Shown here one piece after another: positions 1-64,000 of a stretch of DNA of 64,000 nt (position 1 is its first letter; every line of letters begins with the position of its first letter). The position numbers were made by a program, and so were the translations under genes. The stretch is taken from NCBI GenBank assembly GCA_021731145.1, contig JAKFXX010000031.1, positions 1-64,000 on the forward strand. The letters are read 5' to 3'. The notes under the pieces were generated by a model, which saw nothing but the letters and a program-made list of their open reading frames with translations, made no database searches and had not been told where the DNA came from. The stretch comes from Gammaproteobacteria bacterium (GTDB taxonomy: Bacteria; Pseudomonadota; Gammaproteobacteria; Ga0077554; Ga007554).

Positions 1-1
1 G

Positions 2-139
2 ACCGTGGACACCTTCTTCGACAAGGTAATGGTGATGGCCGAAGACACGGCGCTACGCACCAACCGCCTCACCCTGCTCAAGCAGCTCGCGGAGCTGATG
101 AATCCCGTGGCGGATATTTCCAAACTGGCGACGGCATAA
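2..139 (+). CDS. glyS: Glycine-tRNA ligase beta subunit, C-terminal end (partial)
   Basis: Only the last 45 codons are in the window; the 5' part lies to the left. The reading frame gives [20 protein letters not shown] followed by [20 protein letters not shown] and a TAA stop at 137-139. The VDxFFDxVMVMAED...NRLxLL pattern is the characteristic tail of the bacterial GlyS beta chain, which with GlyQ forms the alpha2-beta2 glycyl-tRNA synthetase and carries the anticodon-binding end. The next gene begins 47 bp downstream on the same strand. Confidence 0.9.
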
Positions 140-186
140 ACCGTAGGGCGCGTATTGCGCGCCCTACAATTTCCTGACCTCTGACT

Positions 187-921
187 ATGCTCCTGCTCCG
201 CTCCCTCCTGTTCTCCCTCGGCATGACGCTCTCAACGCTGGTCTTTGCGCCGCTCAGCTTGCTGACTTTCCCTTTGCCGCTGCGGCAGCGCTATACGTTC
301 ATCACCCAATGGTCGCGTTTTAACCTATGGTGGCTGGCGGTGACATGCAACCTACGCTACACCGTGGAGGGCCGGGAAAACATCCCCCGGACCAACGGCA
401 TCATCCTCTGCAAGCACCAATCCGCCTGGGAGACGCTGGCGTTACAGAGGGTTTTTCCGCCACAGGTGTGGTTGCTCAAACGCGAACTGTTGTGGGTGCC
501 GTTTTTCGGCTGGGGACTGGCCATGCTCAGCCCCATCGCCATCGACCGCAAAGCAGGCAAAAAGGCCTTGCGCCAACTCCGGGAGCAGGGCGCGCAACGT
601 CTGGCCGATGGTCTTTGGGTGGTGATTTTCCCGGAAGGCACACGCGTCGCGCCCGGCGAAAAACGCCCCTACGCCCCCGGCGGCGCGATGCTGGCCCATC
701 ACACCGGCTATCCTGTGGTGCCGGTGGCGCACAACGCCGGTGAGTTCTGGCCGCGACGGGGATTCATCAAACGGCCTGGCACCATCCGGCTCGTCATCGG
801 CCCGGCCATTGCCGGCACAGGGCAATCGACGTCCGAAATCAATGCCGGGGCGGAGGCCTGGATTGAAAACAAGGTACATGAAATCAGCGCCGACACCACA
901 CATTCAAATTTATTGAAGTAA
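187..921 (+). CDS. plsC: 1-acyl-sn-glycerol-3-phosphate acyltransferase (PlsC family)
   Basis: A 244-residue membrane-associated acyltransferase that probably adds the second fatty acid to lysophosphatidic acid in phospholipid synthesis. An N-terminal hydrophobic anchor covers roughly residues 1-30. The catalytic block reads KHQSAWE, with His at about residue 77 and Glu in place of the usual Asp of the HX4D motif. As far as I recall this HX4E form occurs in a PlsC subgroup. The second block, FPEGTR, lies near residues 148-153 and is followed by a PGGAMLA stretch. Length is normal for the family. It sits 47 bp after glyS on the same strand, a common proteobacterial neighbourhood (glyQ-glyS-gmhB-plsC), but no gmhB is seen between them. 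Acyl specificity cannot be told. Confidence 0.88.
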   Translation: MLLLRSLLFSLGMTLSTLVFAPLSLLTFPLPLRQRYTFITQWSRFNLWWLAVTCNLRYTVEGRENIPRTNGIILCKHQSAWETLALQRVFPPQVWLLKRELLWVPFFGWGLAMLSPIAIDRKAGKKALRQLREQGAQRLADGLWVVIFPEGTRVAPGEKRPYAPGGAMLAHHTGYPVVPVAHNAGEFWPRRGFIKRPGTIRLVIGPAIAGTGQSTSEINAGAEAWIENKVHEISADTTHSNLLK

Positions 922-993
922 CACTTCGAAACTATTTGCTATCACCGGAGAAAATCCTGGTGTAGCCTATCACCAATCCTTCAAAACCCCTGA

Positions 994-1824
994 ATGAACA
1001 TGGATGAGTTATTAGCCAACCCCGCATTCCAAGCCGCTGTTGCGCCTTTTTTCGTCGCACTGGTCGCCGGCTTCCTGCTGAAATATGCGGGATGGTACTG
1101 GGCAGGGCTGGCGGTGATGCTGGGCTTTTACGCCAGCATGTCATTGATCACAGGCTTTGAGTTCACGCCGCTCACCAGCACCCGCAAAGTGGTGCTGCTG
1201 GGCATGCTGGCCGTGGCCGTTGGTCTGGCGCTCGATCTTTTTACTATCAAGCGGCAGTACCTTTTATCCCTGCTCGCCATCATCGGGGCATCGGCGCTGC
1301 TGTGGGTGATCTGGCCGCCGCTAATGCGCATGGAAGGACAGGCCTTTTGGCTGAATGCAGCAGGCGGCATTGTTTATGTGGCTTGGCTGATGCTGTCGCT
1401 GGAAGGTCTGCGCAGCCGCGCCTTGCGTGCCGATGCGGCCGCATTGACGCTGAGTCTGGGCACCGGCATCGCGGCACTGATCGGCGCCTCAGCCCTGCTC
1501 GGACAACTGGCGTCGGCGCTAGCTGCGGCGCTCGGTGCATTTCTGCTGTTGAGCGTGATGAAGAAGACCTTGCCGGTGGGACTCATAATGATGCTGCCGG
1601 TAACGCTGCTTAGCGGACTGATCGGCATAAGCGGGCTGATATACGCAAAACTACCTTGGTACTGTTTGCCCATACTGGCACTGATACCCCTCCTGGCGCG
1701 CGTCCCCCTGCCTAAACGCTTGCCGCTGTGGGGACAGGCGCTGGCGCTGGTAGCCGCCACCGTACCTGCGGCGGCAGGCGCGATTTATGTGGCATGGAAA
1801 ATTGCCGGGGCGCCGCCCATATAA
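994..1824 (+). CDS. Multipass membrane protein of unknown function
   Basis: A 276-residue, strongly hydrophobic protein. Several segments of about 20 apolar residues can be read (for example around residues 10-45, 65-80, 90-105, 120-140, 150-190 and 200-270), suggesting eight or more membrane helices. There is no signal peptide with a cleavage site, no cofactor motif and no family I recognise. Two ATGs (994 and 1000) are possible starts and neither has a strong ribosome-binding site. It ends 43 bp before the YceI gene on the same strand, so the two may be co-transcribed. Codon use looks like that of its neighbours. Function is left open. Confidence 0.75.
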   Translation: MNMDELLANPAFQAAVAPFFVALVAGFLLKYAGWYWAGLAVMLGFYASMSLITGFEFTPLTSTRKVVLLGMLAVAVGLALDLFTIKRQYLLSLLAIIGASALLWVIWPPLMRMEGQAFWLNAAGGIVYVAWLMLSLEGLRSRALRADAAALTLSLGTGIAALIGASALLGQLASALAAALGAFLLLSVMKKTLPVGLIMMLPVTLLSGLIGISGLIYAKLPWYCLPILALIPLLARVPLPKRLPLWGQALALVAATVPAAAGAIYVAWKIAGAPPI

Positions 1825-1867
1825 TCTTAAATTTCCACCTTCACCCCCCCAACCCAAGGAGAGCACC

Positions 1868-2443
1868 ATGCGTAAAGTCGTACTTGCAGTTGCATTAACC
1901 ACACTGTCCTGCACCGCGTTCGCAGCGGCAGAGAACTACACGATCGACCCGGACCACACCTATCCGCACTTCACCATCAGCCATCTGGGCTTTTCCACCA
2001 TGCACGGCCGTTTCAACACCACCAAGGGCAAGATCGTGATGGACCGCACCGGCAACGCCAGCTCGGTGGACATCATCATTGACGCAGCTTCGGTTGATAC
2101 CGGATTCAAAAAGCGTGACGACCACTTGCGCTCGCCGGATTTCCTGAATGTTGCAGAATTCCCGGAGATCACCTACAAGTCCAGCAAAGTCACTTTCCAA
2201 GGCCCTTCCAAAGCGACCGTGGATGGCACGATGACCATTGCCGGGGTATCCAAGCCCGTCAGACTGGACGTACAGCGCATTAGTTGCGGCATTCACCCCA
2301 TGGACCCCAAGAAAGAAAAATTCGTCTGCGGTTTTGACGCCACCACCAAGATCAAACGCTCGGATTTCGGCGTGAAATACGCCTTGCCGGCGGTGGGCGA
2401 TGAGATGGGGATTACGCTCGAGGTCGAGAGCATCCGCAACTAA
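1868..2443 (+). CDS. YceI family periplasmic lipid-binding-like protein
   Basis: A 191-residue protein with a clear Sec signal peptide (MRKVVLAVALTTLSCTAFA, cleaved near residue 20). The mature domain carries the YceI pattern: an early YTIDPDHTYPHFTISHLGFS stretch, then a repeated beta-strand core with F-N-EFPEITYKS and DGTMTIAGVSKPVRLDV segments, and a final DFGVKYALPAVGDEM. YceI proteins form a lipocalin-like barrel that binds polyisoprenoids, for instance quinone precursors. The start at 1868 is chosen because AAGGAG lies 6 bp upstream and the signal peptide begins there. An upstream in-frame ATG at 1787 would overlap the previous gene. The TAA stop is the first base triplet of a repeat-A copy. 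Confidence 0.9.
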   Translation: MRKVVLAVALTTLSCTAFAAAENYTIDPDHTYPHFTISHLGFSTMHGRFNTTKGKIVMDRTGNASSVDIIIDAASVDTGFKKRDDHLRSPDFLNVAEFPEITYKSSKVTFQGPSKATVDGTMTIAGVSKPVRLDVQRISCGIHPMDPKKEKFVCGFDATTKIKRSDFGVKYALPAVGDEMGITLEVESIRN

Positions 2444-2605
2444 GCCGTCGTTCATTGTAATCTGTACATTTAGAATGGTGGGAACGGCATAAGGGGCCGT
2501 AATCACCGTATGCCCGTGAAGGGCACAATGAGGCATTGCGCCCTTCACGGGTGTGACAATGAGGCTTAACCAGAAAAGCACTGGCTATTCCTTAACGGCC
2601 CCTAA
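2441..2605 (+). repeat. Palindromic repeat family A, copy 1 (interrupted)
   Basis: One of three copies of a roughly 105-bp element in the window (others at 13848-13952 and 41424-41529, both inverted relative to this one). It begins TAAGCCGTCGTTC and ends CCTTAACGGCCCCTAA. The right part forms a long hairpin: GGGGCCGT and ACGGCCCC arms, with an inner AACCAG...CTGGTT pair. In this copy a block of about 59 bp that matches repeat family B interrupts the A sequence between GGCCGTAA and AGGCTTAACC. The yceI stop codon is its first triplet. Confidence 0.85.
2503..2561. repeat. Palindromic repeat family B, nested in repeat A
   Basis: Perfect arms CCCGTGAAGGGC (2513-2524) and GCCCTTCACGGG (2540-2551) enclose a short CAATG/CATTG pair, so the unit folds into a nearly complete hairpin. 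The other two A copies lack this block at the equivalent position, which shows that it was inserted here or lost from both others. No target-site duplication is obvious. It ends in GACAATG, as does the copy near 40.9 kb. Confidence 0.8.
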
Positions 2606-2614
2606 ATGCACAAA

Positions 2615-2634
2615 CCCCCGTTTTTCCTCGGGGG
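2615..2634 (+). terminator. Possible Rho-independent terminator after yceI
   Basis: CCCCCG (2615-2620) pairs with CGGGGG (2629-2634) across an 8-nt loop, TTTTTCCT. It is followed by a pyrimidine-rich CTCTATTCTTCTT tract. It lies 170 bp after the yceI stop, beyond repeat A. The stem is short and the T run impure, so it may be a weak terminator. Confidence 0.5.
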
Positions 2635-2703
2635 CTCTATTCTTCTTGTCACGCCATGCCCTTGCCACAGCCACAAAATAAAGTGGACCGCGCTCACACT
2701 TTT

Positions 2704-2742
2704 ACATTGTGCCCTTCACGGGTACATTGTGCCCTTCACGGG
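2704..2742. repeat. Two tandem half-units of repeat family B
   Basis: ACATTGTGCCCTTCACGGG occurs at 2704-2722 and again at 2724-2742. Each is one arm of the family B palindrome, arranged head to tail rather than inverted. No coding sequence is credible here. Confidence 0.75.
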
Positions 2743-2823
2743 CATAGCCGATACATCTGGGAAATCGCTCAGGGATGAGCCCTGTCCTAACTATACGATT
2801 TCACCCCTCCCTACCTCATTTCA

Positions 2824-2946
2824 ACCCAGATTGTCCATTAGGCGGAATAAAACGCGCAACGCCGTTCGTGGTGAGCTTGTCGAACCATGAACGGCCCTTC
2901 GACAGGCTCAGGGCGAACGGTTTTGGGGCGTAGGACAATCTGGGTT
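2824..2946. repeat. Nested inverted repeats with a TTCGACAGGCTCAGG-type palindrome
   Basis: Outer arms AACCCAGATTGTCC (2824-2837) and GGACAATCTGGGTT (2933-2946) are perfectly complementary. Between them, around 2864-2922, a second palindrome reads CGTTCGTGGTGAGCTTGTCG ... CTTCGACAGGCTCAGGG...CGAACG. Elements with this GACAGGCTCAGGGCGAACGG core are scattered in many bacterial genomes. The whole 2606-3148 stretch holds only repeats. I see no supported gene in it; the open frame at 2606-2890 has repeat-derived sequence and no ribosome-binding site. Confidence 0.7.
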
Positions 2947-3040
2947 CAACTTCACCCCAGCCCATAATAACCATAAATAACTTGCGCTAATTATTATGGA
3001 TATGATTCACTTCATCTTGTGTGGTTGCGCGCTCCGATCC

Positions 3041-3080
3041 GCAGAGACATGCAGAGACATGCAGAGACATGCAGAGACAA
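3041..3080 (+). repeat. Four tandem 10-bp repeats in the leader of the GGDEF-EAL gene
   Basis: GCAGAGACAT is repeated exactly three times (3041-3070), with a fourth copy ending AA (3071-3080). The array lies 69 bp upstream of the start at 3149. A unit of 10 bp is close to one helical turn. Copy-number change could alter spacing between promoter elements without changing any reading frame. Confidence 0.85.
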
Positions 3081-3148
3081 TAAGACAACTTACCATTTTC
3101 ACAAGAATTTCCACAAAAACAATGTGAATTTAAAAGGGCGGGTAAAAG

Positions 3149-5743
3149 ATGGAATCGCTGGACGAGATCATCGATGGCATCATCAGGGAAATGGGCATCG
3201 ACATTGCGGATGCCTCCCTGCGCAAAGACTATCTTGAGTTCACCGGGCAGGATGCAGCGCTGCTCAAGGAGTTGCACGAACAACTGCGCGAGGCGCGCTC
3301 CTATTTCATAGACGACTTCTACGCTCATCTCATGCTGTTCGACGACACGCGGGCGTTGGTTTCTGATGCGCAAACACTTCCGCGCCTCAAGCAAAAGCAG
3401 TCCGAATATTTTGACACCCTCACGATGGGAGAGTACGGCTGGGACTATGTGAAGAACCGTCTGCGCGTGGGCATCGTGCATCAGCGTGTGGGACTGGACC
3501 CGAAGTGGTACCTGGGCGCCTACAGCAAATACCTCACCAGCCTGTTGCCCGAGGTGTGGGGTATCACCCAGGGCAATGCCGACAAGACCCTGGCGGCATT
3601 GCGTGCCCTGATCAAGATCATCTTCCTCGACATGGGGCTCGCTATCGACACCTATATCCATGCCGACCATCAGACCATCCGGGCGATGAAGGAGTTCGCC
3701 GAGAATATCATCGCCAGCCTGCCGCTATGCCTGCTCACTCTTTCCGCCGATCTGCGCATCATTTCCGCCAACTTACCGTGCAAGGCACTGTTTGGCCTGG
3801 GCGCCGATGAACTGACCGGCAAGCACCTGGACGAGATTTTGGCGGGCGCCGGTGTAAAAGAAATGGCAGGGCAGGCACTGACGGCAAGCAATCCATTATG
3901 CGGCATGATCGTGAAAATCACCTGTGGAGGGGAGGAAAAATACCTGCGGGTAGCCATCACCCGCTTCAACGCTGCGGGAGAACACCTGCCAGGGGCGGCG
4001 CGGCTGTTGCTGATCGTGGAAGACCTTACCGAGGAGGAACGGCTGCGTGCCGCCACGGCGGAATCCGATGAACGTGTCCGCGCCATCATGGACAACGTGA
4101 TCGACGGCATCATCACCATCAACGAGCATGGCATCGTCGAATCCTACAACCGTTCGGCACAACGGATCTTCGGCTATAGCGCGGACGAAACCATCGGTCA
4201 GAACGTCAAAATGCTGATGCCCGAACCTTATCACAGCGAGCACGATAACTACCTGGAGCGGTACGTAACCACTCACCAGGCCACGTGCCTGGACTTGGGG
4301 ATACGCGAGGTGCCTGGCCGACGCAAGAACGGCACAACCTTTCCCATGAATTTGGCCGTCAGCGAGATGCGCCTTGGCGGGCAACGCCTGTTTATCGGTG
4401 TCATGCGTGATATCACCGAGCATAAACAGGCCAGGGAGCGCCTCGCTTACCTTGCCAATTTTGACAACCTCACCGGCCTGCCCAACCGTAGCCTGTTTCA
4501 GGACCGGCTGTGCCAGGCGCTGACCCACGCAGCCAGGCTTCACCAAAACATGGCGATATTGTTTCTCGATCTGGATCGCTTCAAGGTCATCAACGACACC
4601 TTGGGGCACGACAGCGGCGACCTCCTGTTGCAGGCCGTGGCGCTACGGCTGAAAGGTTGTGTATACGAGGAAGACACCGTGTCGCGCTTGGGCGGCGATG
4701 AGTTTGGCATCATACTCACGGATATCGTGGGGCCGGAGGACACCATAAGGGTAGCGAATAAAATCCTGACGGCGTTCCAGCAATCATTCGCCATCCGCGA
4801 CCAGGATCTGTTCATTACACCCAGCATCGGCATTAGCCTGTACCCCACCGATGGCGATGATGCGCAGAGCCTGCTGAAAAATGCCGATACCGCCATGTAC
4901 CGTGCCAAGGAGAAAGGCAAGAACGCCTATCAATTCTATACCGCCGACATGAACGACAAGGCCCTGGCAAGGCTGGTGCTGGAAACCCGCCTGCGCCGCG
5001 CCCTGGAACGCGACGAATATCTGTTGCACTACCAGCCCATGGTAGATATCGCCGCCGGCCGGATCACCAGCGTCGAGGCGCTGATCCGCTGGCGGAACCC
5101 CCAGACAGGGCTGGTGCCACCGATGGAGTTTATCCCCTTTCTGGAAGACACCGGCCTTATCGTGCCCGTCGGCGAGTGGGTACTGCGTACCGCCTGCACC
5201 CAGGCCAGTACTTGGCAGGCAATCGCCCCCTCCCCCCTGAGCGTATCTGTCAATCTCTCAGCCCGCCAATTCAGCGATCCGAATCTTACGGAGCTGGTAG
5301 GGCGCATACTGACAGAAACCGGTCTTGAACCACATCTGCTGGAGCTTGAGATCACCGAAAGCATACTCATGAAAAATATCGAGGCAGCCATTGACACCCT
5401 GAATGCCTTGCACAAGATGGGCGTTAGACTGGCCATCGATGACTTCGGCACCGGCTATTCATCGCTCAGTTATCTGCGGCGCTTCCCGATTCATACCCTG
5501 AAGATAGATCGTTCCTTCGTGAGTGACGTAACCACGAACACGGATGACGCCGCAATCGCCACTGCCATCATTCTGCTGGCGCATACACTGAGTCTTCGGG
5601 TGGTCGCCGAAGGGGTCGAGACCAAGGAACAGTTACGGTTTTTGCGTTCCCGGCGTTGCAACATGATGCAGGGTTACCTATTCAGCAAATCGCAACCCAG
5701 CGAGGTGTTGACCGGGATGCTGCGCGAGGATAAACGGCTTTGA
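3149..5743 (+). CDS. Globin-coupled sensor with PAS, GGDEF and EAL domains
   Basis: An 864-residue cytoplasmic cyclic-di-GMP enzyme. Residues 1-175 match a protoglobin/globin-coupled sensor: helical, with the VGIVHQRVGLDPKWYLGAY segment giving the likely haem-proximal His. Two PAS-like domains follow (about 180-285 and 305-430). The second starts MDNVIDGIITINEHGIVESY and ends MRDITEHK. The GGDEF domain (about 435-605) has SRLGGDEFG near residue 515. The RxxD inhibitory site is not present just before it (YEED instead). The EAL domain (about 620-860) has an intact EAL near 643, DDFGTGYSSLSYL and EGVE, so both activities are possible. The input is probably oxygen or another haem ligand (inference). 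No membrane segment is seen. A tandem repeat lies in its leader. Confidence 0.9.
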   Translation: MESLDEIIDGIIREMGIDIADASLRKDYLEFTGQDAALLKELHEQLREARSYFIDDFYAHLMLFDDTRALVSDAQTLPRLKQKQSEYFDTLTMGEYGWDYVKNRLRVGIVHQRVGLDPKWYLGAYSKYLTSLLPEVWGITQGNADKTLAALRALIKIIFLDMGLAIDTYIHADHQTIRAMKEFAENIIASLPLCLLTLSADLRIISANLPCKALFGLGADELTGKHLDEILAGAGVKEMAGQALTASNPLCGMIVKITCGGEEKYLRVAITRFNAAGEHLPGAARLLLIVEDLTEEERLRAATAESDERVRAIMDNVIDGIITINEHGIVESYNRSAQRIFGYSADETIGQNVKMLMPEPYHSEHDNYLERYVTTHQATCLDLGIREVPGRRKNGTTFPMNLAVSEMRLGGQRLFIGVMRDITEHKQARERLAYLANFDNLTGLPNRSLFQDRLCQALTHAARLHQNMAILFLDLDRFKVINDTLGHDSGDLLLQAVALRLKGCVYEEDTVSRLGGDEFGIILTDIVGPEDTIRVANKILTAFQQSFAIRDQDLFITPSIGISLYPTDGDDAQSLLKNADTAMYRAKEKGKNAYQFYTADMNDKALARLVLETRLRRALERDEYLLHYQPMVDIAAGRITSVEALIRWRNPQTGLVPPMEFIPFLEDTGLIVPVGEWVLRTACTQASTWQAIAPSPLSVSVNLSARQFSDPNLTELVGRILTETGLEPHLLELEITESILMKNIEAAIDTLNALHKMGVRLAIDDFGTGYSSLSYLRRFPIHTLKIDRSFVSDVTTNTDDAAIATAIILLAHTLSLRVVAEGVETKEQLRFLRSRRCNMMQGYLFSKSQPSEVLTGMLREDKRL

Positions 5744-5761
5744 AGGGGCCGGGGCCGGAGA

Positions 5762-6559
5762 TCAGGGACGCAGACCGGGGTTTGTGTCCAGCACATTGCT
5801 CAGCCTGGCGAACTCCTCCAGGCCCAGCGTCTCCGCGCGCAGGGCAGGATCAATGCCTTGCGCGCGGATCTGTTCTTCACTCAACAAGCCCTTGAGCGTG
5901 TTGCGCAGCGTTTTGCGGCGCTGGGAAAACGCCTGTTTGACCAGGCGGGCGAAATTCGCCTGATTGGCAACCTGCACCAACGGCGACGCATGGGGCACTA
6001 ATCGTACTATCGCCGAATCAACCTTGGGCGCGGGAGTAAATGCGCCGGGGCCTACTATGAACAGCAGCTCGACAGCGCAAAAATATTGAATCATGACACT
6101 GAGCCGCCCGTAATCCTTCCCCCCCGGCAGCGCCGCCATGCGTTCCACCACCTCTTTTTGCAGCATGAAGTGCATATCCTGAACGCATCCGATCTGATCG
6201 ATCAGATGAAACAGCAGCGGCGTGGAAATGTTGTACGGCAGATTACCCACCACTCGCAGCGGCCTGCCATCGGCGGCCAGCGCGGCAAAATCGAAGCGCA
6301 GGGCATCGGCACTGTGGATGCGTAATTCGCCCATCCCGGCGCACACACGCTCCAGCACTGGAATCAAATCGCGATCCAGCTCCACCACATCCATACTGCC
6401 CGTCTCACGCAGAAGGTGCTGGGTGAGTGCGCCCTTGCCGGGGCCGATCTCCACGATATGCTGACTTGGGCGGGGATTGATAACGTTGACGATACGTTGA
6501 ATTACGTTGTCATCATGCAGGAAATTCTGGCCGAAGCGTTTACGTGGGATGTGCTGCAT
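5762..6559 (-). CDS. rsmA: 16S rRNA (adenine1518-N6/adenine1519-N6)-dimethyltransferase
   Basis: A 265-residue KsgA/RsmA enzyme that dimethylates two adjacent adenosines in the 3' helix of 16S rRNA during small-subunit assembly. The N-terminus RKRFGQNFLHD is the family start. The SAM-binding motif I reads VEIGPGKGALT, and the target-adenine motif NLPYNIS is intact. The C-terminal helical part has FSQRRKTLRNTLKGLL. Length is standard. It is convergent with the GGDEF-EAL gene, ends 18 bp from it, and has no apxH, pdxA or surA partner next to it here. Confidence 0.96.
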   Translation of the reverse strand: MQHIPRKRFGQNFLHDDNVIQRIVNVINPRPSQHIVEIGPGKGALTQHLLRETGSMDVVELDRDLIPVLERVCAGMGELRIHSADALRFDFAALAADGRPLRVVGNLPYNISTPLLFHLIDQIGCVQDMHFMLQKEVVERMAALPGGKDYGRLSVMIQYFCAVELLFIVGPGAFTPAPKVDSAIVRLVPHASPLVQVANQANFARLVKQAFSQRRKTLRNTLKGLLSEEQIRAQGIDPALRAETLGLEEFARLSNVLDTNPGLRP

Positions 6560-6650
6560 GGATAAACGCTTATTGTGAGTAGTAGAGGGGAAAGCAACCA
6601 GATGACGGGCCGTGTGTCCGGCACCGTTCAGTTGCAGTGAGCAACACAGG

Positions 6651-6685
6651 GTGTCCGTTACGCCCTTTTGGCATAACGGACACCT
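6651..6685. terminator. Perfect hairpin between rsmA and the Tim44-domain gene
   Basis: GGTGTCCGTTA (6651-6661) pairs perfectly with TAACGGACACC (6675-6685) across a 13-nt loop. It lies 7 bp beyond the stop of the minus-strand gene at 6692. It has no T run, so it could be a processing or terminator structure, or a repeat. It is the best candidate for the 3' end of that transcript. Confidence 0.5.
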
Positions 6686-6691
6686 CGCACA

Positions 6692-7735
6692 TCAACCCTC
6701 AAGCTGCTGAATACCGTCCAGATACCATGTGGGCTGGGCACTACGTGCAGGACGGGTAAAATGCCAGATCTCGCGCACGGGGGTGACGTGCTTGTCGTCC
6801 GTGGTGTCCGCATCAATTTCGCGCATCAGCACATCAAACAGCACAGTGGCCTCGATGTCACTACCCGCTTCCCGAACCTCCAGCAATTCGCCTTCCACTT
6901 TCAACAGTTCGGTACGGTTTTCACCAGAGCGCGCACGGACCTGATCCTGTAGCTCAGCAAACACTTTATCCGTGGTGAACTGGCGCAAATCGGCCAGATC
7001 GCCCTCGTCCCAGGCCTTTTGCAGACGCTGATAAGCGGCCTTGGCGCCCTCCATGAAGCCTTCGCTGTCGAAATCCTTGGGGATCACGCCGGGCAGCGGA
7101 CGGAAGGCCGTCTGAGCAGCGCCAACATTTGTTTCACTATCAAAGGGCTTGTCTTTCCTGAACATCAGATCCGTGTCGAAAGACGCGCTGCTGCGCTCCT
7201 GTCGCGGGGTCTGCGCCTGCGGCACTTGCGCGGTGGCATCGTGATCAGCACGGTTCGCCGGGCTGTAGTCCATTGACGGTTCGGTAGCCGGCCCAGACAT
7301 GGCACCGCCTCCCGTAGCCATGCGTTCCTGCACAGGAGACATGGATGCACGCTTTCTCGCGGCAAAGATTTTGTAAAGCACAAAGGCGATCACCGCAAAA
7401 ATCGCAACGTCCATGAAATTGATATTCTCAAAGGCGCCACCGAAGAAGAGCGCACCGAGCAATCCGCCCAACGCCAATCCACCCAGCATGCCCATCAGGC
7501 CGCCCTTGCTTGCCAGAGATGCGCGCTGACCGGCGTTTTGCGCTTGGGCAGGTGACTGCGCACTCGAAGGGCCGGCAGCGGACTGCTGACGGTTTTGATA
7601 GGGCTGGCTGTGGCTGCTCTTGCCGCCAAACGACTTGCCACCGCCCATACGCTTGGCCTCGGCGCTATCAATAACGCCGCCCGCCAGGAAAATTCCGACC
7701 ACCAAAGCCAACACAACACTCAACGAGGTTTTCAT
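6692..7735 (-). CDS. Tim44-like domain membrane protein
   Basis: A 347-residue protein. Residues 1-27 form a signal-anchor or signal peptide (MKTSLSVVLALVVGIFLAGG...AEA). A Gly/Ser/Gln-rich linker follows, then hydrophobic stretches around 80-125 (GGLMGMLGGLALGGLLGALFF and MDVAIFAVIAFVLYKIF). A soluble Tim44/TIM44-like domain fills about 205-345, ending in a GDLADLRQFTT...DGIQQLEG pattern. Bacterial members of this family are membrane proteins of poorly known role. The mitochondrial namesake is an import-motor anchor, but that function should not be transferred. It follows repeat-containing DNA and is transcribed toward rsmA. Confidence 0.8.
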   Translation of the reverse strand: MKTSLSVVLALVVGIFLAGGVIDSAEAKRMGGGKSFGGKSSHSQPYQNRQQSAAGPSSAQSPAQAQNAGQRASLASKGGLMGMLGGLALGGLLGALFFGGAFENINFMDVAIFAVIAFVLYKIFAARKRASMSPVQERMATGGGAMSGPATEPSMDYSPANRADHDATAQVPQAQTPRQERSSASFDTDLMFRKDKPFDSETNVGAAQTAFRPLPGVIPKDFDSEGFMEGAKAAYQRLQKAWDEGDLADLRQFTTDKVFAELQDQVRARSGENRTELLKVEGELLEVREAGSDIEATVLFDVLMREIDADTTDDKHVTPVREIWHFTRPARSAQPTWYLDGIQQLEG

Positions 7736-7853
7736 TTACGACTCCAGTTTTTTGTATATCTTAGCGATTTTACATCAAATGAGACCATTGCCAAAACATA
7801 TGGTTCAGATGCTTTTATTCCAGATTGACCATCAGCCAAAACCATCACTAAAA

Positions 7854-7934
7854 GTAGGTTGGGTCAAGCGTAGCGGACCCAACAAAATCATCGCTTCAGG
7901 CAGTGTTGGGTCCGCTTCGCTTGACCCAACCTAC
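7854..7934. repeat. Long palindrome with 31-bp arms (GTAGGTTGGGT type)
   Basis: Left arm 7854-7884 starts GTAGGTTGGGTCAAGCG and the right arm 7904-7934 is its reverse complement with a single mismatch (TACGC against TTCGC). The loop is 19 nt. It lies between the starts or ends of two minus-strand genes. One arm occurs alone at 13281-13311. Repeats of this GTAGGTTGGGT...CCCAACA type are common in proteobacterial intergenic DNA. A role in transcription ending is possible but unproven. Confidence 0.85.
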
Positions 7935-7960
7935 ACACTTTTAGAACCTGTTCAAAATTC

Positions 7961-8962
7961 TTAGACATCCAGCGGTAAATCCGCTGTCCGGCCCAGTAGC
8001 TTGTTGATCGCGGCCACGCCAAATAGCTTGAAACCACGCAGCGCCTCGGGCGGATGGCCCGCCACGCAGACTATGGGTTTGCCTTGGGCGACGCCCATGA
8101 TCAGGGGTCGTCCCGAGCGCATCGGCACGCCGTCCACCAGCAACTCCCCGAGCGCCCGCACCAGATCGGAGATAAAATCACGCCCACCCACCGCAGTGCC
8201 GCCCGAGATCACCAGCATGTCGGCATCCTTCAATGCCTGCGTGGCAGCGGCAACAAAACCATCAAAATCATCGTTCATGATACCACCAAACACTGGAACG
8301 CCACCTGCCTGGGCAATCGCCGCCGCCAGCATCACGGAATTGCTGTCGCGAATTGCGCCGGGGTGCATGGGCTCAGTATAGGGAATCACCTCATCACCGG
8401 AGGAAAACAGCGCCACCCTGGGTGCGCGCACTACGTCCACGGTGTCGATACCGAGACTGGCAACCGTCCCCAAATTCATGGGGTCAAGCACCGCTCCGGC
8501 GCTCAGCACCACTGCGCCCTTTTTGATGTCACAACCCTGATCTTCGATAAAAAAACGCGGCGGGAAAGGACGGGTAATGGTGAAGCTATCGCCCTGCCGC
8601 GTGGCCTCCCACATCCGCACCACGGAAAGCGCGCCATCGGACACAATACTGCCGGTGGATACCGCCAACGCCTGGCCCGGCGCAATCGCGGGGCAGGTGC
8701 TATCCCCCGGCTTCACCTCTCCAATGATCGAAAACGATACGGGATTGGACTCGGAGGCTTCACGGGTATCCGCCGTATTGACCACAAAACCCTCGACTAT
8801 GACACGATGATAAGGCGGGGAATCCTCTGGCGAGGCGAGATCGCTGTATAAGGTCCGTCCCAACGACTCAGAGAGCGCGCGGCGTTCCGCACCCAAGGCG
8901 CGAAATGGCACTGCGGCGGCAAAACGTTGTTGAGCCTCGATTAAGGGTGATGTGTCGGTCAT
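7961..8962 (-). CDS. Shortened MoeA/gephyrin-like molybdopterin-binding protein
   Basis: A 333-residue protein starting at MTDTSPLIEAQQRF, chosen because AAGGATC precedes this ATG; an upstream in-frame start has no such site. The first half resembles MoeA domains I-II (AVPFRALGAERRALSESLGR, SPEDSPPYHRVIVEG). The molybdopterin-binding domain follows with GAIRDSNSVML and SGGTAVGGRDF. It ends near VAGHPPEALRGFKLFG where normal MoeA has a GLPGNP motif, and it lacks the C-terminal beta-barrel domain IV (E. coli MoeA is 411 residues). Either a divergent paralogue or an enzyme with changed function. No other molybdenum-cofactor gene is nearby. Confidence 0.7.
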   Translation of the reverse strand: MTDTSPLIEAQQRFAAAVPFRALGAERRALSESLGRTLYSDLASPEDSPPYHRVIVEGFVVNTADTREASESNPVSFSIIGEVKPGDSTCPAIAPGQALAVSTGSIVSDGALSVVRMWEATRQGDSFTITRPFPPRFFIEDQGCDIKKGAVVLSAGAVLDPMNLGTVASLGIDTVDVVRAPRVALFSSGDEVIPYTEPMHPGAIRDSNSVMLAAAIAQAGGVPVFGGIMNDDFDGFVAAATQALKDADMLVISGGTAVGGRDFISDLVRALGELLVDGVPMRSGRPLIMGVAQGKPIVCVAGHPPEALRGFKLFGVAAINKLLGRTADLPLDV

Positions 8963-9093
8963 GCGTGATCCTTTTTCAATAACCCAGTGCAAAACCAAGA
9001 CAATACCGGAAAGTGCGCGGGAGTGCATCTACTTCGGGCGCTCAAAAACACATCCGTAGACTTTTTATGAACAGTTATACCACTAGCGGCAGC

Positions 9094-10776
9094 TCAGAAT
9101 TTCCCTGAACGCAGCATCGCCACCACCCACCATAAGCCGAGAAAACTCGCCACCAGGTATCCGAACAGACCCAACAACGGGACATCCCCATAATGCGGGC
9201 CAACGTCTGTGCTCATCACTATCGACGAACCCACCACAATGGAGGCGATGATCATGCTCAGGCTCAGGCGGTTGCTGGCCCGGTCCAAATGCTGCTCCAG
9301 CCCTTCCAGTTGCTCGTGGCGGAGCTTGAGTGCAAAATCGCCCCGCTGTAATTGCTGAACAGCTCTGGCCAGCGCGCGGGGGAACCCGGACACTGCCATG
9401 CGTAATGCGCTTAGGGTGCGATAGCCTTTCCCCAGAATCTCCGTCTGATTCAAATCAGGCAGTAATTGCCTCCCTATCATACGCGGCGCGTAGGCCTGCA
9501 AGGCAGCGATCATGTCAAAGCGGGGATCGAGAGCGCGCACCACCGACTCCATGGTCATCAACGCCTTTGTGACCAACAATAACTCCCTGAGCACCTGGAT
9601 ATGATGACGACCCATCAAGCGGATGAACTGATACAGGGCTTCGGAGAAGGAAACCTCTTGCGCAGCCACGGCATAATACTCGTCCAGGGATGTGCCCAGA
9701 TCCCTGGCAAAAGCGGTGCGGTCTACGTCCGATGCGCCGCCACCCATATCCAGATAGATATCCGCCATCCACTCCGCATCACGTGCGACGAGGGCGAGAA
9801 AGAGTTGCGCAAGATTGCTCCGATCCCGTTTAGTGAGGCGGCCCACGATGCCGAAGTCGTGGAAACACAGGCGCCCATCCTCCATGATAAACAGATTGCC
9901 TGGATGGGGATCGCCATGAAAAAAGCCATGTTCAAAAAACTGAACGAGATAAACACGCACAAGCAGTTCGGCCAAGCGCTGCCGTGCCAAAAGCTCTGAT
10001 GGATATTCCGCGCTGATCTTGCGCCCAATGCTCCGCGCCATGGTCAACACCCGTTTGCCGGACAGATCCCAAAACACCTCCGGCACAATCACCGAGGGTT
10101 CATCCTTGAAGTTGTCACGGAAGCGTTCCACATTGTGGCCCTCGCGGCGGAAGTCCATTTCGAGCAGGATGGTTTCCGAGAACTCTTCCACCAGGCCGAC
10201 GGGATCATAACGTCGGCTTTCGGCGACGTGCTTGTGCAGCAGCCTGGCAATGAAGAAGAGGATTTCCAGATCCGCCTGGATGACCTGCTCGATATCGGGA
10301 CGTTGCACCTTGACGATGACCGCTGCGCCATCGGGCAAGGTTGCGGTGTGTACCTGGGCGATGGAGGCCGCGGCAAGCGGTTCATCATCAAACGACGCAA
10401 AGAGCTGGGCCACGGGTTGCCCGAGCTCTTCCTCGATGATCCGCCGCGCCTGCTCCGCAGGAAACTGCGGCACGGTGTCTTGCAACTTTTGCAATTCGCG
10501 GAGCATATCATCCGGCAGCAGGTCACGCCGCACGCTGAGCATCTGCCCGAACTTGATAAACGTCGTGCCGAGCTCCTCCAGCGCCAGACGGAAGCGCTGG
10601 GCATCGCTCAATACGGCGGATACCTGCTCCACCGCGCCCTTGGGCAGATAGCCTTTCAGGCGCAGGCGCTCGACATAATGGCCCCAGCCTTTCTCCACCA
10701 TCACGTGAAGGATGCGGGCCAGCCGCCGCAAGTCACGGACGGGAAGATGCCCTGGAGTCAACTTCGGTGAGTCCAT
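9094..10776 (-). CDS. ABC1/UbiB-family atypical kinase
   Basis: A 560-residue member of the UbiB/AarF/ABC1 protein-kinase-like family, which supports ubiquinone synthesis or lipid handling at the inner membrane. The start MDSPKLTPGHLP at 10776 is taken because AAGGACGG lies just upstream; a longer frame would run into the DUF302 gene. The family-defining KxGQ block is FIKFGQMLSVRRDLLPDDM. The Ala-rich loop IAQVHTATLPDG, the HGFFHGDPHPGN catalytic loop and FHDFGIVG are all present. The C-terminus has two membrane helices (LSLSMIIASIVVGSSIVM and LLGLFGYLVASFLGLWWVV). It is not in a ubiE-ubiJ-ubiB cluster, so ubiB itself is not certain. Confidence 0.85.
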   Translation of the reverse strand: MDSPKLTPGHLPVRDLRRLARILHVMVEKGWGHYVERLRLKGYLPKGAVEQVSAVLSDAQRFRLALEELGTTFIKFGQMLSVRRDLLPDDMLRELQKLQDTVPQFPAEQARRIIEEELGQPVAQLFASFDDEPLAAASIAQVHTATLPDGAAVIVKVQRPDIEQVIQADLEILFFIARLLHKHVAESRRYDPVGLVEEFSETILLEMDFRREGHNVERFRDNFKDEPSVIVPEVFWDLSGKRVLTMARSIGRKISAEYPSELLARQRLAELLVRVYLVQFFEHGFFHGDPHPGNLFIMEDGRLCFHDFGIVGRLTKRDRSNLAQLFLALVARDAEWMADIYLDMGGGASDVDRTAFARDLGTSLDEYYAVAAQEVSFSEALYQFIRLMGRHHIQVLRELLLVTKALMTMESVVRALDPRFDMIAALQAYAPRMIGRQLLPDLNQTEILGKGYRTLSALRMAVSGFPRALARAVQQLQRGDFALKLRHEQLEGLEQHLDRASNRLSLSMIIASIVVGSSIVMSTDVGPHYGDVPLLGLFGYLVASFLGLWWVVAMLRSGKF

Positions 10777-10804
10777 CTTCGCCGTCCTTGCTGCATGTTG
10801 TTGG

Positions 10805-11203
10805 TTAAACTGCTTCCAATGCCTCTTGCAACAAGGGGCGCGCTTGCGTTGCAACGGAATCAAGCTGTGGATTTTTGATCATGTCGACCATCGGCTGTGG
10901 ATCCATGGCCGAAACATGTACCTGCCCCTGGGCATCCTGATAAACAATCACGTTACAGGGCAAGAACAGGCCGATCTCAGGCTCCGCGCTGATGGCCTGA
11001 TGGGCAAGTGGTGGATTGCAGGCCCCCAGGATCACATAAGGCGGCATGTCCGCGCCGAGTTTTTGCTTGAGCGTGGCTGCCACGTCGATGCGCGTAAGTA
11101 TACCGAAGCCCTTGCTTTTGAGGGTTTCGGTGACACGCGCCTCGGCCTCCTCCACGCTCATGTTGACGATCCGGCCAAAACCATAGGTGTGCGATTGCAG
11201 CAT
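10805..11203 (-). CDS. DUF302 domain protein
   Basis: A 132-residue soluble protein of the DUF302 family. The pattern runs VEEAEARVTETLKSKGFGIL, then DVAATLKQKLGADMPPYVIL, GACNPPLAHQAI, GLFLPCNVIVYQ and a C-terminal helix. Members are small alpha/beta proteins of unknown biochemical role. AAGGAG lies 9 bp upstream of the ATG. It is 28 bp upstream of the ABC1 kinase gene and probably in one transcript with it, which hints at a shared envelope or redox setting (inference only). Confidence 0.85.
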   Translation of the reverse strand: MLQSHTYGFGRIVNMSVEEAEARVTETLKSKGFGILTRIDVAATLKQKLGADMPPYVILGACNPPLAHQAISAEPEIGLFLPCNVIVYQDAQGQVHVSAMDPQPMVDMIKNPQLDSVATQARPLLQEALEAV

Positions 11204-11241
11204 GATGCTTTCTCCTTTCTCAATGGATGGATGTGGGCGGG

Positions 11242-13206
11242 CTAAACTTCTACTGTAGTCATGGGGGCTGCGCTCTGCGTTTCCAACTCAAAAAAGCGTT
11301 GCACATTTTCCAGTTTGCGCGTGCGTATCATCGGCGGCAGGCTGTTGATAAAGGTACGTCCATACGGTTTTGAAAACAACCGTGGGTCGCACAGCATCAT
11401 CACCCCTCTATCATTAACATCGCGGATCAACCGCCCTACCCCTTGCTTCAAGGTAATCACCGCATGGGGCAATTGATAATCCATAAAGGGATTGCCGCCT
11501 TGTGCGCGCAGGGCATCAAGCCGGGCTTGCAAGACGGGATCGCCCGGCGAGGCGAAAGGCAGTTTGTCGATGATGACGCAGGACAGCGCTGGGCCGCGCA
11601 CGTCGACACCCTCCCAGAAGCTGCTGGTGCCGAGCAGTATGGCGTTGCCCATGGCGCGAAAACGTTCCACCAGCTCGCCGCGCGGGGCGCTGCCTTGCAC
11701 GAGCAGCGGGTAGGCTACCCTACCCTGTAGCCGTTCATGTGCCTCTTGCAGGGCGCGATGGCTGGTGAACAGCAGAAAGGCGCGTCCACGACTGGCCTCC
11801 AGTACCGGCAAGGCGGCCTCCACCAGCGCTTCGATGTAGTTTGGGCTATTGGGATCAGGCATGGCAGGAGGTGCATAGAACACGGCATTACGCGAGAAAT
11901 TGAAGGGGCTGTCCCAGCACTTTGTCACGGCGTCGTGCAGGCCCAGGCGTGAGGCAAAGTGTTCGAAGCTGCCACCCACCGCTAGCGTGGCGGAAGTAAA
12001 GATCCAGGCGCACTTGCTCGCATCCGTGCGAGCGCGAAAAATTTCGGCGATATCGAGCGGAGTGCTGTTGAGGGTGAAGCTTTTAGTGAAAGTCTCAAAC
12101 CAGACGACGTGGCTTGTCCCCTTCAGGGTGTTTGCCGGGCTCGCACCAGCAAGGCTATCCAGGCGCGCCAGCAACTCGCCAGTGCGGCGCTGACAGCTCT
12201 CCAACCCCTTGCCGCGCACTGCCGCCGGTTCCAGCCGTTTTTGCAGCAATGTCAACGCATCGCGCAATTGTTGCATGGCGGTGGTTATTTCGGGGAGCGC
12301 CGCCACCTCGCGCCATGCGGTACGGCGCGTATCACGCCCCAGCGCCAGGCGCAAATCCAGCGCGGCCTTTTTCAGCGCGTCGGCTGCTTCGGGCAATTCG
12401 CTCATATCGCCCGCTTCGCGCATATGTTCCGTGATGGTATCGTCCGCCAGCTCCAGCATCTGGCGGCTGCTCAATGAGGTGCCGAAGAAATTTGACGCCA
12501 CCTCGGGAAGCTGGTGCGCTTCATCGATGATAAATGCGTTTGCGCCCGGCAACAGTTCGCCAAAGCCTTCATCCTTGAGCGCCATGTCGGCAAACAGCAG
12601 ATGATGATTGATAACCACCAGATCGGCCTCCTGTGCCGCGCGCCGCGCCTTCATGATATGGCAATCCGAATACACAGGACATTCCTGGCCCAGGCAATTA
12701 TCCGCTGTGGAGGTGACCTGAAACCACAGCGGCGAGTCCTCGGGAACATCCACCACCTCGGCGACATCACCGCTGCGGGTACGCCCCGCCCACTCTTTGA
12801 TCCGCTGCAACATCGCGCGGTTCTCGCGCGTATGGCCACGCCCGTCCAGATCGGCAAGCTCCAGGCGATGCAAACACAAGTAATTGGCGCGGCCTTTGAG
12901 CAGCGCGGCGCGCAACGGCACACCCAAGGCGTTGCGCACTACGGGCAAGTCACGGTGAAAGAGCTGGTCCTGGAGATTTTTGGTGCCGGTGGAAATAATG
13001 ACCTTTTTGCCGGACAGGATCGCGGGCACCAGATAGGCGTAGGTCTTGCCCGTGCCGGTGCCCGCTTCACTGATCAACAAGCCATAATCGTCGAACGCCT
13101 GCGCGACAGCCTCCGCCATCTCTTGCTGCGCGGCACGAGGCGCGAAACCTGAGATACGCTTTGCCAGCGGGCCATCAGGACCAAGGAGTTCAGCGGGGGA
13201 TTGCAT
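11242..13206 (-). CDS. DinG/YoaA-type iron-sulfur DNA helicase
   Basis: A 654-residue superfamily 2 XPD-like 5'-3' helicase. Walker A is SEAGTGTGKT near residues 46-55. Four cysteines that could hold the FeS cluster occur in the LCLHRLEL and CLGQECPVYSDC regions. The Walker B box reads IIDEAHQLPE (DEAH). Later motifs include FTSATLAVGGSFEHF, LLGTSSFWEGVDV and the QGVGRLIRD arginine-finger motif. Length fits YoaA/DinG. The ATG at 13206 has AGGAG 7 bp upstream. Likely role: unwinding D-loops, R-loops or stalled-fork structures. The YoaA versus DinG choice is open. Confidence 0.92.
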   Translation of the reverse strand: MQSPAELLGPDGPLAKRISGFAPRAAQQEMAEAVAQAFDDYGLLISEAGTGTGKTYAYLVPAILSGKKVIISTGTKNLQDQLFHRDLPVVRNALGVPLRAALLKGRANYLCLHRLELADLDGRGHTRENRAMLQRIKEWAGRTRSGDVAEVVDVPEDSPLWFQVTSTADNCLGQECPVYSDCHIMKARRAAQEADLVVINHHLLFADMALKDEGFGELLPGANAFIIDEAHQLPEVASNFFGTSLSSRQMLELADDTITEHMREAGDMSELPEAADALKKAALDLRLALGRDTRRTAWREVAALPEITTAMQQLRDALTLLQKRLEPAAVRGKGLESCQRRTGELLARLDSLAGASPANTLKGTSHVVWFETFTKSFTLNSTPLDIAEIFRARTDASKCAWIFTSATLAVGGSFEHFASRLGLHDAVTKCWDSPFNFSRNAVFYAPPAMPDPNSPNYIEALVEAALPVLEASRGRAFLLFTSHRALQEAHERLQGRVAYPLLVQGSAPRGELVERFRAMGNAILLGTSSFWEGVDVRGPALSCVIIDKLPFASPGDPVLQARLDALRAQGGNPFMDYQLPHAVITLKQGVGRLIRDVNDRGVMMLCDPRLFSKPYGRTFINSLPPMIRTRKLENVQRFFELETQSAAPMTTVEV

Positions 13207-13280
13207 CAAGAAACTCCTGATTTATGCATGGCGCAAGGACCAATGGCCTCAAAAAACAGGGGTGAAATAATTCAGAGCAA

Positions 13281-13311
13281 TGTTGGGTCCGCTTCGCTTG
13301 ACCCAACCTAC
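13281..13311. repeat. Solo arm of the GTAGGTTGGGT palindrome
   Basis: TGTTGGGTCCGCTTCGCTTG followed by ACCCAACCTAC is identical to the right arm of the 7854-7934 palindrome. It lies between the helicase gene and the next minus-strand gene, 11 bp from the latter's stop. No second arm is present. Confidence 0.85.
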
Positions 13312-13321
13312 ATCTTGAATT

Positions 13322-13831
13322 TTAGCGTGCTGCCTGATTGTCCCAGACTTCAACTTCTTCAGCACCGATTTCACGCGTCCACACCAACTGGCTGATGATC
13401 TTGAATTTAGCCACGGACATTGCGCCACGCTTGTTGCGTTTGCTTGCATCGGAGTCGGCGATGGCTTGCAGGATATCGTCGCGCTCCGCCTCGTAGATTT
13501 CGTAAGGCTCGAAATTCTCGTCCATCAGCACCAGCATGACGCTGTCCCACTCCTGGTCAGTTTTCATTTGCCCGATGCGCTGGCCCGCCTTGCCTTCGTC
13601 AAATATGGCGCGGCCTTTGATCTGGATGCGCTTGCCCGCACGCCTGCCGCGCCCGATGGCATCATACCCACCCGGCTTGGGATCGCACAAATCCAGCTCC
13701 AGCAGACGCGCAGCATCATGCTCGGCGATTTCGCCACTCACGCCGCCCAGCGGCCTGCCCGTCACCTTGCGATATTCAGCGGACAGGCGGCGCGCCTCTG
13801 AGATAAGTTTGTCTACCGAATAAACGGTCAT
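13322..13831 (-). CDS. Putative PD-(D/E)XK-like protein (DUF6998-like)
   Basis: A 169-residue soluble protein. The central GEIAEHDAARLLELDLC, then GGYDAIGRGRRAGKRIQIKG, reads like the core of a restriction-endonuclease-type fold: an early Glu, an Asp in GYDAI, and a Q-I-K motif. It resembles what I recall of DUF6998, but I cannot confirm the family. The C-terminal third (SVAKFKIISQLVW) is less informative. AAGGT lies about 9 bp before the start. It is single, between a helicase gene and repeat A, with no methylase partner, so a restriction role is not supported. Confidence 0.6.
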   Translation of the reverse strand: MTVYSVDKLISEARRLSAEYRKVTGRPLGGVSGEIAEHDAARLLELDLCDPKPGGYDAIGRGRRAGKRIQIKGRAIFDEGKAGQRIGQMKTDQEWDSVMLVLMDENFEPYEIYEAERDDILQAIADSDASKRNKRGAMSVAKFKIISQLVWTREIGAEEVEVWDNQAAR

Positions 13832-13847
13832 CGGTGTATACCTTAAT

Positions 13848-13952
13848 TAGGGGCCGTTAAGGAATAACCAGTGCTTTGCTGGTTAAGCCTTTACGACCCC
13901 TTATGCCGTTCCCATCATTCTAAATGTACAGATTACAATGAACGACGGCTTA
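13848..13952 (-). repeat. Palindromic repeat family A, copy 2 (uninterrupted)
   Basis: A 105-bp copy without the family B insert, starting TAGGGGCCGTTAAGG and ending ACGACGGCTTA. The hairpin arms GGGGCCGT / ACGACCCC and AACCAG / CTGGTT are present. It lies between the start of the 13322-13831 gene and the end of czcA. Compared with copy 1 it provides the empty site for the nested B element. Confidence 0.88.
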
Positions 13953-13983
13953 TTGCGGCTATTTTTTGAAATATACCACAGTA

Positions 13984-16900
13984 TCAGGGCTGTTTTTCAT
14001 CACTAAAGTAGGGGAACAGAATAGGCAAGAGCAGCAGCGTTAAAAGCGTGGCCGAAACCAATCCGCCCACGATCACCACGGCGAAGGGACGCTGGGTTTC
14101 AGAACCTATGCCGTGGGATAGCGCAGCGGGCAACAGACCAATGCCCGCCATCAGCGCCGTCATCAACACCGGACGCAGGCGGCGCACGGCACCTTCCACG
14201 GTGGCGAGCGTCACGTCTTTTCCTTCCCGGACCAGCTCTTTGATCTGCTCCACCATGATCACACCGTTTTGCACAGAAATACCCGCCAGGGCGATAAAGC
14301 CGACCGCAGCGGAAACCGACAGATGCAACCCGCTAATGCCTAACCCAGCAAGACCGCCGATCAGGGAAAAGGGCACCATGAGCAACACCAGCAGTGCATT
14401 CTTTACCGATTGAAAGGCCCAGAACAGCAGAATGAAAATAAGCAGAATGCTGACCGGAACAATGATTTCCAAACGCTTCGTGGCGCGCTGCTGATTCTCG
14501 AACTGCCCGCCCCACGTCATCTCGTAACCTGGGGGTAATTTGACTTCCTTGCGTACTTTCTCCATGGCCTCGGCCACGAAGCCGCCCTGGTCGCGCTCCA
14601 GCAGGTTAACCTTTACAGCGACGTTGCGGCCACCGTCCTCGCGGCTGATGCGGGCAGCGCCTTCGCGTATGCTGATATCGGCAAGCGTGGAGAGCGGCAA
14701 CTGGATATTGCTCCCTGGCACGCTCACCATCAGGCCGCTGATGGCTTCCACGTTGTCGCGGTAGGGTTTGTCCAGACGCAGGGTAACATCGAAGCGCCGC
14801 TCGCCATCATAGAAGCTGTTGGCTGCGCTCCCGGCCAGCGCGGTCTGAATCGCGCTGGCCGCATCGCTGATGCTGATTCCATATCGTGCCAATTGCTCAC
14901 GATTGATTTCAATATTAAGCTGGCTTAACCCTCCCACTTTGATGGCCGCAACGTCTGTCGCGCCACGAATGGCGCTTACCACGCGAGCGGTCTCCTCGGA
15001 TTTTTCTTCGAGTATCTCAAGGTCGGGGCCAAAAATTTTGATGGCGATTTCTCCCTTCACGCCACTCATTGCCTCCTCCACGCTATCCTGAATCACCTGA
15101 GAGAAGTTGGTGTGGATACCGGGGATCGTTTCCATGCGTTTGGCCATGTCCTCGATGAGATCCTCCTTGCTGTGAAAACGCCAGCCATCACGCGGCGTCA
15201 GATTAGCCATGATCTCCATATTGTTGGGACCTTTGGGGTCCGTGCCGTCATCGGGACGGCCCACATGGCTGATGACGCTGTCCACCTCTTTGTAGCTGCG
15301 AAGAATGTCGCGGATCTGCCCTTCCACGGCCTTGGTTTTATCCAGCGCCGTGGAGGGCGGCAATGTAATGGTTAGCCATATATTCCCCTCGTCGAGCTTG
15401 GGCAAAAATTCGCTGCCCAAGCGCGGCGCGAGAATCAGGCTTACCGCAAGAACCCCAACGGCAAGGCCCACCACGATCTTGCGATACTGAAACGCACGAA
15501 CAAGAAGGCACTGATAATATCCCTGCAAGGCGTGCATCCATGCGCTATGGCGTTCCGCCATGCTATCGTTCTTGAGGGTATAGCTGAGCAGCACGGGAAT
15601 CAGCGTGAGCGTCAGAAGAATCGCGCCGAGCAGTGCAAAACTCAGAGTGAAGGCCATGGGCGAGAAGATCTTTCCCTCCACGCGTTCGAAAGTGAAAATG
15701 GGAAGGAAGGCGCAGATGATGATGGCTTTGGCAAACAGCACAGGCTTTCCCACCTGAAGGGTAGTGCTCTTCAAGGCATTCCAGCGCCAGGAGACCGTGC
15801 CATGGCTGGGGTGTTCAGCCTGATCCGCCTGGGCCAGCGCCAGGCGCACCATCAGGGCCTCCACCAGCACCACGGCGCTGTCCACAATAATACCGAAGTC
15901 CACCGCCCCCAATGAAATCAGGTTGGCAGAAACCCCTTTTATGTCCATACCGATAAATGCGAACAGCAACGACAAGGGAATCACGCTTGCGACAATCAGC
16001 GCCGCCTTCCAGTTGCGCAAAAAGACAACCAGGATAACCACCACCAGCAGCGCGCCGACGATCAGATTTTCCGTGACCGTATGCACGGTATGCGCAATCA
16101 ACTGGGTGCGATCATAGATGGTGTGAAGCTTCACCCCAGGCGGCAATTTGTGCGCGTTAAGAGCACTGATTTCGTCCTTCAGGGCGGAGATGACCAGTGC
16201 CGGATTTCGGCCCTTGACCATCTGCACGATGCCTTCCACAACATCGTTCTGCTGGTTGTAAGCGACATAACCTGCGCGCGTGCGCGGGCCGATCTCCACG
16301 TCGGCCACATCATCGATAAATACTGGTGAACCGTTGATGCTTGTAATCACCACGCGGCGGATGCTATCCAGGCTGGTAAAAAGGCCGACGCCGCGCACCA
16401 CCAAGGCCTCATCACCACGGCGTATCATGCCGCCGCCGGTATTCATGCTGTTATTGGCAAGCGCCTGTGACAACTGGTCCAGGGTGAGGTTGAACTTACG
16501 CAGTTTGTAGGGATCGACGCGCACCTGATATTCCTTGATGGCGCCGCCGAAGCTCACCACATCGGCCACCCCCTGCACACTGCGCAAGGCGGGCCGGATG
16601 ATCCAATCCTGAATCGCCCGCACCTCGATCATCGGCATGTCCTTGGGCGTTTCGAGGACATAGCGATAGATCTCGCCCACGGCAGTAGTCAACGGGGCAA
16701 GGCCTGGTTGAACACCGGCAGGGAGGCTGACGTTGGCGAGTTTTTCCAGCACCTGCTGGCGGGCGAAGTAATCATCGGTCTTGTCGGCAAATGTCAGCGT
16801 AACAACCGACAGTCCAGTGATGGAAACGGAGCGCACCTGGGTAAGGCCAGGGATGCCATTCATCTCGCGCTCGATAGGCAGGGAGACGCTACGTTCCACC

Positions 16901-17079
16901 TCGGGCGGTGCCTGCCCCAGCATTTGCGTGACTATCGACACCTGTACATCCTGCACATCGGGGAATGCCTGGATGGGCAACCTTTGCACCGCCAAAACGC
17001 CCGCAATCAATATCACCACGGCGGCGCCAAGAACAAAAATCCTTTGCTTCAACGCAAAGGTAATCAACTTATCGAGCAT
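13984..17079 (-). CDS. czcA: Heavy-metal efflux RND pump (CzcA/HME family)
   Basis: A 1031-residue inner-membrane pump of a tripartite cation-export system. The transmembrane signature GAVDFGIIVDSAVVLVE (about residues 390-408) carries the two Asp and one Glu typical of divalent-cation (Co/Zn/Cd) HME pumps. Monovalent CusA-type pumps lack it. Twelve hydrophobic segments and two large periplasmic loops fit RND topology. The start MLDKLITFALKQRIFVLGAA is normal. It is the last gene of the operon czcC-czcB-czcA, 55 bp after czcB. No metal-sensing regulator is seen in the window, so control is unknown. The exact metal is inferred. Confidence 0.9.
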   Translation of the reverse strand: MLDKLITFALKQRIFVLGAAVVILIAGVLAVQRLPIQAFPDVQDVQVSIVTQMLGQAPPEVERSVSLPIEREMNGIPGLTQVRSVSITGLSVVTLTFADKTDDYFARQQVLEKLANVSLPAGVQPGLAPLTTAVGEIYRYVLETPKDMPMIEVRAIQDWIIRPALRSVQGVADVVSFGGAIKEYQVRVDPYKLRKFNLTLDQLSQALANNSMNTGGGMIRRGDEALVVRGVGLFTSLDSIRRVVITSINGSPVFIDDVADVEIGPRTRAGYVAYNQQNDVVEGIVQMVKGRNPALVISALKDEISALNAHKLPPGVKLHTIYDRTQLIAHTVHTVTENLIVGALLVVVILVVFLRNWKAALIVASVIPLSLLFAFIGMDIKGVSANLISLGAVDFGIIVDSAVVLVEALMVRLALAQADQAEHPSHGTVSWRWNALKSTTLQVGKPVLFAKAIIICAFLPIFTFERVEGKIFSPMAFTLSFALLGAILLTLTLIPVLLSYTLKNDSMAERHSAWMHALQGYYQCLLVRAFQYRKIVVGLAVGVLAVSLILAPRLGSEFLPKLDEGNIWLTITLPPSTALDKTKAVEGQIRDILRSYKEVDSVISHVGRPDDGTDPKGPNNMEIMANLTPRDGWRFHSKEDLIEDMAKRMETIPGIHTNFSQVIQDSVEEAMSGVKGEIAIKIFGPDLEILEEKSEETARVVSAIRGATDVAAIKVGGLSQLNIEINREQLARYGISISDAASAIQTALAGSAANSFYDGERRFDVTLRLDKPYRDNVEAISGLMVSVPGSNIQLPLSTLADISIREGAARISREDGGRNVAVKVNLLERDQGGFVAEAMEKVRKEVKLPPGYEMTWGGQFENQQRATKRLEIIVPVSILLIFILLFWAFQSVKNALLVLLMVPFSLIGGLAGLGISGLHLSVSAAVGFIALAGISVQNGVIMVEQIKELVREGKDVTLATVEGAVRRLRPVLMTALMAGIGLLPAALSHGIGSETQRPFAVVIVGGLVSATLLTLLLLPILFPYFSDEKQP

Positions 17080-17134
17080 GAAAGTCTAGCCTGGGTATTT
17101 CATCAGTTGAACCGCCAATTCATTTGCTTAGTCA

Positions 17135-18241
17135 TTACCTTTGCAGGTCGGAATTCAAAAGAACGGCGCCACTCGTGACGATCCGGTCTCCGGCACGCAG
17201 CCCGTTTTCCACAACGCTGAAATCGCGAGTTTGCAAGCCTAGCTGAACAGCTCGTTTATGCAATTCACCAGGGGCTGCTTCCACAAACACAAAGGTATGT
17301 CTTCCTTCCGTCACCAAGGCGCTGTTGGGCACCACCAACACCGGCTGACTCCTGTCCTCGAGGGGCATCACGCGCGCAAACATCTCCGGCTTCAGACGGC
17401 GCTCGGGGTTATCCAAAATCACCCGCGCCCGGACGCGGCGCGTGACAGGATCAAGCACATCGGCAATGTTCGCCACTCGCGCCATGAAGGTCTGCCCAGG
17501 GTAGGCGTCAACGCTGACGGCTACCGATTGTCCAGTGCGCAGCTTGCCCAGATCACGCTCGGTCAATTCAACTATCACCCAGAGATGGGTGGGGTCGCTG
17601 ATCACAAACAGCGGGTCGGGCAGGTCCGGGCGGACCTCCATGCCAGGATTAACGTGACGCTCGGTAACAACCCCGTTGATGGGCGCGCGTAAAACATAAG
17701 TCTCCCCAGGGGATTTGCCGCCCTCGGGCAGCAGGTTGTGCAGGCGCATCCTGGCACGGCGCGCCTCCGCCTCGGCCTTGCTCAGATCAGCCTCGGCCTG
17801 CTCGAGATTTTTGCGCGCGATGGCCTGCCCCTCGAAGAGCGTCCGTGCGCGCTCGTAGGCTGCGCGGTACTGCGCCAGATCGGCATCGGCCTTGGCGACA
17901 TCGGCAAGGGCCACGCCCAGCTCCGGCGCATCCAGATCCAGCAGCGCCTGCCCCTTGCGCACCGTGCCCCCAGGCTCGGCGCCGATACGGGTGACGCGCC
18001 CAACGACGGGCGAGCTAACGCGGCTGGTGTGATCTTCGTCGTAGGCAATGCGACCGGGCAATGGTTCGCCCAGAGGACGAAGACGGGGGTTAATTACGGC
18101 GATATTGAGCGCGGAAAGTTGCGGCGCATTGGCTTTATAGCGCAGTACGCCTGAGTCTTGTGGCTCCTCCGCCGCCTGGGCGGTATGGACACAAAAAAAC
18201 AACAAAACCGGCAAGAGTAAAAAATGTTTGGAATACTTCAT
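17135..18241 (-). CDS. czcB: Efflux periplasmic adaptor (CzcB family)
   Basis: A 368-residue membrane-fusion protein. Signal peptide MKYSKHFLLLPVLLFFCVHTAQA (residues 1-23). Two biotinyl-lipoyl halves (around SSPVVGRVTRIGAEPGGTVRKGQ and VLRAPINGVVTERHVNPGMEV) flank a coiled-coil hairpin rich in Ala, Glu and Lys (about 115-175). A beta-barrel and a membrane-proximal domain follow. No extra N-terminal His-rich zinc-binding extension is visible. It links CzcA to the outer-membrane CzcC. The gap to czcC is 21 bp, so the two are co-transcribed. Confidence 0.88.
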   Translation of the reverse strand: MKYSKHFLLLPVLLFFCVHTAQAAEEPQDSGVLRYKANAPQLSALNIAVINPRLRPLGEPLPGRIAYDEDHTSRVSSPVVGRVTRIGAEPGGTVRKGQALLDLDAPELGVALADVAKADADLAQYRAAYERARTLFEGQAIARKNLEQAEADLSKAEAEARRARMRLHNLLPEGGKSPGETYVLRAPINGVVTERHVNPGMEVRPDLPDPLFVISDPTHLWVIVELTERDLGKLRTGQSVAVSVDAYPGQTFMARVANIADVLDPVTRRVRARVILDNPERRLKPEMFARVMPLEDRSQPVLVVPNSALVTEGRHTFVFVEAAPGELHKRAVQLGLQTRDFSVVENGLRAGDRIVTSGAVLLNSDLQR

Positions 18242-18262
18242 GTGCTGGTTCTCTGCTGTAAG

Positions 18263-19576
18263 TTACGGGGACGGCGGCACCTGCTCTACACCCAGCACCT
18301 TGACGAGATCAGCATAGGCAACCGCACGATTATAAAGTGCGTTTTGATATTCAAGTACATTGTTTTTGTAGCTGCGTTGCGCCTCGATAAAATCCAGAAT
18401 GCCCGTCGCGCCCTTGCTATAGGCGAGTTCCGCCGCCCGGCGAACCGTTTTGACCCGGCCAATGACATCCTCTTCGAAGCGGCGTGCCTGAGCATCGGCG
18501 GTACGCCAGGCGACCGTCGCCCCCAGAACCTCGGCGCGGACATTCTGCTCAAGCTGCTGGACTTGCAGATTGAAGTTGTTGAGATTAACTTCCGACAGGG
18601 CGATTTCACCCTGATTCCGGTAAAAAATTGGGAGAGGAACACTGACTCCCAAACCGATTGCATTATCGGCATTGGGATAACAAAAAGGACACGCTTCATC
18701 CTGCACCGCAACGGTGACATCCGGAATGCGCCTGGCGCGGGCCAGTGCAAGAGCTTTTTCTGCCTGATTTACTCGCAACCGTGCAGCCTGCAAATCCGCC
18801 CGTTGCACCAAGGCTTGGTCAACAAAGCTCTCGGGAGGCTGTTTCGCATCAACCTCGCTGCGCTTGAGCGAGACATCCTGAGCGGCAAAATTCATCGCGT
18901 CACCGGGCCAGGCAAGAAGTACCGCCAGACCGGTTCGCGCACCCGTGAGGCTACGCAGTGCCTGGTCCAGATCGCCTTGCGCCTTGAAACGCTCCACCTC
19001 CACGCGCAAAAAATCCGATTCGGCAATATCCCCACTCTCCAGCCTCAAGCTGTTGGTGCGCACTATATCGTCATAACGCGCCAGGGTTTCCCGCGCCAGA
19101 TCAACTACTTTCTGACTCAACAGCAGGTTGTAATAGGCGTGCCGCACCTCATTGCTGAGCACGCGCACGGCATCACGCAAGTCATTCTCTGAGGCCTGCA
19201 GGGCAAACCCGCTGCTTTCCTTGCGCAGCCCGCGCTTGCCCGCCGTTTCAATAAGCTGCTCCAGCCGCGCAATAGTGTCATATTGCGCCCCGGCGAAACC
19301 ACTGCGTCTTCCTATCGCAGCAACGCCGGGAGACTGGCTATACATCGAAAGCACAGGATTGGGGATGGCGCCGGCGATGATCCGTTGAGCACGCGCCGCA
19401 TCAACATTGTAACGCGCCGCGATCAAATCCAGATTACGCTGATAAAAAAAGGCTATCGCCTGATCTTCCGTGAGAGGCACATCCCCGGCAAAAGCAGTGG
19501 TTGGAATAAAGGACGGGGAGAGGGTACCCATGAACAACACCAGCAAAGCAGTAAGTCCAAATCTAGGCATTGGCAC
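18263..19576 (-). CDS. czcC: Outer-membrane efflux channel (CzcC/TolC family)
   Basis: A 437-residue outer-membrane factor, first gene of the efflux operon. Residues 1-31 form a signal peptide ending AFAGD. Two repeats of long amphipathic helices follow, e.g. LDLIAARYNVDAARAQR... and NLDLIAARYNVD against ALARARRIPDVTVAVQDEAC, consistent with the OEP fold. An unusual CPFCYP cluster lies near residues 285-295; such a pair of cysteines could bind metal or form a disulfide (inference). The 165-bp upstream region holds the presumed promoter, but I can identify no operator. Confidence 0.86.
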   Translation of the reverse strand: MPMPRFGLTALLVLFMGTLSPSFIPTTAFAGDVPLTEDQAIAFFYQRNLDLIAARYNVDAARAQRIIAGAIPNPVLSMYSQSPGVAAIGRRSGFAGAQYDTIARLEQLIETAGKRGLRKESSGFALQASENDLRDAVRVLSNEVRHAYYNLLLSQKVVDLARETLARYDDIVRTNSLRLESGDIAESDFLRVEVERFKAQGDLDQALRSLTGARTGLAVLLAWPGDAMNFAAQDVSLKRSEVDAKQPPESFVDQALVQRADLQAARLRVNQAEKALALARARRIPDVTVAVQDEACPFCYPNADNAIGLGVSVPLPIFYRNQGEIALSEVNLNNFNLQVQQLEQNVRAEVLGATVAWRTADAQARRFEEDVIGRVKTVRRAAELAYSKGATGILDFIEAQRSYKNNVLEYQNALYNRAVAYADLVKVLGVEQVPPSP

Positions 19577-19741
19577 GGGAATCCAAAGAATATTTTTTGT
19601 TAGAGTTGATTATCATAGACATAAGATGCCAGAAAAGGTTCAAGTCCAACGGCACCCCACCGGTTACCGGATAAGTCCGCAATGGGCTGACCAAGCACGG
19701 AGAAACTTTCAGGCAATCGTGAATACTGCCATAAAAAAATT

Positions 19742-21208
19742 TCAGGCGCTCAGACGAAAGGCCATCGCCTGCTCATAAAGTGCCAAATAATGTTTGGCAC
19801 TGCGCCGCCAACTGAAATCCTGCTGCATGCCGGTGCGGATGATTTTCTGCCAGATCTTGGGTTGCCGGTATAGCGTCAGGCCACGCTGGATGGCTGCCAG
19901 CAGTGCCGGGGTGGAGGCCTCGTCAAATACAACGCCGGTGGCGCTGCCACTGTCCAGATTGTCCGGCGTGGCATCCACCACCGTATCAGACAGACCACCC
20001 GTGCGGCGCACGATAGGAACAGTACCGTAGCGCAGGCTGTATATCTGGTTCAGTCCGCAGGGCTCAAAGCGTGACGGCATGGCAAACATGTCGGCGCCAC
20101 TCTCAATAAGATGCGCCAATCCTTCATTAAAGCCGATCTGCACTGCAAGCTGTTGCGGATGATCCGCCATCAGCTCCGCGAACGCGGCTTCAAAACGCTT
20201 TTCACCGCTGCCCAGCATCACCACCTGCACCGGCTGCTGTAATACTTCGGGCAGGCTGGCAAGCAGCAGATCGACGCCTTTCTGCTCAACAAGGCGTCCG
20301 ATCAATCCAATCACGGGTATCTCCGGCGCCACAGGCAGACCCATACGCGCCTGAAGCGCGGCTTTGTTTGCGGCCTTGCCGGACAAATCGCTCGCGCTGT
20401 AGGGTTGCGCAATCAAAGTGTCGCGCTGCGGATCCCACTCGTGGTAATCCACGCCGTTAAGGATGCCCACCAACCGCTCCGCCCGGTGGCTGAGCAAACC
20501 CTCCAGACCGCAGCCGTATTCGGGGGTGAGAATCTCACGCGCGTAGTTCGGGCTGACTGTGCTCAACATATCCGCATACACCAAGCCGCCTTTGATGAAA
20601 GATAGTCCACCATAAAATTCCAGGCCCTCCGGCGACCACAGTGCGGGCGGCAGGTCCAGCGCTGCGAAAGTATCTGGCGGGAAAAGCCCCTGATACGCCA
20701 GGTTGTGGATAGTAAACACCGTAGCCGGACGCGTTGCATCCTGAGCCAGTAATGCGGGGATCAAACCGCATTGCCAGTCGTTGCAATGCACCACGTCAGG
20801 CTGCCAATCCAATCCGGCCTGATTACGCGCCACCGCCGCCACGGCACGAGCGAACAACGCAAAACGCTGGGCATTGTCTGGCCAATCCTTGCCGTCCGGC
20901 CCGAGATAAGGATTGCCGGGGCGGTCAAACCAGGCGGGGGCATCCACCAGCCACACCTTCAGCGTACTGCCCGGTAACTTGCCTTCGAGAAGGCGCACCG
21001 GCTCCGCAAAGCCAGCAAGGGCAGGATTAATCAGGGTAAGTTTACCGGCACGCGCCAGCACATCGCGGTAGGCGGGGATAATCAGACGCACGTCTTGGCG
21101 CAGGGATTTCAGCGCAACGGGCAGGCTGCCCGCGACGTCCGCCAACCCCCCAGTCTTCATCAACGGATGGGCCTCGCTGGCGGCGAATAAAATTTTATGG
21201 GTTTGCAT
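19742..21208 (-). CDS. glgA: Glycogen synthase (ADP-glucose type)
   Basis: A 488-residue GT5 glucosyltransferase that elongates alpha-1,4-glucan from ADP-glucose. The ADP-glucose-binding loop MKTGGLADVAGSLPVALK is near the start. The GT-B second half shows GLIGRLVEQKGVDLLL, and a conserved SRFEPCGLNQIYSLRYGTVP segment, with the catalytic Glu in the latter. Length is normal. No glgB, glgC, glgP or glgX is adjacent, so the glycogen genes are dispersed or the pathway is incomplete here. It starts 37 bp after the mtaD stop on the same strand. Confidence 0.95.
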   Translation of the reverse strand: MQTHKILFAASEAHPLMKTGGLADVAGSLPVALKSLRQDVRLIIPAYRDVLARAGKLTLINPALAGFAEPVRLLEGKLPGSTLKVWLVDAPAWFDRPGNPYLGPDGKDWPDNAQRFALFARAVAAVARNQAGLDWQPDVVHCNDWQCGLIPALLAQDATRPATVFTIHNLAYQGLFPPDTFAALDLPPALWSPEGLEFYGGLSFIKGGLVYADMLSTVSPNYAREILTPEYGCGLEGLLSHRAERLVGILNGVDYHEWDPQRDTLIAQPYSASDLSGKAANKAALQARMGLPVAPEIPVIGLIGRLVEQKGVDLLLASLPEVLQQPVQVVMLGSGEKRFEAAFAELMADHPQQLAVQIGFNEGLAHLIESGADMFAMPSRFEPCGLNQIYSLRYGTVPIVRRTGGLSDTVVDATPDNLDSGSATGVVFDEASTPALLAAIQRGLTLYRQPKIWQKIIRTGMQQDFSWRRSAKHYLALYEQAMAFRLSA

Positions 21209-21245
21209 GGCTCATTTTCATCTGGTTGTTATTTCAAGGATGACC

Positions 21246-22565
21246 TTAATCGTACTTCTTGATCTTCTCCCGCCACTGCCGCGCCTTGGTCAAAATGGCG
21301 TGCTCGTCGAGGGTGGTCAGAACCCGTTCCTTGAGCAGGTGCCTGCCCGCCACCCACACATCGGTAACCTTGTCGCGGCCCGTGGCATATACCAGTTGTG
21401 AAATGGGATGATAAACAGGCTGTGTCTCTATCCCGCCCAGATGCACTGCGGTAATGTCGGCGGCCTTGCCGGGCAGCAGCGAGCCGGTTTCCTCGTCCAG
21501 CCCCAATGCCTTGGCGCCGTTCAGCGTCGCCATGCGCAACGCCGTGGCAGCGCTTACTGCGCTGGCATCGCCCGCCACCGCCTTGGCGAGCAGCGCGGCG
21601 GTACGCATTTCGCCGAACATGTCCAGATCGTTATTGCTCGCCGCGCCGTCGGTACCGATGGCGACATTCACTCCCGACTTGAGCAGCGTCTGCACCGGAC
21701 AGAAACCGCTGGCCAGTTTCAGGTTGGACTCGGGACAATGCACGACATGCCCCCCCGTTGCTGCATAGCGGCTGATTTCCTCAACGGTCAACTGTGTCAT
21801 GTGCACACCTATCAAATGCGGCGACAGCAGACCAAGACGATCCAAACGCTGCAAAGGACGCTCATTGTAATGCGCAAGACTTTGCCCGATTTCATCCGCC
21901 GTCTCGTGGATGTGCATATGCACCGGAATATCCAGCTCATCGGCATAGATGCGAATTTTATCAAGAGGATCATTCGACACCGTATAAGGTGCGTGCGGCG
22001 CAAAGGCAGTGCGGATCAGCGGATGATCGCGGTAACGGTCATGCACCTCCAGCCCCTTGCGCAAATAGTCCCCGGCATCGCTGGCCCACACCGTGGGGAA
22101 GTCGATCACGATCAATCCGACGCACGCACGCATGTGACAATCATCCGCGACGCGCGCGGTTTCATCGGGAAAGAAATACATATCATTGAAGCAGGTGGTG
22201 CCGCCACGCAGCATTTCCGCAATGGCAAGCTGCGTGCCGTCCTGCACGAATTCAGGACTAACCCACGCCCCCTCGGCCGGCCAGATGTGATTATTCAACC
22301 ACTCCATCAGAGGCAGGTCATCGGCCAAGCCGCGGAACAACGACATCGCGGCATGCGTGTGGGCGTTGATCAGACCGGGAATAAGGGCGTGCTCGCTCAG
22401 TCTCAGTGTCGTATGTGACTGGTATTTCGCGCTGGCCTCCGGGGTGGGCAGGATCTCCAGAATGCGTCCGTCATGAATCGCCAAACTATGCTGTTCATAC
22501 ACCGTATGCTCAGGCTCAACAGGGATGATCCAGCGGGCATGGATAAGCGTGTCTATATTCTGCAT
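21246..22565 (-). CDS. mtaD: 5-methylthioadenosine/S-adenosylhomocysteine deaminase (TRZ/ATZ family)
   Basis: A 439-residue amidohydrolase. The metal-binding HxH is in INAHTHAAMSLFRGLADDLP, with later metal-site His residues in FAPHAPYTVS, HIHETADE and an Asp in VAIGTDGAASNNDLDM. This combination fits MtaD, which deaminates methylthioadenosine or S-adenosylhomocysteine. Length is normal. It is divergent from mtnA across about 185 bp, the pairing known from Pseudomonas aeruginosa, where the deaminase feeds methylthioinosine to a phosphorylase and then MtnA. That context supports the MTA substrate over other amidohydrolase choices. Confidence 0.85.
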   Translation of the reverse strand: MQNIDTLIHARWIIPVEPEHTVYEQHSLAIHDGRILEILPTPEASAKYQSHTTLRLSEHALIPGLINAHTHAAMSLFRGLADDLPLMEWLNNHIWPAEGAWVSPEFVQDGTQLAIAEMLRGGTTCFNDMYFFPDETARVADDCHMRACVGLIVIDFPTVWASDAGDYLRKGLEVHDRYRDHPLIRTAFAPHAPYTVSNDPLDKIRIYADELDIPVHMHIHETADEIGQSLAHYNERPLQRLDRLGLLSPHLIGVHMTQLTVEEISRYAATGGHVVHCPESNLKLASGFCPVQTLLKSGVNVAIGTDGAASNNDLDMFGEMRTAALLAKAVAGDASAVSAATALRMATLNGAKALGLDEETGSLLPGKAADITAVHLGGIETQPVYHPISQLVYATGRDKVTDVWVAGRHLLKERVLTTLDEHAILTKARQWREKIKKYD

Positions 22566-22629
22566 GGCGATTCCAACATTAATTACGCACAGACATCAGT
22601 ATACCGGGAATGAGCGGAAAATCACCGCG

Positions 22630-22669
22630 ACATTGTCCCACCCGTAAAGGGCGCAATGCCTTCATGGGG
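22630..22669. repeat. Divergent family B palindrome between mtaD and mtnA
   Basis: ACATTGTCCCACCCGTAAAG continues into GGCGCAATGCCTTCATGGGG. It shares the CATTG, CCCGT and GGGC words of family B but is degenerate. It lies in the 185-bp divergent promoter region, closer to mtaD. Whether it matters for either promoter is unknown. Confidence 0.55.
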
Positions 22670-22750
22670 AGATGCCGTACGGTTTTCTTTGCTCGATACG
22701 AGGCTGGCCGGTATCATTGACGCTTCTCAACTCATCGGCTTTCAATACAC

Positions 22751-23803
22751 ATGTCAAACAATCACTATGACTCGATCCGCGCCGTGGAATGGCATGATGG
22801 CGCACTTAAACTGCTGGATCAACGCGTATTGCCACACCGGCGCGAATATCTCGTGATAGAGGATGCCGCAAGCACGGCGCAGGCTATCACGGACATGGTG
22901 GTGCGCGGCGCGCCCGCGATAGGCGTCACTGCGGCCTATGGCGTGGTGCTGGCGGCGCGCGACCGTTATGCGCGCTCCGCCGCCACGTGGAAACAAGACA
23001 TCGAAGCCGACCTGGAAACACTGGCGCGCTCCCGCCCCACCGCCGTCAATCTATTCTGGGCATTGGAGCGGATGCGCCGTCACCTGGCAAACCTCAGCGG
23101 TGATCCGCACCAGTCCTTGCTCGCCGAGGCGCGCCGCATCCACGAGGAAGACATCGCCGCCAACAGGCGCATGGGCATGCTGGGGGCAGCCCTCATTCAG
23201 GATCGCTGCACGGTGCTGACGCATTGCAATACCGGCTCGCTGGCCACTGGCGGCTACGGCACAGCGCTGGGGGTGATACGCGCGGCCTACGCGGCGGGCC
23301 ACATCAGCCAGGTGTTTGCGGACGAGACACGCCCCTGGCTACAGGGCGCGCGTCTTACTGCCTGGGAGCTGGTGGAAGACCGCATTCCGGTGACGCTGCT
23401 GTGCGAAGGCGCGGCGGCTCACTTGATGAAACAGGGCGGCGTGCGCTGGGTGATCGTCGGCGCGGATCGCATCGCCGCCAACGGCGACACTGCCAACAAG
23501 ATCGGCACCTACAGCCTGGCCATATTGGCGCGTCATCATGGCGTGAAATTCATGGTGGTGGCACCTACCTCCACCGTCGACATGACCATCGCCAGCGGCG
23601 CGGACATCCCCATCGAGATCCGCTCGCCCGCCGAGGTGCTAACCCACGCCGGTCATCCCATCGCAGCGGAAGGCGCGCAGGCCTGGAATCCGGCCTTCGA
23701 TGTTGCGCCAGCCGGACTGATCGACGCGATAGTCACGGAGCGCGGCGTAGTCCTCGCCCCCACCACCGCAAAAATGGCCGCCATGATGGGAAACGGGGCA
23801 TAA
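22751..23803 (+). CDS. mtnA: Methylthioribose-1-phosphate isomerase
   Basis: A 350-residue member of the eIF2B-like family, converting methylthioribose 1-phosphate to methylthioribulose 1-phosphate in methionine salvage. The start [20 protein letters not shown] is typical. The family motifs [35 protein letters not shown] (catalytic Cys) and [19 protein letters not shown] (catalytic Asp) are intact. No mtnB, mtnC, mtnD or mtnP is close, so the remaining steps must be elsewhere or absent. The next gene begins 14 bp downstream on the same strand. Confidence 0.95.
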
Positions 23804-23817
23804 CCTTGCCCTAACAT

Positions 23818-24606
23818 TTGGAAACACTGCTGCTCTATCTTGCTACCGGCGCGGTCGCCGGGATCCTTGCCGGGCTGCTGGGCGTCGGCGGCGGGCTGAT
23901 CATCGTCCCGGCGCTGGCATTTATCTTTGCGGCCCAAGGCATGCCGGATGCTATCGTCATGCACATGGCGCTCGGCACTTCGCTTGCAACCATTGTGATG
24001 ACCTCGATTTCCTCAGTGCGCGCTCATCACAAGCGCGGCGCGGTGTTGTGGCAGGTGGTCTGGCACCTCACCCCCGGCATCATAGTGGGCACACTGATGG
24101 GGGCTATGCTCGTTGACATGCTGTCTGGAGGGATATTGAAGCGCGTCTTCGGGATTTTTGCTCTGGCAGTAGCATTGCAGATGGGGCTAAGCGCAAAACC
24201 TGCACCGCACCGGCGGCTCCCCGAACGATCAGGCATGGGGCTGGCAGGCTGCGTCATCGGCGGTGTATCGGCCATCGTCGGCATCGGCGGCGGCTCATTG
24301 ACCGTACCGTTTCTTACCTGGTGCAAGGTCGGCGTTCACAACGCCGTGGCCACCTCCAGCGCGTGCGGATTGCCCATCGCCCTCGCGGGCAGCCTGGGCT
24401 TCATCATCACCGGCTGGAATGAAACCAGCCTGCCCGCCTTCAGCAGCGGCTACATCTACTGGCCCGCAATGGCTGGCATCGCCACCGCCAGCGTACTGTT
24501 CGCACCCCTGGGTGCAAGGCTCGCGCACGCCTTGCCTGCGGATACTTTGAAAAAGTTTTTCGCTATTTTTCTTGCGCTGCTTGGGGCACGAATGTTGGTG
24601 GGGTAA
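23818..24606 (+). CDS. TauE/SafE-family permease
   Basis: A 262-residue membrane protein with the two-repeat architecture of the sulfite/organosulfonate exporter family: GAVAGILAGLLGVGGGLIIVP at residues 10-30 and GCVIGGVSAIVGIGGGSLTVP in the second half. About eight membrane helices can be read. An in-frame stop at 23812 forces the start to a TTG at 23818 (or a later codon); no strong ribosome-binding site is present. It follows mtnA by 14 bp and probably shares its transcript. The substrate is unknown; an anion such as sulfite is typical of the family. Confidence 0.85.
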   Translation: METLLLYLATGAVAGILAGLLGVGGGLIIVPALAFIFAAQGMPDAIVMHMALGTSLATIVMTSISSVRAHHKRGAVLWQVVWHLTPGIIVGTLMGAMLVDMLSGGILKRVFGIFALAVALQMGLSAKPAPHRRLPERSGMGLAGCVIGGVSAIVGIGGGSLTVPFLTWCKVGVHNAVATSSACGLPIALAGSLGFIITGWNETSLPAFSSGYIYWPAMAGIATASVLFAPLGARLAHALPADTLKKFFAIFLALLGARMLVG

Positions 24607-24659
24607 AGGGCGCCTCTACCGCCTGCGGGAAAGTGTCACAGCAGCCAATTTGCTCCGGG

Positions 24660-25601
24660 TTAATTAACAGCCATCCGCGCCCGTGTCTTGCCAATAAACT
24701 CGGCAAAAAAAGCCCCAAAAATACCCAGCATCAACCCCAGCACAGTGGCCAACGCCAGGTAAAGCCCAGGCTTGGGCTTGACAGGATTGATCGGTAATGT
24801 CGGCTGTCTGAGCAGAACTGTCGGCCTGGATTGCAATTCAGACATTGCCAGTCTTACTACTGTCTGCTGCTGTTCAATCTGCGGTAGTCTTTGAAGCAGC
24901 AGATCCTTTTGGAGCGTGAGCAAACCGGCCAACGAAGCCTCGCTGCCCACCAGTGAGGATACGCGATGCTCGATCAAAGCAAGTGCTTGCTCGATCCGAT
25001 CATGCTCGTTCTGCAAAGAGTCCAATTGCCTCTGTTGCTCTGTCCTCGCCAGATCGAACAATTTCTGATGCTGCTTGATCACCTTGGCCGCAACATCCAC
25101 GAGGAATTTCTGCGCCTCCTGCGCACTATAGGCCTGCGCTATTATTTCAACGCCGTTGGGCAGTGACTTCTCCATCGTTTTCACGTCTTTGACCAATGGA
25201 AACTTCTGCTCCCCCTCGCTTTCATCCTTGACCCGATACTCCTCTTTCAAACGCTGGACAAGCAGTTGCGGCGTTTCTACCTGCCCTGCCTGCCCTGCCT
25301 GCCCTGCCTGCCCTACCTGCCCTACCTGCCCTACCTGCCCTATTCCAATCACGGCGCGGCTTTCGTACACAGGTTTAGTAATCGCCAGCCACGCCCCCAC
25401 CAGCAGCAAAGCCAGCAACAGACTACCGATGATCATCTTTTTTCGTTTAACAATCACCCGCCATAGATCAATCAAACTGATTTCGTCTTCCTGCACCGCC
25501 TCCTCGGCAACTGCTCCATGCGTTGCTCTACCTCGTCCATCCATGGACTCGTGCATCTCACGGGCCGAGCCAAACTGGTCCGTTGAATTTTTATCTGACA
25601 T
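24660..25601 (-). CDS. Wzz-type chain-length/polysaccharide co-polymerase protein
   Basis: A 313-residue inner-membrane protein. The N-terminal cytoplasmic part (residues 1-55) is followed by a first membrane helix (KKMIIGSLLLALLLVGAWLAIT). A periplasmic region, partly coiled-coil (about 165-250), comes next, and then a second helix near the C-terminus (PGLYLALATVLGLMLGIFGAFF) after a Pro-rich segment. This is the Wzz/PCP architecture. Between about residues 92 and 112 it has seven tandem Gly-Gln-Val/Ala triplets not expected in Wzz proteins. It is the last gene of the minus-strand supercluster, 99 bp after pyrF. Which polysaccharide it governs is unknown. Confidence 0.78.
   Translation of the reverse strand: MSDKNSTDQFGSAREMHESMDGRGRATHGAVAEEAVQEDEISLIDLWRVIVKRKKMIIGSLLLALLLVGAWLAITKPVYESRAVIGIGQVGQVGQVGQAGQAGQAGQVETPQLLVQRLKEEYRVKDESEGEQKFPLVKDVKTMEKSLPNGVEIIAQAYSAQEAQKFLVDVAAKVIKQHQKLFDLARTEQQRQLDSLQNEHDRIEQALALIEHRVSSLVGSEASLAGLLTLQKDLLLQRLPQIEQQQTVVRLAMSELQSRPTVLLRQPTLPINPVKPKPGLYLALATVLGLMLGIFGAFFAEFIGKTRARMAVN
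25280..25342. repeat. Seven tandem 9-bp repeats inside the Wzz-like gene
   Basis: CCTGCCCTG occurs three times, then CCTGCCCTA four times, without interruption. On the coding strand each unit is one Gly-Gln-Ala or Gly-Gln-Val triplet. Being a multiple of three, changes in copy number lengthen or shorten the protein without a frameshift. Confidence 0.9.
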
Positions 25602-25700
25602 TACATCTCCACATATATCAATTACTTTATTTCAATAGATAACCAAGCATCGACACAGCACTCTTTGGTCGAGCGCAGAGTATCACGACTTTACATGGGG

Positions 25701-26432
25701 TCAAACAGCAAGTGCAGTTTCGATTTCCGCTTGTATTGTAAGCAAAACACCATTGGGATCTTCTGATGCGGTAATGGGCCGTCCTATCACGAGATAATCC
25801 GATCCGGCACGAATGGCATCATAAGGCGTCATGATGCGCTTTTGATCGTCGCGCAGTGCCCCTTGCGGACGAATACCCGGCGTCACCAGACAAAAATCCG
25901 TGCCCTGGTTTTGGCGCAGATCGGCCACTTCCAGTGATGAACAAACAACACCATCCAATCCGGATTGTTTCGCCAGCGCGGCAAGACGCAGGACATTTTC
26001 ACGCGGGGTGCCCGGCAAACCGATCTCATGAAGATCTTCCTCATCCAGACTGGTCAGAACAGTCACGCCAATCAACAAGGGGCGCTGCGGCGCTTTTTCA
26101 ATGGCATTGCGCGCTGCCTCCATCATGCGCCGCCCACCCAGGGCATGGACATTGACCATCCACACACCAAGGTCAGCAGCCGCAGCGCACGCCTGCGCTA
26201 CAGTGTTGGGAATATCGTGGAATTTGAGATCGAGGAAAATATCAAAGCCATTGCCCGCCAGCCGCTCCACCAACGCCGGACCACTGCGGGTAAACAGTTC
26301 TTTTCCAACCTTGAGACGGCAATGGCGGGGGTCCAGCTTGCTTGCCAGCGCCAATGCCTGGGAGACATCAGCGCAATCCAAGGCAACGACAATACGAGGC
26401 CCGTGAGGCTTAACTTCAAACATGTCTGTCAT
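25701..26432 (-). CDS. pyrF: Orotidine-5'-phosphate decarboxylase
   Basis: A 243-residue TIM-barrel enzyme, last step of UMP synthesis. The catalytic DxKxxD appears in [18 protein letters not shown], preceded by the substrate-binding VALDCAD near the start and followed by [18 protein letters not shown] and a C-terminal [11 protein letters not shown] phosphate loop. Length is standard. It directly follows lapB with no gap, the usual proteobacterial lapA-lapB-pyrF order. Confidence 0.96.
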
Positions 26433-27656
26433 TTATGCCCTTTGGGTATTCATGCCTTTTGGGTATTCTTCGACATATTTCGATTGCATACAGGGCAGGG
26501 CCTGCATCTGGATCGGTTTTACGCTACCCCAGGTTTTACAGCCAGGGCATTGCCAGTGTATGGATTTTCCCGAAAAGCCACAGTGATTGCATCTGTATAA
26601 GGGATTTTCCTTTAGCAGTTTTTCAATCCCTTCCTTGATCATCAGCAAACTGGACTGCGCATTGCCATCGCTATCGGCAAGTTGCAAATCGATCATCGAA
26701 ACGATTCCCGTAAGCGTAGGCTGCTTTTGTAAATGCTCCATGACAAACACCATTGCATCACGTTCGCCATATTGATTGCGTAAAAATTCAACCAACGCGG
26801 AGATGGGTACGATACGGGGGTATTTCTGCACCAGTTTCTTCAGGTAGCCCATCATCTCCACCGAACTATCCAGGGCGTGATAGCAGCCCAGCATCGGTGG
26901 AATCACCTCGGAGAGATACTCCGGATCCTGCGCCTCAACGCGCTGATAGGTTTGCAGCGCAGCCTTGCAATCTCCTGCCCCCCTCTCCATATCACCCTGC
27001 ATAATGGTGGCGCGAACACAGCCGGAATCAGCAGACAATGCGCGCTTGATCATTTGTGCAGCACGTGCGCCATCCTTCTGCACGCGGGCCTGATCGGCAA
27101 TTTCGCAATAATATTGGGCAACAAGACTATTCAGTTTTTTGCCCGCTGCACCCTCAAGTTTGCGGACCATATCTATAGCCTTGTCCCATTCCTTTTCCTG
27201 CTGGTAGATATCACACAGCAAGCGCAGCGCCGGCGCGGCCTGCCCATCAACTTCTATTAACTCCAGAAAGAGGCTTTCGGCGCGATCAAGCACTCCGGCG
27301 CGCATATAATCCTGCCCCAGCTCCAGGAGCGCCTGGTTGCGCTGATCGAGGCTCAACGTTGGCCTGGCGATAAGATTCTGATGGATACGTATGGCGCGGT
27401 CTACTTCACCACGCCGGCGAAATAAACTTCCCAGTGCGAGATGGGTTTCGACCGTATCCGAGTCCACTTCAAGCATCCTGACAAACACCTCAATGGCCTT
27501 GTCAGGCTGCTCGTTGATCAGATAATTGAGTCCTCTGAAATAATCGGGGCGAAGCCCCGTAGCCCCTTCTTCATGCTTGCGCCGCGTTTCTTGCTTGGCC
27601 ATCCACCAGCCTGACGCAGCCGCCACCGGCAGTAATAGCCACAATAAATCCGACAT
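26433..27656 (-). CDS. lapB: Lipopolysaccharide assembly protein LapB (TPR, rubredoxin-like)
   Basis: A 407-residue inner-membrane anchored protein that, in E. coli, guides FtsH degradation of LpxC and so tunes lipopolysaccharide synthesis. A short N-terminal helix (MSDLLWLLLPVAAASGWWM) is followed by TPR repeats and a C-terminal rubredoxin-like zinc site, CNHCGFSGK...CPGCKTW. The ATG at 27656 resembles family starts. A GTG two codons upstream (27662) would overlap lapA by 4 bp and is also possible. It is in the lapA-lapB-pyrF order. Confidence 0.93.
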   Translation of the reverse strand: MSDLLWLLLPVAAASGWWMAKQETRRKHEEGATGLRPDYFRGLNYLINEQPDKAIEVFVRMLEVDSDTVETHLALGSLFRRRGEVDRAIRIHQNLIARPTLSLDQRNQALLELGQDYMRAGVLDRAESLFLELIEVDGQAAPALRLLCDIYQQEKEWDKAIDMVRKLEGAAGKKLNSLVAQYYCEIADQARVQKDGARAAQMIKRALSADSGCVRATIMQGDMERGAGDCKAALQTYQRVEAQDPEYLSEVIPPMLGCYHALDSSVEMMGYLKKLVQKYPRIVPISALVEFLRNQYGERDAMVFVMEHLQKQPTLTGIVSMIDLQLADSDGNAQSSLLMIKEGIEKLLKENPLYRCNHCGFSGKSIHWQCPGCKTWGSVKPIQMQALPCMQSKYVEEYPKGMNTQRA

Positions 27657-27658
27657 GC

Positions 27659-27952
27659 TCACCGTCCATCCCGGATCGGTAGAGAGCGCAAATTGACAAG
27701 CTCTGTCTCGGTAGTCTTGGCTGCCTTGCGCAACCCGGCGATTTCACGTTTTAATTGTATGATTACGCTCAGGCTGGCCAGAATACCGCAAAGGGCGCCT
27801 ATCACGAGGGAGATCACGACCACGAGGGACAAGGATAACTGCCAGCTACCGAAATAGTAGTCGAGCTGCACAGGCTGGGAGTTAAGAACGGCAAAGCCCA
27901 GACCGATTGTGAGCACTACCAGAAAGATGATGAGATAGATAATGCGCAACAT
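27659..27952 (-). CDS. lapA: LapA (YciS-like) inner-membrane protein
   Basis: A 97-residue protein with two membrane helices (IYLIIFLVVLTIGLGFAVLN and LSLVVVISLVIGALCGILAS) and a coiled-coil tail rich in Lys, Glu and Leu (LKREIAGLRKAAKTTETELV). This is the LapA/YciS layout. It directly precedes lapB, with which it acts in lipopolysaccharide control, and follows ihfB. Confidence 0.9.
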   Translation of the reverse strand: MLRIIYLIIFLVVLTIGLGFAVLNSQPVQLDYYFGSWQLSLSLVVVISLVIGALCGILASLSVIIQLKREIAGLRKAAKTTETELVNLRSLPIRDGR

Positions 27953-28023
27953 ACCCCTCCCTCTTTGGGCTACAAACGGACAGTCACTTCAGCACAATTA
28001 CAGGATGGAGAGTAGCCGCCCGC

Positions 28024-28329
28024 CTATTGTTCCATGCTGCTGTTGACCCGGTCACGCAGCTCCTTGCCCGGCTTGAAATGAGGCACATATTTACCCGGCA
28101 GGGGAACGGCTTCGCCGGTTTTTGGATTTCTCCCCATGCGCGGTGGCCGGTGATGCAAGGAAAAACTGCCAAACCCACGGATTTCGATACGCTCGCCACC
28201 CGCCAGCGCCTGAGCCATTTGCTCGATGATAGTCTTGACCGAGAATTCAACATCTTTATAGGTCAAATGATTCAGTTTTTGTGCAAGTGCCTCGATTAAT
28301 TCGGACTTGGTCATTGCTTTTATATCCAT
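28024..28329 (-). CDS. ihfB: Integration host factor beta subunit
   Basis: A 101-residue DNA-bending protein of the HU/IHF family. The [20 protein letters not shown] start, the [17 protein letters not shown] beta-arm region with [20 protein letters not shown], and a C-terminal helix match IhfB. The start at 28329 has GGGGAG 8 bp upstream and adds MDIKA before the usual MTKSEL; the inner ATG at 28314 is an alternative. It pairs with IhfA, encoded elsewhere. Follows rpsA in the conserved rpsA-ihfB order, with a hairpin between. Confidence 0.95.
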
Positions 28330-28401
28330 GCTTCAACTCCCCAATAGACTTTTGACTGAATCATCCGGCAATCGCCTCATACCCACTGCAGCGTAGAACA
28401 C

Positions 28402-28463
28402 ATCCGTGAAAAAACCGCGTGTCGCTCGCCTCATCGCCTCCGCAGCACGAAATTTTCACGGAT
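28402..28463. repeat. 11-bp inverted repeat between rpsA and ihfB
   Basis: ATCCGTGAAAA (28402-28412) and TTTTCACGGAT (28453-28463) are perfectly complementary across a 40-nt spacer. It lies in the leader of ihfB, next to the rpsA hairpin. It may be an operator, an attenuation structure or a repeat; nothing in the sequence decides between these. Confidence 0.55.
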
Positions 28464-28486
28464 AAATTCTTGCCCTCATTACAGAA

Positions 28487-28512
28487 CAGAGGCGCAGGTG
28501 ACTGCGCCTCTG
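28487..28512 (-). terminator. Stem-loop after rpsA
   Basis: CAGAGGCGCA (28487-28496) pairs with TGCGCCTCTG (28503-28512) across a 6-nt loop. It lies 27 bp beyond the rpsA stop at 28540. The sequence after the stem on the minus strand is TTCTGTAATG, so the T run is weak. It probably ends or attenuates the rpsA transcript before ihfB. Confidence 0.6.
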
Positions 28513-28539
28513 GCTGTTACACTCTTTACTTCTCGCAGA

Positions 28540-30213
28540 TTACTCGGCTCTGCTTTCCATCTTTTCCTTGATCAGATCACCCAAGGTGGTCGCACCGCCA
28601 GATCCCTTGGTGTATTCCTGCATCACCTCGGCCTCTTCCTCGTTATCCTTGGCTTTAATGGATAGAACGATGGTGCGGTTTTTACGGTCAACGCCCATAT
28701 ATTTGGCCTCGACCTGATCGCCCACTTTCAGCACGGTGCGTGCATCTTCCACACGCTCGCGGCCCAGCTCGGATGCGCGCAACTGCCCTTCCACGCCTTC
28801 TTCCATCTCAATAACCGCACCCTTGGCATCCACTTCTTTCACCACGCCTGTGACGATACTGCCCTTCACATGATCAGCGACGAAATTGGAGAAGGGGTCT
28901 TTCTCAAGCTGTTTGATACCCAGGGAGATGCGCTCGCGCTCAGGGTCAATGGCAAGTACCACTGCCTCGACTTCATCGCCCTTCTTGTAGTTGCGCACTG
29001 CTTCTTCGCCAGGAATATTCCAGGAAAGGTCGGTCAGGTGCAGCAAGCCGTCGATGCCGCCATCGAGACCAACGAAGATTCCGAAGTCGGTGATGGACTT
29101 GATCTGTCCGGCAACCTTATCGCCCTTGTTGTGGGTGGCGGAGAACTCTTCCCAGGGATTGGGGCGGCACTGCTTCATGCCCAACGAGATGCGGCGACGT
29201 CCTTCATCGATGTCCAGCACCGTGACTTCCACTTCGTCACCCATATGCACCAGCTTGGAAGGATGCACGTTTTTGTTCGTCCAATCCATTTCCGAGACAT
29301 GCACCAGGCCTTCAACACCGCTTTCGATTTCAACAAAGCAGCCATAATCGGCAATGTTGGTAATTTTGCCGAACAGGCGGGCGCTAACAGGATAACGGCG
29401 TGCGATATCAACCCAGGGATCTTCGCCCATCTGCTTGAGGCCGAGCGAAACGCGATTGCGCTCACGATCAAACTTGAGCACCTTGACGTCGATCTCGTCG
29501 CCCACGTTGACGACTTCAGAGGGATGCTTGACGCGCTTCCACGCCATATCGGTGATGTGCAACAAGCCATCGACGCCGCCCAAATCGACAAATGCGCCGT
29601 AGTCGGTGAGGTTTTTCACCACACCCTTGACGATCTGTCCTTCTTCCAGGTTTTCCAGCAGGGCCTGGCGCACGGCGCCGCCTTCACTTTCAACCACGGC
29701 ACGGCGGGAGACGACTACATTATTGCGCTTGCGATCAAGCTTGACGACCTTGAATTCGAGCTCTTTGCCTTCCAGATGGGTGGTGTCGCGCAACGGACGG
29801 ACATCCACCAGCGATCCCGGCAAGAAGGCACGCACACCGCTGGTGTCGACGGTGAATCCACCCTTGACCTTGCCGCTGATGATACCCTTGACGATCTCAC
29901 CAGCTTCCATGGCGCGCTCAAGGCGGGTCCAGGATTCGGCACGCTTGGCTTTCTCGCGCGACAGACGGGTCTCGCCCGTGCCGTCTTCCATCATCTCCAG
30001 CGCGACATCCACGATATCGCCAACAGCGACTTCGGCAACGCCCATCTCATTATAGAACTGCTCCATGGGGATGGCGCTTTCGGACTTGAGTCCGGCATTC
30101 ACGATCACCATATCCGGAGATATGCGCACCACGGTGGCCGTTACTATGGCGCCGGGACGAATGCGGGTTACAAAAAGACTCTCTTCAAATAGTTGTGCAA
30201 AGCTTTCGCTCAT
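28540..30213 (-). CDS. rpsA: 30S ribosomal protein S1
   Basis: A 557-residue protein with six S1 RNA-binding repeats, matching E. coli S1 in length and order. Typical repeat texts are [40 protein letters not shown] and [20 protein letters not shown]. It binds mRNA leaders and helps start translation. It follows cmk as in other gammaproteobacteria. The 128-bp leader (30214-30341) contains a GCCGG...CCGGC hairpin at about 30318-30331; S1 usually represses its own translation through its leader, but the exact site cannot be assigned here. Confidence 0.97.
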
Positions 30214-30341
30214 TGATTCTTACCTTGCCCCATAATGAATGCTGGGACGACTGTTGATCCGCATTGACTGCGGGTGGTTAAAAACGCCTGATTCACTATT
30301 GAATCAAGCTCCTAAATAAGCCGGAAACCGGCCGACTTCCA

Positions 30342-31028
30342 TCAAAAAGACACGCCTCGCCATAAATCCACAAGCCGTTGCACGACCGCATCAATGCCAA
30401 TACCCGTCGTATCAACAACGATAGCGTCGTCAGCCGCCTTCATGGGAGCGAAGCTGCGCGTGCTGTCACGCACGTCACGTTCGGCAATCTCTTTTAGAAG
30501 ATTGCCAAGATTAACATCCAAACCTTTATCTTTCAACTGTTTATACCGGCGCGTCGCGCGCTCCTCGGCGCTCGCCGTAAGAAAGACCTTGAGTTGGGCA
30601 TCAGGAAAAACCACCGTACCCATATCGCGCCCATCCGCCACCAGCCCAGGCGGCTCAAGAAAAGCACGCTGACGATCCAGCAGGGCGAGCCGTACGGCAG
30701 GCAATGCGGCCACGCGGGAGGCGTCGTTGCCACATTCCTCGCTGCGCAGAGCGTCGGTAACATCCTCCCCCTCCAGGATGACCCGGATCTGCACGTCCTC
30801 GTCGGTGTCAAATTGCACGTCAAGGTGTGCCGCGAGGGTTTCCAGGGCGGGCTCGTTATCCAGCGCTATGGCATGACGCTGGGCGGCCAGGCCGACAAGA
30901 CGATAGAGAGAACCACTATCGAGAAAATGCCAACCCAGTTTTTTGGCCAGGATACGGCTAACCGTCCCTTTGCCGGAGCCGCCGGGACCGTCGATAGTAA
31001 TCACTGGCGGGAGGGATTTGGGCATCAT
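30342..31028 (-). CDS. cmk: Cytidylate kinase
   Basis: A 228-residue kinase that phosphorylates CMP and dCMP. The P-loop reads [19 protein letters not shown] at the N-terminus. Conserved later segments are [29 protein letters not shown] and an Arg-rich lid RATRRYKQL. Length is standard. Its ATG overlaps the aroA stop by 4 bp (ATGA), so translation is probably coupled. Confidence 0.95.
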
Positions 31029-32356
31029 GGCTGGCGATTATCTCCAACTATACCCAGGCCGGCGGCGCGCGCCAGCTCGACGAATCCGGGGAACGAGGTG
31101 CCGACATTGGCGCAATCATCAATCATGACCGGGCCGGTGGCACGCAATGCCGCCATGGCAAAGGCCATGGCAATGCGATGATCGCCGTGACTATTGATGG
31201 GGCCGCCGCTCAGACCACCGCCGCGGATCACCATGCCATCGGGCGTGGGGCGGGCATCAATCCCCAGCGCCACAAGACCGTCGGCCATCACCTGGATGCG
31301 ATCACTCTCCTTGACGCGCAGCTCTTCCGCGCCGCTGAGCACGGTCTCACCCTCTGCGCAGGCCGCAGCAATAAACAACGCGGGGAATTCGTCTATCGCC
31401 AATGGCACTTGGTCGCGCGGGATGGTTATCCCGCGCAGATGGCTGGAACGCACCCGGATATCGGCAACCGGCTCGCCGCCCGACTGACGCAGATGGCTTA
31501 TTTCAATGCTCGCACCCATCAGGCGCAAGATGTTGATGACACCGACGCGCGTCGGATTGATTCCGACATGCTCCAAGGTCAGATCCGAACCCTCGGCGAT
31601 GGCCGCACCCACCATGAAAAACGCCGCTGACGAGATATCGGCTGGCACGTCAATCGAGGTCGCGATGAGTTTGCCGCCGCTGCCACCCACGCATATTTTC
31701 CCGTTTTTGCATTCAACGGGATAGCCAAACCCCATCAACATGCGCTCGGTATGATCCCGCGTGGGCGCCGGCTCGGTCACGCTGGTGACCCCGTCAGCAT
31801 AGAGGCCGGCAAGTAGCAGGCAGGACTTGACCTGCGCGCTGGCCACCGGCATCACGTAATCTATGCCCTTGAGGTGCGCACCGCCCCGAACGTGCAACGG
31901 TGGCGTGCCTTTTTCGCTGGTCTCGATACACGCGCCCATCAGGCTTAATGGGTCGGCGACACGTTTCATGGGACGGCGCGACAGGGAGTCATCGCCGGTC
32001 ATCACCACATCGAACGGCTGAGCTGCCAGCAGCCCCGCCAGCAGGCGCATGGAGGTACCGGAATTGCCGAGATAGAGCGGACCCGCCGGGGCCTTCAGGC
32101 CGTGGAGTCCGACACCATGAACAGTGACGTGTCCATCATGGGGGCCTTCAATATTGACACCCATCTCACGAAAGGCATTGAGCGTCGCGAGGCTATCTTC
32201 GCCTTGCAAAAAGCCGGTGATCTCGGTCGTGCCTTCGGCCAGCGCACTCAACATGATGGAGCGGTGGGAGATCGACTTATCACCGGGCACGCGCAAACGG
32301 CCCTGCAAGTGCCCGCCGGGTGCAACAAAAAACGTATTTGGATGCGGTGCGTTCAT
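31025..32356 (-). CDS. aroA: 3-phosphoshikimate 1-carboxyvinyltransferase (EPSP synthase)
   Basis: A 443-residue enzyme of the shikimate pathway. The start [10 protein letters not shown] at 32356 is chosen because a longer frame adds a non-homologous stretch. Active-site blocks include [40 protein letters not shown] and the C-terminal [14 protein letters not shown]. The sequence [13 protein letters not shown] carries Gly-Thr-Ser in the PEP-binding loop as in the class II-like enzymes; I have not tried to assign glyphosate sensitivity. It follows tyrA across a repeat-bearing gap and overlaps cmk. Confidence 0.95.
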
Positions 32357-32393
32357 TTGATTCCAAATTATACTGAAAAATTCAGTTATCCAC

Positions 32394-32517
32394 GTTGTCA
32401 CGAAAAAACACGAAAATATTCAAGTGCATATCGCGTATTACTTGCCACCCTCCGGTGAATTGCTAAATCAATCCATGTTTTTGTTTTATTTAGTGACAAT
32501 GTGTTTTTCGTGGACAA
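32394..32517. repeat. Imperfect inverted repeat (CGTGTTTTTTCGTGACAA type)
   Basis: The left arm (32394-32412), read on the minus strand as CGTGTTTTTTCGTGACAA, faces a right arm TGTGTTTTTCGTGGACAA (32499-32517). Small words of this kind are scattered in proteobacterial intergenic DNA. It fills most of the tyrA-aroA gap, so it may be an extragenic repeat rather than a regulatory site. Confidence 0.5.
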
Positions 32518-32526
32518 AAAGGGGGT

Positions 32527-33405
32527 TTAAGGATTATTGTTTTCTTGTCGGCAAAACCGGTCACGCGCGGCTTTGGCACGGTCAAATGTGGACAAGATCC
32601 GTTCGCTATCTCCCGCACGAATCGCCTCGCCCAAAGAGGCGATGTCCGCCATAAAACGCTCCAGCACAGACAACACCGCCGCCCGATTCGCCAGACAGAT
32701 GTCGCGCCACATCGCCGGATCGCTGGAGGCGATGCGCGTAAAGTCGCGGAATCCGCCGGCGGCGAAACGGAAAATCTCCTCGCTCTCATCCATGCGCACC
32801 AATGTATCAACCAGGGCATAGGCCAGCAGATGCGGCAGATGGCTGGTCGCTGCCAGCACCTCGTCGTGATGCTCAACGCCCATTTCCACCACTTCGGCGC
32901 CGGTATGCTGCCACAATGCGCGGACGCTTGCCAGCGCTTCCGGCTGGGTGTGGGGCAATGGGGTGAGTATCACACGCCGCCCTTCGAAAAGGCCGGTGAA
33001 TGACGCCTCAACACCGCTTTTCTCGGTACCTGCAATGGGATGGCCTGGCACGAATGTCGGCGGGACTTCGCCGAAAACAGCGCGGGCGGCATCCACAACA
33101 CTGCCCTTGGCGCTGCCCACATCGGTAATGATGGCATCCGGACGGACATGCCCGGCGATTTGCCGGAACACCGCCTCCATCGCCCCCAACGGCACCGCCA
33201 CTACGACCATATCAGCATCATGCACCGCAGCGGCGATATCGATCTCGTACCTGTCGATGACACCCAGCTCCAGCGCCTTGCGCAACTGAGCCTCATCACG
33301 CCCGCCACCGACGATTTCCCGGCACACCCCCGCCCGCTTTATAGATCGCGCCAGCGAACCGCCGATCAGGCCGACGCCGATGATTGCAAGGCGTTTGATC
33401 ATCAT
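32527..33405 (-). CDS. tyrA: Prephenate dehydrogenase
   Basis: A 292-residue NAD(P)-dependent enzyme of tyrosine synthesis. The nucleotide-binding loop is IIGVGLIGGSLARSIKRAGV, followed by VVAVPLGAMEAVF and the substrate-side segments GSAKGSVVDAAR, VPGHPIAGTEKSGVEAS and HDEVLAATSHLPHLLAYAL. No chorismate mutase domain and no ACT domain are present, so it is a monofunctional form. The ATG at 33405 is preferred over a GTG nine bases upstream. It lies between aroF and aroA, with a 127-bp family-B-like region on its 5' side. Confidence 0.92.
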   Translation of the reverse strand: MMIKRLAIIGVGLIGGSLARSIKRAGVCREIVGGGRDEAQLRKALELGVIDRYEIDIAAAVHDADMVVVAVPLGAMEAVFRQIAGHVRPDAIITDVGSAKGSVVDAARAVFGEVPPTFVPGHPIAGTEKSGVEASFTGLFEGRRVILTPLPHTQPEALASVRALWQHTGAEVVEMGVEHHDEVLAATSHLPHLLAYALVDTLVRMDESEEIFRFAAGGFRDFTRIASSDPAMWRDICLANRAAVLSVLERFMADIASLGEAIRAGDSERILSTFDRAKAARDRFCRQENNNP

Positions 33406-33450
33406 TTTTGCCACATTGGGAACGCAGGCTTAAACATCCGTGTTCCCCGT

Positions 33451-33532
33451 GACATTGCGCCCCATTGTCCCCTTAACGGGGATTTACGGGTACATTGCCA
33501 CCTCATTGCCACCTTCATGGTGGTCATGGTGG
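33451..33532. repeat. Degenerate family B palindromes between aroF and tyrA
   Basis: Repeated words CATTGCGCCCC, CATTGTCCCCTTAACGGGG, CATTGCCACCT and CACCTTCATGGTGG form overlapping hairpins. They share the CATTG and CCC...GGG pattern of family B. The stretch ends at the aroF stop. It contains no credible reading frame. Confidence 0.6.
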
Positions 33533-34549
33533 CTACAAATCCCGCCCGATCACTTGCGCAATACCGCGCAGCTCGCCCATCAGTTGCATCAGTTGTGGCG
33601 GGCTGAGGGCCTGATCGGCATCGCACCATGCCTCGGCGGGCATGGGGTGCATCTCCACCAGCAGTCCGTCGGCGCCTGCCGCGATTGCGGCGCGCGACAG
33701 CGCGGGCACCATCCACGCCTTGCCGCCGGCATGGCTGGGATCAATGATCACCGGCAGATGGGTCTCGCGCTTGAGCACCGGGATGGCGGTGACATCAAGC
33801 ATGTTGCGGTAATAGGTCTCGAAGCTGCGCACGCCGCGCTCGCAGAAGATGATGTTGTGATTGCCGCCCGCAGCGATGTATTCCGCCGCCATCAACCACT
33901 CGGAGATTGTCGCCGACATGCCACGCTTGAGGATCACCGGGGTCTGGATGCGGCCCACTTCCTTGAGCAGATCGAAATTCTGCATGTTGCGCGTGCCGAT
34001 CTGGATCACATCCACCTTGTGTTCGAGAAAGGTGTCGAGCATGCGCACATCCATCAGCTCGGTGACTATCGGCAGGTTGTGACGATCCGCCGCGCGCCGG
34101 AACATATCCAACCCCTCAACGCCCGCCCCCTGGAAGGCATAGGGGCTGGTACGCGGCTTGAACGCACCGCCACGCATCAGGCGGCAACCTGCGGCAGCGA
34201 CGCTTTGCGCTGCGCTGTCCATCTGCGGCTGGGTTTCAACCGAACAAGGTCCGGCGATGATCTGCACCGTGTTGCCACCGAGCTTGATGCCACCAATGTC
34301 GATAACGCTGTCTTCCGGGTGAGATTCGCGCGACACGATCTTGTACGGCTTCATCACACGAATGACATTTTCCACGCCACCCAGCGCCTGCAACGCCTCC
34401 ATGTCCACCTTGCGCTCATCACCGATGGCGCCGATCACGGTACGCTCGATGCCGCGTGACACATTGGAACCCATACCCATGGACTCCAGCTTTTTCTCCA
34501 CCGCCCGAATTTCCTCGTCGGCGACATGGGACTTCATAATGATGATCAC
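33533..34549 (-). CDS. aroF: 3-deoxy-7-phosphoheptulonate synthase, type I-beta
   Basis: A 338-residue DAHP synthase condensing PEP with erythrose 4-phosphate, the first shikimate step. The N-terminal ~75 residues form a ferredoxin-like (ACT-like) regulatory domain (MIIIMKSHVADEEIRAVEKKL). The barrel contains IIAGPCSVETQPQMDSAA, GGAFKPRTSPYAFQG, IQIGTRNMQNFDLLKEVG and VIIDPSHAGGKAWMVPAL. This is the Thermotoga/Bacillus-type I-beta class, not the E. coli I-alpha class. The placement between pheA and tyrA puts the committed step inside the aromatic cluster. The gene name aroF is used by position, not exact orthology. Confidence 0.9.
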   Translation of the reverse strand: MIIIMKSHVADEEIRAVEKKLESMGMGSNVSRGIERTVIGAIGDERKVDMEALQALGGVENVIRVMKPYKIVSRESHPEDSVIDIGGIKLGGNTVQIIAGPCSVETQPQMDSAAQSVAAAGCRLMRGGAFKPRTSPYAFQGAGVEGLDMFRRAADRHNLPIVTELMDVRMLDTFLEHKVDVIQIGTRNMQNFDLLKEVGRIQTPVILKRGMSATISEWLMAAEYIAAGGNHNIIFCERGVRSFETYYRNMLDVTAIPVLKRETHLPVIIDPSHAGGKAWMVPALSRAAIAAGADGLLVEMHPMPAEAWCDADQALSPPQLMQLMGELRGIAQVIGRDL

Positions 34550-34620
34550 AACACTACCTCATTAACATTAATTTTTCGCCACACAGGGCGGGAATTCACG
34601 GTGACCATATTCAAAACAAT

Positions 34621-35712
34621 CTACAGCACCGCTCCGGGATAAGAACCCAGTACTTTCATCATCGCCGCCTCATCTCCCAGCTCTTGCAGCGCCTTGGCAA
34701 CATTAGGATCCTGACTATGGCCTTCGATATCAATAAAAAACACGTAGTCCCACATGCCGCGCCGCGACGGGCGCGACTCGATGCGCGTCATGGATATGCC
34801 ATGACGGAACAACGGCGCAAGCAGGCGGTGCAAAGCCCCCGGACGATTACGCGCCGAGAGCAGCAATGAAGTTTTGTCATTGCCACTGGGCGGCGGCGAT
34901 TTCGGGCCGATCACCAGAAAACGCGTGGTGTTGTCCGGCTCATCCTCGATGTTGGCCGCCAGAATATTGAGTCCATAGATTTCCGCCGCCGTCACACCCG
35001 CGATGGCCACTGCCCCTGCTTCCTGAGCGGCGCGGCGCGCGGCCTCCGCATTACTGCTCACGGTCACATGCTCCACGCCGGCAAGATGCTCTTCGAGCCA
35101 TCCGCGACACTGGGCCAACGCCTGCTGATGCACATACAAACGGCCAACGCCATTGCCAACACTATTGATGGCATCCATCTTTCCCAGCAGGTTATGATGG
35201 ATGCGCAGCTCCACTTCGCCGCAGACCCTGAGCGGTGAGCTGATGAACATATCAAGGGTATGATTGACTACGCCCTCCGTGGAATTTTCCACCGGCACTA
35301 CGCCATAATGCGACGCCCCCGCCTCGACATCACGGAACACCTCATCAATGGCACCATGCGACACGGTATGCACCGAATGGCCAAAATGCTTGAGGGCGGC
35401 AGCCTGGGTAAAAGTGCCTTCCGGGCCGAGAAAAGCTATTTTCATAGGCTGCTCCAAGGCCAGGCAAGCTGACATGATTTCGCGAAACAAGCGTGCCATT
35501 TCCTCGCCGCTCAACGGGCCGGTGTTGCGCGCCAGCACATTACGCAACACCTGCGCCTCGCGCTCGGGGCGATAGTAGTCAGCGGCCTCACCACCCAGCT
35601 TAACCTTGGCGACTTCCTGGGCGCACGCGGCACGCCCATTGATCAACATCTGAATTTGTTCATCCAGATGGTCAATGCGTGCGCGTATGGCTTGTAGTGC
35701 GTCGTTGGTCAT
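34621..35712 (-). CDS. pheA: Bifunctional chorismate mutase/prephenate dehydratase
   Basis: A 363-residue P-protein. The start MTNDALQAIRARIDHLDEQI at 35712 gives a normal N-terminal AroQ chorismate mutase (about 1-85). The dehydratase domain (about 95-275) starts MKIAFLGPEGTFTQAAALKHFG and contains VPVENSTEGVVNHTLDMF and NTTRFLVIG. The ACT domain follows, with the phenylalanine-binding ESRPSRRGMWDYVFFID. Length matches the family. It sits 61 bp after serA. Confidence 0.95.
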   Translation of the reverse strand: MTNDALQAIRARIDHLDEQIQMLINGRAACAQEVAKVKLGGEAADYYRPEREAQVLRNVLARNTGPLSGEEMARLFREIMSACLALEQPMKIAFLGPEGTFTQAAALKHFGHSVHTVSHGAIDEVFRDVEAGASHYGVVPVENSTEGVVNHTLDMFISSPLRVCGEVELRIHHNLLGKMDAINSVGNGVGRLYVHQQALAQCRGWLEEHLAGVEHVTVSSNAEAARRAAQEAGAVAIAGVTAAEIYGLNILAANIEDEPDNTTRFLVIGPKSPPPSGNDKTSLLLSARNRPGALHRLLAPLFRHGISMTRIESRPSRRGMWDYVFFIDIEGHSQDPNVAKALQELGDEAAMMKVLGSYPGAVL

Positions 35713-35773
35713 AGTAAATAAATAGGGGGATGTACCGATTTTGCTATCTGGCCCTTGCCATTTGTCACTGCTT

Positions 35774-36937
35774 TTATAAAACCCGCACCGCCAGAACACC
35801 CTCGATGGCGGCAAGCTCCCGGATCACGGACTCTGGGATAGGCGTCTCCACGTCGGCCAGAGTATAGGCCAGATTGCCCTTGGATTTGTTGAGCAGATCG
35901 ACAATATTCAACCCGGCCTTGGCCATGGCGGTGGAAATCTGCCCCACCATGTTGGGGACGTTGGCGTTGGCGATGCCGACCCGGTAGCCTTCGGTGCGCG
36001 GCATAACCACTTCGGGGAAGTTCACGGAGTTGGTGATGTTGCCGTTTTCCAGAAAATCACTCACTTGGTCCGCCACCATGACTGCACAGTTATCTTCCGC
36101 CTCCTCGGTCGATGCGCCGAGGTGTGGCAGGGTGATCACGCGCGGGTGGTTTTTGAGCAGGTTGCCAGGAAAGTCACACACATAGCTATAGATTTTGCCG
36201 GTGTTGATCGCCTCCACCAGCGCCACATCGTCAATAATGCCGCTACGCGAAAAGTTGAGCACCACCGCCCTCTTCTTCATGAGCTTGATGCGCTCGGCGC
36301 TGAGCATGTTGCGCGTGGCATCCATCAGCGGTATATGGAATGTGACGAAATCAACCTTGGACAGCAAGTCATCGACGCTGGCGGCCTGTTGCACGTCGGA
36401 AGACAGCTTCCAGGCAGCCTGTACGGTGATCGCCGGGTCAAAGCCGATCACCTTCATGCCCAGCTTGATGGCAAGATTCGCCACGCGCACGCCGATAGCC
36501 CCCAGGCCGATCACACCCAATGTACGGCCCGGAAGCTCGTAGCCGACAAAATCTTTTTTGCCTGCCTCGACCTGCTTGTCGATACTGGCGTCGTCGCCCT
36601 CGACATGACGCGCGAAATCCCACGCCTGGCAGATGTTGCGGTAGGCCAGCAACATACCCGCAAGCACCAGTTCCGCCACCGCATTGGCATTGGCGCCCGG
36701 CGCATTGAACACTGGAATACCGAGCGCGCTCAATTTTTCCACGGGAATATTGTTGACGCCCGCACCGGCCCGACCCACTGCCTTCACCGACGGGGGGATC
36801 GGGTAATCGTGCATTTTGAACGAGCGTAGCAGGATCGCGTCGGGGTGCTGAATTTCGGAAGCAACCTCATACCTGTCGCGCGGCAGCCGCTCCAGTCCTG
36901 CGACAGAAATATTGTTCAACGTCAGTATTTTGAACAT
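35774..36937 (-). CDS. serA: D-3-phosphoglycerate dehydrogenase
   Basis: A 387-residue NAD-dependent enzyme, first step of serine synthesis. The nucleotide-binding loop is GVIGLGAIGVRVANLAIKLG, with the earlier substrate Arg-Gly block VGRAGAGVNNIPVEK and catalytic His in ITLPHLGASTEEAED. The C-terminus carries one ACT domain (about 315-387), so it is shorter than the long ASB-containing form. Its place between serC and pheA is less common than the classical gyrA-serC-pheA-hisC arrangement; no hisC is seen here. Confidence 0.94.
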   Translation of the reverse strand: MFKILTLNNISVAGLERLPRDRYEVASEIQHPDAILLRSFKMHDYPIPPSVKAVGRAGAGVNNIPVEKLSALGIPVFNAPGANANAVAELVLAGMLLAYRNICQAWDFARHVEGDDASIDKQVEAGKKDFVGYELPGRTLGVIGLGAIGVRVANLAIKLGMKVIGFDPAITVQAAWKLSSDVQQAASVDDLLSKVDFVTFHIPLMDATRNMLSAERIKLMKKRAVVLNFSRSGIIDDVALVEAINTGKIYSYVCDFPGNLLKNHPRVITLPHLGASTEEAEDNCAVMVADQVSDFLENGNITNSVNFPEVVMPRTEGYRVGIANANVPNMVGQISTAMAKAGLNIVDLLNKSKGNLAYTLADVETPIPESVIRELAAIEGVLAVRVL

Positions 36938-36961
36938 GGTTTTCGACCCTGATTTATCAGA

Positions 36962-38044
36962 CTATCCGTGGCGTTTCTCAAAATCGGCCATAAAGGCAAT
37001 CAGCGCATCAACGCCTTCTTCCGGCATCGCATTATAGATGCTGGCGCGCATCCCGCCCACCGAACGATGGCCCGCCAACGCCATCAAGCCCACAGCCTCG
37101 GCCTCCTTGAGAAATGTTTTGTCGAGGCTGGCGTCGGCCAGGGTAAACGGCACGTTCATCCACGAACGGCAGGCCGGGTCCACCGGGTTGGCGTAGAAGG
37201 GGGACGTGTCGATAGCGGCATACAGCTTGTCTGCCTTGCGCTTGTTGACTTCAGCCATTGCCTGCAAACCGCCGCCGCGCTTGAGCCAGTCGAACACCAG
37301 GCCGGCACAGTACCAGCCGTAGGTCGGCGGGGTGTTATACATCGAGCCGTTGTCGGCATGCGTCTTGTAATCAAGCATGATGGGCGTACCGGCCACGGTC
37401 TGACCGATCAGGTCGTCGCGGACGATCACCACCGTCAGCCCCGCCGGACCGATGTTCTTTTGTGCCCCGGCGTAGATAATGCCGAACTTGCTGACATCAA
37501 GCGGGCGCGACAGCAGCGTGGACGACAGATCCGCCACCAGCGGCACATCGCCGACCTGCGGCACCCAATGGAATTCCACACCGCCGATGGTCTCGTTCGG
37601 CGTGTAATGGACATAGGCGCTGGAGGCATCAAGCTGCCACTGCGTTTGCGCTGGGATCGTCGAGTAGTTGCTCGCCTTGGACGTGGCAGCAACATTCACT
37701 TCGCAGTAACGCTTTGCCTCGCCAATGGCCTTTTCCGACCACATGCCGGTATTGACGTAATCCGCCTTGCTCTTGCCGCGCAGCAGGTTCATCGGCACCA
37801 TGGCAAACTGGCTGCTCGCGCCACCCTGCAAAAACAGCACCTTGTAATTGGATGGAACGGCCAGCAGCTCGCGCAGATCGGCCTCGGCCTGCTCCGCGAT
37901 GGACACGAATTCCTTGCCGCGATGGCTCATCTCCATCACCGACATGCCCGACCCCCGCCAGTCGAGCATCTCGTCTCTGGCCTTCTCGAGAACTTCCTGC
38001 GGCATCACCGCCGGTCCGGCGCTGAAATTGTATATGCGCGACAT
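36962..38044 (-). CDS. serC: Phosphoserine aminotransferase
   Basis: A 360-residue PLP enzyme making phosphoserine. The start MSRIYNFSAGPAVMPQEVLE at 38044 has GAGGAG upstream, and a longer frame runs into gyrA. The PLP-binding lysine is in GIIYAGAQKNIGPAGLTVV. Later motifs FHWVPQVGDVPLVADLSS and GLMALAGHRSVGGMRASIYN are family-specific. It directly follows gyrA (32-bp gap) as in many gammaproteobacteria. Confidence 0.96.
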   Translation of the reverse strand: MSRIYNFSAGPAVMPQEVLEKARDEMLDWRGSGMSVMEMSHRGKEFVSIAEQAEADLRELLAVPSNYKVLFLQGGASSQFAMVPMNLLRGKSKADYVNTGMWSEKAIGEAKRYCEVNVAATSKASNYSTIPAQTQWQLDASSAYVHYTPNETIGGVEFHWVPQVGDVPLVADLSSTLLSRPLDVSKFGIIYAGAQKNIGPAGLTVVIVRDDLIGQTVAGTPIMLDYKTHADNGSMYNTPPTYGWYCAGLVFDWLKRGGGLQAMAEVNKRKADKLYAAIDTSPFYANPVDPACRSWMNVPFTLADASLDKTFLKEAEAVGLMALAGHRSVGGMRASIYNAMPEEGVDALIAFMADFEKRHG

Positions 38045-38075
38045 TTTGAGGCTCCTCTGCTTTATAGAATGTAAA

Positions 38076-40676
38076 TCAGGATTCGTCGGCTGGCGCTTCC
38101 GGTTCCCCGGCATCTGACGGCTGCTCCTCGGCCTCGCCTCCTTCATCCGCAAGGCTTTCAACCCGCTCAACGACAACCAGTTTCTCGCCCTTGCCAAGGC
38201 TGATCAACTTGACGCCCTGGGTATTGCGTCCCAGCACCGACACCTCGCTCACGCGGGTGCGCACCAGCGTGCCGCCGTCGCTGATCAGCATGACTTCATC
38301 CTCGTTGCCGACGAGCGCCGCGCCGATCACGGCGCCGTTACGCTCGCTGCTTTGGATCGAATTTACACCCTGGCCACCACGGCCATGCACAGGGTAATCG
38401 CTGATCGGCGTGCGTTTGCCGTAGCCTCTTTCGGTGGCGGTGAGCACATCCCCCTCCCCACCCGAGATAATCAGCGAAATCACCTGGTGACCCGGCACCA
38501 GGGTGATGCCGCGCACACCGCGCGCGGTGCGGCCCATCGGGCGCACATTGTCTTCGCTGAAACGCACTGCCTTGCCGCTGCTGGCGAACAGCATCACATC
38601 CTTCGTGCCGTCAGTGATATCCACCCCGACCAGACGGTCATCGCCGAACAGCTCCAGGGCGATAATGCCATTGGTACGCGGACGCGAGAAATCCTCGAGC
38701 GGGGTCTTTTTCACGGTGCCACTGCTGGTTGCCATGAACACATACTTGTCTTTTTCATACTCGCGCACCGGCAGGATGGCGTTGATGCGCTCGCCTTCCT
38801 CCAGCGGCAGCAGATTGACCATCGGCTTGCCGCGTGCGACACGGCTGGCCTGGGGCAGCTCGTAGACCTTCATCCAGTAGACCTTGCCACGGCTGGAGAA
38901 GCACAGAATGGTGTCGTGCGTGCTGGCAACGAACAGCTTGTCGATGACATCTTCTTCTTTCATGCTGGTGGCCGTCTTGCCCTTGCCGCCACGTTTTTGC
39001 GCGCGGTACATCGAGAGCGGCTGGGACTTGGCGTAACCGGCATGGGAAAGCGTGACCACCACGTCTTCCTCGGTGATCAGGTCTTCCAGGCTGAGATCCT
39101 GGTGCGTGGTGATGATCTCGGTGCGGCGCGCATCGCCGTATTGCTCGCGGATAGCGAGCAACTCGTCACGGATCACCTGCATCAGGCGCTCGGGGCTGCC
39201 CAAAATATCAAGCAGATCATTAATTTTGACGAGTATTTCTTTATACTCACTTACTATCTTGTCCTGCTCCAGCCCGGTCAGGCGGTGCAGGCGCAGATCC
39301 AGGATCGCCTGGGCCTGAACCTCGGACAGACGGTAACCCGCCACATCCATGCCAAACTCCGGCGCCAGATTCTCGGGACGAGACACGGCAGCCCCCGAGC
39401 GCGACAGCATTTCCGTCACCAGCCCCGGCGCCCAGATGCGCTGCATCAGGCCAAACCGGGCCTCGGCGGGGCTGGGCGCCGCCTTGATCAGCGCGATGAT
39501 CTCGTCGATATTGGCCAGCGCAACCGCCAGCCCTTCCAAAATATGCGCACGCTCACGCGCCTTGCGCAATTCGAAAAGGGTACGGCGCGTCACTACTTCG
39601 CGGCGGTGGCGGATAAAGGCTTCAAGGATCTGCTTCAGATTCAGCAGACGCGGCTGCCCATCTATCAGGGCCACCATGTTGATGCCATAGACGTTCTGCA
39701 TCTGGGTCTGCTGCCACAGATTATTGAGCACCACCTCGGCCACTTCGCCACGGCGCAGCTCGATCACCATGCGCATGCCATCCTTATCGGACTCATCGCG
39801 CAACTCGGTGATGCCCTCGAGCTTTTTGTCCTTCACTAAGTCGGCGATTTTCTCCAGCAGCATCGCCTTGTTCACCTGATAGGGCAGCTCGGTGACGATA
39901 ATGCTGTGCTTGCCGCTCTTGTCGTCAGTCTCAACATGGCTGCGCGCTCGCACATAAATGCGCCCGCGCCCGGTGTGATAGGCGTCGACAATGCCGCGCG
40001 CACCGTTAATAAAGGCGGCTGTGGGGAAATCCGGCCCGGGGATATATTCCATCAATCCAGCGATATCGATACTGGAGTCGTCAATCAGCGCAATACAGGC
40101 GTTGACGACCTCAGTCAGATTGTGCGGCGGGATGTTGGTCGCCAGACCCACCGCGATACCCGCCGAACCATTGATCAGCAGGTTGGGGATCCGGGCGGGG
40201 AACACCCTGGGTTCGCGTTCGGATTCGTCATAATTGGGGACGAAATCGACGGTCTCCTTGTCGATATCCGCCAGCAGCTCATGCGCAATGCGCGACATGC
40301 GTACTTCGGTGTAACGCATCGCCGCCGGGGCGTCGCCATCCACCGAACCGAAATTACCCTGGCCATCGACCAGCATGTAACGCAGCGAAAACGGCTGGGC
40401 CATACGCACGATAGTGTCATATACCGCAGTATCGCCGTGCGGATGGTATTTACCGATGACATCACCCACCACGCGGGCTGATTTCTTGTAGGATTTGTTC
40501 CAGTCGTTACCCAGCTCGCGCATGGCGAAGAGAACGCGCCGATGCACCGGTTTGAGGCCATCACGAACATCGGGCAGCGCACGCCCAACGATGACGCTCA
40601 TGGCATATTCCATGTACGACTGCTTCATCTCCTCTTCAATATTGACGGGGAGAACTTCTTTGGCGAATTGATTCAT
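38076..40676 (-). CDS. gyrA: DNA gyrase subunit A
   Basis: An 866-residue type II topoisomerase subunit. The N-terminal breakage-reunion domain starts [20 protein letters not shown] and has the quinolone-determining [10 protein letters not shown] (Thr at the E. coli Ser83 position, Asp87 kept) and the catalytic Tyr in [11 protein letters not shown]. The C-terminal wheel contains QKRGGKG, the GyrA box that separates gyrase from topoisomerase IV. Start at 40676 is chosen over an upstream ATG by homology. It heads the long minus-strand aromatic/translation cluster. Thr at 83 is a normal variant in many bacteria and by itself says nothing about resistance. Confidence 0.96.
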
Positions 40677-40853
40677 CGGGAACGCGGCATCCTTACAGGC
40701 TTCATGCAAGCCCAAGAGCTTTTTGGTGTGGGGTTAACGATAACCTTCCGATCTTTTTGCATAAGCCGGAAATGTTACCATAAACATGGGGCTTGCTGCA
40801 CTTTAGAATTGATTGAGCGTCTTTGTTTAGGACAAAACCCTCCCAGCCAAAAT

Positions 40854-41037
40854 ACTGAAAAGCGTGTAATCCACTCCGCGCCCGTGAAGGGCGTATTATC
40901 CCACCGTGAAGGTGGCAATGCCCTTCACGGGGACAATGCAGCGGACCCATCAAACAGGCGAGCCCATGACTTATAAAAAAGTCAAATTAAAACATTAAGT
41001 TAACAAAGTCATTGATCGTCAACCACCGATTTCAGGA
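40854..41037. repeat. Repeat family C, copy 1 (interrupted by family B)
   Basis: ACTGAAAAGCGTGTAATCCA, then CTCCG, is followed later by CAGCGGACCCATCAAACAGG, GAGCCCATGACT and finally AACCACCGATTTCAGGAT. The same words in the same order occur at 48735-48873. In this copy a palindrome of family B is inserted between CACTCCG and GCGGACC. The stretch lies upstream of gyrA, between it and the small lysine-rich gene; no gene is seen in 40677-41123. Confidence 0.75.
40879..40938. repeat. Family B palindrome nested in repeat C
   Basis: CCCGTGAAGGGC (40881-40892) and GCCCTTCACGGG (40920-40931) are the same perfect arms as in the copy at 2503-2561. The centre ACCGTGAAGGTGG is a smaller hairpin. It ends GGACAATG. 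The corresponding position in the family C copy near 48.76 kb has no such insert. Confidence 0.8.
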
Positions 41038-41123
41038 TGATTGCCGTGCGCACAACGCGCGCCAATCTTGCCTATCCACCCTCCGCGCTTCCCACCCCTT
41101 GCGAACAAGGGGTGGGTATTGCC

Positions 41124-41231
41124 TCAGAAACCCTTGGACTCTTTCTTCGCCTTCTTCGCGGCTTTTTTTTCCTTCATGGTCTTGGCCGGTTGCTTCTTGG
41201 TTTCCTTCTTGCTGTCCACGCCTTTGCTCAT
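41124..41231 (-). CDS. Small lysine-rich protein (35 residues)
   Basis: A short gene with a perfect AGGAG 8 bp upstream of its ATG. The product begins MSKGVDSKKETKKQPAKTMK and continues EKKAAKKAKKESKGF before a TGA stop, with about 40 percent Lys. Small Lys/Ala/Glu-rich proteins of this kind occur in many proteobacteria; such sequences are often nucleic-acid-associated or disordered, but no function is established. It is a separate unit upstream of gyrA, with repeat C between them, and ends 447 bp from the gyrA start. Its length puts it below usual gene-calling limits. The strong Shine-Dalgarno makes it a credible gene. Confidence 0.72.
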   Translation of the reverse strand: MSKGVDSKKETKKQPAKTMKEKKAAKKAKKESKGF

Positions 41232-41423
41232 GATTTTCGCTCCTTGATGATGCAGTTATGAAAAGTCGGGTGATCCCACCATGGGTTGGTGACCAAAGTA
41301 TTCTTTCAGGGTAACACCAGAAAGAAAATACATACAGGAAATGCTATTTTCGTCGCTGTTTCATTCTACCTACATTCTACGGGCCACGGGATGATCGAAA
41401 CTCCGAGGCCACTCTTTGATCTT

Positions 41424-41529
41424 TAGGGGCCGTTAAGGAGTAACCAGTGTTTTTCTGGTTAGGCCTTTACGGCCCCTTATGCCGTTCCCAACAGTCTAAA
41501 TGTACATATTAATTTTGAACGACGGCTTA
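41424..41529 (-). repeat. Palindromic repeat family A, copy 3, overlapping a coding end
   Basis: A 106-bp copy in the same orientation as copy 2: TAGGGGCCGTTAAGGAG at the start, GACGGCTTA at the end, with the TAACCAG...CTGGTTA inner stem. Its terminal ~34 bases (41496-41529) encode the last residues of the glycosyltransferase on the minus strand. The copy has a few changes near that end (ACATATTAATTTTG in place of ACAGATTACAATG). Confidence 0.85.
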
Positions 41530-42542
41530 ACCACAATTTGTTCGATTGCGTCAACCAGGCCGTTAACGTAAGGCTGGATCGAATGATGCTCTTCATAATA
41601 CGCTCTGGCTGCATTCCCGATGCTCGTTCTCAGGCTTGGATTCGCCATAAGGAAGTTGATAGCAGAACGTAATTCGTCAACCGAATCAGGCTCTATAAAG
41701 TACAGAGTATTCATGTGTTCACCATACTCCACCGTTGTTGCTGTTTTCGTAATAATTACTGGCTTGCCTAATGCCATCGCATCGAGAAGCACCATCTGGC
41801 CGGAGGATATCTTTTCGTTTTTAAGTGGCAGCACCACAATATCCGCGCCAGCAAGTTGTTTAATATAGTCACGCCCATAGCATTGCCGCAATATCGTTAC
41901 ATTTGCGGAAGCGCCACATCCTGAAGTGCGAAGGCGGAATCGCAAATGATATGCGCTTGTATCGGAAGCTGCGAGACTGCTTCACAAAGCTGCTTGTAAT
42001 TTCGCCCTGAACGGCCTGCTGACAACACATACCCAGAATTGCTTGGCTCCAGATCATCTGGCTTGTTAAAGACACCGCCAAACAGGGTCGAGGTGAACTT
42101 GGTGTTCTTTAAATCAAAAAGCTCGGAATAGTACTGCTGCTCGAATTTCGAAAAGCATGTCACACCCACAGCTTGTGATAGAACGGCCCGAAAGTAGAGC
42201 CGCCGCATTGCGTTTATGGTGGCTGATTCACGCGTAGTGTATATAAATCCCATCAATGCTATGGGGAAGTGTTTTCTATAGATAAGCCGGGCCATTGCAA
42301 GCCCGATCAGCTCCATATCGGAGCTGATCGGGCTGCACATCCCTACGGGCAATTCTTTGCCCGCTCCGGAATGCAAACCATATCAGTCTGGGCAACTTGA
42401 GCGCCAACTGAATGCGGTTTTGATATCGAAGCCCAGACAAGCCACCACAATCGAATGAGGCTTCGGGCATCGCCTCCTGTAATAACTGAACCAGAGGCCG
42501 GTTGGATTTCGCCATGGGGAATATAAAATGAATCTTCATCAT
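41496..42542 (-). pseudogene. GT4-like glycosyltransferase broken by frameshifts
   Basis: Three overlapping reading frames together make one glycosyltransferase. The first has MKIHFIFPMAKSNRPLVQLL (starting near 42542). The middle (about 42360-41900) has GFIYTTRESATINAMRRLYF and YVLSAGRSGRNYKQLCEAVS. The last (about 41920-41496) has a donor-binding tail, LPLKNEKISSGQMVLLDAMA and GKPVIITKT. Frame changes are needed near 42290-42370 and 41900-41930. It is AT-richer than its neighbours and isolated from other polysaccharide genes. Either a decayed gene or two assembly errors. Its 3' end is supplied by repeat A. Confidence 0.75.
42300..42334. repeat. 15-bp perfect palindrome inside the broken glycosyltransferase
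   Basis: AGCCCGATCAGCTCC (42300-42314) pairs perfectly with GGAGCTGATCGGGCT (42320-42334) across a 5-nt loop. It lies at the first frame change of the pseudogene. A stem this strong inside coding DNA is unusual. It could be an inserted sequence or the site of a replication or sequencing slip. Confidence 0.8.
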
Positions 42543-42618
42543 TTTACCCATTTAATTGCGCATTTCGTTGCTGTTTGGCAGTGCGCTCCAATGTCATATA
42601 TGGGGTCACCTTGACGCC

Positions 42619-43113
42619 TCATACACCCATAGCCATTGCAACCCCGTACATCACCACCCACGCATAAACCCCCGCCACGACATCATCGATCATCACCCCC
42701 ACGCCACCACTGACATGGCGGTCAAGCAGGTGTATCGGCCAGGGTTTCCAGATGTCGAACAGGCGGAACAGGCCAAACCCTATCAGCACCCATAGCCACC
42801 CTGTCGGAGCGGCGGCCATGGTGACGAGGTAGCCTACGATCTCATCCCATACGATGCCGGGGTGGTCATGCACGCCGAGGTCATGCGTGGTGACATGGCA
42901 TAGCCAGACACCTAGCGCGAACAATGTGATGGTGGCAGCAAGATATCCGGTGAGCGGCAGGTGTTGCAACAACAGATAGAAGGGGATGCCAACCAGCGTG
43001 CCGAAAGTGCCGGGGGCAATTTTTATGGCGCCCGCGCCGAATCCGAAGGCAGCGAAATGGATGGGGTTCGACCAGATGCTGGCGGGAACATCAGGTTTTT
43101 TCACGGCGCTCAA
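42619..43113 (-). CDS. pgpA: Phosphatidylglycerophosphatase A
   Basis: A 164-residue membrane phosphatase that makes phosphatidylglycerol from phosphatidylglycerophosphate. The start MSAVKKPDVPASIWSNPIHF leads to FGAGAIKIAPGTFGTLVGIP, then VWDEIVGYLVTM and GFGLFRLFDIWKPWPIHLLD, with a C-terminal DRHVSGGVGVMIDDVVAGVY motif holding the conserved Asp residues. Four membrane helices. It overlaps thiL by 4 bp; this thiL-pgpA order is common. Confidence 0.93.
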   Translation of the reverse strand: MSAVKKPDVPASIWSNPIHFAAFGFGAGAIKIAPGTFGTLVGIPFYLLLQHLPLTGYLAATITLFALGVWLCHVTTHDLGVHDHPGIVWDEIVGYLVTMAAAPTGWLWVLIGFGLFRLFDIWKPWPIHLLDRHVSGGVGVMIDDVVAGVYAWVVMYGVAMAMGV

Positions 43114-44081
43114 TTACTGAAATGCTGGTAGCCGCTGGCGGCAGGCTCAAAAACCTCACCATTGAGCAGGCAACGCAGGCCATGCCGGCTTTCGATCACG
43201 CCGATGCGTGTGCAGCCGCCGGGATAACGGGCGAGAAGCTGTTCGGCGTCCGCCTGCTTTGCGGGGGGGACGGTAAAGCACAGCTCATAATCATCGCCGC
43301 CGGAGAGCGGCAAATTCCACCGCTCCCTGTGCTTTGCCATTGCAGTGAAGGCGGTGGACACCGGGATATGGTCGACTTCCAGCGTCGCGCCAACGCCGCT
43401 GGCCTTGAGGATGTGACCGAGATCGGCAACCAGGCCGTCGGATATGTCGATAGCCGCAGAAGCAATGCCGCGCAAGGCCATCCCCTCCTGGACACGCGGC
43501 GTGGGGCGCTCCAGCCGCTCAGCAAGAAAGGCGGCATGGGCGTGCGACAGGTCTTCCGTGCTGCCGCTCCGGACGCGCAAGGCCAAGGCGGCATCGCCCA
43601 GTGTGCCGGTGACATAAATCACATCGCCGGGACGCGCGCCCGCACGGCGTAGCGCCATGCCTTCCGGCACAAAACCGTGCATCTGCACAGTCAGGGTGAG
43701 CGGCCCACGGCAGGTGTCGCCGCCGACCAGTTGCACACCGTATTGTCCGGCCAGCGCAAACAGGCCCGCGCTGAATGCCGCCAGCCAGGCCTCATCGGAC
43801 TGCGGCAGGGTGAGCGCAAGGGTGGCCCATGCGGGTTCCGCGCCCATCGCGGCCATATCGCTGAGGTTGACGGCCAGCGCCTTGTAACCAAGCGCGGCGG
43901 GATCGGCATCGGAAAAGAAATGCACGCCGGAGACCATGGTATCCATCGCCACCACCAGATCCATGCCAGGCGGCACACGCAGCACCGCGCCGTCATCGCT
44001 GATGCCGAGCACCACATCTGGGCGCGTGACACCATGATGGGCAAAATACCGATTGATGAGATCGAATTCTGATACTGGCAT
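43110..44081 (-). CDS. thiL: Thiamine-monophosphate kinase
   Basis: A 323-residue AIR-synthase-fold kinase converting thiamine monophosphate to thiamine pyrophosphate. Near the start it has LGISDDGAVLRVPPGMDLVV, then AMDTMVSGVHFFSDADPAAL, AVNLSDMAAMGAEP and GGDTCRGPLTL, which hold the metal-binding Asp residues. The C-terminal half has IDISDGLVADLGHILKASGV and LSGGDDYELCFTVP. Its start lies 9 bp after the nusB stop. It belongs to the rib-nusB-thiL-pgpA run. Confidence 0.94.
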   Translation of the reverse strand: MPVSEFDLINRYFAHHGVTRPDVVLGISDDGAVLRVPPGMDLVVAMDTMVSGVHFFSDADPAALGYKALAVNLSDMAAMGAEPAWATLALTLPQSDEAWLAAFSAGLFALAGQYGVQLVGGDTCRGPLTLTVQMHGFVPEGMALRRAGARPGDVIYVTGTLGDAALALRVRSGSTEDLSHAHAAFLAERLERPTPRVQEGMALRGIASAAIDISDGLVADLGHILKASGVGATLEVDHIPVSTAFTAMAKHRERWNLPLSGGDDYELCFTVPPAKQADAEQLLARYPGGCTRIGVIESRHGLRCLLNGEVFEPAASGYQHFSN

Positions 44082-44089
44082 GATCGAGC

Positions 44090-44596
44090 CTATTCGCCTT
44101 GCGGCCTGGATCTCATCTGTATTTCGGTGGCGCGCAGCGTGCGCGCCACCTTATCAAGAATACCATTGACATATTTGTGGCTCTGATCGGCGCCGAACAC
44201 CTTGGCCAGATCCACGCTTTCGTTGATGATCACCCGATACGGGATCTCAAGACGAAATTTAAGCTCGTAGACGCCGATACGCAGAATGGCACGCTCCACG
44301 GGATCGAGTTCCGGAATGGGACGATCGAGCAAAGAGGCGAACTGCGCATCCAGCTCATCCAGGTGCGCGGGCACCTGATGCAGCAGCTCCTGAAAATAGG
44401 CCACATCGGCCTTTTTCATGTCATGCTCGGTAACAAACTGGCTGTCGATGTCGCTGACATTCTGGCCAGCCACCTGCCATTGATAAAGGGCCTGTACGGC
44501 GCGATGACGCGCCAGGCTACGGGCGTGACCAGGGTGCAATCTGCTTGGCCCGCGCCGCGCGGGCGCGCTCTTTTTTTCTTCTATGGGCTGCGTCAT
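44090..44596 (-). CDS. nusB: Transcription antitermination factor NusB
   Basis: A 168-residue protein of rRNA antitermination. It has a basic N-terminal extension ([20 protein letters not shown]) before the NusB core: [18 protein letters not shown], then [19 protein letters not shown] and [36 protein letters not shown]. Binds BoxA RNA with NusE. Starts with an ATGA overlap on ribH. The N-terminal extension is longer than in E. coli NusB (139 residues). Confidence 0.94.
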
Positions 44597-45072
44597 GATT
44601 TATCGATTTGCTGTAGCAGATTGATCATCTCGATGGCGGTCATTGCCGCGTCCACACCCTTGTTGCCCGCCTTGGTGCCGGCACGCTCAATGGCCTGCTC
44701 GATAGTGTCAACCGTCAGCACGCCGAAGGCCACCGGCAGGTTATGCTGCATGGCGACGCCCGCCAGCCCCTTGCTGCACTCTCCGGCCACATAATCAAAG
44801 TGCGGCGTACTGCCACGGATTACCGCGCCCACGGCAATGATGGCGTTATAACGCTTGCCTGCGGCGATGCGTTGCGCCACCAGCGGCAGCTCATACGCAC
44901 CTGGCGCGTACACTATGTCGATATCCTGCTCCGTGGCACCGTGACGCAACAGGGCATCCACCGCGCCATTGACCAGATGCTCGACAATAAAACTGTTGAA
45001 ACGCCCGGCAACAATCGCAAAGCGTGCGCCACGCACCGTGAAATCGCCTTCGATGGTTTTGATGTTTTTCAT
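44593..45072 (-). CDS. ribH: 6,7-dimethyl-8-ribityllumazine synthase
   Basis: A 159-residue enzyme condensing 5-amino-6-ribitylamino-uracil with dihydroxybutanone phosphate. Characteristic parts are [60 protein letters not shown] and [20 protein letters not shown], the last with the catalytic region. It makes 60-mer or pentameric shells. The gene overlaps nusB by 4 bp. The ribBX gene lies 55 bp upstream. Confidence 0.96.
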
Positions 45073-45127
45073 GATTTATGACTCGTTGCTTAATAAAATA
45101 ACAGGGGCACAAAAAACGCTGGGTGGC

Positions 45128-46234
45128 TTACTTAACATACTCGACCACTTCCAGCCCGAATCCTGACAGCCCATGCACCTTCTTGGGTGCGCCCAGTATC
45201 CGCATCTTGCCCACGCCAATGTCGGCAAGTATCTGCGCGCCCGCACCATAGGTGCGCAGATCAATCCCCGCCGCCGGTTTCGGCAAGTGTATACCCTTAT
45301 CCTTGAGCTGATAATCCCTGATGCGCCGCACCAGATCACCTGCCTTTTCCGGCTTGCGCAACACTACTGCCACGCCGGCGCCTTCTTGCGCTATACGCCG
45401 CAAGGCATCGCGTAGCGGCCAGCCGCAATCATCGCGCCGGGCATCAAACACGTCGCATAGTGTGTCCTGCATATGTACGCGCACCAGCGTGGGCTGTTCC
45501 GTATGCACCTCGCCCAGCACCAGCGCCAGGTGCAACTCCTGGTCTATGGCATCCTGATAGGCGAGGAGACGGAACATGCCGTACTCCGTCGGAAGATTGC
45601 ACTCGGCAACGCGCGCCACGGTCTTTTCATTTTCCAGCCGGTAGTGGATCAGATCGGCAATCGTGCCGATCTTCAATTTATGCTCCAGCGCAAATTTCTC
45701 CAGCTCGGGGCGGCGCGCCATGGTGCCGTCTTCGTTGAGAATCTCGACAATCACGCAGGCCGGCTCCAGCCCCGCCATCCGCGCCAGATCGCAACCCGCC
45801 TCGGTATGCCCGGCGCGCGTCAGCACGCCGCCGCGTTGCGCCATGATCGGGAAGATATGCCCCGGCTGCACAATATCCGACGGCTTGGCATCCGGCGCCA
45901 CCGCTGCGCGCACCGTGACGGCGCGGTCGGCGGCGGAGATGCCCGTCGTCACACCCTCGGCGGCCTCGATGGACACGGTGAAGTTGGTCATATGCTTGTC
46001 GTTGGTGTCGCTTACCATCAGCGGCAAGCGCAACTGTTCGCAGCGCTCACGCGTCAGCGTAAGACAGATCAAGCCGCGCCCGTAACGCGCCATGAAATTG
46101 ATATCCTCGCCACGCACGCACGACGCAGCCATCACCAGATCGCCTTCGTTCTCGCGATCCTCATCGTCCATAATGATGACCATCCTGCCTTGGCGGATGT
46201 CTTCGATAATCTCTTGGGTGGTGCTTATGGACAT
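45128..46234 (-). CDS. ribBX: 3,4-dihydroxy-2-butanone-4-phosphate synthase with degenerate GTP cyclohydrolase II domain
   Basis: A 368-residue two-domain protein. Residues 1-205 are RibB, with [20 protein letters not shown] and [15 protein letters not shown], the conserved acid and HTEA sites. The second half resembles GTP cyclohydrolase II but lacks its zinc-binding cysteines: where an active enzyme has a SECLTGD...RCDCG pattern, this has [20 protein letters not shown]. The RQEGRGIGL segment is also missing. Such proteins are called RibBX and keep only RibB activity. A separate ribA must supply GTP cyclohydrolase II if riboflavin is made. Confidence 0.88.
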
Positions 46235-46240
46235 ATCAAT

Positions 46241-46903
46241 TTAGTTTTTTATAAATCCATGCTCGGCAAGAAAGGCATGACTAATCCCCCCGCTCCCCGG
46301 CTGCGCGGCACGCTCGCCCAGCAGCAGCCGCTCCAGATACCGGGCCAGCACATCCACTTCGAGATTGACGCGCCTGCCTGCGGTATATTCGTCCATGGTC
46401 GTCTCTTTCAGGGTATGCGGCACAATGTTGAGATCGAACTCCGCGCCGTTCACGGCGTTGACCGTGAGGCTGATGCCGTCGACACAAATCGAACCCTTTT
46501 CCGCAATGTACTTGGCCAGCGCATCCGGCACCCTGATGGTAAAACGCACCGACCTTCCATCTTCCCCGCGCCTCACCACCGTGCCTGCGCCATCCACATG
46601 CCCGCTCACCAGATGGCCGCCGAGGCGTGTGGTGGGTGTCAACGCCTGCTCCAGATTCACTCGGCTGCCCTGCTTTAATTCGGAAAACGTGGTGCATGCC
46701 AGCGTCTCGCCGGACACATCCACCCAGAAACCATCACCTGTAAAACTCGTCACCGTCAAACACACGCCGCTCACGGCGATGCTGTCACCGATCCGTGCGG
46801 CGGAAAGGTCCAGCTTTCCCGCAGCGATACGCATGCGCAGATCGGCACCCATGGATTCGAGGGCGGCAACTCTGCCTACGGACTGTATGATGCCTGTGAA
46901 CAT
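46241..46903 (-). CDS. ribE: Riboflavin synthase, alpha chain
   Basis: A 220-residue enzyme with two similar lumazine-binding barrels. The N-terminal repeat begins MFTGIIQSVGRVAALESMGA; the second has GGHLVSGHVDGAGTVVRRGE, IAEKGSICVDGISLTVNAV and a final helix. It dismutates two dimethylribityllumazines into riboflavin. It starts 4 bp after the end of ribD and ends 6 bp before ribBX, so the three are translated closely together. Confidence 0.95.
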   Translation of the reverse strand: MFTGIIQSVGRVAALESMGADLRMRIAAGKLDLSAARIGDSIAVSGVCLTVTSFTGDGFWVDVSGETLACTTFSELKQGSRVNLEQALTPTTRLGGHLVSGHVDGAGTVVRRGEDGRSVRFTIRVPDALAKYIAEKGSICVDGISLTVNAVNGAEFDLNIVPHTLKETTMDEYTAGRRVNLEVDVLARYLERLLLGERAAQPGSGGISHAFLAEHGFIKN

Positions 46904-46906
46904 GAA

Positions 46907-48106
46907 TTACGAATCTCCCGTAATTTTGGCCGTAATCCGCCAATCCTTCCCCACCGCACGGATGTCGATAATTTCCAAATTAATGCGCTGAGCCATGCTC
47001 TCCAACCCCGGCAAATGAAACAAACCGCGCGCAGCATCACCCATCAGGTGCGGGGCCATATAGATGACCACCTCGTCGACCAACCCCGCCCGTAGCATGG
47101 CCCCATTCAGCGTAGCACCCGCCTCCAGCAGGACTTCATTGATCTCCTGCGTTGCGAGGTAGCGCATCACGGCAGGCAGATCAATACCCTGCATCTGCGA
47201 TGTCCATGGATGGACAAGTGCCGCGAGCGCAGGCGACGGCATGGATGCCGGAGGTAAAGCAACGCAGGGAGCAGTTGCCGGATGCGCTGGAGCGGCCTCA
47301 GGCAGCGTCACAACCGTAACATTGTTCCGCGTCAGACCGTCACGCAATACCTGATTCCGCGAGGCCGTCACAATCAGCGTACGCCCAGCCGCATCGAGCA
47401 GACGCGCCTGCGGCGGGGTGCGCAAATGGGTGTCCAGCACGACGCGTAACGGCTGCCGAATCCTCTCGCCATTCAGCCGCACAGTGAGCGCGGGATCATC
47501 CGCCAGCACCGTGCCGACGCCGGTCATGATTGCCGAACTGCGGGCGCGCAGATGGTGAACATCGTGGCGCGCCGCCTCGGAAGTAATCCATTTGCTCTCG
47601 CCGTTCGCCATGGCGGTGCGCCCATCCAGACTCATCGCCAGCTTGCAGCGCACAAAGGGCCGACCATGGCGCATGCGCATGATAAAGCCGGGATTCAGCG
47701 CCTCGGCCTCCGCCTGCATCAGGCCACGCTCGACGGCGATACCCGCCGCTGCGAGCCGCGCCAGCCCCTCGCCGCCAACCTTTGGATTAGGATCCACCAT
47801 CGCCGCCACCACCCGCGCCACGCCAGCCGCAACCAGCGCGTCGGTGCAGGGCGGGGTGCGGCCATGATGGCAGCAGGGCTCCAACGTCACATAGGCTATC
47901 GCACCGCGCGCGCGTTCGCCAGCCTGCGCCAAGGCGTGTATCTCCGCATGCGGTTCGCCCGCCCGTTCGTGCCAACCTTCGCCGACGATCTCGCCGTCGC
48001 GCACCAGCACGCACCCCACCCGCGGGTTGGGATCAGTGCTGTACAGGCCGCGCCGGGCGATCCGGAGGGCACGGGCCATAAATTGGTAATCGCTTTGATA
48101 ATCCAT
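46907..48106 (-). CDS. ribD: Bifunctional deaminase/reductase RibD
   Basis: A 399-residue enzyme with an N-terminal cytidine-deaminase-like domain (HAE motif in GEPHAEIHALAQAG and the second zinc site LEPCCHHGRTPPCTDALVA). The reductase domain starts near residue 150 with RPFVRCKLAMSLDGRTAMAN. It catalyses the second and third steps of the riboflavin pyrimidine branch. The reductase half has a somewhat Pro/Ala-rich insert (PEAAPAHPATAPCVALPPAS, about residues 275-295) that is not usual. It is 52 bp after nrdR. Confidence 0.94.
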   Translation of the reverse strand: MDYQSDYQFMARALRIARRGLYSTDPNPRVGCVLVRDGEIVGEGWHERAGEPHAEIHALAQAGERARGAIAYVTLEPCCHHGRTPPCTDALVAAGVARVVAAMVDPNPKVGGEGLARLAAAGIAVERGLMQAEAEALNPGFIMRMRHGRPFVRCKLAMSLDGRTAMANGESKWITSEAARHDVHHLRARSSAIMTGVGTVLADDPALTVRLNGERIRQPLRVVLDTHLRTPPQARLLDAAGRTLIVTASRNQVLRDGLTRNNVTVVTLPEAAPAHPATAPCVALPPASMPSPALAALVHPWTSQMQGIDLPAVMRYLATQEINEVLLEAGATLNGAMLRAGLVDEVVIYMAPHLMGDAARGLFHLPGLESMAQRINLEIIDIRAVGKDWRITAKITGDS

Positions 48107-48158
48107 CGGGAATTGCGGTACACCAGTGCAAACTTAATGTAGGGTACGGCGCAGCCTG

Positions 48159-48632
48159 TTAACGCTCGGCGCGTGACGCCGCTTCCTGCTCCAGTCGCGC
48201 TATCTCCTCGCGAAAGGCATTAACATCCTGGAAGCTGCGGTACACCGAGGCAAACCGGACATAGGCAACCTGATCCAACTGGCGCAACTCATCCATCACC
48301 CATTCACCCAGCACGCGCGAATTGACTTCGCGGTCGCCCGCGGTGCTCAGGCGGTGTTTGATATGATTGATGGCGTCATCCATCCGTTCGGTGGGCACAG
48401 GACGTTTTTCCAGCGCACGCAGCATTCCGGCGCGCAGCTTGCCCTCATCGAAGGGAGCACGGCTACCGTCACGTTTTACAATGCGCGGCATCACCAGCTC
48501 CGCTGTCTCGAAGGTGGTGAAGCGATCGGCACAAGTGAGACACTCGCGGCGTCGGCGCACCGCCGCGCCCTCGTTCGCCAGCCGCGAGTCGATAACCTTG
48601 GTGTCGTCAGCGCCGCAAAAGGGGCAGCGCAT
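48159..48632 (-). CDS. nrdR: Transcriptional repressor NrdR
   Basis: A 157-residue regulator of ribonucleotide reductase genes. The zinc ribbon starts [20 protein letters not shown] and has [13 protein letters not shown], giving four zinc cysteines. The ATP-cone follows ([20 protein letters not shown]). Length is standard. The 5' end abuts a 22-bp inverted repeat arm that fills the gap to glyA. Order glyA-nrdR-ribD is common in proteobacteria. Confidence 0.96.
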
Positions 48633-48873
48633 TATCCTGGAAACGGCAGTTGGACGGGGTGGAGTGTGCGGTTTTCAGTGTGCAGGGCAAGGCGCAACGA
48701 CGCGGAATGGTTGCTCCATTCCAAGGAGTTGCAACGCTGCCATGCACACTGAAAACCGTGCAATCCACTCCGTAGCGGACTCACCAAACAGGTGAGCCTA
48801 TGGATAATGAAAAAGCCTATTTTAAGCATTCTGTTAACTCCCACAAAAAAGCGGTCAACTGCCGTTTCCAGGA
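48633..48873. repeat. Repeat family C, copy 2, a long inverted repeat filling glyA-nrdR
   Basis: Outer arms (48631-48652 and 48856-48877) read ATTATCCTGGAAACGGCAGT, TG against CAACTGCCGTTTCCAGGATT, AT, complementary over 22 bp with one mismatch. Inside, GTGCGGTTTTCAGTGTGC (from about 48669) faces GCACACTGAAAACCGTGC (about 48739), and GGAATGG/CCATTCC is a small inner hairpin. The right half (48739-48871) matches copy 1 at 40854-41037. The element spans from the glyA stop to the nrdR start, so the two genes are separated only by this repeat. Confidence 0.75.
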
Positions 48874-50130
48874 TTATTTACCGTACACGGGAAACCGCCC
48901 GCACAGCTCCAGCACGTGATGCTTGACGCGCTCGATAGTAGCGGCATTGCCCACGTTATCCAGAACATCGCAGATCCAGCCCGCCAGGACGCGAACCTCG
49001 GCCTCATTGAAGCCACGAGTGGTCACCGCCGGGGTGCCGATACGGATACCGCTGGTGACGAACGGTGAGCGCGGGTCATTGGGAACGCTGTTCTTGTTGA
49101 CGGTGATGTTCGCCGCGCCCAATGCCTCTTCTGCTTCTTTGCCACTGATTTCCTTGCCGGTCAGGTCAACCAGAAACAGATGATTATCGGTGCCGCCGGA
49201 AACCACCTTATATCCACGCTCGATCAACACCTTTGCCATGGCGCGGGCATTGGTGACCACCTGGGCCTGGTACACCTTGAATTCGGGCTGCAGCGCCTCC
49301 TTGAAGGCCACTGCCTTGGCGGCGATTACGTGCATCAGGGGGCCACCCTGAATGCCCGGGAAAATCATCGAATTGAGCTTCTTTTCAATGTCAGGATTAG
49401 CCTTCGCCAGAATGATGCCGCCACGCGGGCCACGCAAGGTTTTGTGGGTGGTCGAGGTGGTGATATCGGCGATCTGCACCGGGCTGGGATAAACCCCGGC
49501 AGCGACCAAGCCAGCCACGTGGGCCATATCGACAAACAGGTACGCGCCCACCTTGTCGGCAATGGCACGGAAGCGCTGCCAGTCAACCACTCTTGAATAG
49601 GCACTGAAACCGGCAACGATCATCTTCGGCTTGTGCTCCAGCGCCAAAGCCTCCACCTGCGCGTAATCGATCTCGCCCGTGGCGACATCCAGACCATACT
49701 GCACGGCGTTGTAAATCTTGCCGGAGAAATTGACCTTGGCACCATGGGTGAGATGACCGCCATGGGCCAGGCTCATGCCCAGGATGGTATCACCGGGATT
49801 GAGCAGCGCCATGTAGACAGCGGCATTGGCCTGGGAGCCGGAATGCGGCTGGACGTTGGCATAATCGGCGCCAAACAGTTGTTTTACACGATCGATAGCA
49901 AGCTGCTCAGCCTTGTCGACATACTCGCAGCCGCCATAATAACGCTTACCAGGATAGCCTTCGGCATATTTATTTGTTAAAACAGAGCCTTGCGCCTCCA
50001 TCACGCGCGGGCTGGCGTAATTCTCGGAGGCGATCAGCTCGATATGTTCTTCCTGGCGAACCACCTCGGCCTGCATGGCGGCCCACAACTCATCATCAAA
50101 ACCGGCAATGGTCATTTTTTGCGTAAACAT
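48874..50130 (-). CDS. glyA: Serine hydroxymethyltransferase
   Basis: A 418-residue PLP enzyme moving one-carbon units from serine to tetrahydrofolate. The start [20 protein letters not shown] at 50130 has AGGTGA upstream; a GTG three codons earlier is less likely. [20 protein letters not shown], the PLP lysine in [20 protein letters not shown] and [16 protein letters not shown] are family marks. Length is standard. Confidence 0.96.
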
Positions 50131-50323
50131 CCGACTCACCTGTTGGAAATCCGTTCAAATAGTATCCCAATGATACCCGATTCACATGGATTGCGCATTT
50201 GCCATTTTAGCGATTGATGATGGAAGACCTTATTTATGTTATGCTATTAACAATAGGATCCAGCTTAATCACGGAGGGTGTTAAATATCGGCCGAGATAC
50301 ACATGCTCATCAAGAGGCAAGCT

Positions 50324-51691
50324 ATGTCAACGGAAATAAAACCACAATTATCCGGATCACCCTCATCCCAAAAAGCCCTCCGCCTGCTGGACGGTCTCAA
50401 GCGGACCCAAGCCGGCACCGTTATTTATCAGCATATCAATCAAATCCTTGAGGATAACGAAGTCACGCGCACCGAGACCGAACAGGCCTATGCCAGTCTG
50501 CTGGGCACACTGCTCGGTGCCTACGCACAGCAACTTCCCGCCGATTCACTGCTGCGCACTCATATCAAATTGGTGCAAATGCGCCTTATGCCGCCACTAC
50601 TGGCATCCGAGTTTGCCGCTTTACGCCGCTACATAGAGGTTTACGCAGCTGATATCAGGCGCAACGATCGGGAAATCACGGAGACCCTGATAGAGGCATT
50701 GAGCCCTCTGCTGGAAGAGTTTGGCGTCTATGGCGAGGAGATTGCCGCCCCCCCCCCCGAGGGCGCCCATACAACACACGAAGCCCCAGCGCCACCGCAC
50801 GTCGTACACCGTGTCGATCACACCTATCGCCAACATCTCGATGCCAAGCACAAAAGCATGCGGGAGATTCAGGAGGCACTCGCCGGACAAATTGTGGATA
50901 CCATCCACCAGAATGAAGATTTCAGCATACGCCTGGAAATTGCATCAGGAAGACTGCAGCAGGCGGGAAGCATCACCATTCTCAACACGCTCAGGCAAGT
51001 GCTCGCAAACGAAACGAAAAACATACTGGATAGCAATCGGGCGCTGGGAGAGCAGCTCGCAAGTGCTCGCGATCACCTGAAAACCATCCAGTCCGACACC
51101 CAGCAACTGAGCGATGAACTGACCAGAGTGCATCTGCTCAGTCTCACCGATGAATTAACGAACCTGCCTAACCGGCGCGCCTTTATGCGTCGGCTGGAAG
51201 ATGAAGTGGCGCGCGTGCAGCGCTATGGCAGTCCACTCACACTGGCCATCATTGACCTGGATGACTTCAAATCCATCAACGACAAGCTTGGCCATGCAGC
51301 GGGCGACGAAGCGCTACGCAGCTTTGCATCCAATGTGCTATCGACCTTCCGCCACCACGACATAGTGGCGCGCTACGGCGGCGAAGAGTTCGCCATACTG
51401 CTGCCCAACACGGACAGTGAGGGCGCAATGCACGCCCTGAGAAAGGTACAAAAGCGCGCCGCCGAATCGTCCTACACGCATGGCAATGCGGCACTGCCCA
51501 TGCCCACCTTCTCCGCCGGCATTGCATTGCACAAAGCCGGCGAGACGCCCAGCAGCCTGATTGAACGTGCAGACAGCGCACTCTACCGGGCTAAACATAT
51601 GGGGCGCAACCGGCTGGAGATGGATGCCGCGCCAAGCGCACATATCGCAGCCTACCACACCACCCTAAACGATCCGTCAGCTATACCTTAA
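50324..51691 (+). CDS. Diguanylate cyclase (GGDEF)
   Basis: A 455-residue cytoplasmic protein. The start MSTEIKPQLSGSPSSQKALR at 50324 has AGAGG 7 bp upstream; an in-frame ATG 21 bp earlier exists but lacks such a site. The N-terminal ~270 residues are helical with no membrane segment or named sensor domain I recognise, ending in a coiled-coil (SDTQQLSDELTRVHLLSL). The GGDEF domain starts LTDELTNLPNRRAFMRRLED and has YGGEEFAIL, an active GG(D/E)EF form. RHHD five residues before it matches the inhibitory RxxD site, so product feedback is likely. It makes cyclic-di-GMP; no EAL domain. Confidence 0.92.
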   Translation: MSTEIKPQLSGSPSSQKALRLLDGLKRTQAGTVIYQHINQILEDNEVTRTETEQAYASLLGTLLGAYAQQLPADSLLRTHIKLVQMRLMPPLLASEFAALRRYIEVYAADIRRNDREITETLIEALSPLLEEFGVYGEEIAAPPPEGAHTTHEAPAPPHVVHRVDHTYRQHLDAKHKSMREIQEALAGQIVDTIHQNEDFSIRLEIASGRLQQAGSITILNTLRQVLANETKNILDSNRALGEQLASARDHLKTIQSDTQQLSDELTRVHLLSLTDELTNLPNRRAFMRRLEDEVARVQRYGSPLTLAIIDLDDFKSINDKLGHAAGDEALRSFASNVLSTFRHHDIVARYGGEEFAILLPNTDSEGAMHALRKVQKRAAESSYTHGNAALPMPTFSAGIALHKAGETPSSLIERADSALYRAKHMGRNRLEMDAAPSAHIAAYHTTLNDPSAIP

Positions 51692-51801
51692 CCAACAAAT
51701 CAGGTAATTATTCAGCACCTCGCCCAACAAAGTCAGGCATCTTCCCATGAAAGAGTGCCTTTAGCGCCCCGTTGAGCGAAAATCGATCTGCGCCATAAAG
51801 A

Positions 51802-53313
51802 CTACCGAGCCCTGCGCAGCACATCCACCAGCCCATCATAATTCCCATCCACCGCCAAGGAGTAACCCGCCACATCGCGCCGCGCGACGAACACATGATC
51901 CTCATGCCACAGCGGCACATACGGCAACTGCTCCAGCAAATAGCGCTGTATTTCCCGGTATTTTGCAGCCTGCGCATCCAGGCCCGGCTCAGCCTCGGCC
52001 GCTTCAATCAGGTGGTCGACGTTGCTGTTGGCGAAACGCCCACGATTGGCGCCGTCGGGAGGAATGGATGTGCTGTGGTAGGCATAGCGAAAGATATCGG
52101 GGGTTTTGATGCCTACCCAGCTCAGGCTGAATATCTGAAAGCGCCCGGCCTTGATATCACCATAAAACGTACCCCAGTCATAGCTGCGCAGATCGACATG
52201 GATGCCGACATCGGCGAGCTGGCTTTGGATGATGGTAGCCAACCGGATGCGGAACGGGTCACTGGAGGTTTTATGGGTGAGATGCACGGGATGTTGTGCG
52301 TCAAAACCCGCCTGTTTGAGCAACGCGCGTGCCTGCTGCGGATCATGGCGATAGCCGGATAAATTCTGTACGCCTGCCCAGTGATCGGGCGGGAACATTG
52401 CACCCGCCGGACGCGCCGCGCCGCCCAGCACATACTTGATAATTGCCTCGCGGTCCAGGGCATACGCGATGGCGCGACGCACTTCAATCCGGCTGGTCAA
52501 CGGGTCGTTCATGTTGAAGCCGAGATAACTGAAGTTGGATCCGCTGCCGCGCTGCACCTGTAGTTCTTTCTTGCCTTCGAGGTATTTTACAAGCTCGGGC
52601 GGCAGGTCGTTTTGCAACATATCGATCTCGCCACGCATCAGTTTGAGGGCGCGCACGGTGGGATCGGGCACATGGAGAAATTCCAACGCTTGCCGGTCCG
52701 CAACACGGATAAGATGCAAGCGCCCTTCCGTCGGCCAATCGAGGAATGAAAACGGTCCGCTGCCTATTGGCTTTTGATTGAATGGATGCCCGGCCACGAT
52801 CAGCCGGGCGGGCAGGATGCCTATCACCAGTTTTGCAGGAAACAAGGCATCCGGCTTGTTCAGGTGAAAGTCGATGGTGTTGTCGTCCGGCGCTTCGATA
52901 CCCCCGATCATTTCCAATGAGGCGCGATGCGGTGAGGCATTGCCCGGAGCGAGGATGAAGTCATAGGTCGCCTTGACGTCGGCCGCCGTCAATCGGCTGC
53001 CGTCATGAAATACCCTGCCCTCTTTCCCCAACGTAAAACGATAATGCACGGGTGTGATTTCTTGCCAGACCGCAAGCGACGGCACCGGCAACGATACACT
53101 GTCAAAGTCCACTAATTGCCGGTACAGCAGGCGATTGAGTCGCGTGGAGGCGGCATCAGTGGCAAAACGCGGATCGAGACTGACTGGCGCGTTCGCAAGC
53201 CCGAAGCGTAAGACAGGATTATTGGCGGGCGTGGAACAGGCGGACAACGCCAGCAACACGAACAGGAAAATCAGTGCAAGAAAAATTCGCCTGCACGGGT
53301 TAAAAAATAACAC
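51802..53313 (-). CDS. ABC-transporter peptide/solute-binding lipoprotein (SBP_bac_5)
   Basis: A 503-residue extracytoplasmic binding protein. The lipobox LLALSACST near residues 21-29 follows a basic hydrophobic leader (RRIFLALIFLFVLLALSAC). The mature part has the family pattern: LRFGLANAPVSLDPRFATDA, YTVRFTLGKEGRVFHDG-like VFHDGSRLTAADVKATYDFI, and repeated HLNKPDALFPAKL-type segments. No permease or ATPase gene is adjacent on either side, so its partner transporter, if any, is encoded elsewhere. Substrate is probably oligopeptides or a related solute. Confidence 0.88.
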   Translation of the reverse strand: MLFFNPCRRIFLALIFLFVLLALSACSTPANNPVLRFGLANAPVSLDPRFATDAASTRLNRLLYRQLVDFDSVSLPVPSLAVWQEITPVHYRFTLGKEGRVFHDGSRLTAADVKATYDFILAPGNASPHRASLEMIGGIEAPDDNTIDFHLNKPDALFPAKLVIGILPARLIVAGHPFNQKPIGSGPFSFLDWPTEGRLHLIRVADRQALEFLHVPDPTVRALKLMRGEIDMLQNDLPPELVKYLEGKKELQVQRGSGSNFSYLGFNMNDPLTSRIEVRRAIAYALDREAIIKYVLGGAARPAGAMFPPDHWAGVQNLSGYRHDPQQARALLKQAGFDAQHPVHLTHKTSSDPFRIRLATIIQSQLADVGIHVDLRSYDWGTFYGDIKAGRFQIFSLSWVGIKTPDIFRYAYHSTSIPPDGANRGRFANSNVDHLIEAAEAEPGLDAQAAKYREIQRYLLEQLPYVPLWHEDHVFVARRDVAGYSLAVDGNYDGLVDVLRRAR

Positions 53314-53323
53314 TAACTCCTAC

Positions 53324-53466
53324 TCCTACTGTGTCGCAAAGTGATCAAGGGATGCAGTGCAAGGCAAAATTGGGCGAAAAAGCGGAGTTTACACGTAGTA
53401 AATGAGCATTTTGAGCCCGATTTTAACGCCGCAATGCGCCCTTCAGCGCTTTGTGACACAGTAGGA
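53324..53466. repeat. Inverted repeat around a stretch of repeat-like DNA (TCCTACTGTGTCGCAAAG type)
   Basis: TCCTACTGTGTCGCAAAG (53324-53341) and CTTTGTGACACAGTAGGA (53449-53466) are complementary with one mismatch. The interior holds further partial complementarity (GGCAAAATTGGGCG against GCCCGATTTTAACG). It fills the whole gap between the binding lipoprotein start and the CYTH stop. Extragenic elements of this type are common in gammaproteobacterial DNA. It contains no credible gene. Confidence 0.7.
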
Positions 53467-53934
53467 CTACCAATCCTTGAACGGATGCGTCACAAGGCAA
53501 ACATTATAATAGCGTGGATCGTGCGACACCTCCTCTCCCGCCCAGTCCGGCAATTCAAAAGCCTCATCGGCATCGTCAAGCTCAATCTCCGCAACGATTA
53601 GCCCGTCATTATCCCCCGCAAACACATCAACTTCCCAGATATGCCCGGCATGCTCGACGTTATAGCGCGTCTTTTCGATCAATGGACCTTCGCAAAACAG
53701 ATCAAGCATTTCATTGGCCTCCTGCTCGGGAACCTCATATTCATATTCCTTGCGGGTCACGCCGAGTGTGGCACTCTTGAGATTCAGGTATCCCTGTCCG
53801 CCACCCGAACGTACACGTATCGAACAACCCGGCGCACTGGCCAGGTATCCCTGACGATAAAAAATACCTTCATCGGCATGGTTACGCCACGCGTCATTAC
53901 GCACCAGGAATTTACGTTCTATCTCTGTTGCCAT
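53467..53934 (-). CDS. CYTH-domain protein
   Basis: A 155-residue single-domain protein. The family ExExK mark occurs at the start as ATEIERKFLV, followed by YRQGYLASAPGCSIRVRSGG, LNLKSATLGVTRKEYEYEVP and a terminal EIELDDADEAFELPDWAG acidic strand. CYTH proteins are tunnel-fold phosphohydrolases or adenylate cyclases acting on triphosphates. Small stand-alone bacterial ones are often inorganic triphosphatases; the activity of this one cannot be chosen. It lies between the binding lipoprotein and the lipoprotein operon. Confidence 0.9.
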   Translation of the reverse strand: MATEIERKFLVRNDAWRNHADEGIFYRQGYLASAPGCSIRVRSGGGQGYLNLKSATLGVTRKEYEYEVPEQEANEMLDLFCEGPLIEKTRYNVEHAGHIWEVDVFAGDNDGLIVAEIELDDADEAFELPDWAGEEVSHDPRYYNVCLVTHPFKDW

Positions 53935-53936
53935 GC

Positions 53937-54968
53937 TTACTTCCCGTCCGTTTTTACTGCAAATCCAAAAATCACGCCGCCCAGCTCTTTTTTCAGAATC
54001 TGATCCACCTGCTCCATCGCACGCTGCCGGGCCAGCACGGCTTCTTGCCCGGAGGCCTTGATGGCCCAGCGCTGGGTGCCGCGCACACGCCCGGAGGTGT
54101 TCTCGTAAAGCTTCACCTCCAGCGCCCCTGTCATCCAGTGCCAGCCCTCACGGCGCCCAAGATCGGCAAGGTCGAGGGCGGCATCCACCAGATAATCGGG
54201 ATTTTCCTTCGTTTCTGTAAATCCGGCCGCAGCGATGCCACCCGATACCGCTTTGCCCAATTGACCTGTCGCATCATCATTGACGCGCACACCAATGCGC
54301 ACACGTTTGAGTAGATCATCCAGATCGGCACGCAAGCGCTCGACTGTCCAGTCCGACGGCATCCCCTGCCCGGTGCGATCCACCACCTTGAGGCTCTTTT
54401 GATATGCCACACGCTCACGTTGCGCGTCGAGCGCCTGGCTGGCGGCACTGATCTTTTCCAGAAGATCGCCGGCATTGCGTGCCCGCTCAAGATCGTGGCG
54501 TGTCGCATCATCAAGGCGATTGATTTCCTGGCGCAAGCTCATTGCCGCAGGCGCGCGCCGCAGCACCGCCAGGGCAAAATGATGATGCGTTGCCGGGTCC
54601 TGCCAAAACTCCGCAATCCGCACACCCTGCATGATCTGATCGGTGCGGGTATTCAATGCACGGGAAATATTTGTCTGTGTCCGGTCCTGCTTTTGTTCAT
54701 CCGCACCCGTATTACCACCGCTACTAAATACACGCACGTCGCTGCTTTCCTCGGCAACGGACACTGAAAAAATCTTTGCCAGATCGGCGCGCGCACGGTC
54801 TTTAGCCGCCTCAAGCGTGTCACCTTCGCCACGCCCCATAAGGAATTCGGATTCCTGATAGCGCGGCGTATCGCCCGCCAACCAGTCGGGCTTGGTCGCT
54901 TTGCCGGCACAGCCCTCCAGCAAAAAAGCCGTGGACAGGATCATTAACAACAACGTGCGTAACTTCAT
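53937..54968 (-). CDS. LPP20-like lipoprotein
   Basis: A 343-residue predicted lipoprotein with leader MKLRTLLLMILSTAFLLEGC ending at the lipobox LLEGC. The mature N-terminal part, EFLMGRGEGDTLEAAKDRAR ADLAKIF, matches the LPP20-type domain: a helix that recurs in such proteins. The C-terminal ~120 residues form a second, less clear domain with RVRGTQRWAIKASGQEAVLA. It is the last gene in a five-gene lipoprotein operon, 17 bp after the 54986 gene. Role in the outer membrane is likely but not defined. Confidence 0.75.
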   Translation of the reverse strand: MKLRTLLLMILSTAFLLEGCAGKATKPDWLAGDTPRYQESEFLMGRGEGDTLEAAKDRARADLAKIFSVSVAEESSDVRVFSSGGNTGADEQKQDRTQTNISRALNTRTDQIMQGVRIAEFWQDPATHHHFALAVLRRAPAAMSLRQEINRLDDATRHDLERARNAGDLLEKISAASQALDAQRERVAYQKSLKVVDRTGQGMPSDWTVERLRADLDDLLKRVRIGVRVNDDATGQLGKAVSGGIAAAGFTETKENPDYLVDAALDLADLGRREGWHWMTGALEVKLYENTSGRVRGTQRWAIKASGQEAVLARQRAMEQVDQILKKELGGVIFGFAVKTDGK

Positions 54969-54985
54969 TGAGCGGCCTCTACCAT

Positions 54986-56278
54986 CTACAAGCTTATCCA
55001 GTGATATGAAAGGTAGGTTTTTTTACCTTGCTGAATCAGAACGTTTGGGAATTCCCGAACCGTAACAATATTATCCATGCGATCACGCAATTCGATTTTA
55101 ACCGTGTAACTGCCAGAACCGAGTGGAAGCCGCGCCAAATAAATATCTTGCGGCAGGGTGGACCAGGCGCGCGTGTCTGCCTGCTCGGTTATAAAGCCGA
55201 TGATATCAACCACCAAGGCTAATGCGTCATTATTATTTTTCCTTGACTGCACTGATATCTGCTGTTTTGCGACGACACGCGCCACGCTACGGGCTGTTAT
55301 CGCAGGCATCTGATCGGCAAGATTCTCCGTGGCAATCGCACCGATGTTTTCCACCCTTTCCCCTTCAACCCCGCCATCTGCGGCATTCACACGCATTTTG
55401 CTTACCAAGGACGGGCGCGGCTGGTAATAGGGTAAGGAAATACGCAGCAAGCCACCCCGCGATGGGTTCGGCATCACCACACTATTCTCCCTTTTAATCG
55501 GCGCAAGGCCGTTGTTCAGGACAAAAATAAGCTCCCCTTCCGGATTACCCTGATTTTTATCCTGCCAATCCTGAAGGGCGAACTCACGCTGGTATTTATC
55601 CTGCTCTTCCCCAAGATCCAGCTTATGCGCCAGTCTCAGCAAATCCATTTTCAGAAACTCCGGCACATCAATCCGGTATTTTGATTTATTTTGGAGATAA
55701 GCCTCATAGGCCTTGCGGTAGGCGATCATTGCATCGCTCCATTCCCCAAGGTCCTCATAAATGATGCCGGTGAGATAGCGGGGAAACGCTTCGCCAAGAT
55801 GCCTGCCGGATTTCTCCCCCAGCTCGCGCAGGTTGAGATCAATCTGTAGCGCCTCTACCCGCGCTCCGTCTCGCTCTCCCAACTGAAGATAATTGAGTGC
55901 TTTATAGACATGCATCATTACCTGTTCGAACGGTTCACCCACATAACTGCGGGTGCTGTCATTGATGAGAAACGATGTGCCTTGTTCGCGCAGGCTCAGC
56001 GCGGACAGCGCCCCCATGCGCTGCTGCGCCGCTTCAAATGATGCTGTGCTGGCTTGGTAATCACCGGCAATGCGCAGCAACATGGCCTTGTTTAGCAGAT
56101 AGAGCACCTCATCTGTACGGGAGCCCTTCTGCTTGTCCAGCGCCCGCAACGCCAGCTCCGGCTGCTGGTTTGCCAGATTTTGTTCGACGACCCTGAACGT
56201 TTCGCTGTGCGTGGCGCAACCCGTCAACCATAGGGCATAAAACGCGGCCAGGCAACGCAGCAACCTATTCTGGCTCAT
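54986..56278 (-). CDS. COG3014-type outer-membrane lipoprotein (TPR-like)
   Basis: A 430-residue lipoprotein; the leader ends in ALWLTGCATH (lipobox LTGC). The mature part has TPR-like helical pairs, e.g. QPELALRALDKQKGSRTDEV and RIAGDYQASTASFEAAQQRM, then GEPFEQVMMHVYKALNYLQL and a C-terminal beta-rich part. This arrangement fits the COG3014 family, often encoded beside LpoB- and LPP20-like lipoproteins. No enzymatic motif. It begins 5 bp downstream of the LpoB-like gene and the operon is tightly packed. Confidence 0.72.
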   Translation of the reverse strand: MSQNRLLRCLAAFYALWLTGCATHSETFRVVEQNLANQQPELALRALDKQKGSRTDEVLYLLNKAMLLRIAGDYQASTASFEAAQQRMGALSALSLREQGTSFLINDSTRSYVGEPFEQVMMHVYKALNYLQLGERDGARVEALQIDLNLRELGEKSGRHLGEAFPRYLTGIIYEDLGEWSDAMIAYRKAYEAYLQNKSKYRIDVPEFLKMDLLRLAHKLDLGEEQDKYQREFALQDWQDKNQGNPEGELIFVLNNGLAPIKRENSVVMPNPSRGGLLRISLPYYQPRPSLVSKMRVNAADGGVEGERVENIGAIATENLADQMPAITARSVARVVAKQQISVQSRKNNNDALALVVDIIGFITEQADTRAWSTLPQDIYLARLPLGSGSYTVKIELRDRMDNIVTVREFPNVLIQQGKKTYLSYHWISL

Positions 56279-56283
56279 ACCTG

Positions 56284-56907
56284 TCAGAAGCGTAGCTTGC
56301 TACGCTCGACAAGTTTTTTGATCTTCTTTTGCCCCACCCATGCGATGCGATTGTCGGCCAAACTTATCAGCGACAAATCCACCTGATAATAGCGCACCTG
56401 AGTTGATCCGGAGGCATCGATAATAGTATTGATGGCCCCTTTCAGCATGTAATCCGCGCCTTGCTCCATGCCCATCGCTTTGCGGGTATCTTCGCGGGCA
56501 TTCAGATCTTGATCCTTGCGTTCTTCACGGATTTCATTGCGTTCCCCACGTGAAGCGACAAATTGCACTTTGCCCGAATTGATCAAAACCCGACCCATAT
56601 CGGATATAAATGTTTGCGTGTTGATGTGTTCGTGGCTGAGATTGCGCACGTCACCCACAATAAGAGCGGGCGGGGCCTTGTGCGTGCTGCTGTAAGCAGA
56701 CAACCAGGGGGCCGACAACACATCCTTGATCATCTCTTCCGACACCAGGCGTGAATCGGTATCGTTCCAGGCGCCGCTCAGGTCTTTCACCTCATCAACC
56801 TGCAGGCGCTCCACTTTGGTGGCGCAGCCGCTGCTCAACACAGCAAACAGCCCTGCCATCAATGCGGCACACACTGCGCGTGGCATACCAATGGTAAAAC
56901 ACATCAT
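56284..56907 (-). CDS. LpoB-like penicillin-binding-protein activator lipoprotein
   Basis: A 207-residue lipoprotein with the lipobox LSSGCATK. The mature domain has DLSGAWNDTDSRLVSEEMIK, a short DGR...VISDMGR region and a GADYMLKGAINTII segment followed by a final YQVDLSLISLADNRIAWVGQ strand. These are the marks of the LpoB/PBP-activator family. In E. coli LpoB activates PBP1b from the outer membrane. The relationship to PBP1b here is inferred. It overlaps the 56904 gene by 4 bp. Confidence 0.8.
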   Translation of the reverse strand: MMCFTIGMPRAVCAALMAGLFAVLSSGCATKVERLQVDEVKDLSGAWNDTDSRLVSEEMIKDVLSAPWLSAYSSTHKAPPALIVGDVRNLSHEHINTQTFISDMGRVLINSGKVQFVASRGERNEIREERKDQDLNAREDTRKAMGMEQGADYMLKGAINTIIDASGSTQVRYYQVDLSLISLADNRIAWVGQKKIKKLVERSKLRF

Positions 56908-57464
56908 TTTCTATCCCTCGCAACCCGGTCAAACACGTTATCACTCTCTTTTTCGAAATAGGCACGCAGGCCCGCATTCATTTCATCCATGTTTTTAACG
57001 ATTTCCTTGGCCTGCTTCATATCCATCTCGGCCAGTGAAAAGAGATTGCTGGTCTTTTTATCACGCCAGCGCGCAATGATTTTCGAGCCATTCAACATTA
57101 CCCTGGTTGTACTTTTGATCTGCCGCGACACCGCCTCCTCATTCATGCCCTTCCCTGCGGAAGCCATGAAATCATTGGACACAACATCCATCATTGCCGA
57201 AAGAGCACGGGCAACTTCGGCACGGGCGCGGTCATCGGCGGTGGCGCCTTGCAGGGAAATATCGCCTAACGGCGATGCCATCCCCACACCGTGGATCAAC
57301 CGGCCATTATCATCCTTCAATACCTGCGTGCCCTTATTCACCCAGTCTGGCGCCCCTTTGAGGCCCAGATCACTTTCGACCATGGTTTTCCCGCCGCATG
57401 CCGCCAGCAGGCAACCAACACCCAGCAAAAATACCATGCGGCTAAACGAATAACGCAGTTTCAT
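56904..57464 (-). CDS. LPP20-like lipoprotein, paralogue 2
   Basis: A 186-residue lipoprotein with leader MKLRYSFSRMVFLLGVGCLL ending at the lipobox LLAAC. The mature part starts GGKTMVESDLGLKGAPDWVN, then GVGMASPLGDISLQGATADD, RARAEVARALSAMMD and a terminal helical pair. GGAGAAAAAC precedes the chosen start. It shares this layout with the next gene, so the pair are tandem paralogues. The overlap with the LpoB-like gene suggests coupled translation. Confidence 0.78.
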   Translation of the reverse strand: MKLRYSFSRMVFLLGVGCLLAACGGKTMVESDLGLKGAPDWVNKGTQVLKDDNGRLIHGVGMASPLGDISLQGATADDRARAEVARALSAMMDVVSNDFMASAGKGMNEEAVSRQIKSTTRVMLNGSKIIARWRDKKTSNLFSLAEMDMKQAKEIVKNMDEMNAGLRAYFEKESDNVFDRVARDRK

Positions 57465-57508
57465 GTTTTTCTCCATAGACCCCATACATTAACGGCCAAT
57501 AAACAAAT

Positions 57509-58207
57509 TTACTTATCACCCCTGGCGGCAACCACGTTATCGATCTCCGTCTCGATATAGCCGCGCAAATGGGTATCCAATCCCTCCGCCTGCCTGATCA
57601 TGCCTTTGGCCTGCTTCATATCCAGCTCAGCCAGGGAATACATATAGTTGCTCTGCTCATCACGCCAGCGCGCAACAATCCTCACGCTCTTGAGCATGGC
57701 ACCGGCCGCGCCCTTGATCTGCTGCGCCAGCTCCACTTTGCTCATGACCTTGTCTTCCGGAGCACTGTAATTTTTTGATAGTTTATCCAGCATTGAAGAC
57801 AAAACACGTGCCACCTCGGCGCGGGCACGATCATCGGCGGCAGGGCCCTGCGCAGAGATGCTCCCCAAGGTCGCCGCGCCTATCGGCGGCAGGTCATTGC
57901 GCGTGTTGTTAGGCTGTGGCGCTGGCGAGAGATAACCCCAAGGCATAATCTGCACGGGCGGCAAATTATGCTCATGGGTAGCGAACGGCCTTTGCATCGA
58001 GAGGTCCGCCAAAGAGGCCATCTTTACGCCATGGATCATCCAATGCCCGTCATCTTTCAATGTCCGGGTGCCTTTGATCACCCAGTCAGGCATTCCTTTG
58101 ATGTTCATATTATCGCTGGTCACCAGCGCCTTCCCTGAGCACGCTGCCAACAGGCATCCCGCCGCCAGCAAAAAGACGATGCGAATCACTGAGTGATGCT
58201 GTCTCAT
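57509..58207 (-). CDS. LPP20-like lipoprotein, paralogue 1 (with insertion)
   Basis: A 232-residue lipoprotein, start MRQHHSVIRIVFLLAAGCLL, lipobox LLAACSGK. AGGGGGG lies before the ATG. The mature part (KGMPDWVIKGTRTLKDDG) parallels the next gene, but a Pro/Asn-rich insert of about 45 residues (QIMPWGYLSPAPQPNNTRND) sits between MASLADLSMQ and GSISAQGPAADDRARAEVAR. First gene of the operon. No promoter motif is clear. Divergent from the quinone reductase gene. Confidence 0.78.
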   Translation of the reverse strand: MRQHHSVIRIVFLLAAGCLLAACSGKALVTSDNMNIKGMPDWVIKGTRTLKDDGHWMIHGVKMASLADLSMQRPFATHEHNLPPVQIMPWGYLSPAPQPNNTRNDLPPIGAATLGSISAQGPAADDRARAEVARVLSSMLDKLSKNYSAPEDKVMSKVELAQQIKGAAGAMLKSVRIVARWRDEQSNYMYSLAELDMKQAKGMIRQAEGLDTHLRGYIETEIDNVVAARGDK

Positions 58208-58306
58208 ACCCCCCCCTACGGTCATTTAACCAATATGATGCAACAGGTCACACAACTTGTGTATGCTAAATTACATAAAACTGTCAGTTTTAAGAGAAAC
58301 ATCACC

Positions 58307-59308
58307 ATGAAAGCAATAATGATGACTGCCGTGGGCGGCCCCGGCGTATTGCAGCTCCGGGAAATCCCAACGCCCGCCCTCATGCAGGACACGGATATAC
58401 TGGTGCGCCTGAAGGCCGCCGGGGTGAACCCGGTGGACACCAAGCTGCGCAGCCGCGGCACCTACTACCCGGGGTGCCTGCCCGCCATCCTTGGCTGCGA
58501 TGGCGCAGGAATAGTGGAAGCAGTCGGGCCAGCCGTGACTCGCTTCAAGGCGGGTGATGCAGTGTACTTCTGCAACGGGGGTATCGGCGGCCATCCCGGC
58601 AATTACGCGGAATACGCCGTCGTCGATGAGCGATTCGCGGCCCGTAAACCTGCCTCTCTCAGCTTCGCCGAGGCCGCCGCCGCGCCCCTGGCGCTCATCA
58701 CTGCCTGGGAAGCCCTGCATGACCGTGGCCGTTTGCAGGCTGGTCAGAAAGTGCTCATCCATGCCGGCGCGGGAGGCGTCGGACATATCGCGGTGCAACT
58801 GGCAAACATTGCCGGAGCGCGGGTATGCGCCACCGTTGGCTCACCGGACAAGGCCAATTTTGTAACAGCCTTGGGTGCGGAACTAGCCATCCTCTATAAA
58901 GAAACGGATTTTGTAGGAGCGACACTGGAATGGAGTGATGGCAACGGCGTTGATCTGGCGCTGGACACTGTGGGCGGCAAGACCTTCGCCGCAACTTTTA
59001 ACGCTGTACGCTTCTATGGCGACATCGTCACCCTGCTCCAGCCCGGCAACGATATTGACTGGAAAGAGGCGCGGCAACGCAACCAGCACGTCAGCTATGA
59101 ACTGATGCTGTCACCCATGTACTATGGACTGGCAGAAGCACAGCAGCACCAGGCATGGATTCTGGAACAATGCGCCGCGCTGTTCGACACCGGGAGATTA
59201 AAGATCAGCCTCGCGCATACATTTCCTTTGGAAAAGGCTGCCGAGGCACATCAACTATTGGAAAAGGGTTCCGTTACTGGCAAGATCGCATTGATTATTG
59301 AAGAGTAA
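58307..59308 (+). CDS. Quinone oxidoreductase-like enzyme (MDR superfamily)
   Basis: A 333-residue member of the zinc-less medium-chain dehydrogenase/reductase family. The start MKAIMMTAVGGPGVLQLREI at 58307 is chosen over longer in-frame starts by similarity to other members. ILGCDGAGIVEAVGPAVTRF is the fold's hallmark, with the NADPH-binding GAGGVGHIAVQLANIAGARV and DTVGGKTFAATF. No catalytic or structural zinc ligand pattern is visible. Probably reduces quinones or similar carbonyls with NADPH. It is divergent from the lipoprotein operon. Confidence 0.9.
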   Translation: MKAIMMTAVGGPGVLQLREIPTPALMQDTDILVRLKAAGVNPVDTKLRSRGTYYPGCLPAILGCDGAGIVEAVGPAVTRFKAGDAVYFCNGGIGGHPGNYAEYAVVDERFAARKPASLSFAEAAAAPLALITAWEALHDRGRLQAGQKVLIHAGAGGVGHIAVQLANIAGARVCATVGSPDKANFVTALGAELAILYKETDFVGATLEWSDGNGVDLALDTVGGKTFAATFNAVRFYGDIVTLLQPGNDIDWKEARQRNQHVSYELMLSPMYYGLAEAQQHQAWILEQCAALFDTGRLKISLAHTFPLEKAAEAHQLLEKGSVTGKIALIIEE

Positions 59309-59350
59309 TTCCAATTCCCAATTCCACTTCAATGGGACAATCAACATATC

Positions 59351-59472
59351 CCCTCCCCCCGCTTGCGGGGGGAGGGTTAGGGAGAGGGGCGCTTGAATAA
59401 CACCATAATTTTCATATTTTTTATGTTTATGACCACCCTCTCCCCGGCCCTCTCCCGCAGGGCGGGAGAGGG
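59351..59472. repeat. Two GC-rich hairpins (CCCTCCCCCCGC and CCCTCTCCCGC types)
   Basis: CCCTCCCCCCGC (59351-59362) pairs with GCGGGGGGAGGG (59365-59376) over a 2-nt loop. CCCTCTCCCGC (59448-59458) pairs with GCGGGAGAGGG (59462-59472). The outer words also face one another loosely. They lie between the quinone reductase and DJ-1 genes, where 59309-59552 contains no gene. Such CCCTCTCCC elements are widespread extragenic repeats. Confidence 0.75.
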
Positions 59473-59552
59473 AGTAGATACACCTTTGAAGTTAAAATGG
59501 AATAACTCTTCGTTTCGTTAACACCGTTTGCAATGACAAGGAGGAACCGTGC

Positions 59553-60140
59553 ATGGCCAAGAAAAAAATACTCATGTTGGTGGGTGATTTTGTAGAAGAC
59601 TACGAGGCAATGGTGCCGTTTCAAATGTTGACCATGGTCGGCCACACCGTCCATACAGCCTGCCCTGGCAAAAAAGGTGGCGAAACCGTGCGCACCGCAA
59701 TCCACGATTTCGAGGGCGACCAAACCTACAGCGAGAAACCCGGCCATAACTTTGCCATCAATTTCGCTTTCGAAGAAATCAACCCGCAGGATTATGACGC
59801 GCTCGTGATCCCTGGAGGGCGTGCGCCTGAATACCTCCGCCTGAATGAACGGGTGCTGGACATCGTGCGACACTTTGCGCAAGCCGACAAACCTATCGCA
59901 TCAATCTGTCACGGCGCGCAGGTGCTCACTGCTGCGGATGTGGTGAGAGGCAAACAATGCATGGCATACCCCGCCGTCAAACCGGAACTGATCCAGGCGG
60001 GCGCCACCTGGGTGGAAACCAACGCAACTTTTTCTAACGCCCATGTGGACGGCAACCTGGTTACCGCCGCAGCCTGGCCCGCCCATCCAGAGTGGATGCG
60101 GAAATTCCTTCAAATACTGGACAGTAGAATCGAGACATAA
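59553..60140 (+). CDS. DJ-1/PfpI family protein
   Basis: A 195-residue protein of the DJ-1/ThiJ/PfpI superfamily. The nucleophilic elbow [14 protein letters not shown] places the reactive Cys near residue 119, with the conserved Glu early in [17 protein letters not shown]. Length and layout match single-domain members that act as glyoxalase/deglycase-like or chaperone proteins; which activity applies is not decidable. AGGAGG lies 7-12 bp before the ATG, a strong site. It is 280 bp upstream of the caspase gene on the same strand. Confidence 0.9.
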
Positions 60141-60420
60141 CCCTAAAAACGGCAGTTGGCTCGGATTACTTGTAGTGGTTGAGGCTTAACGTGGCAGACT
60201 GTGTCGTATCTTGAATGGCGGAGTTGTGCCAGAAGAAAGCGGCCGGAGGTGTCCTCTACGCTGGCCGATCTATTAAAGTTGTTATTATACGTACCCCGGC
60301 TTAGCAAAAGCCTTGCCCACCAAGGAATTGCAAGAGCTATAGTCGGCGCATGGATATCAATCCATATCCTAGCCTCAGTGGTCCGATCAACAACCGTTAT
60401 GTCTACTCAGGTACAACTGT
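60141..60420. other. Non-coding or decayed DNA upstream of the caspase gene
   Basis: It opens with AAAACGGCAGTTGG, a 14-bp word shared with the repeat C arms. Beyond that the sequence shows stop codons in all frames except short stretches, e.g. an ATG frame giving MAELCQKKAAGGVLYAGRSI before a nearby stop. No ribosome-binding site or motif supports a gene. It looks like a remnant of older sequence at the left edge of the AT-rich insert. Confidence 0.5.
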
Positions 60421-61872
60421 ATGCATCGCAAACTAACTGCTCTTGTCATTGGTATATCGAATTATCCCGATGGTAGCACGCTAAAAAATCCCACAAACGA
60501 TGCTGAAGACATGTCCGCCGCGTTAGAACAGCTTGGATTTTTAGTTATAAAAGTCAAAGATGCAGGCGTAGAAGATATTGACCGTGCAGTCGTATCCTTT
60601 CGAGATAATTTGAACAGTAATGACGTTGGACTTTTTTATTTTGCAGGCCACGCAATGCAAGTAAAGGGCGAAAACTACCTTAATGCGGTTGACAGCAACT
60701 TCGATGACGAGATTTCAGCAAAACACTCATCATATCCATTGAATAAAATAATTGAATTGATGGATTCATGCTCGAACAGCACGAATATCATCATTCTCGA
60801 TGCGTGCCGGAACAATCCTTTTGTTCGCTCGTGGAGCCGCGGTCCAGACCAAATAGGGCTAGCATCCGTCTATGCACCTCGTGGAACCTTAATTGCCTTT
60901 GCTACATCGCCAGGAGAGTTAGCAAAAGATGGTGCAGGAAGAAATGGATCTTACACAGAAGCCCTGCTAAAACATCTCAATACACATGACATCCCAATAG
61001 AAGATCTTTTCAAGAGAGTTAGAAACACGCTTAACACGATTACGGGAGGGAAACAAACCTCATGGGAGCACACCTCGCTTGCTGGCGACTTCTACTTCAA
61101 TATTAGCGTTGGAAGAAGTGTTGATATTTACTCGCAGGATGCTATTTCAGACTCATTATTTTCACTCAAGCCATGCAACCCTATTAGAGATGCAATTACA
61201 GCACTGAAGTCTCTAAACTGGTACAGGCAAAATCCAGGACTCGAAAAGATCACCATTCGCGAACTGGATGCTGGGGACGAAAATTCATTGTTTGTCTTAG
61301 GACGCAATATCTACCAAGCCGCCTGCGGAGGGGCCAATTCCGCAAGCGGCTTTATATCAGCTTTCCGCGAAAAGACGGATGGTATGTTGCCGGGAAAAGT
61401 CAGAAGCCTCTTGGACGGAATGCTATTCGAAATTTTTTTCAACTCGAATGGAGAGATCCGAAAAGATTTCAGGATTTCCAAATTCAACGATATATTCAAG
61501 CTAAAAGTCTTTACTGAGTACTCTGCCAGCTTTGAATTTATATCCGAGGTTTTGTTGACCTACCAGAATAGGTTCTATGTTATTCCGGGGAAGTCTCGCG
61601 GCATTGGGGTAGACGTAGTTGCCACACAAAATGAAGATGGCGAGCATCTTATCGAGGGCATTCACTTTGAAGGTTTTAACATCCTTAGGAAATCTAATGA
61701 GGCTGCGTCTTGGCATGACGAAGGGGGTGCATACCCTATTAAGCTAGACGACCTTAAGCAAACCTTGTCCAATGAAATGGTTGTTCCTATTTCGCAACTC
61801 ACAGTGACCACATCATTTGAATCGGATAAGTCGAAAGTTTTATTCCCTTACGGGATGACCGTTAAGAAATAA
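60421..61872 (+). CDS. Caspase-family (peptidase C14) protein with an unrecognised C-terminal half
   Basis: A 483-residue protein. Residues 1-225 form a caspase-like domain. LTALVIGISNYPDGSTLKNP at the start is followed by NDAEDMSAALEQLGF, then the catalytic His77 in FYFAGHAMQVKG and the catalytic Cys129 in IILDACRNNPF. The C-terminal ~260 residues match no family I know: no membrane segment, no TPR, no clear binding motif. They begin near FSLKPCNPIRDAITALKSLN. Bases are visibly AT-rich (23 G/C in 60601-60660, against 41 in 58621-58680). No adjacent cognate gene for a two-gene system is seen. Substrate and trigger are unknown. Confidence 0.85.
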   Translation: MHRKLTALVIGISNYPDGSTLKNPTNDAEDMSAALEQLGFLVIKVKDAGVEDIDRAVVSFRDNLNSNDVGLFYFAGHAMQVKGENYLNAVDSNFDDEISAKHSSYPLNKIIELMDSCSNSTNIIILDACRNNPFVRSWSRGPDQIGLASVYAPRGTLIAFATSPGELAKDGAGRNGSYTEALLKHLNTHDIPIEDLFKRVRNTLNTITGGKQTSWEHTSLAGDFYFNISVGRSVDIYSQDAISDSLFSLKPCNPIRDAITALKSLNWYRQNPGLEKITIRELDAGDENSLFVLGRNIYQAACGGANSASGFISAFREKTDGMLPGKVRSLLDGMLFEIFFNSNGEIRKDFRISKFNDIFKLKVFTEYSASFEFISEVLLTYQNRFYVIPGKSRGIGVDVVATQNEDGEHLIEGIHFEGFNILRKSNEAASWHDEGGAYPIKLDDLKQTLSNEMVVPISQLTVTTSFESDKSKVLFPYGMTVKK

Positions 61873-62024
61873 GACAGAACTCAAACGTTGAACGTCCGCT
61901 TTGGAGGAGATCGACAGACTACTTTGGGTCGATTCCAGCCCTTCTGGGCTAAAGAACATCAGACACTGCCTGTCAGATCAAGTGCTGACTACTACACATT
62001 ACTAACGTCATACCGAGGCACACC

Positions 62025-63008
62025 CTGTCATACCGCGCTCCTTCATGGCTTCCTGGTGGCCATTTACAAACCATATACACAGCCCTGCTTACATCCGCAC
62101 CACGCATCGCCTACAAGCGCGAGCGTTGGGATACGCCGGATGGCGATTTCATTGATGTTGACTGGCTGAATAATTCTGCTTGCGGTCCGTTAGTGGTATT
62201 TTTTCATGGGCTGGAAGGCAGCTCGCAGGGGCATTACGTACGCAGCCTGATGGAAAAATTGCAGCACAACGGCTGGCGTGGAATAGCCGTGAATTTTCGC
62301 GGGTGCAGTGGTGAGCCCAACCGCCTGCCCCGCGCCTATTTCGCCGGGGACAGCGCCGAGATTGATTGGATTATGCGCCGCTTGCGCGCGCAAAATCCTG
62401 ATTCTCTCATTTTTGCGGCCGGTGTATCGCTAGGCGGCAATGCCCTGCTGAAATGGCTGGGTGAACAGGGAGGCAATGCGTGCGGGATTATCAATGCAGC
62501 GGTGACGGTCTCTGCTGCCATGGATCTGCAAGCCACAGGAAACGCTTTGGATAGCGGTGGATTTAATCAGCTTTATGCCGCTCATTTTCTGCGCACACTA
62601 AAGAAAAAAGCATCACAGAAGCTCGAACGGTATCCAACTTTGTTTGACCGTGAGGCACTAAATCACGTCGAAACCTTACGGGCATTTGATGACCTTTTTA
62701 CTGCACCGCTGCATGGCTACAAAAACACCGACGATTACTGGACGAGGGCCAGCAGCAAACCGGGGTTAATCAACGTCCACGTTCCTACATTGCTGATCAA
62801 CGCCCGCAACGATCCCTTCCTGCCGGCATCTGCGTTACCCGGTTTAGAGCAGGTATCGGCCTGTATAACACTGGAATTCCCGGAAGAAGGCGGGCACATG
62901 GGTTTTATTTCCGGGCCTTTTCCCGGCAGACATGCGTGGCTCCCGGGGCGTATTTTAGAGTTTTTCAACCACTCAACTCATTTCTCTTTCTCGCCGCGCG
63001 CCACGTAA
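62025..63008 (+). CDS. YheT-like alpha/beta hydrolase, no AUG start visible
   Basis: A 327-codon frame from 62025. The N-terminus LSYRAPSWLPGGHLQTIYTA matches the family start that carries HLQT, then RERWDTPDGDFIDVDWLNNS and the nucleophile region FAAGVSLGGNALLKWLG, with FHGLEGSSQGHYVRSLM before it. These are YheT-family marks (oxyanion hole and GxSxG-type elbow). No ATG or GTG lies between the in-frame TGA at 61986-61988 and residue HLQT. A CTG at 62025 has GAGG 7 bp upstream. The first GTG (62193) would remove conserved residues. It may use a rare start, or its 5' end may have been replaced. Confidence 0.75.
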   Translation: MSYRAPSWLPGGHLQTIYTALLTSAPRIAYKRERWDTPDGDFIDVDWLNNSACGPLVVFFHGLEGSSQGHYVRSLMEKLQHNGWRGIAVNFRGCSGEPNRLPRAYFAGDSAEIDWIMRRLRAQNPDSLIFAAGVSLGGNALLKWLGEQGGNACGIINAAVTVSAAMDLQATGNALDSGGFNQLYAAHFLRTLKKKASQKLERYPTLFDREALNHVETLRAFDDLFTAPLHGYKNTDDYWTRASSKPGLINVHVPTLLINARNDPFLPASALPGLEQVSACITLEFPEEGGHMGFISGPFPGRHAWLPGRILEFFNHSTHFSFSPRAT

Positions 63009-64000
63009 ACGGCGGCAGCCAAATCACCTGTCACGTTCAAAGTGGTGCGGCACATGTCGAGAAAGCGGTCAACGCCAAGGATCAGGGCCAGGCCTTCCAC
63101 GGGAATCCCGAACATCACCAGGATCATCGCGATCACCGGCAATGACCCAGCAGGAACTCCCGCAGTGCCGATTCCACCCAGGACACAGATCAGCATCACC
63201 GTAAATTGCTGCGCGAAATCGAGTTGCACGCCAAAAAGCTGGGCGAGAAAAAGCACCGTCACTCCCTCGAAAAGCGCGGTGCCATTCTGGTTCATCGCCG
63301 AACCCGCAGTGAGGACAAACCGGCTGACATGGGGAGGCAACTTGAGATTGTCATTCGCAACCTTGAGCGCAGTGGGGAGCGTTGCGCTTGATGAAGCGGT
63401 AGCAAAGGCGGTGAGCATTGCCAGACGGATATCCCGAAAGAACGCTATCGGAGACATTCCGCCCAGAAATCGCACGGAGAGTGAGTACACAACGAACATA
63501 TGAAGAGAAAGCGCCAGCAGCACTACGCCAACATAGGACAGCAGGCTTCCAAGCACTTCTACGCCCAAACGGGCGGTCATGGTGAAGAGCAGTGCGGCAA
63601 CGCCATAAGGCGCCAGCTTCAAAATACCATTGATCAAGGTCATGCTGACATCGTAAAGCCCCTCAATCGCCTCGCGCAGACGGAGTGCCCCTGGTGTCTG
63701 GGTATACGAAAGGCCGACGCCAAAGATCAACGCAAAGAGGATGACCCCGATCATCTCGCCGTTGGCCGCCGCCTTGACCGGATTGTCAGGAAACATGCCA
63801 ACGATAAACGCGGCCCCCGTGGTTTCCGGCGGTTTCGGGACGGTTATCGCTGTCCCGCTGGCTGAGGCGAATGCGCGCAGCGAATCCGGCAAGCCTTCAC
63901 CCGGCCGGAGCCAGTTCACCAGCGTCATCCCGATCAGCACCGCGATCAGGGAGACAACCACGGTGTATCCCAGCGTCCTCGCCCCCATTCGCCCCATGCG
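62978..64000 (-). CDS. Dicarboxylate/amino acid:cation symporter (DAACS family, partial)
   Basis: A partial protein of at least 340 residues; its start lies beyond the right edge. Membrane helices are spread along the sequence, with the family signature SSSATLPTALKVANDN and the cation/substrate loop AMNQNGTALFEGVTVLFLAQ. Motif order and the C-terminal GVDRFLDMCRTTLNVTGDLA match GltP/DctA-type symporters, which take up glutamate, aspartate or C4-dicarboxylates with Na+ or H+. Its last 31 bp overlap the end of the convergent hydrolase gene. Confidence 0.9.
   Translation of the reverse strand, partial: RMGRMGARTLGYTVVVSLIAVLIGMTLVNWLRPGEGLPDSLRAFASASGTAITVPKPPETTGAAFIVGMFPDNPVKAAANGEMIGVILFALIFGVGLSYTQTPGALRLREAIEGLYDVSMTLINGILKLAPYGVAALLFTMTARLGVEVLGSLLSYVGVVLLALSLHMFVVYSLSVRFLGGMSPIAFFRDIRLAMLTAFATASSSATLPTALKVANDNLKLPPHVSRFVLTAGSAMNQNGTALFEGVTVLFLAQLFGVQLDFAQQFTVMLICVLGGIGTAGVPAGSLPVIAMILVMFGIPVEGLALILGVDRFLDMCRTTLNVTGDLAAAVYVARGEKEK

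Follow-up and report, generated by a model that had tools for sequence, protein, structure and literature searches.

Caspase-like proteases in bacterial immunity

Caspases are already known in bacterial defence (PMC12799240 and references therein), and several described systems come close to the locus studied here. Canu (CanABC) is a multi-gene immune locus with a MALT1-like caspase, a pro-nuclease, and an Ig-like domain (PMC12799240), and type IV Thoeris is reported (Rousset et al. 2025, cited in the same paper) to have a TIR-activated caspase-like effector. EACC1-associated caspases (NCBIfam NF047832; system 4 of PMC7159879) have an N-terminal caspase domain followed by further C-terminal domains, with a variable C-terminal half and a small membrane partner gene. 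Effector-associated domains (EADs) are non-enzymatic domains, described as small, that different effectors of conflict systems have in common (PMC7159879). Prokaryotic orthocaspases, which like human MALT1 belong to peptidase family C14, are described in PMC6426788 as cleaving after positively charged residues. We compared with these systems a caspase-family gene found in a 64-kb stretch of DNA (64,000 nucleotides, hereafter the window), whose parts are as follows.

60421 to 61872, forward strand: caspase-family protein, 483 residues (ORF call; Pfam PF00656, 3e-34; full-length homologues)
60421 to 61095, forward strand: caspase (peptidase C14) domain, residues 1-225 (Pfam, phmmer, Foldseek)
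60649 to 60651, forward strand: codon CAC of catalytic His77 (aligned with the MALT1 His motif)
60805 to 60807, forward strand: codon TGC of catalytic Cys129 (aligned with the MALT1 Cys motif)
61114 to 61869, forward strand: conserved C-terminal module, residues 232-483, unclassified (AF2 model, fold searches, hhalign)
61165 to 61512, forward strand: helical core of about 115 residues (alignment A5; profile matches)
61588 to 61869, forward strand: C-terminal alpha/beta subdomain, residues about 390-483 (AF2: strands, one helix, strands)

The original prediction of a caspase-like domain with an intact His77/Cys129 dyad was borne out. Residues 6-225 match Pfam Peptidase_C14 (PF00656; E = 3e-34, 119 bits against a cut-off of 21.4), and His77 and Cys129 are unchanged in 26/26 aligned sequences, both aligning with the MALT1 motifs by phmmer. 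Judged by its sequence, the protein is thus a member of the caspase family, with the fold domain and the His-Cys dyad both present; its ATG occupies the same alignment position as the start of nearly all homologues. The nearest solved structure, by sequence and by fold, is human MALT1 paracaspase, which gave the top Foldseek matches to the caspase domain (E = 5e-16; TM 0.80 over the MALT1 caspase domain 3v4o). Two residues, D27 and D127, align with acidic positions of MALT1 that we take to form its acidic S1 pocket, while a third acid is unaligned. This alignment is compatible with a predicted cleavage after positively charged residues.

The catalytic fold and the dyad are common to the window protein, MALT1, and prokaryotic orthocaspases. 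MALT1, however, has Ig-like and death domains, whereas the window protein has neither and instead carries a predicted helical and alpha/beta half; in particular, the Ig-like domain that follows the caspase domain in MALT1-type paracaspases was absent from both the AF2 model and the PDB fold search. As in Canu, a MALT1-like caspase is present in what appears to be an immune locus, but here it is encoded by a single gene with a different C-terminal half and without a nuclease neighbour: the gated nuclease gene found downstream in Canu is absent, and the downstream gene encodes an alpha/beta hydrolase that is conserved where the insert is lacking. The type IV Thoeris effector, as cited above, is alike in its proposed role of immune executioner, but no TIR gene adjoins the window copy (its neighbours encode DJ-1/PfpI and alpha/beta hydrolase proteins) or recurs beside homologues. 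Likewise, the EACC1-associated caspase model scored 62.4 bits, below its cut-off of 140, and in the window family there is no small membrane partner gene and the C-terminal half is constant. The PADLOC model 'caspase' (PDLC02987) matched the ORF with 6.6e-15 over profile positions 3-157 of 453, resembling the caspase part but not the C-terminal half. No curated model searched covers a dispersed single-gene caspase with this C-terminal half, and text searches of open-access literature returned none.

A variable slot holding a foreign gene

We then considered the genomic setting of the gene, which lies in a segment bounded by two conserved flanks.

60237 to 61926, no strand: inserted DNA that forms one of the alleles at a variable slot, with the caspase gene as its sole gene (flank alignment to congeneric genomes)
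59553 to 60140, forward strand: left slot flank, DJ-1/PfpI-family gene, outside the system (Pfam 1.9e-48; orthologues 93-94% identical in the congeneric genomes G002 and G003)
62019 to 63008, forward strand: right slot flank, alpha/beta hydrolase gene, outside the system (Pfam; orthologues 91-94% identical in the congeneric genomes G001-G003)

The low G+C content noted originally was confirmed. The caspase ORF has the lowest GC (43.3%) and GC3 (43.7%) of the 50 ORFs in the window, the remaining 49 having means of 57.9% (sd 3.3) and 66.5% (sd 6.2), respectively; this comparison covers the ORFs of the 64-kb window. By blastn, the left flank DNA is conserved up to window position 60235-60236 in G002 and G003 (G001 has no close orthologue of the DJ-1/PfpI gene), and the right flank DNA is conserved again from 61917-61927 in all three congeners, with flanks about 90% identical. 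An insert had been proposed for positions 60141-62024; the insert itself is upheld by this comparison, but its extent is slightly narrower.

Between the flanks, each of the three congeneric genomes (slot loci L062, L063, and L064) carries different DNA, in every case assigned by PADLOC to a defence system. The allele of G003 is a Type II restriction-modification (R-M) system, comprising a methyltransferase (MTase_II, 2.4e-64) and an HNH restriction enzyme (REase_II, 1e-50); that of G002 is an OLD-family ATPase-TOPRIM (Old, 6.4e-36; OLD-like TOPRIM, 7.9e-17); and that of G001 is a Helicase-DUF2290 pair (PDLC03002, 1054 bits; DUF2290, 7.9e-97). In this genus, the slot next to the alpha/beta hydrolase gene is thus a defence hotspot, with the caspase gene as its fourth allele, and this sharing of a slot with the congeners' anti-phage systems is the strongest argument for the defence role that had been suggested. 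Rather than being conserved in the same spot across the genus with normal base composition, the caspase gene was missing from 7/7 related family genomes searched (the three congeners and four others). Absence from relatives, foreign composition, and a variable slot together show, by sequence comparison, that the gene was acquired horizontally, as first supposed.

Three further observations concern the surroundings. The sequence GTCCGCTTTGG... at the right junction looked like a repeat but has no second copy in the genome, and the idea was rejected. The reading frame and conserved N-terminus of the hydrolase continue upstream of its first ATG/GTG/TTG (62193), and the ATG found at the equivalent site of G002 is missing from the window copy, the start of which would lie upstream of 62193. 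Elsewhere, window positions 54986-58225 hold tandem LPP20/LpoB-type lipoprotein genes with a TPR protein, possibly a duplicated cluster.

A dispersed family and its neighbours

The gene had been called an orphan, which holds locally but not overall, since the whole protein, including a C-terminal half that stays constant, represents a conserved and dispersed family. About 40 homologues, mostly full-length and 34-60% identical, are scattered among Pseudomonadota, Bacteroidota, and Bacillota, whether on a chromosome, a plasmid, or a prophage-like contig. When 84,980 species genomes were scanned, 31 loci came up, the majority full-length, spread over gamma- and alphaproteobacteria, Bacteroidota, Balneolota, Rhodothermota, and Bacillota. 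Plasmid copies occur in Croceicoccus, Agrobacterium, Rhizobium, Edwardsiella, Butyrivibrio, and Vibrio, and seven IMG/VR viral or prophage contigs carry homologues; the named phage genomes searched contained no relatives, and the E. coli genomes searched matched only at IS-element ends. In sampled genomes the family is rare: the full C-terminal half was found in the host's own genome only among 369 genomes of the class, in one more of 398 genomes of the phylum, and in two more (one frame-disrupted) of 385 genomes of another class.

In the tree, the window protein groups with Psychrobacter (100/96), Moraxellaceae copies fall in three separate places, and those of Marinomonas and Oceanospirillum are nearly identical, the latter two patterns indicating transfer. 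Several copies have a GC clearly below that of their own locus, e.g., 0.46 in 0.69 (L014) and 0.31 in 0.55 (L019). Four copies (L020, L032, L071, and L116) look broken by stops or frameshifts, or reflect assembly errors, as expected of costly genes with a fast turnover.

Defence genes adjoin some homologues: Lamassu LmuA/LmuB in two loci (L027 and L028), LeoBC/LeoA in L020, Gabija in L068, a HEC-04-like ATPase in L022, a Type II REase in L010, and, nearby, QatA in L069 (Agrobacterium leguminum plasmid p4), where a second annotated caspase-family gene is convergent to the homologue. The majority of neighbours, however, cannot be recognized as defence genes. With PADLOC at E <= 1e-10, the 101 nearest neighbours matched 102 models and the 49 window ORFs used as a control matched 7; since these counts are of redundant models and not of independent loci, and islands concentrate all kinds of mobile genes, the excess is indicative only. 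Beyond a few small clusters, no partner gene recurred beside the caspase across 35 loci, which suggests that it acts alone or with unlinked partners. A second association is with genes for error-prone polymerases and SRAP: three neighbours matched DNA polymerase III alpha, three matched IMS (ImuB/UmuC/DinB type), and two matched SRAP. From cluster membership, we place these neighbours in L025, L030, L031, and the viral contig L037; gaps to the caspase gene are short and on the same strand in the first three. These four loci are possibly an SOS-linked caspase subgroup.

The C-terminal module and a proposed mode of action

The C-terminal half had been noted to match no nameable family, and searches of Pfam, the PDB, and a library of viral folds indeed gave no match. 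Pfam left it unmatched in the window protein and gave nothing significant in 31 homologous C-termini, and PDB profile searches with either the whole half or the helical core returned nothing significant. AF2 modeled the half alone with high confidence (pLDDT 92.1, pTM 0.90), predicting about ten helices followed by an alpha/beta tail. Foldseek at E <= 0.001 found no fold match to this model in the PDB or BFVD; the best PDB fold match had E = 0.2 and TM 0.2. A housekeeping-family reading of the half was rejected after no such profile, PDB-sequence, or fold match was found, and a match to influenza neuraminidase was dismissed as chance level (E = 0.05).

The module is present in other proteins. 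A 629-aa protein from a Pseudomonas luteola plasmid (L105:7864-9753) consists of a PIN-like domain, so assigned by the record annotation and without a match in the PDB sequence search, followed by the complete C-terminal module; hhalign of the caspase C-terminal half against it gave a probability of 100% (E = 3.6e-41, 247 columns). This fusion gene adjoins an IS5-family element. The helical core alone was found in a protein of about 500 aa in four other genomes (E = 3e-14), and reverse tblastn with the BREX-linked core recovered caspases (E = 5e-6). In G067, the gene for the core protein is flanked by an ORF that, on visual inspection of its sequence, reads as a DNA methylase and by a gene for a RapA/SNF2-like helicase, after which comes one for a PglZ protein; in G266, a PglZ gene lies about 4.4 kb downstream. 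The methylase/SNF2/PglZ layout appears BREX-like, and the 499-aa core protein of L107:5685-7184, encoded inside such a DNA methylase/SNF2 helicase/PglZ operon, is possibly an undescribed extra component. In alignment A5, eleven positions (W19, Q22, G46, R47, N48, Q51, G55, A60, G85, E89, and R99) are invariant over the caspase, PIN-like, and BREX-like operon proteins.

Finding one module attached to executioners of different kinds suggests a regulatory or sensing role for the module, with the N-terminal domain as the acting part. Since the module has no known sensor fold, it is this reuse that argues for C-terminal sensing. We tentatively propose, while giving it somewhat less than an even chance, that the C-terminal half represents a new sensor/regulator module for bacterial immune receptors made of a single protein, with no known fold in the sensing half, in which executioners (caspase or PIN-like nuclease) are swapped and whose core has been recruited into BREX-like systems. 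The original observation that no sensor or effector gene lies alongside is correct for the neighbours, but the missing sensor is plausibly the C-terminal half itself.

On balance, we regard it as probable that the gene encodes a horizontally acquired, single-gene anti-phage protein of the abortive-infection type, in which the C-terminal module would act as sensor/regulator and the paracaspase-type protease would kill. We infer that the protein would be autoinhibited. In the resting cell, the module, i.e., its helical core and alpha/beta tail, would keep the N-terminal paracaspase-like domain inactive; upon infection, it would respond to a cue that stems from the phage or from damage; once activated, the protease would then cleave host or phage proteins, generally or selectively and probably after basic residues; and growth would stop, or the cell would die, ahead of phage release.

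Other explanations have to be weighed against this one. The gene may encode an orthocaspase triggered by DNA damage or stress, i.e., a general programmed-cell-death protease tied to SOS mutagenesis and not to phage sensing, as the polymerase III alpha, IMS, and SRAP neighbours would fit. Such neighbours are, however, missing from most loci, a pattern search of the scanned homologue promoters found no LexA-type boxes, and the window copy occupies a slot where defence systems are exchanged and does not adjoin SOS genes, so that we consider this unlikely; it would also be compatible with the phage reading, as phage attack damages DNA too. Selfish or neutral cargo, such as a plasmid or prophage moron or a toxin-like gene without immune function, would account for the copies on plasmids and prophage-like contigs and for the four that look broken, but hardly for the strong conservation of the dyad and the C-terminal invariants across phyla or for an allele of a defence slot, and is highly improbable.

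Two further explanations concern how the protease is switched on. An unlinked partner could recruit it, with the C-terminal module making homotypic contacts of the sort proposed for EADs, and the sharing of the helical core among caspase, PIN-like, and BREX-like operon proteins is indeed the EAD pattern (PMC7159879). Yet the module, at about 250 aa, is not small as EADs are, the host genome gave a single match and hence no cognate second copy, and no neighbour recurs, which leaves this distinctly unlikely. Alternatively, the C-terminal half could bind a nucleotide signal from an unlinked enzyme, as in type IV Thoeris or CBASS. The TIR-activated effector cited above is a precedent, and a putative ligand site could be built from the conserved G-R-N, E, and R residues; however, no TIR, CD-NTase, or cyclase gene lies beside the window copy or recurs beside homologues, and no known ligand-binding domain matched the module in fold, making this very unlikely.

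The anti-phage reading of a self-contained caspase bears on how such proteases are controlled. The known defence caspase-like proteases that we encountered work within multi-gene systems (CRISPR III-E, gasdermin, Thoeris, and Canu), and a one-gene form that carries its own regulatory half, if true, would be a minimal system for studying the activation of MALT1-like proteases. The module common to the PIN-like protein and the BREX-like operon, in turn, is a handle for finding more immune proteins.
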